This document shows positions 1 to 10,527 of a stretch of 10,527 nt of DNA, piece after piece; within the stretch, counting starts at the first letter, position 1, and each line of letters opens with the position of its first letter. The DNA comes from Rhodoluna sp. Its GTDB lineage: Bacteria; Actinomycetota; Actinomycetes; Actinomycetales; Microbacteriaceae. The stretch covers positions 1 to 10,527 of the forward strand of contig JALQVK010000122.1 in NCBI GenBank assembly GCA_023260375.1, written 5' to 3'. Made by a program: the position numbers and the translations under genes. Below the pieces are notes generated by a model. It saw nothing but the letters and a program-made list of their open reading frames with translations. It ran no database searches and had not been told where the DNA came from.

Positions 1-1022
1 CTCTGGTCTCGGAAGAATTGCAAACCGTAGCCGACAAGTATGGAGACGCTCGCCGAACCCAACTTTTGGATGAATCTGGAGAGATTAAGTCAGTTAGCAA
101 CGCGAAGGCGATTGCTTCTGGCGCAGAACTTGCAGATACCGAGTGCTCCATTCTGTTGACCTCCAGCGGGCTTCTTGGACGAACTCCGGCCTATGTGGCT
201 AGCCAGCCAGGGGCCAAGCGAAAGCGCCACGACGGAGTCGCAAAACACATTGAGACCAGCACGCGCAAAGATGTTGGCTTTTTGACCAGTGCCGGACGAA
301 TGCTACGCATTCACGCTGGTGACATCCCTCCGGTTGGTGACACCTTTGACCCTGCCGCTGCGATCAAAATCTCCGACTTCCTAGGCCTAAAGGGCGACGA
401 GAAGCTGATTGAGGTATTTGACCTAGCGAGTTCTGAGGAAATCGCACTAGCGACGGCTCAAGGCGTCATCAAGCGCGTTACGGCCGACTACCCTGCCAAG
501 GATGAGTTTGAAATGATCACGCTCAAGGATGGCGACCTTGTGATTGGTGCGGCAATTGCCAACGACGCCAACGAGTATGTACTGATTACCTCGGATGCCC
601 AGTTGCTGCGCTTTGACGCATCATCGGTTCGAGCCACTGGACGTGCTGCTGCGGGCATCGCCGGCATCAACCTAAGCGATGGCGCCCAGGTCATTTCCTT
701 TGGCAAGGTAGCTGACGCCTCTGCCGTCCAGGTGATCACCGCAGCAAAGTCAGGTAGCACTCTGGCGGGAATTGATGGTGGTAGTTTGAAGCGCTCTGCC
801 CTGAGCGAATTCCCTGCGAAGGGACGTGCCACAGGGGGTGTTCGAGCTCACAAGTTCATTCGCGACGAAGACCACCTTTATTTTGCAACCGTGGTTGCCG
901 GCGAGCCGCTTGGTGCCAGTGCCGATGGCAAGCCAATCGATTTGGAAGCAATTGCTTTGGCTAAACGCGATGCCAGTGGTTCGACCATCGACATCGCCAT
1001 TGCTAGCGTAGGTACTCGCTAA
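1..1022 (+). CDS. parC: DNA topoisomerase IV subunit A, C-terminal part (partial)
   Basis: This is the 3' part of a type IIA topoisomerase A subunit, cut by the window edge; the open frame runs from base 3 to the TAA at 1020-1022. The first residues (ELQTVADKYGDARRT) match the end of the coiled-coil/breakage-reunion region, just before the C-terminal DNA-wrapping beta-pinwheel. Pinwheel-type blades recur, for example near nt 147-190 (ILLTSSGLLGRT), 270-312 (GFLTSAGRMLRI), 576-670 (VLITSDAQLLRFDASSVRATGR) and 765-850 (GSLKRSALSEFPAKGRATGG). No canonical GyrA box (QRRGGKG) is present; GRATGGVR may be a degenerate relic, which favours ParC over GyrA. The subunit acts with ParE in decatenating and relaxing DNA. 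It converges on parE with a 4-bp gap, so the two genes are not in one operon. The parC call, rather than a second gyrA, rests on the absent GyrA box and the neighbouring parE. Confidence 0.85.
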   Translation, partial: LVSEELQTVADKYGDARRTQLLDESGEIKSVSNAKAIASGAELADTECSILLTSSGLLGRTPAYVASQPGAKRKRHDGVAKHIETSTRKDVGFLTSAGRMLRIHAGDIPPVGDTFDPAAAIKISDFLGLKGDEKLIEVFDLASSEEIALATAQGVIKRVTADYPAKDEFEMITLKDGDLVIGAAIANDANEYVLITSDAQLLRFDASSVRATGRAAAGIAGINLSDGAQVISFGKVADASAVQVITAAKSGSTLAGIDGGSLKRSALSEFPAKGRATGGVRAHKFIRDEDHLYFATVVAGEPLGASADGKPIDLEAIALAKRDASGSTIDIAIASVGTR

Positions 1023-1026
1023 ATAC

Positions 1027-3108
1027 TTAAGCGTCGATTTTTTCGGTGTCGAAACTGTCGGCTGAATCGATAATGAAATCTCGACGTGGGGCAACTTCAT
1101 TTCCCATTAGCAATTCAAAAACCTTCTCGGCAGCCACCACGTCTTCAACACGAACTCGTCTAAGAGTTCTTCGTTCCCTATCCATGGTGGTTTCAGCCAA
1201 CTGGTCGGCATCCATCTCACCAAGACCCTTATAGCGCTGAATCGGCTCTTGGTAGCGCTTGCCAGAGGCCGCGAGCTTTGCAAGCACCGCCTCAAGCTCG
1301 GCTTGAGAATAAGTGTACAGAGTGTCGTTTGGCTTAGTTCCAGGATTAATCACCACTACCCGATGGAGCGGTGGCACTGCGGCAAAGACACGGCCAGCCT
1401 CTACCATTGGCTTCATGTAGCGGAAGAACAGGGTAAGTAGCAGCGTACGAATGTGGGCACCGTCAACGTCGGCATCGCTCATAAGGATTACCTTGCCATA
1501 GCGAGCGGCTTCCAACTCAAAACTTCGACCTGAACCAGCACCGATCACCTGGATGATTGAAGCGCATTCGGTGTTCGAGAGCATGTCCGAGACGGAAGCT
1601 TTCTGGACGTTGAGAATTTTTCCTCGGATTGGAAGCAACGCCTGATACTCACTGTTGCGAGCTAGTTTCGCAGTGCCAAGAGCCGAGTCACCCTCAACGA
1701 TGAACAGTTCCGAAACGTCAGTTTCCTGTGTACGACAGTCAACCAGTTTTGTAGGCAGCGAAGAAGACTCGAGTGCGTTTTTACGACGCTGGGTTTCCTT
1801 GTGGGTTCTCGCTGAAATACGAGACTTCATTTCGGCGACGATCTTCTCTAGAAGCAGAGCTGACTGCGATTTGTCATCGCGTTTGCTGCTGGTTAGACGT
1901 TCAGTTAGCGCCTTGGAAACCACGTTAGTAACGATGTTCTTTACAGCAGGCGTGCCGAGGATTTCCTTGGTTTGACCTTCGAACTGCGGTTCAGCCAATC
2001 GCACCGAAACTACGGCGGTAAGGCCAGCCAGGATGTCTTCTTTTTCAACCTTGTCGTTGCCAAGTTTTAGTTTTCGAGCATTGGCGTCAATCTGACCACG
2101 CAATGCCTTCATCAAACCGGCCTCAAAACCTGCGACGTGCGTTCCACCCTTAGGGGTAGCGATTATGTTCACAAAACTCTTGAGTTCGGAGTCGTAACCA
2201 GTTCCCCAGCGAAGCGCGACCTCGACCTGACAGTTTCGTTCAACATCACGAGACACCATGTTTCCGGAGTCGTCTAAGACTGGCACGGTCTCTGTGAAAG
2301 AGCCGTCCCCAACTAATCGCCAAGTGCTGGTTAGCGGGGTGTCCTTGGCTAAAAACTCGGCAAACTCTGAGAGCCCGCCATCGAACTTGAACTTGTGCTC
2401 AACAGGCTCAGTGGGACGTTCGTCGCGAACCGAAAGCGAAAGCCCGCTAACTAGGAAAGCGGTTTGGCGAGCTCGACCAATCAGATCCTCAAGTTCGAAG
2501 TTAGCGTCCTTGATAAAAATCTGTGGGTCGGTCCAGTAGCGCACGCGTGAACCGGTTACGTCCTTGCCCACCTTGCCGATTTCGCGAAGCTTGCTCTCGT
2601 TTTCGAAAGGTGTGAACTTGTTGTCCACCGAGATGCCGTTTGAGTCGTCAAAAACGCCTGGCTCACCACGACGGAATGACATGGCGTATGTCTTTCCGCC
2701 TCGGTCTACTTCGACGTCTAGACGTGCCGAGAGTGCGTTTACAACCGACGCACCCACACCGTGTAACCCACCGGACGCCGCATAGGAACCAGAACCAAAC
2801 TTTCCACCCGCGTGCAACTTGGTGAAAACAACTTCAACTCCGGTAAGGCCAGTTTTTGGCTCAATGTCAACCGGGATTCCACGAGCCTTGTCGCGAACCT
2901 CAACCGAACCGTCCTTATGTAAAACGACGTCGATAGAGTTACCAAATCCTGCAAGAGCTTCATCCACAGAGTTGTCGATTATCTCCCAGAGACAGTGCAT
3001 GAGACCACGGGAATCGGTGGAACCGATGTACATGCCGGGACGCTTGCGAACGGCCTCTAACCCCTCTAGGACGGATAGATGACGGGCTGAGTAATCGTTG
3101 GTTGGCAC
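1027..3108 (-). CDS. parE: DNA topoisomerase IV subunit B (ATPase)
   Basis: This is the ATPase and TOPRIM subunit of topoisomerase IV, 693 aa from the chosen start. Residues 1-25 lead into SARHLSVLEGLEAVRKRPGM, followed by the GHKL ATPase motifs: EIIDNSVDEA (42-51), a RGIP motif, and the ATP lid AGGKFGSGSYAASGGLHGVG. The TOPRIM domain has EGDSALGTAK (472-481), DADVDG (545-550) and QRYKGLGEMD (624-633). EGDSALGTAK, rather than the GyrB-type EGDSAGGSAK, supports ParE. A longer frame reaches an ATG at 3180, but its extra 24 residues are not family-like and have no ribosome binding site. The GTG at 3108 lies directly before the conserved N-terminus and 7 nt after TAGCAT, so I prefer it. One oddity is DKARGIP where the family usually has D-x-G-R-G-I-P. 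The gene diverges from the racemase genes and converges with parC. Confidence 0.93.
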   Translation of the reverse strand: MPTNDYSARHLSVLEGLEAVRKRPGMYIGSTDSRGLMHCLWEIIDNSVDEALAGFGNSIDVVLHKDGSVEVRDKARGIPVDIEPKTGLTGVEVVFTKLHAGGKFGSGSYAASGGLHGVGASVVNALSARLDVEVDRGGKTYAMSFRRGEPGVFDDSNGISVDNKFTPFENESKLREIGKVGKDVTGSRVRYWTDPQIFIKDANFELEDLIGRARQTAFLVSGLSLSVRDERPTEPVEHKFKFDGGLSEFAEFLAKDTPLTSTWRLVGDGSFTETVPVLDDSGNMVSRDVERNCQVEVALRWGTGYDSELKSFVNIIATPKGGTHVAGFEAGLMKALRGQIDANARKLKLGNDKVEKEDILAGLTAVVSVRLAEPQFEGQTKEILGTPAVKNIVTNVVSKALTERLTSSKRDDKSQSALLLEKIVAEMKSRISARTHKETQRRKNALESSSLPTKLVDCRTQETDVSELFIVEGDSALGTAKLARNSEYQALLPIRGKILNVQKASVSDMLSNTECASIIQVIGAGSGRSFELEAARYGKVILMSDADVDGAHIRTLLLTLFFRYMKPMVEAGRVFAAVPPLHRVVVINPGTKPNDTLYTYSQAELEAVLAKLAASGKRYQEPIQRYKGLGEMDADQLAETTMDRERRTLRRVRVEDVVAAEKVFELLMGNEVAPRRDFIIDSADSFDTEKIDA

Positions 3109-3115
3109 AAAGAAG

Positions 3116-3121
3116 ATGCTA
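3116..3121 (-). promoter_or_regulatory. Candidate -10 element for parE (leaderless start)
   Basis: TAGCAT on the minus strand fits the actinobacterial TANNNT -10 consensus and ends 7 nt before the GTG at 3108, the spacing expected if transcription begins at the start codon. No recognisable -35 hexamer lies 16-18 nt upstream (the place reads GCGCCC), and there is no Shine-Dalgarno sequence. This is inferred from spacing only. Confidence 0.35.
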
Positions 3122-3136
3122 GCCGAGGCAGTGCCC

Positions 3137-3169
3137 TTGGGCGCTGACTGACACACTGCTAAATAGACT
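3137..3169 (+). promoter_or_regulatory. Candidate promoter of the racemase gene pair
   Basis: TTGGGC (3137-3142) is followed after 17 nt by TAAATA (3160-3165), which is preceded by TG one base upstream as in an extended -10. An overlapping alternative -10, TAGACT (3164-3169), ends 9 nt before the ATG at 3179. Either would give a leader of only a few nucleotides. GATAGG before the ATG is at best a weak ribosome binding site. The element sits in the 70-bp gap shared with the divergent parE promoter. Confidence 0.4.
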
Positions 3170-3178
3170 GATAGGACC

Positions 3179-3766
3179 ATGAAGAATTCCGTAAGCAGAA
3201 GTGGCCTCAGACGAGAACTACGTTTCTCTAAATCGAAGGTCGAGCGAAACCTCGCAGCTCAGGGATTAAGCCAAGAGTCGGTCAAGCCACTACTTGAAGC
3301 GCTAATGGAGACCAACGGTTTGCTTGGTCTATACGGATCTGAACTTCTACTTCTGGAGAAAGCCTTAGGCCTTAAAACAGGTGAATTGGCTTTAGACCTG
3401 GTTGGAGAATTAGTGTCGGTGAAACTAGTTCCTCAAGGCACGGGTGTCTCATATGGTTATCTCAGCTATACAGCTAATCGTGAAAATTTAGGCCTCGTCG
3501 CAATTGGTTTTTCAGACGGAATTCCTCGCAGTGCAACCAACTCATTCCAGGTCGAAATTGGGGGTAAGCAATTCAAGAGCATTGGACGCATCGCCATGGA
3601 CCAGTGCGTTATCGAATTAGGCGAAGTTAGCCCTCCACTTGGTGCCGAGGTTTCTTTCTTTAACTCAAGTTTCACACTCGCAGATTGGGCAAATGCTTCC
3701 GGGATGACTCCCCTGGAAATATTGGGACGCATCACAGCAAGAGTTTCGAGGGTGTGGGTAGCTTGA
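3179..3766 (+). CDS. Stand-alone alanine racemase C-terminal domain protein
   Basis: This 195-aa protein matches only the beta-barrel C-terminal domain of fold-III alanine racemases, plus the linker before it. From about residue 46 it follows the family: LYG, then LGLKTG (64-68), then VSVKLVPQGTGVSYG (79-93). In full-length Alr the Tyr of this SYG motif (Tyr92 here; Tyr265 in Geobacillus) is the catalytic base donated to the partner subunit. IGFSDG (109-114) replaces the usual IGYADG, and GRIAMDQC (136-143) keeps the Met-Asp-Gln signature. The PLP-binding barrel and its lysine are absent, so the protein cannot be a racemase alone. Residues 1-45 are poorly conserved; RELRFSKSKVERNL may be a remnant of the first Alr strand and helix, which would imply loss of the barrel by internal deletion. 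An alternative start is the ATG at 3305. The stop overlaps the start of the next gene, so the products are probably made together. I infer a subunit of a heteromeric racemase; a decaying remnant is less likely given intact motifs. Confidence 0.8.
   Translation: MKNSVSRSGLRRELRFSKSKVERNLAAQGLSQESVKPLLEALMETNGLLGLYGSELLLLEKALGLKTGELALDLVGELVSVKLVPQGTGVSYGYLSYTANRENLGLVAIGFSDGIPRSATNSFQVEIGGKQFKSIGRIAMDQCVIELGEVSPPLGAEVSFFNSSFTLADWANASGMTPLEILGRITARVSRVWVA
3748..3752 (+). promoter_or_regulatory. Ribosome binding site before the TTG start of the second racemase gene
   Basis: GAGGG inside the end of the upstream gene lies 10 nt before the TTG at 3763. It supports TTG over the GTG at 3754, which would be too close to it. 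The TTG shares two bases with the upstream TGA stop, so translation is likely coupled. Confidence 0.45.
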
Positions 3767-4773
3767 CTGTAACCAAACACATCGATCTTGGGGCTTATCG
3801 CGACAACCTGAAGCATATCGGTTCGCAAATGTCGCCGGCAAAAATTATGGCCGTTATCAAGGCCGATGCTTACGGTCACGGCCTAATTGAGGTCGCAAAA
3901 GCAGCCACCGAGGCTGGGATCGAGTTTTTGGGTGTCCTAGACATCGAAACTGGTCTGAGCCTGAGGAAAGCTGGGGTGGAAACACCGGCTTTCGCTTGGC
4001 TGCACTCCCCTAACTCTGATTTCGCAAGCGCTATTCTCGCGGGCATTGAACTCAGTGCTGGCTCAATTTCAGAGCTCGAACTTATTGCCAAAGCGCCAGG
4101 TCGCGCTCAAGTGCACCTGAAGATTGACACAGGTCTCAGCCGAAATGGTTGTCGCCCAGAGCTTTGGGAGCAGTTCGTTACCAGAGCCATTGAATTGCAA
4201 AGAGGCGGCGAGATCGACGTCGTTGCGGTTTGGTCCCATCTTTCCGGAACCTCAACAGCCGACGATCAAAAAGCCATCGACCTTTTCGAGGTCGCTTTGA
4301 AGCAGGCATCGAAGTTAGGGTTCTCCGGCTACCGTCACATCGCTTCCAGCCCGGCCGCCTTTGCTTTAGAGACGAGTCGATACGACCTAGTTCGAATCGG
4401 GGTAAGCGCTTTTGGCACCTCTCCAATCGCGGGTCGAAAGGCCTCGGAACTTGGGCTAAAAACTCCAATGAAGCTAACCGCAGAGGTTATTTCAGATGGC
4501 GTTATTTCGATTGGTTTCTTGCATGGTTATCTCAGCCAATTAACTGGCCAAGCAGAGGTGGAAATTGGTGGGAAACTCTACAAAATCCTAAAAGTTGGCC
4601 CGCTTGCCTCGACGGTCGAATCCGGCGACTATGAACCAGGAGACTCTGTATTGGTATTCGGCTCAGAAATTGAAATGGCACCGACTGCAGAAGAATTGTG
4701 CGAATTAGTTGGGACTGTGACCGACGAATTATTCACAGGTCTTAAGTCAAACCTAACTACGTACTCGAATTGA
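3763..4773 (+). CDS. alr: Alanine racemase family PLP protein with degenerate C-terminal domain
   Basis: This 336-aa fold-III PLP racemase has a complete barrel: the PLP lysine in VIKADAYGHG (31-40, Lys33), LKIDTGLSRNG (119-129, Arg127), WSHLSG (157-162, His159), HIASSPAA (192-199, Ser196) and VRIG (210-213, Arg211 contacting the pyridine nitrogen). The C-terminal domain departs from the family. VISIGFLHG (247-255) aligns without gaps to VAIGFSDG of the upstream protein as far as the shared VEIGGK, but the preceding segment of about 23 residues holding the catalytic SYG Tyr is missing, and the MDQC motif reads LAST. The neighbour supplies exactly these parts, so a heteromer with a shared active site is the simplest reading. 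Substrate may be alanine or another amino acid such as a diamino acid. The TTG start overlaps the upstream stop; an in-frame start at 3685 would cause a long overlap and is not used. The 3' end overlaps gatD by 21 bp, convergently. Confidence 0.85.
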   Translation: MTVTKHIDLGAYRDNLKHIGSQMSPAKIMAVIKADAYGHGLIEVAKAATEAGIEFLGVLDIETGLSLRKAGVETPAFAWLHSPNSDFASAILAGIELSAGSISELELIAKAPGRAQVHLKIDTGLSRNGCRPELWEQFVTRAIELQRGGEIDVVAVWSHLSGTSTADDQKAIDLFEVALKQASKLGFSGYRHIASSPAAFALETSRYDLVRIGVSAFGTSPIAGRKASELGLKTPMKLTAEVISDGVISIGFLHGYLSQLTGQAEVEIGGKLYKILKVGPLASTVESGDYEPGDSVLVFGSEIEMAPTAEELCELVGTVTDELFTGLKSNLTTYSN

Positions 4774-5460
4774 GATTGCTTTTCTAGCTTTACTAGCGAG
4801 TGAGTCCAAAGTGCGAAGGGAACTTGACTTCTCCAGCTTCGGGAAAACCCAAGAAATCAGCAAGTCAGCAAGCTGAGGATTCATTGGTAGCAATGGGCCT
4901 TGCACATTGCTCGCCATTACCTTTCCGTCGGAATAACCGTCCAGATAACCAATTAGCGCTTTTTCATCCGAAGCCTGGACTGTGGCGATTTCAAAACCGG
5001 CATGACCTCGACTTATTGCACGGTTCGAGTTAATAAACCCGGCAATCCCCTTGGTCAATTCGACTTCGCCAACAAGATAGTTCGGCGTAATTGAATGGGT
5101 CGTGTTCGTAAGCCCGAGACCCTGGATGAAATCGCCATCGGTCAATTGAAGTCCCTGAGAAATCAAATCGAAACCGCTGCCCACTGCAAGAACTTTGGTT
5201 CCATCGGTAACCCAGCGGTGCAATAAATCTCCCTTTGAAGCTAAATCCTCGGCAGCAACTTTGGTTGCGCCTAGTGTTCCTGAACCGAGGAAGACAATGT
5301 GTGGACGCTTGGTAGGAAGCGGTTCGGAAAGTTCGACGTTCAAAATGCGAACTTTCAGGCCAAAATTGGCTGCGCGAACTTTGAGAGCGATTAGATTACC
5401 AACCTCACCGTTCAACTTGAGGGTATTCGGGTAGAGATGAAGAATAGCTAGCTCAGCCAT
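4753..5460 (-). CDS. gatD: GatD-like class I glutamine amidotransferase subunit, catalytic residues lost
   Basis: This 235-aa protein belongs to the CobB/CobQ-type GATase family of GatD, the glutaminase partner of MurT in lipid II isoglutaminyl synthase, which amidates the D-Glu alpha-carboxyl of the peptidoglycan stem. Family features are LHLYPNTLKLNGEVGN near the N-terminus, the VFLGSGTLGA region, FINSNRAISRGHAGFE, and GPLLPMNPQLADLL near the C-terminus. Both key residues are replaced. The nucleophile elbow, normally AVCAGYQ, reads AVGSGFD, with Gly94 where S. aureus GatD has Cys94 (codon GGC at 5179-5181). The usual LHGPLLPKNP reads VQGPLLPMNP, with Gln187 for His (codon CAA at 4900-4902). 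The protein has no cysteine at all. It should not hydrolyse glutamine; a scaffold or docking role for MurT is inferred. The ATG at 5460 is chosen over the GTG at 5466 because GGAGGG lies 5 nt upstream. It overlaps murT by 8 bp (ATGGCTGA). Confidence 0.85.
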   Translation of the reverse strand: MAELAILHLYPNTLKLNGEVGNLIALKVRAANFGLKVRILNVELSEPLPTKRPHIVFLGSGTLGATKVAAEDLASKGDLLHRWVTDGTKVLAVGSGFDLISQGLQLTDGDFIQGLGLTNTTHSITPNYLVGEVELTKGIAGFINSNRAISRGHAGFEIATVQASDEKALIGYLDGYSDGKVMASNVQGPLLPMNPQLADLLISWVFPKLEKSSSLRTLDSLASKARKAISIRVRS

Positions 5461-6709
5461 TGCCACCCTCCAAATCCAAGAGTCCCAACTTCTTTCTCAA
5501 CCACATCATCTGCTCATAGTTCACAATTGCGGTTTTTTCATCACCAGGAAGTCCCAAGAAATATTCGAGAGCATCCGACTCCGATTCGATCAACTTCCCG
5601 AACTTGATTCCTTCGTAGGCTAATCGCGTTGCCCACTGGTACGTTTTGGTTCCGGAAATAACGTCTACCTTAGAAAGCTTTCCAAGGTCAATGTCGTAAA
5701 TCCAAGATGGATCGGGGGTTCCTTCATCGACCGAAATCCAAACTCGTTTCGGTGAGACGTCTAACGCATCTAGGTTTGCTTGCAAACTCGGAAGATTCTT
5801 CATCATGATGATCTCGAGTTTTTGTCCACGAGTCTCGATAATTTCCCCTCGACCATAGACCGCAGGAAGTGAGGAAATCGCCTTTGCAGCCATTGTTTCC
5901 GAGAACTTTTCAACCAAGATTTGTTTTGCAAAGGCAATTGCCAGAGCTGCATCAACCGCATAGTGCAAACCTGGGGCGGGCAAGGTGATCGCGAATGGCT
6001 TGGCGCCTAAAGAAATTGTCGCTTTAGTGCCTTTTGCCGTCTCTAACGTGGCTGCAAGCTTCAAATTGGAATCGTCATTCGAGAAGTCTGGTGCCGCAAG
6101 AATTCCATGCGCTGCCGACTTTAGCGCTTTCTGCGATAGATAAACGCCGTGTGCGCTAAGTCGTTGAGAATGTTTCAAAGCCAACCGTTCCGTGTTTCGG
6201 TCGGAACCGTTAACCATGATGAGGTCTGTGGTTAGTGTTGCCAAGTCGTCGAGATAATCGAACACTTCTTCAGGTGAATGGAATCGGTTCAACTGATCCA
6301 GCTGAATGTTGGTGAGAAGAAGCCCATTTGGTGCTACCTTCGCAGCGATTAGCTTTCCATAAGCCTCATCTACTTCGAGGATTGCAACATCGTGCTGCAG
6401 TTTCCCGAGCAAATTCACGTCTGCAAGCAACGCGGAGGCTAGACCTTGAGGTAGGTTACCGCCGGCAGGATTTGAGAGTACTCTAAGGCCGTGCTCCCGT
6501 AGAACCCTAACCAGCATCGCTGTCGTGGTTGATTTTCCATTAGAACCGGAAACAAAATAAATCCCAGACGACATGCGTCCAAGGGTCTTTTGAAGGAACT
6601 TTGGCTGAATCATCAGGGCGATTCGACCGGGAACCGCTGAACCTCCGCCACGCAGCCTAAGGACAAAGCGAAGTGCCTTGCCCACCAGTACTGCTAGCGG
6701 TGTAAGCAT
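5453..6709 (-). CDS. murT: MurT-like Mur ligase family protein without zinc ribbon
   Basis: This 418-aa protein is a Mur ligase of the MurT type, which activates the D-Glu alpha-carboxyl of lipid II with ATP. The P-loop is GSNGKSTT (55-62), followed by NPAGGNLPQG (80-89), the acidic LEVDE (111-115), NIQLDQLNRF (134-143) and DAALAIA (253-259). PDPSWIYDID (332-341) corresponds to the family D-x-S-W-I-W-D motif, whose Asp completes the GatD triad. Differences from the family: no cysteine anywhere, so the Cys4 zinc ribbon usually inserted in the central domain (expected about 195-245) is gone, and the usual KNPAG-N motif reads KNLPSLQAN (304-312). The nucleotide site looks intact, so an ATP-dependent ligase acting on a carboxylate remains likely, but the nitrogen donor is unclear given the defective GatD. 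The start overlaps the rpoD stop (TAATG), and gatD follows with overlap, making a tightly coupled operon. Confidence 0.85.
   Translation of the reverse strand: MLTPLAVLVGKALRFVLRLRGGGSAVPGRIALMIQPKFLQKTLGRMSSGIYFVSGSNGKSTTTAMLVRVLREHGLRVLSNPAGGNLPQGLASALLADVNLLGKLQHDVAILEVDEAYGKLIAAKVAPNGLLLTNIQLDQLNRFHSPEEVFDYLDDLATLTTDLIMVNGSDRNTERLALKHSQRLSAHGVYLSQKALKSAAHGILAAPDFSNDDSNLKLAATLETAKGTKATISLGAKPFAITLPAPGLHYAVDAALAIAFAKQILVEKFSETMAAKAISSLPAVYGRGEIIETRGQKLEIIMMKNLPSLQANLDALDVSPKRVWISVDEGTPDPSWIYDIDLGKLSKVDVISGTKTYQWATRLAYEGIKFGKLIESESDALEYFLGLPGDEKTAIVNYEQMMWLRKKLGLLDLEGGNG
5466..5471 (-). promoter_or_regulatory. Ribosome binding site of gatD
   Basis: GGAGGG on the minus strand, 5 nt before the ATG at 5460 and inside the end of murT, is the best Shine-Dalgarno sequence in the window. 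It decides the ATG start over the GTG at 5466, which it overlaps. Confidence 0.75.
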
Positions 6710-8436
6710 TAGTTTCCGCGGAACTCGCTCAGACGCTGTGCACGAGTTGGGTGCTTCAGCTTTGAAATAGCCTTGTTCTCGATTTGACGAATTCGTTCGC
6801 GAGTAACACCGATTTCTTCACCAATCTGGTCAAGAGTTTTTGGTATTCCGTCGATTAGGCCGTAGCGGTGACGCAGGATGGTCGCTTCGCGCTCACTCAT
6901 GGTTGAGAGAATGCGCTCTAGCTCACGCTTACGTGCTGCCGCGGTTACAGCCTCTAGCGGGCTGACAGCTTCGGTGTCTTCAATTAGGTCACCAAATTCG
7001 CTGTCGCCATCCTCACCAAGCGGGGTGCTTAGGGAAATTGGTTCGCGACCGTACTTCTGAACTTCGACAACCTTCTCTGGAGTCATGTCCAGTTCACGAG
7101 CCAACTCTTCTGGGGTTGGTTCACGTCCGAGGTCTTGAAGAAGTTGACGCTGAACACGTGCCAGCTTGTTAATAACTTCAACCATGTGAACCGGAATACG
7201 AATAGTTCGAGCCTGATCGGCCATTGCGCGAGTGATCGCCTGACGAATCCACCAGGTTGCATAGGTAGAGAACTTGTAACCCTTGGTGTAGTCAAACTTT
7301 TCTACCGCACGGATCAGACCGAGGTTACCTTCTTGAATTAGATCTAGGAACTGCATACCTCGACCGGTATAACGCTTTGCCAGTGAAACTACAAGACGTA
7401 GGTTGGCCTCAAGTAAGTGACTCTTGGCCCGCTCTCCATCTTTTAGAACACGCTTTAGGTCGTAAAGCATTTCCTTGCTGAACTTTGCCTTAGGGTCGGC
7501 CAGCTTGTGAGCTGCGTAAAGACCGGCTTCAATCCTCTTTGCTAGCTCAACTTCCAACTCAGCATTTAGAAGCGCAACCTTACCGATTTGCTTTAGGTAG
7601 TCCTTTACCGGGTCAGCGGTTGCACCGTTGATGGCTGCGGTTTGGACCGGAATGTCATCAACTTCTTTATTGCTAAGAACGAAACCACCGCCGGCTTCAA
7701 CGGCTTTTTCTTTTTCCTTTGCGTCTGGGTCGTCGTGGTGATCATCATCTTCATGATGTTCTTCAACAACTTCGGTGATGTCAGCAGCTAACGCGGCTTC
7801 TTTTACGATCTCTTCGACGGAAAGGTCTTCATCGTCCAAATCTTCTTCATCGTCGCCTTCAAGACCCTTAGGAAGTTTGGCCGCCTTTGTTGCCTTTGTA
7901 GCCTTAACGGGCTTTACGGCTGGACCGACAGATTTTGTGGCTTTGGCAGCAGGCTTGGTGACTTCTTTGGCCACTGGCTTTGCCACTGCTTTAGCAACAG
8001 GCTCTTTTTTTGCCACAGGTTTTTCGACCTTAGGTGCAACTTTCTTTTCAGCAGGTTTAGCGGTCACCTTAGGTTCAACCTTTTTAGCGACAGGCTTTGC
8101 CGCTGCTTTGGCAACTGACTCTTTCTTTGCTGGAGCAGCTTTTGTTGGCGATGCTTTTGCTTCTACCTTTTTAGCGGCAGGCTTTACAGCAGGCTTTGAT
8201 TCTTTGGCTGGTGCGGTTACTTTTTTGACCGGGGTCGACTTCGTAATGGTGCTTGTTTCCTTCACTGCTGGCTTTGGAGCCGTCTTGGCGGTTGCCTCTT
8301 GGCTTCCCGAATTTAGCAGTCGCTTGAATAACGATTGCTTCTTAGTTGGCTCCTGGCCGGTCGCCTTGTCTTTCCCCACTTGACTCTTCTCACTGGTAGG
8401 TGCACAACCCCTAATCCGGGCAGTACTTAGACCCAT
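6709..8436 (-). CDS. rpoD: Primary RNA polymerase sigma factor (RpoD/SigA/HrdB type)
   Basis: This is the housekeeping sigma-70 factor, 575 aa. Residues 54-190 form a Lys/Ala/Pro/Val-rich disordered extension, followed by acidic stretches: [12 protein letters not shown] (193-204) and an acidic His-rich patch (226-237). Region 1.2 is at [16 protein letters not shown] (275-290). Region 2 spans about 340-410, including [20 protein letters not shown] and the -10 recognition helix [17 protein letters not shown]. Region 3 runs about 411-500. Region 4 ends the protein with the helix-turn-helix [20 protein letters not shown] (543-562). Presence of region 1.2 and the full [11 protein letters not shown] helix mark a group 1 or 2 factor; the long N-terminus and location mark the primary one. 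The ATG at 8436 lacks a clear ribosome binding site; a GTG at 8379 (556 aa), preceded by the weak GAGAAGAG, is a plausible alternative. It heads an operon with murT and gatD. Confidence 0.95.
7867..8277 (-). repeat. Low-complexity repeat coding for the Lys/Ala/Pro-rich sigma factor N-terminus
   Basis: Degenerate repeats of the KP(V/A)AKK(V/E) type cover sigma residues 54-190. At DNA level the words CTTTTTAGCG-(A/G)-CAGGCTTT recur at about 8079-8099 and 8166-8186, and variants of GGCTTTGCCACTGCTTTAGC appear across 7975-8110. Such sequence is prone to slippage and unit gain or loss. The antisense open frame it creates (7775-8383, +) has an Ala/Thr/Phe-rich composition and is a by-product. Confidence 0.7.
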
Positions 8437-8472
8437 GTCAAATCCGTCACAATGACGAAGAGACTGGGTCCA

Positions 8473-8501
8473 CTAATAATTATGACACCGCTACCTGACA
8501 A
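8473..8501 (-). promoter_or_regulatory. Candidate promoter of the rpoD-murT-gatD operon
   Basis: On the minus strand TTGTCA (8501-8496) is followed after 17 nt by TATTAG (8478-8473), with predicted transcription start near 8466, about 30 nt before the ATG at 8436. CATAAT (8484-8479) is an overlapping alternative -10 without a matched -35. The 132-bp gap from 8437 to 8568 holds no other gene and no clear hairpin terminator for the upstream PAC2 gene, so some read-through into rpoD is possible. Confidence 0.4.
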
Positions 8502-8568
8502 ACGCTGCCAACTAACCGCTATTACCTATAAACAATGGAAAAGGATCAAGTATTTCCTCGATGCCTTA

Positions 8569-9492
8569 TTAGTTCTGATCTGGATTATTTCTCTGACGAT
8601 TTGCTAAATAGTCTTCAAGTTCAGCAGCTATGTCTTCCGCATTGGGCTCTTCAGGAGTTGGACTAACAATCTGAACCCCAAAACTTGTGGCACGTTCGGA
8701 CTTGTAACCCTGTTCAAGGTTGGCAACTAGCTTTGCTAACTCTTCGTTTTCCTCAACCTTTTTAGCCAAACGTTCTGTGAATCGAACACCCTCTTCTCGA
8801 AGCGTATCGGTTGGGAAAACAAGTGATGTTGCAGCCGTCAAGAGTTCAAAACCGGTAACTGCTGCAATCGGATAATCAGAGTCATTCAAGTAATGAGGAA
8901 CAAGTAGTACGAAACCGATTACCGGTAATGCAATTTCGCTCAATCGGTATTCAAGAAGGTGGACCACGTTTCCGGGAACTTGCGTCTCTGGTCGCCATTC
9001 TGAGTAGCGTTCAATTAGGTCTTTTCGGTTTCCACTTACCGTGACACCAACTGGCCGCGTGTGCGGAACTGGAAAAGGAATTGAGTGGACCCAAGTGAAC
9101 TCGGTGACGGCGTAAAGTTCAACAATTTCTTCAATGGCAGCTGAAAACGCTTCCCAGCGAAAGTCTGGCTCGTAACCATGAAGGAATAGAAAAGGTATGC
9201 CCGCTTCATCTCGAACCAAATAAATTCCAAGAAGTGGGGGCTCGTAACTTGCGAGATGATCCTTTTCAAAAAACATGGCAGGACGGCGAGCTCTGTAATC
9301 GAGCAATTCGTCATTGTCGAACTCAATAACCAACTCAGCATCAAGTTTGTTGAGGATGTTCGACGCCATCTGTTCGATGACCTGACCGGCATCTGTGAAG
9401 CCGGTAATGCTCCCGATCATTCGCAGACCGGTAGGAATTTCTATTTCCTGGTCAACGATGCTAAAAAGTCCAAATCCGGTCACGTTTACCAT
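8569..9492 (-). CDS. PAC2 family protein (proteasome assembly chaperone 2-like)
   Basis: This 307-aa protein carries the motifs of the actinobacterial PAC2 family: GFTDAG (31-36), FDNDELLDYRARRP (58-71), FLFLHGYEPDFRWEAF (101-116), PVPHTRPVGVT (141-151) and VPHYL (198-202). The C-terminal part from about 235 to 265 is a charged helix that probably forms a coiled coil, followed by an acidic tail rich in Glu and Pro. No signal peptide or membrane segment is seen, so it is cytoplasmic. The family takes its name from the eukaryotic proteasome assembly chaperone; its biochemical role in bacteria is not settled and I assign none. The start ATG lies 24 bp from the divergent pepA start, with only a weak GAAAG ribosome binding site 4 nt upstream. 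It precedes rpoD on the same strand across a 132-bp gap. Confidence 0.88.
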   Translation of the reverse strand: MVNVTGFGLFSIVDQEIEIPTGLRMIGSITGFTDAGQVIEQMASNILNKLDAELVIEFDNDELLDYRARRPAMFFEKDHLASYEPPLLGIYLVRDEAGIPFLFLHGYEPDFRWEAFSAAIEEIVELYAVTEFTWVHSIPFPVPHTRPVGVTVSGNRKDLIERYSEWRPETQVPGNVVHLLEYRLSEIALPVIGFVLLVPHYLNDSDYPIAAVTGFELLTAATSLVFPTDTLREEGVRFTERLAKKVEENEELAKLVANLEQGYKSERATSFGVQIVSPTPEEPNAEDIAAELEDYLANRQRNNPDQN

Positions 9493-9503
9493 TTTACTTT
9501 CGC

Positions 9504-9509
9504 TAGGCT
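9504..9509 (+). promoter_or_regulatory. Candidate -10 element for pepA (leaderless start)
   Basis: TAGGCT matches TANNNT and ends 7 nt before the pepA ATG at 9517, the same spacing as proposed for parE. No convincing -35 lies 16-18 nt upstream, and that position falls around the start codon of the divergent PAC2 gene. This is inferred from spacing. Confidence 0.35.
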
Positions 9510-9516
9510 GAAGAAC

Positions 9517-10527
9517 ATGACTACACCTAAATTGGTTTCTGTAAACAAGTTCACTAGCTTCAACAAAAACACCGCTTACGTAATTCCAATCACCAAAAAA
9601 GCGGACAAATTAGTCATTGGTTCATCAGCGATTGAGACCTCGGAGCTAGCCAAAGTTGACCTTCAAAGTATTGGAGCCTCAGCAGAATTAGAGTCACTGG
9701 TTAGAATTCCAGCTCCAAATGGCGCTACCTATGCATTGGTGGGTATTGGAAATAAAGACTTAACCAAAAACGACCTCAGAAATTTAGGTGCGGCTTCCGC
9801 TAGAAAGCTCTCATCTTTCAAAGACATAGTCATCGGCTTCGAAACCACCGACGTGGAAGACGCTTCTGCAATCCTTGAGGGTGCGGCCCTAGGCACTTAC
9901 TCCCACAACGCATACAAAGGGCTGACCAAAGGCGCTGAAATCAAACTTCAGACGGTAACGGTTATTTCGGCACACAAGCCTTCGGCTGCTGTCTTGAATC
10001 AAATTTCGATCCTCACTGAAGGTGTGAACTTCACGCGAAACCTGGTCAACATGCCAGGTCGCGATCTCTATCCTGAATCTCTTGCAAAATCCGTTCAAAG
10101 TGCAGCTAAAGGTACTGGTGTAACTGTTCAAATTTGGGCAGATGAACGCCTTGCTAAAGAAGGTCTAGGTGGAATTATCGGTGTAGGCCAGGGCTCGTCT
10201 CGTGGCCCTCGCTTGGTGAAACTTGAATACAAACCAAAGGTGGCCAAGAAGCATTTGGCTTTGGTAGGAAAAGGCATCACCTTCGACACTGGAGGTCTTT
10301 CACTAAAACCGTCAATCAGCATGTTGGGCATGAATTTTGACATGACCGGTGCAGCCAGCGTTGCTGCCGCAACTATCGCAATCGCCAAACTGCAACTACC
10401 AATCAAGGTAACCGCATGGCTCTGTATAGCCGAAAACATGCCTAGCGGCACCGCCCAGCGTCCAAACGACGTAATCAAGGCACGCAACGGGATGACCATC
10501 GAAGTTTTGAATACCGATGCCGAAGGT
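9517..10527 (+). CDS. pepA: Leucyl aminopeptidase, family M17 (partial, 3' end missing)
   Basis: The first 337 codons of a cytosolic leucine aminopeptidase that removes N-terminal residues from peptides; the frame runs open to the window edge. The N-terminal macro-like domain covers about residues 1-165. The catalytic domain begins near NFTRNLVNMPGRDLYPESLA (171-190), followed by the dinuclear metal site: LVGKGITFDTGGLSLKP (249-265, with Lys252, Asp257, Lys264), NFDMTGAASVAAA (273-285, Asp275), and NTDAEG (332-337, Asp334 and Glu336). The expected following Arg, from the NTDAEGR signature, would be just outside the window. ENMPSGTAQRPNDVI (306-320) is also family-typical. The chosen ATG has only a weak purine-rich stretch before it, and a -10-like TAGGCT 7 nt upstream suggests leaderless translation. 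The start is divergent from the PAC2 gene. Confidence 0.93.
   Translation, partial: MTTPKLVSVNKFTSFNKNTAYVIPITKKADKLVIGSSAIETSELAKVDLQSIGASAELESLVRIPAPNGATYALVGIGNKDLTKNDLRNLGAASARKLSSFKDIVIGFETTDVEDASAILEGAALGTYSHNAYKGLTKGAEIKLQTVTVISAHKPSAAVLNQISILTEGVNFTRNLVNMPGRDLYPESLAKSVQSAAKGTGVTVQIWADERLAKEGLGGIIGVGQGSSRGPRLVKLEYKPKVAKKHLALVGKGITFDTGGLSLKPSISMLGMNFDMTGAASVAAATIAIAKLQLPIKVTAWLCIAENMPSGTAQRPNDVIKARNGMTIEVLNTDAEG

Follow-up and report, generated by a model that had tools for sequence, protein, structure and literature searches.

Two overlapping genes of Rhodoluna sp. probably encode the complementary halves of an alanine racemase-type enzyme that recurs across the Microbacteriaceae

Alanine racemase (Alr) makes D-alanine for cell walls; it is a symmetric homodimer and a drug target. 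In the homodimeric enzymes of fold type III (1VFH, 1XFC and 1SFT), each active site takes its lysine from one subunit and its catalytic tyrosine from the other, and Tyr354 sits on the subunit that provides the lysine; the replacement of Tyr354 bears on specificity (available part of PMC3485190, citing Patrick et al. 2002 for the last point). Lyr and Bar share the Alr fold and, according to the same part of that article, have Tyr354 replaced (Thr391 and Ala393), which leaves more room. A different kind of association is that of the trypanosomatid prozymes, in which the active AdoMetDC or deoxyhypusine synthase (DHS) consists of one chain plus a degenerate paralogue (available part of PMC3663545). 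No description of a heteromeric Alr was found in a literature search among the matches listed, subscription journals being mostly outside it, and this agrees with the preliminary description of the locus studied here, whose author knew of no described case. The terms "gene fission" and "alanine racemase" occur together in one article of those listed (PMC3571937), whose available part concerns an alr-yjeE fusion.

The window, which is the whole stretch of 10,527 nucleotides that was analysed, belongs to a Rhodoluna sp. genome of 199 contigs (1.14 Mb, 73% complete). It contains on the forward strand a gene for a barrel-less chain with an Alr C-terminal domain (UP, 3179..3766, 195 aa) and a gene for an Alr barrel chain carrying the PLP lysine (DOWN, 3763..4773, 336 aa from a TTG start, with GTG at 3754 as the alternative start), so arranged that the UP stop codon (3764-3766) overlaps the DOWN start. 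A divergent parE/gyrB-like gene (1027..3180, reverse strand) lies on one side, and on the other there is a convergent gatD-murT-rpoD run beginning with a gatD-like gene whose product misses the glutaminase Cys (4753..5466, reverse strand) and a murT-like gene (5453..6709, reverse strand). A sequencing or assembly error was ruled out, as independent named assemblies show the identical pair and the same overlap.

In profile searches, Ala_racemase_C (PF00842) was the only match of UP (residues 72-192, 95.7 bits), and no Ala_racemase_N (PF01168) match, which would denote the PLP barrel of Alr, was obtained at an E of 0.001. The C-terminal domain of UP contains the catalytic tyrosine as Tyr92 (3452..3454, forward strand, corresponding to Tyr265' of Geobacillus Alr) and, further on, Met140-Asp141-Gln142 (3596..3604, forward strand, with Met140 and Asp141 corresponding to Met312' and Asp313'). 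DOWN matched all the 220 positions of Ala_racemase_N with 164 bits, and its barrel has Lys33 (3859..3861), Arg127 (4141..4143), His159 (4237..4239) and Arg211 (4393..4395), all on the forward strand, at the positions of the PLP Lys39, Arg136, His166 and Arg219 of Alr. The Ala_racemase_C match of DOWN starts only at profile position 35 (30.7 bits), indicating that the segment with the SYG tyrosine is absent, and the score of DOWN against TIGR00492 (157.8) is below the family cut-off of 168. All these residues, as well as the absence of the SYG tyrosine from DOWN, had been proposed in the preliminary description and were confirmed, the residues being also conserved. The same description did not mention the position of Tyr354, which is occupied by Asp321 in DOWN (4723..4725, forward strand) and by Leu in UP. 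Its statement that UP has no PLP barrel agrees with the lack of a PF01168 match; it has to be qualified because an apparent remnant of the Alr N-terminus, LRRELRFS...NL, was recognised by eye against the UP homologues, and because distant homologues keep a PLP-loop motif devoid of the lysine.

Taken together, UP and DOWN hold the full catalytic set of Alr divided as at the interface of the Alr dimer, without Tyr354, which contributes to the restriction to alanine, and alanine racemases were foremost among the PDB matches of both. The comparison of the sequences makes it very probable that the two proteins are subunits of an obligate heteromeric Alr-type racemase with one composite site per heterodimer. 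DOWN would give the PLP barrel with Lys33 as one base, the residues Arg127, His159 and Arg211, and Asp321 as residue 354, and UP would give in trans Tyr92 as the second base together with Met140 and Asp141, as the partner subunit does in the Alr homodimer. The second site of an ordinary dimer would be gone, UP being without barrel and DOWN without tyrosine loop, and its loss on both sides would explain which parts each chain has dropped. We infer both the assembly of UP with DOWN and, given the complete set of catalytic residues, racemisation. DOWN might conceivably also perform single-base PLP chemistry by itself. The pair has in common with homodimeric Alr the two domains and the origin of lysine and tyrosine in different subunits, but its bases would lie on two gene products, a dimer would have a single site where Alr has two, and residue 354 is acidic. 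Lyr and Bar are homodimeric and have both bases on one chain, whereas in the pair the bases are separated, and DOWN proteins carry Asp or Glu instead of the small residue that replaces Tyr354 in those two enzymes. In the prozyme systems, as far as the available part of PMC3663545 goes, a dead paralogue activates its partner; here, in contrast, both chains are incomplete, with one catalytic base each.

The conservation of this partition was studied at two levels. A search of 5.8 billion proteins with UP yielded 103 relatives, nearly all of 153-195 aa, and the close UP alignment (103 rows) comprised these relatives, minus the outsider P0103, plus the window protein; the close DOWN alignment (76 rows) comprised 75 relatives of at least 48% identity and the window protein. 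Tyr92 was present in all the 103 UP rows and MDQ in the 102 rows reaching the position. For DOWN, Lys33 was found in the 75 rows reaching it, Arg127, His159 and Arg211 each in 76/76, and Asp at residue 321 in the 74 rows that extend so far; DOWN also has C-terminal motifs of its own, LHG and TDELFTGLK, that are conserved in close relatives. The family-wide alignment contained 39 UP and 36 DOWN sequences, together with 19 sequences of intact alr1 and 11 of intact alr2, the two copies that occur in tandem in some other genera. In it, Lys39 occurs in 36/36 DOWN and 0/39 UP, and Arg136, His166 and Arg219 in 36/36 DOWN each, these positions being absent or free in UP. Conversely, Tyr265' is found in 39/39 UP and 0/36 DOWN (35 gaps and one Gly), and Met312' in 39/39 UP and 1/36 DOWN. 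Asp313' (36/39 UP, 25/36 DOWN) does not separate the chains. Residue 354 is acidic in every DOWN (29 Asp, 7 Glu) and mixed in UP; it is Tyr in 18/19 intact alr1 and acidic in 11/11 intact alr2 (8 Asp, 3 Glu). Both the lysine/tyrosine partition and the fixation of residue 354 on the barrel side are as predicted by one composite site per heterodimer. Of the 961 relatives of a Leifsonia UP, the 120 best listed all had the tyrosine and the methionine and none had the lysine; in Leifsonia, the sources annotate UP either as "alanine racemase" or as "alanine racemase C-terminal domain-containing protein".

Most UP proteins of other genera keep a barrel stump, and its PLP lysine is changed to Arg in 29 of the 39 rows, as in DLRADAYGHG. 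Those of three loci (L216, L227 and L251) have preserved almost the entire barrel, though not its PLP lysine, and are apparently an early stage of the split; judged by their sequences, the UP lengths form a graded series from the full chain to the trimmed form of the window. The DOWN protein of locus L203 (G037) has retained the C-domain segment with Gly at the position of the catalytic tyrosine, evidencing that the tyrosine can be lost without a deletion.

These long degenerate barrels also fit a view of UP as an activating or stabilising pseudo-subunit, comparable to a prozyme, that would lift the activity of DOWN allosterically with no use of its tyrosine in catalysis, and there is precedent for strong effects of this kind, the dead paralogues of trypanosomatids activating DHS 3000-fold and AdoMetDC 1200-fold (available part of PMC3663545). 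However, a purely structural role does not need the fixation of Tyr265', Met312' and Asp313' that was counted above in UP, nor does it agree with the loss of the tyrosine and the methionine from DOWN, and we consider this explanation improbable.

The distribution of the heteromeric candidate was surveyed by searching 84 genera of the family, each represented by one genome (G001-G084), with the Pfam profile of the C domain. UP and DOWN were adjacent Pfam matches in 24 of the 84 genus representatives, and a twenty-fifth (G015) was recognised by sequence, so that the pair, whose search across Microbacteriaceae the preliminary description had asked for, was observed in 25/84. The first 25-34 profile positions are missing from the DOWN match in 23 of these 24 adjacent pairs; the exception is the already mentioned G037. 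The UP gene of G012 lies at a contig end, and the DOWN match of G038, truncated by a contig end, is just under the family cut-off. Of the 67 genomes of the window's genus, many of them incomplete, four yielded DOWN, the one of the window included, and UP adjoins it in 4/4; the nearest pair loci (L103-L105) come from metagenome assemblies named Microbacteriaceae or Micrococcales bacterium and belong to this genus. As an indirect sign of linkage, the longest contig of 25 out of 102 UP clusters is identical in size to the longest contig of a DOWN cluster. A further full Alr C-domain match outside the pair was present in 23 of the 24 pair-bearing representatives, its intactness having been read in the sequence for some of them only, and also in the genome of the window, where the other complete alr sought by the preliminary description exists, split across two contig ends (G000:C25 and C13). 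The N-terminal part of this alr is present also on contig C13. Where such a further C domain accompanies the pair, the cell might survive without the pair.

The intact Alr of the window genome and the further C domains of the representatives, as well as the C-terminal motifs peculiar to DOWN, would suit a second alternative, by which DOWN is a stand-alone, lysine-only PLP enzyme of new function and UP a partner of the ordinary Alr. It is countered by the side-by-side occurrence of the halves and by the fusion of related halves in nature, and we give it very little credit; moreover, in some genomes UP has no intact Alr to join. Three representatives have a single open frame with doubled C-domain matches, of 629 aa in G020 (locus L301), 660 aa in G049 (L300) and 621 aa in G073 (L302). 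The order in these fusions is a barrel with the lysine, a C domain without tyrosine segment in which Tyr354 is kept, and then a C domain with the SYG tyrosine and MDQ; the second C domain is preceded, in G020 and G073, by a stump of the barrel whose lysine has become Ser. No Alr C-domain matches other than those of the fusion were obtained in the genomes of G020 and G049. The frame of L300 continues into an apparent TsaE domain. The fusions unite the same kinds of halves as the split pair, a lysine barrel without tyrosine and a tyrosine-bearing C domain, and constitute independent evidence that the halves work side by side; they differ from the window type in being one polypeptide, in placing the barrel first, whereas the window has it last, and in keeping Tyr354 instead of an acidic residue.

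The genomes without intact Alr are those of Agreia, the genus of G077, and that of G015. Seven of the eight Agreia genomes have exactly four C-domain matches, two full and two without the tyrosine segment, distributed in one window-type pair and a second pair ordered barrel chain then C-domain chain, which coincides with the three fusions in order and polarity. The first (alr1) chain of this second pair keeps the lysine, Arg136, His166, Arg219 and Tyr354 and has lost Tyr265; in the second (alr2) chain the lysine is changed to Thr, Tyr265 and Met312 are kept and residue 354 is Gly. The only two full barrels of these seven genomes are each within a tyrosine-less chain, the other barrel matches being stumps, a shorter YggS-looking match and weak matches. 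Thus, barrel and C-domain scans found no intact Alr in seven of the eight Agreia genomes; the eighth has an intact tandem. The same scans gave no intact Alr in G015 (0.93 Mb in one contig, 98% complete), where the sole barrel match is DOWN and the sole C-domain match is UP. On the evidence of these genomes, the idea that UP serves solely canonical Alr was rejected. From its sequences, Agreia apparently manages with no intact Alr at all, in which case a heteromer must serve, unless D-alanine is obtained otherwise; a D-amino acid transaminase could be such an alternative supply.

That UP and DOWN have no function and are what decay has left of a tandem duplication of alr, as the large deletions of both might suggest, is hardly credible, simple decay being ruled out by the conserved partition in close relatives and by the low pN (0.20-0.31 in UP and 0.18-0.30 in DOWN against a saturated pS of 0.77-0.90, among four genomes of the genus to which the window belongs), to which the open frames and the fixed catalytic residues are added. 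The neutral evolution of the upstream gene that the preliminary description had contemplated is thereby contradicted, and both genes are, on these sequence data, under constraint.

Regarding the function of the heteromer, the complete alr of the window genome covers D-alanine, which makes the pair a probable second racemase there. The acidic residue replacing Tyr354 hints at another substrate, and the substrate range is perhaps different or wider. A cationic substrate, deduced from the acidity of this residue, is a guess, against which counts that G015 has the pair as its only Alr-like system.

Intact tandem alr1-alr2 genes, recognised as two full Alr C-domain matches separated by about 1.1 kb, were observed in 9 of the 84 genus representatives (the tandem loci are L183-L187, L189, L256-L260 and L299). 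Both copies keep the lysine and the tyrosine, and each could be a homodimer, unlike UP and DOWN. The intact alr2, acidic at residue 354 as counted above, encodes a second intact Alr-like enzyme that may act on another substrate. The 24 pair-bearing and the nine tandem representatives are disjoint (p 0.04, uncorrected for kinship).

Barrel trees grouped DOWN with alr2, its closest relative in the set (SH-aLRT 99, and 90 in another tree), and the Agreia barrel chain fell among alr1, its exact place being weak (57). In the C-domain tree, UP grouped with alr1 from the genera that have the tandem (89/77), and the C-domain chain of Agreia with alr2 (96/90 for that group). The position of UP is only moderately supported, the topology joining UP with alr2 not being rejected (AU p 0.228). 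DOWN and UP thus seem to descend from different paralogues, DOWN going with alr2 and UP probably with alr1. The gene order agrees with this placement of UP, the first gene being alr1-like in both the window-type and the second Agreia locus. DOWN as a single clade was rejected (p 0.0048), with intact alr2 nested inside it, which means that the splitting was repeated, or reversed. Of the earlier proposal of a duplication followed by complementary loss leading to a shared site, the loss and the sharing are backed by the partition, the pairing, the recurrence, the genomes lacking an intact Alr and the fusions; as for the origin, two different paralogues appear to be involved instead of one recent duplication.

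A possible scenario, which we advance tentatively and with less than even confidence, starts from an Alr1:Alr2 heterodimer, made now or in the past by the tandem-encoded enzymes of this family, having two unlike sites that were resolved oppositely by complementary loss. Site A would consist of barrel 1, with Tyr354, and C domain 2, and site B of barrel 2, with the acidic residue 354, and C domain 1. The window-type pair, in which UP is alr1-like and DOWN alr2-like, would retain only site B; the second Agreia pair, at the alr locus, and the fusions of G020, G049 and G073 would retain only site A, and Agreia would make both racemases as obligate heteromers. Site B would racemise an amino acid other than alanine, or not only alanine, such as a cell-wall diamino acid. 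The resolution of the heterodimer in two ways would account for the tree pattern and for the opposite polarities.

If the heteromeric reading is true, the locus, along with the second split of opposite polarity and the fused single chains, would illustrate clearly how complementary loss can convert a symmetric enzyme with two sites into an obligate heteromer with only one. The split pair would offer a way to test the change from homodimer to heteromer and ready-made half-site enzymes for the study of the two-base mechanism, and the apparent lack of intact Alr in Agreia makes the claim open to a genetic test.

Finally, the neighbourhood of the 38 pair loci other than the window was compared. 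With some stretches stopping at contig ends, both parE and gatD were found beside 24 of them, only parE beside nine, only gatD beside three and neither beside two (parE in 33/38 and gatD in 27/38). The pair either points at gatD or lies behind it with the same orientation; in L195, L216, L217, L219, L225 and L227 it is co-directional with murT-gatD (gatD-UP-DOWN), not convergent. Both orientations relative to gatD indicate that the block was inverted during evolution. Among 23 pair-bearing representatives (G084 outside), murT gave a strong match (>300 bits) in 16 and a contig-end fragment in one, and none at E 1e-30 in six; a close functional tie of the pair to murT is weakened. The GatD-like proteins of the rpoD-murT-gatD-parE neighbourhood (window and L103-L244) lack the glutaminase Cys in 49/49 cases, a few of them having only part of this neighbourhood within the stretch, and have G, A, S, T or N at its position; GatD proteins located elsewhere kept the Cys in 5/5. 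The substitution C94G kills the activity of S. aureus GatD (available part of PMC6113224) and, therefore, the MurT-GatD of this neighbourhood may ligate something other than ammonia.
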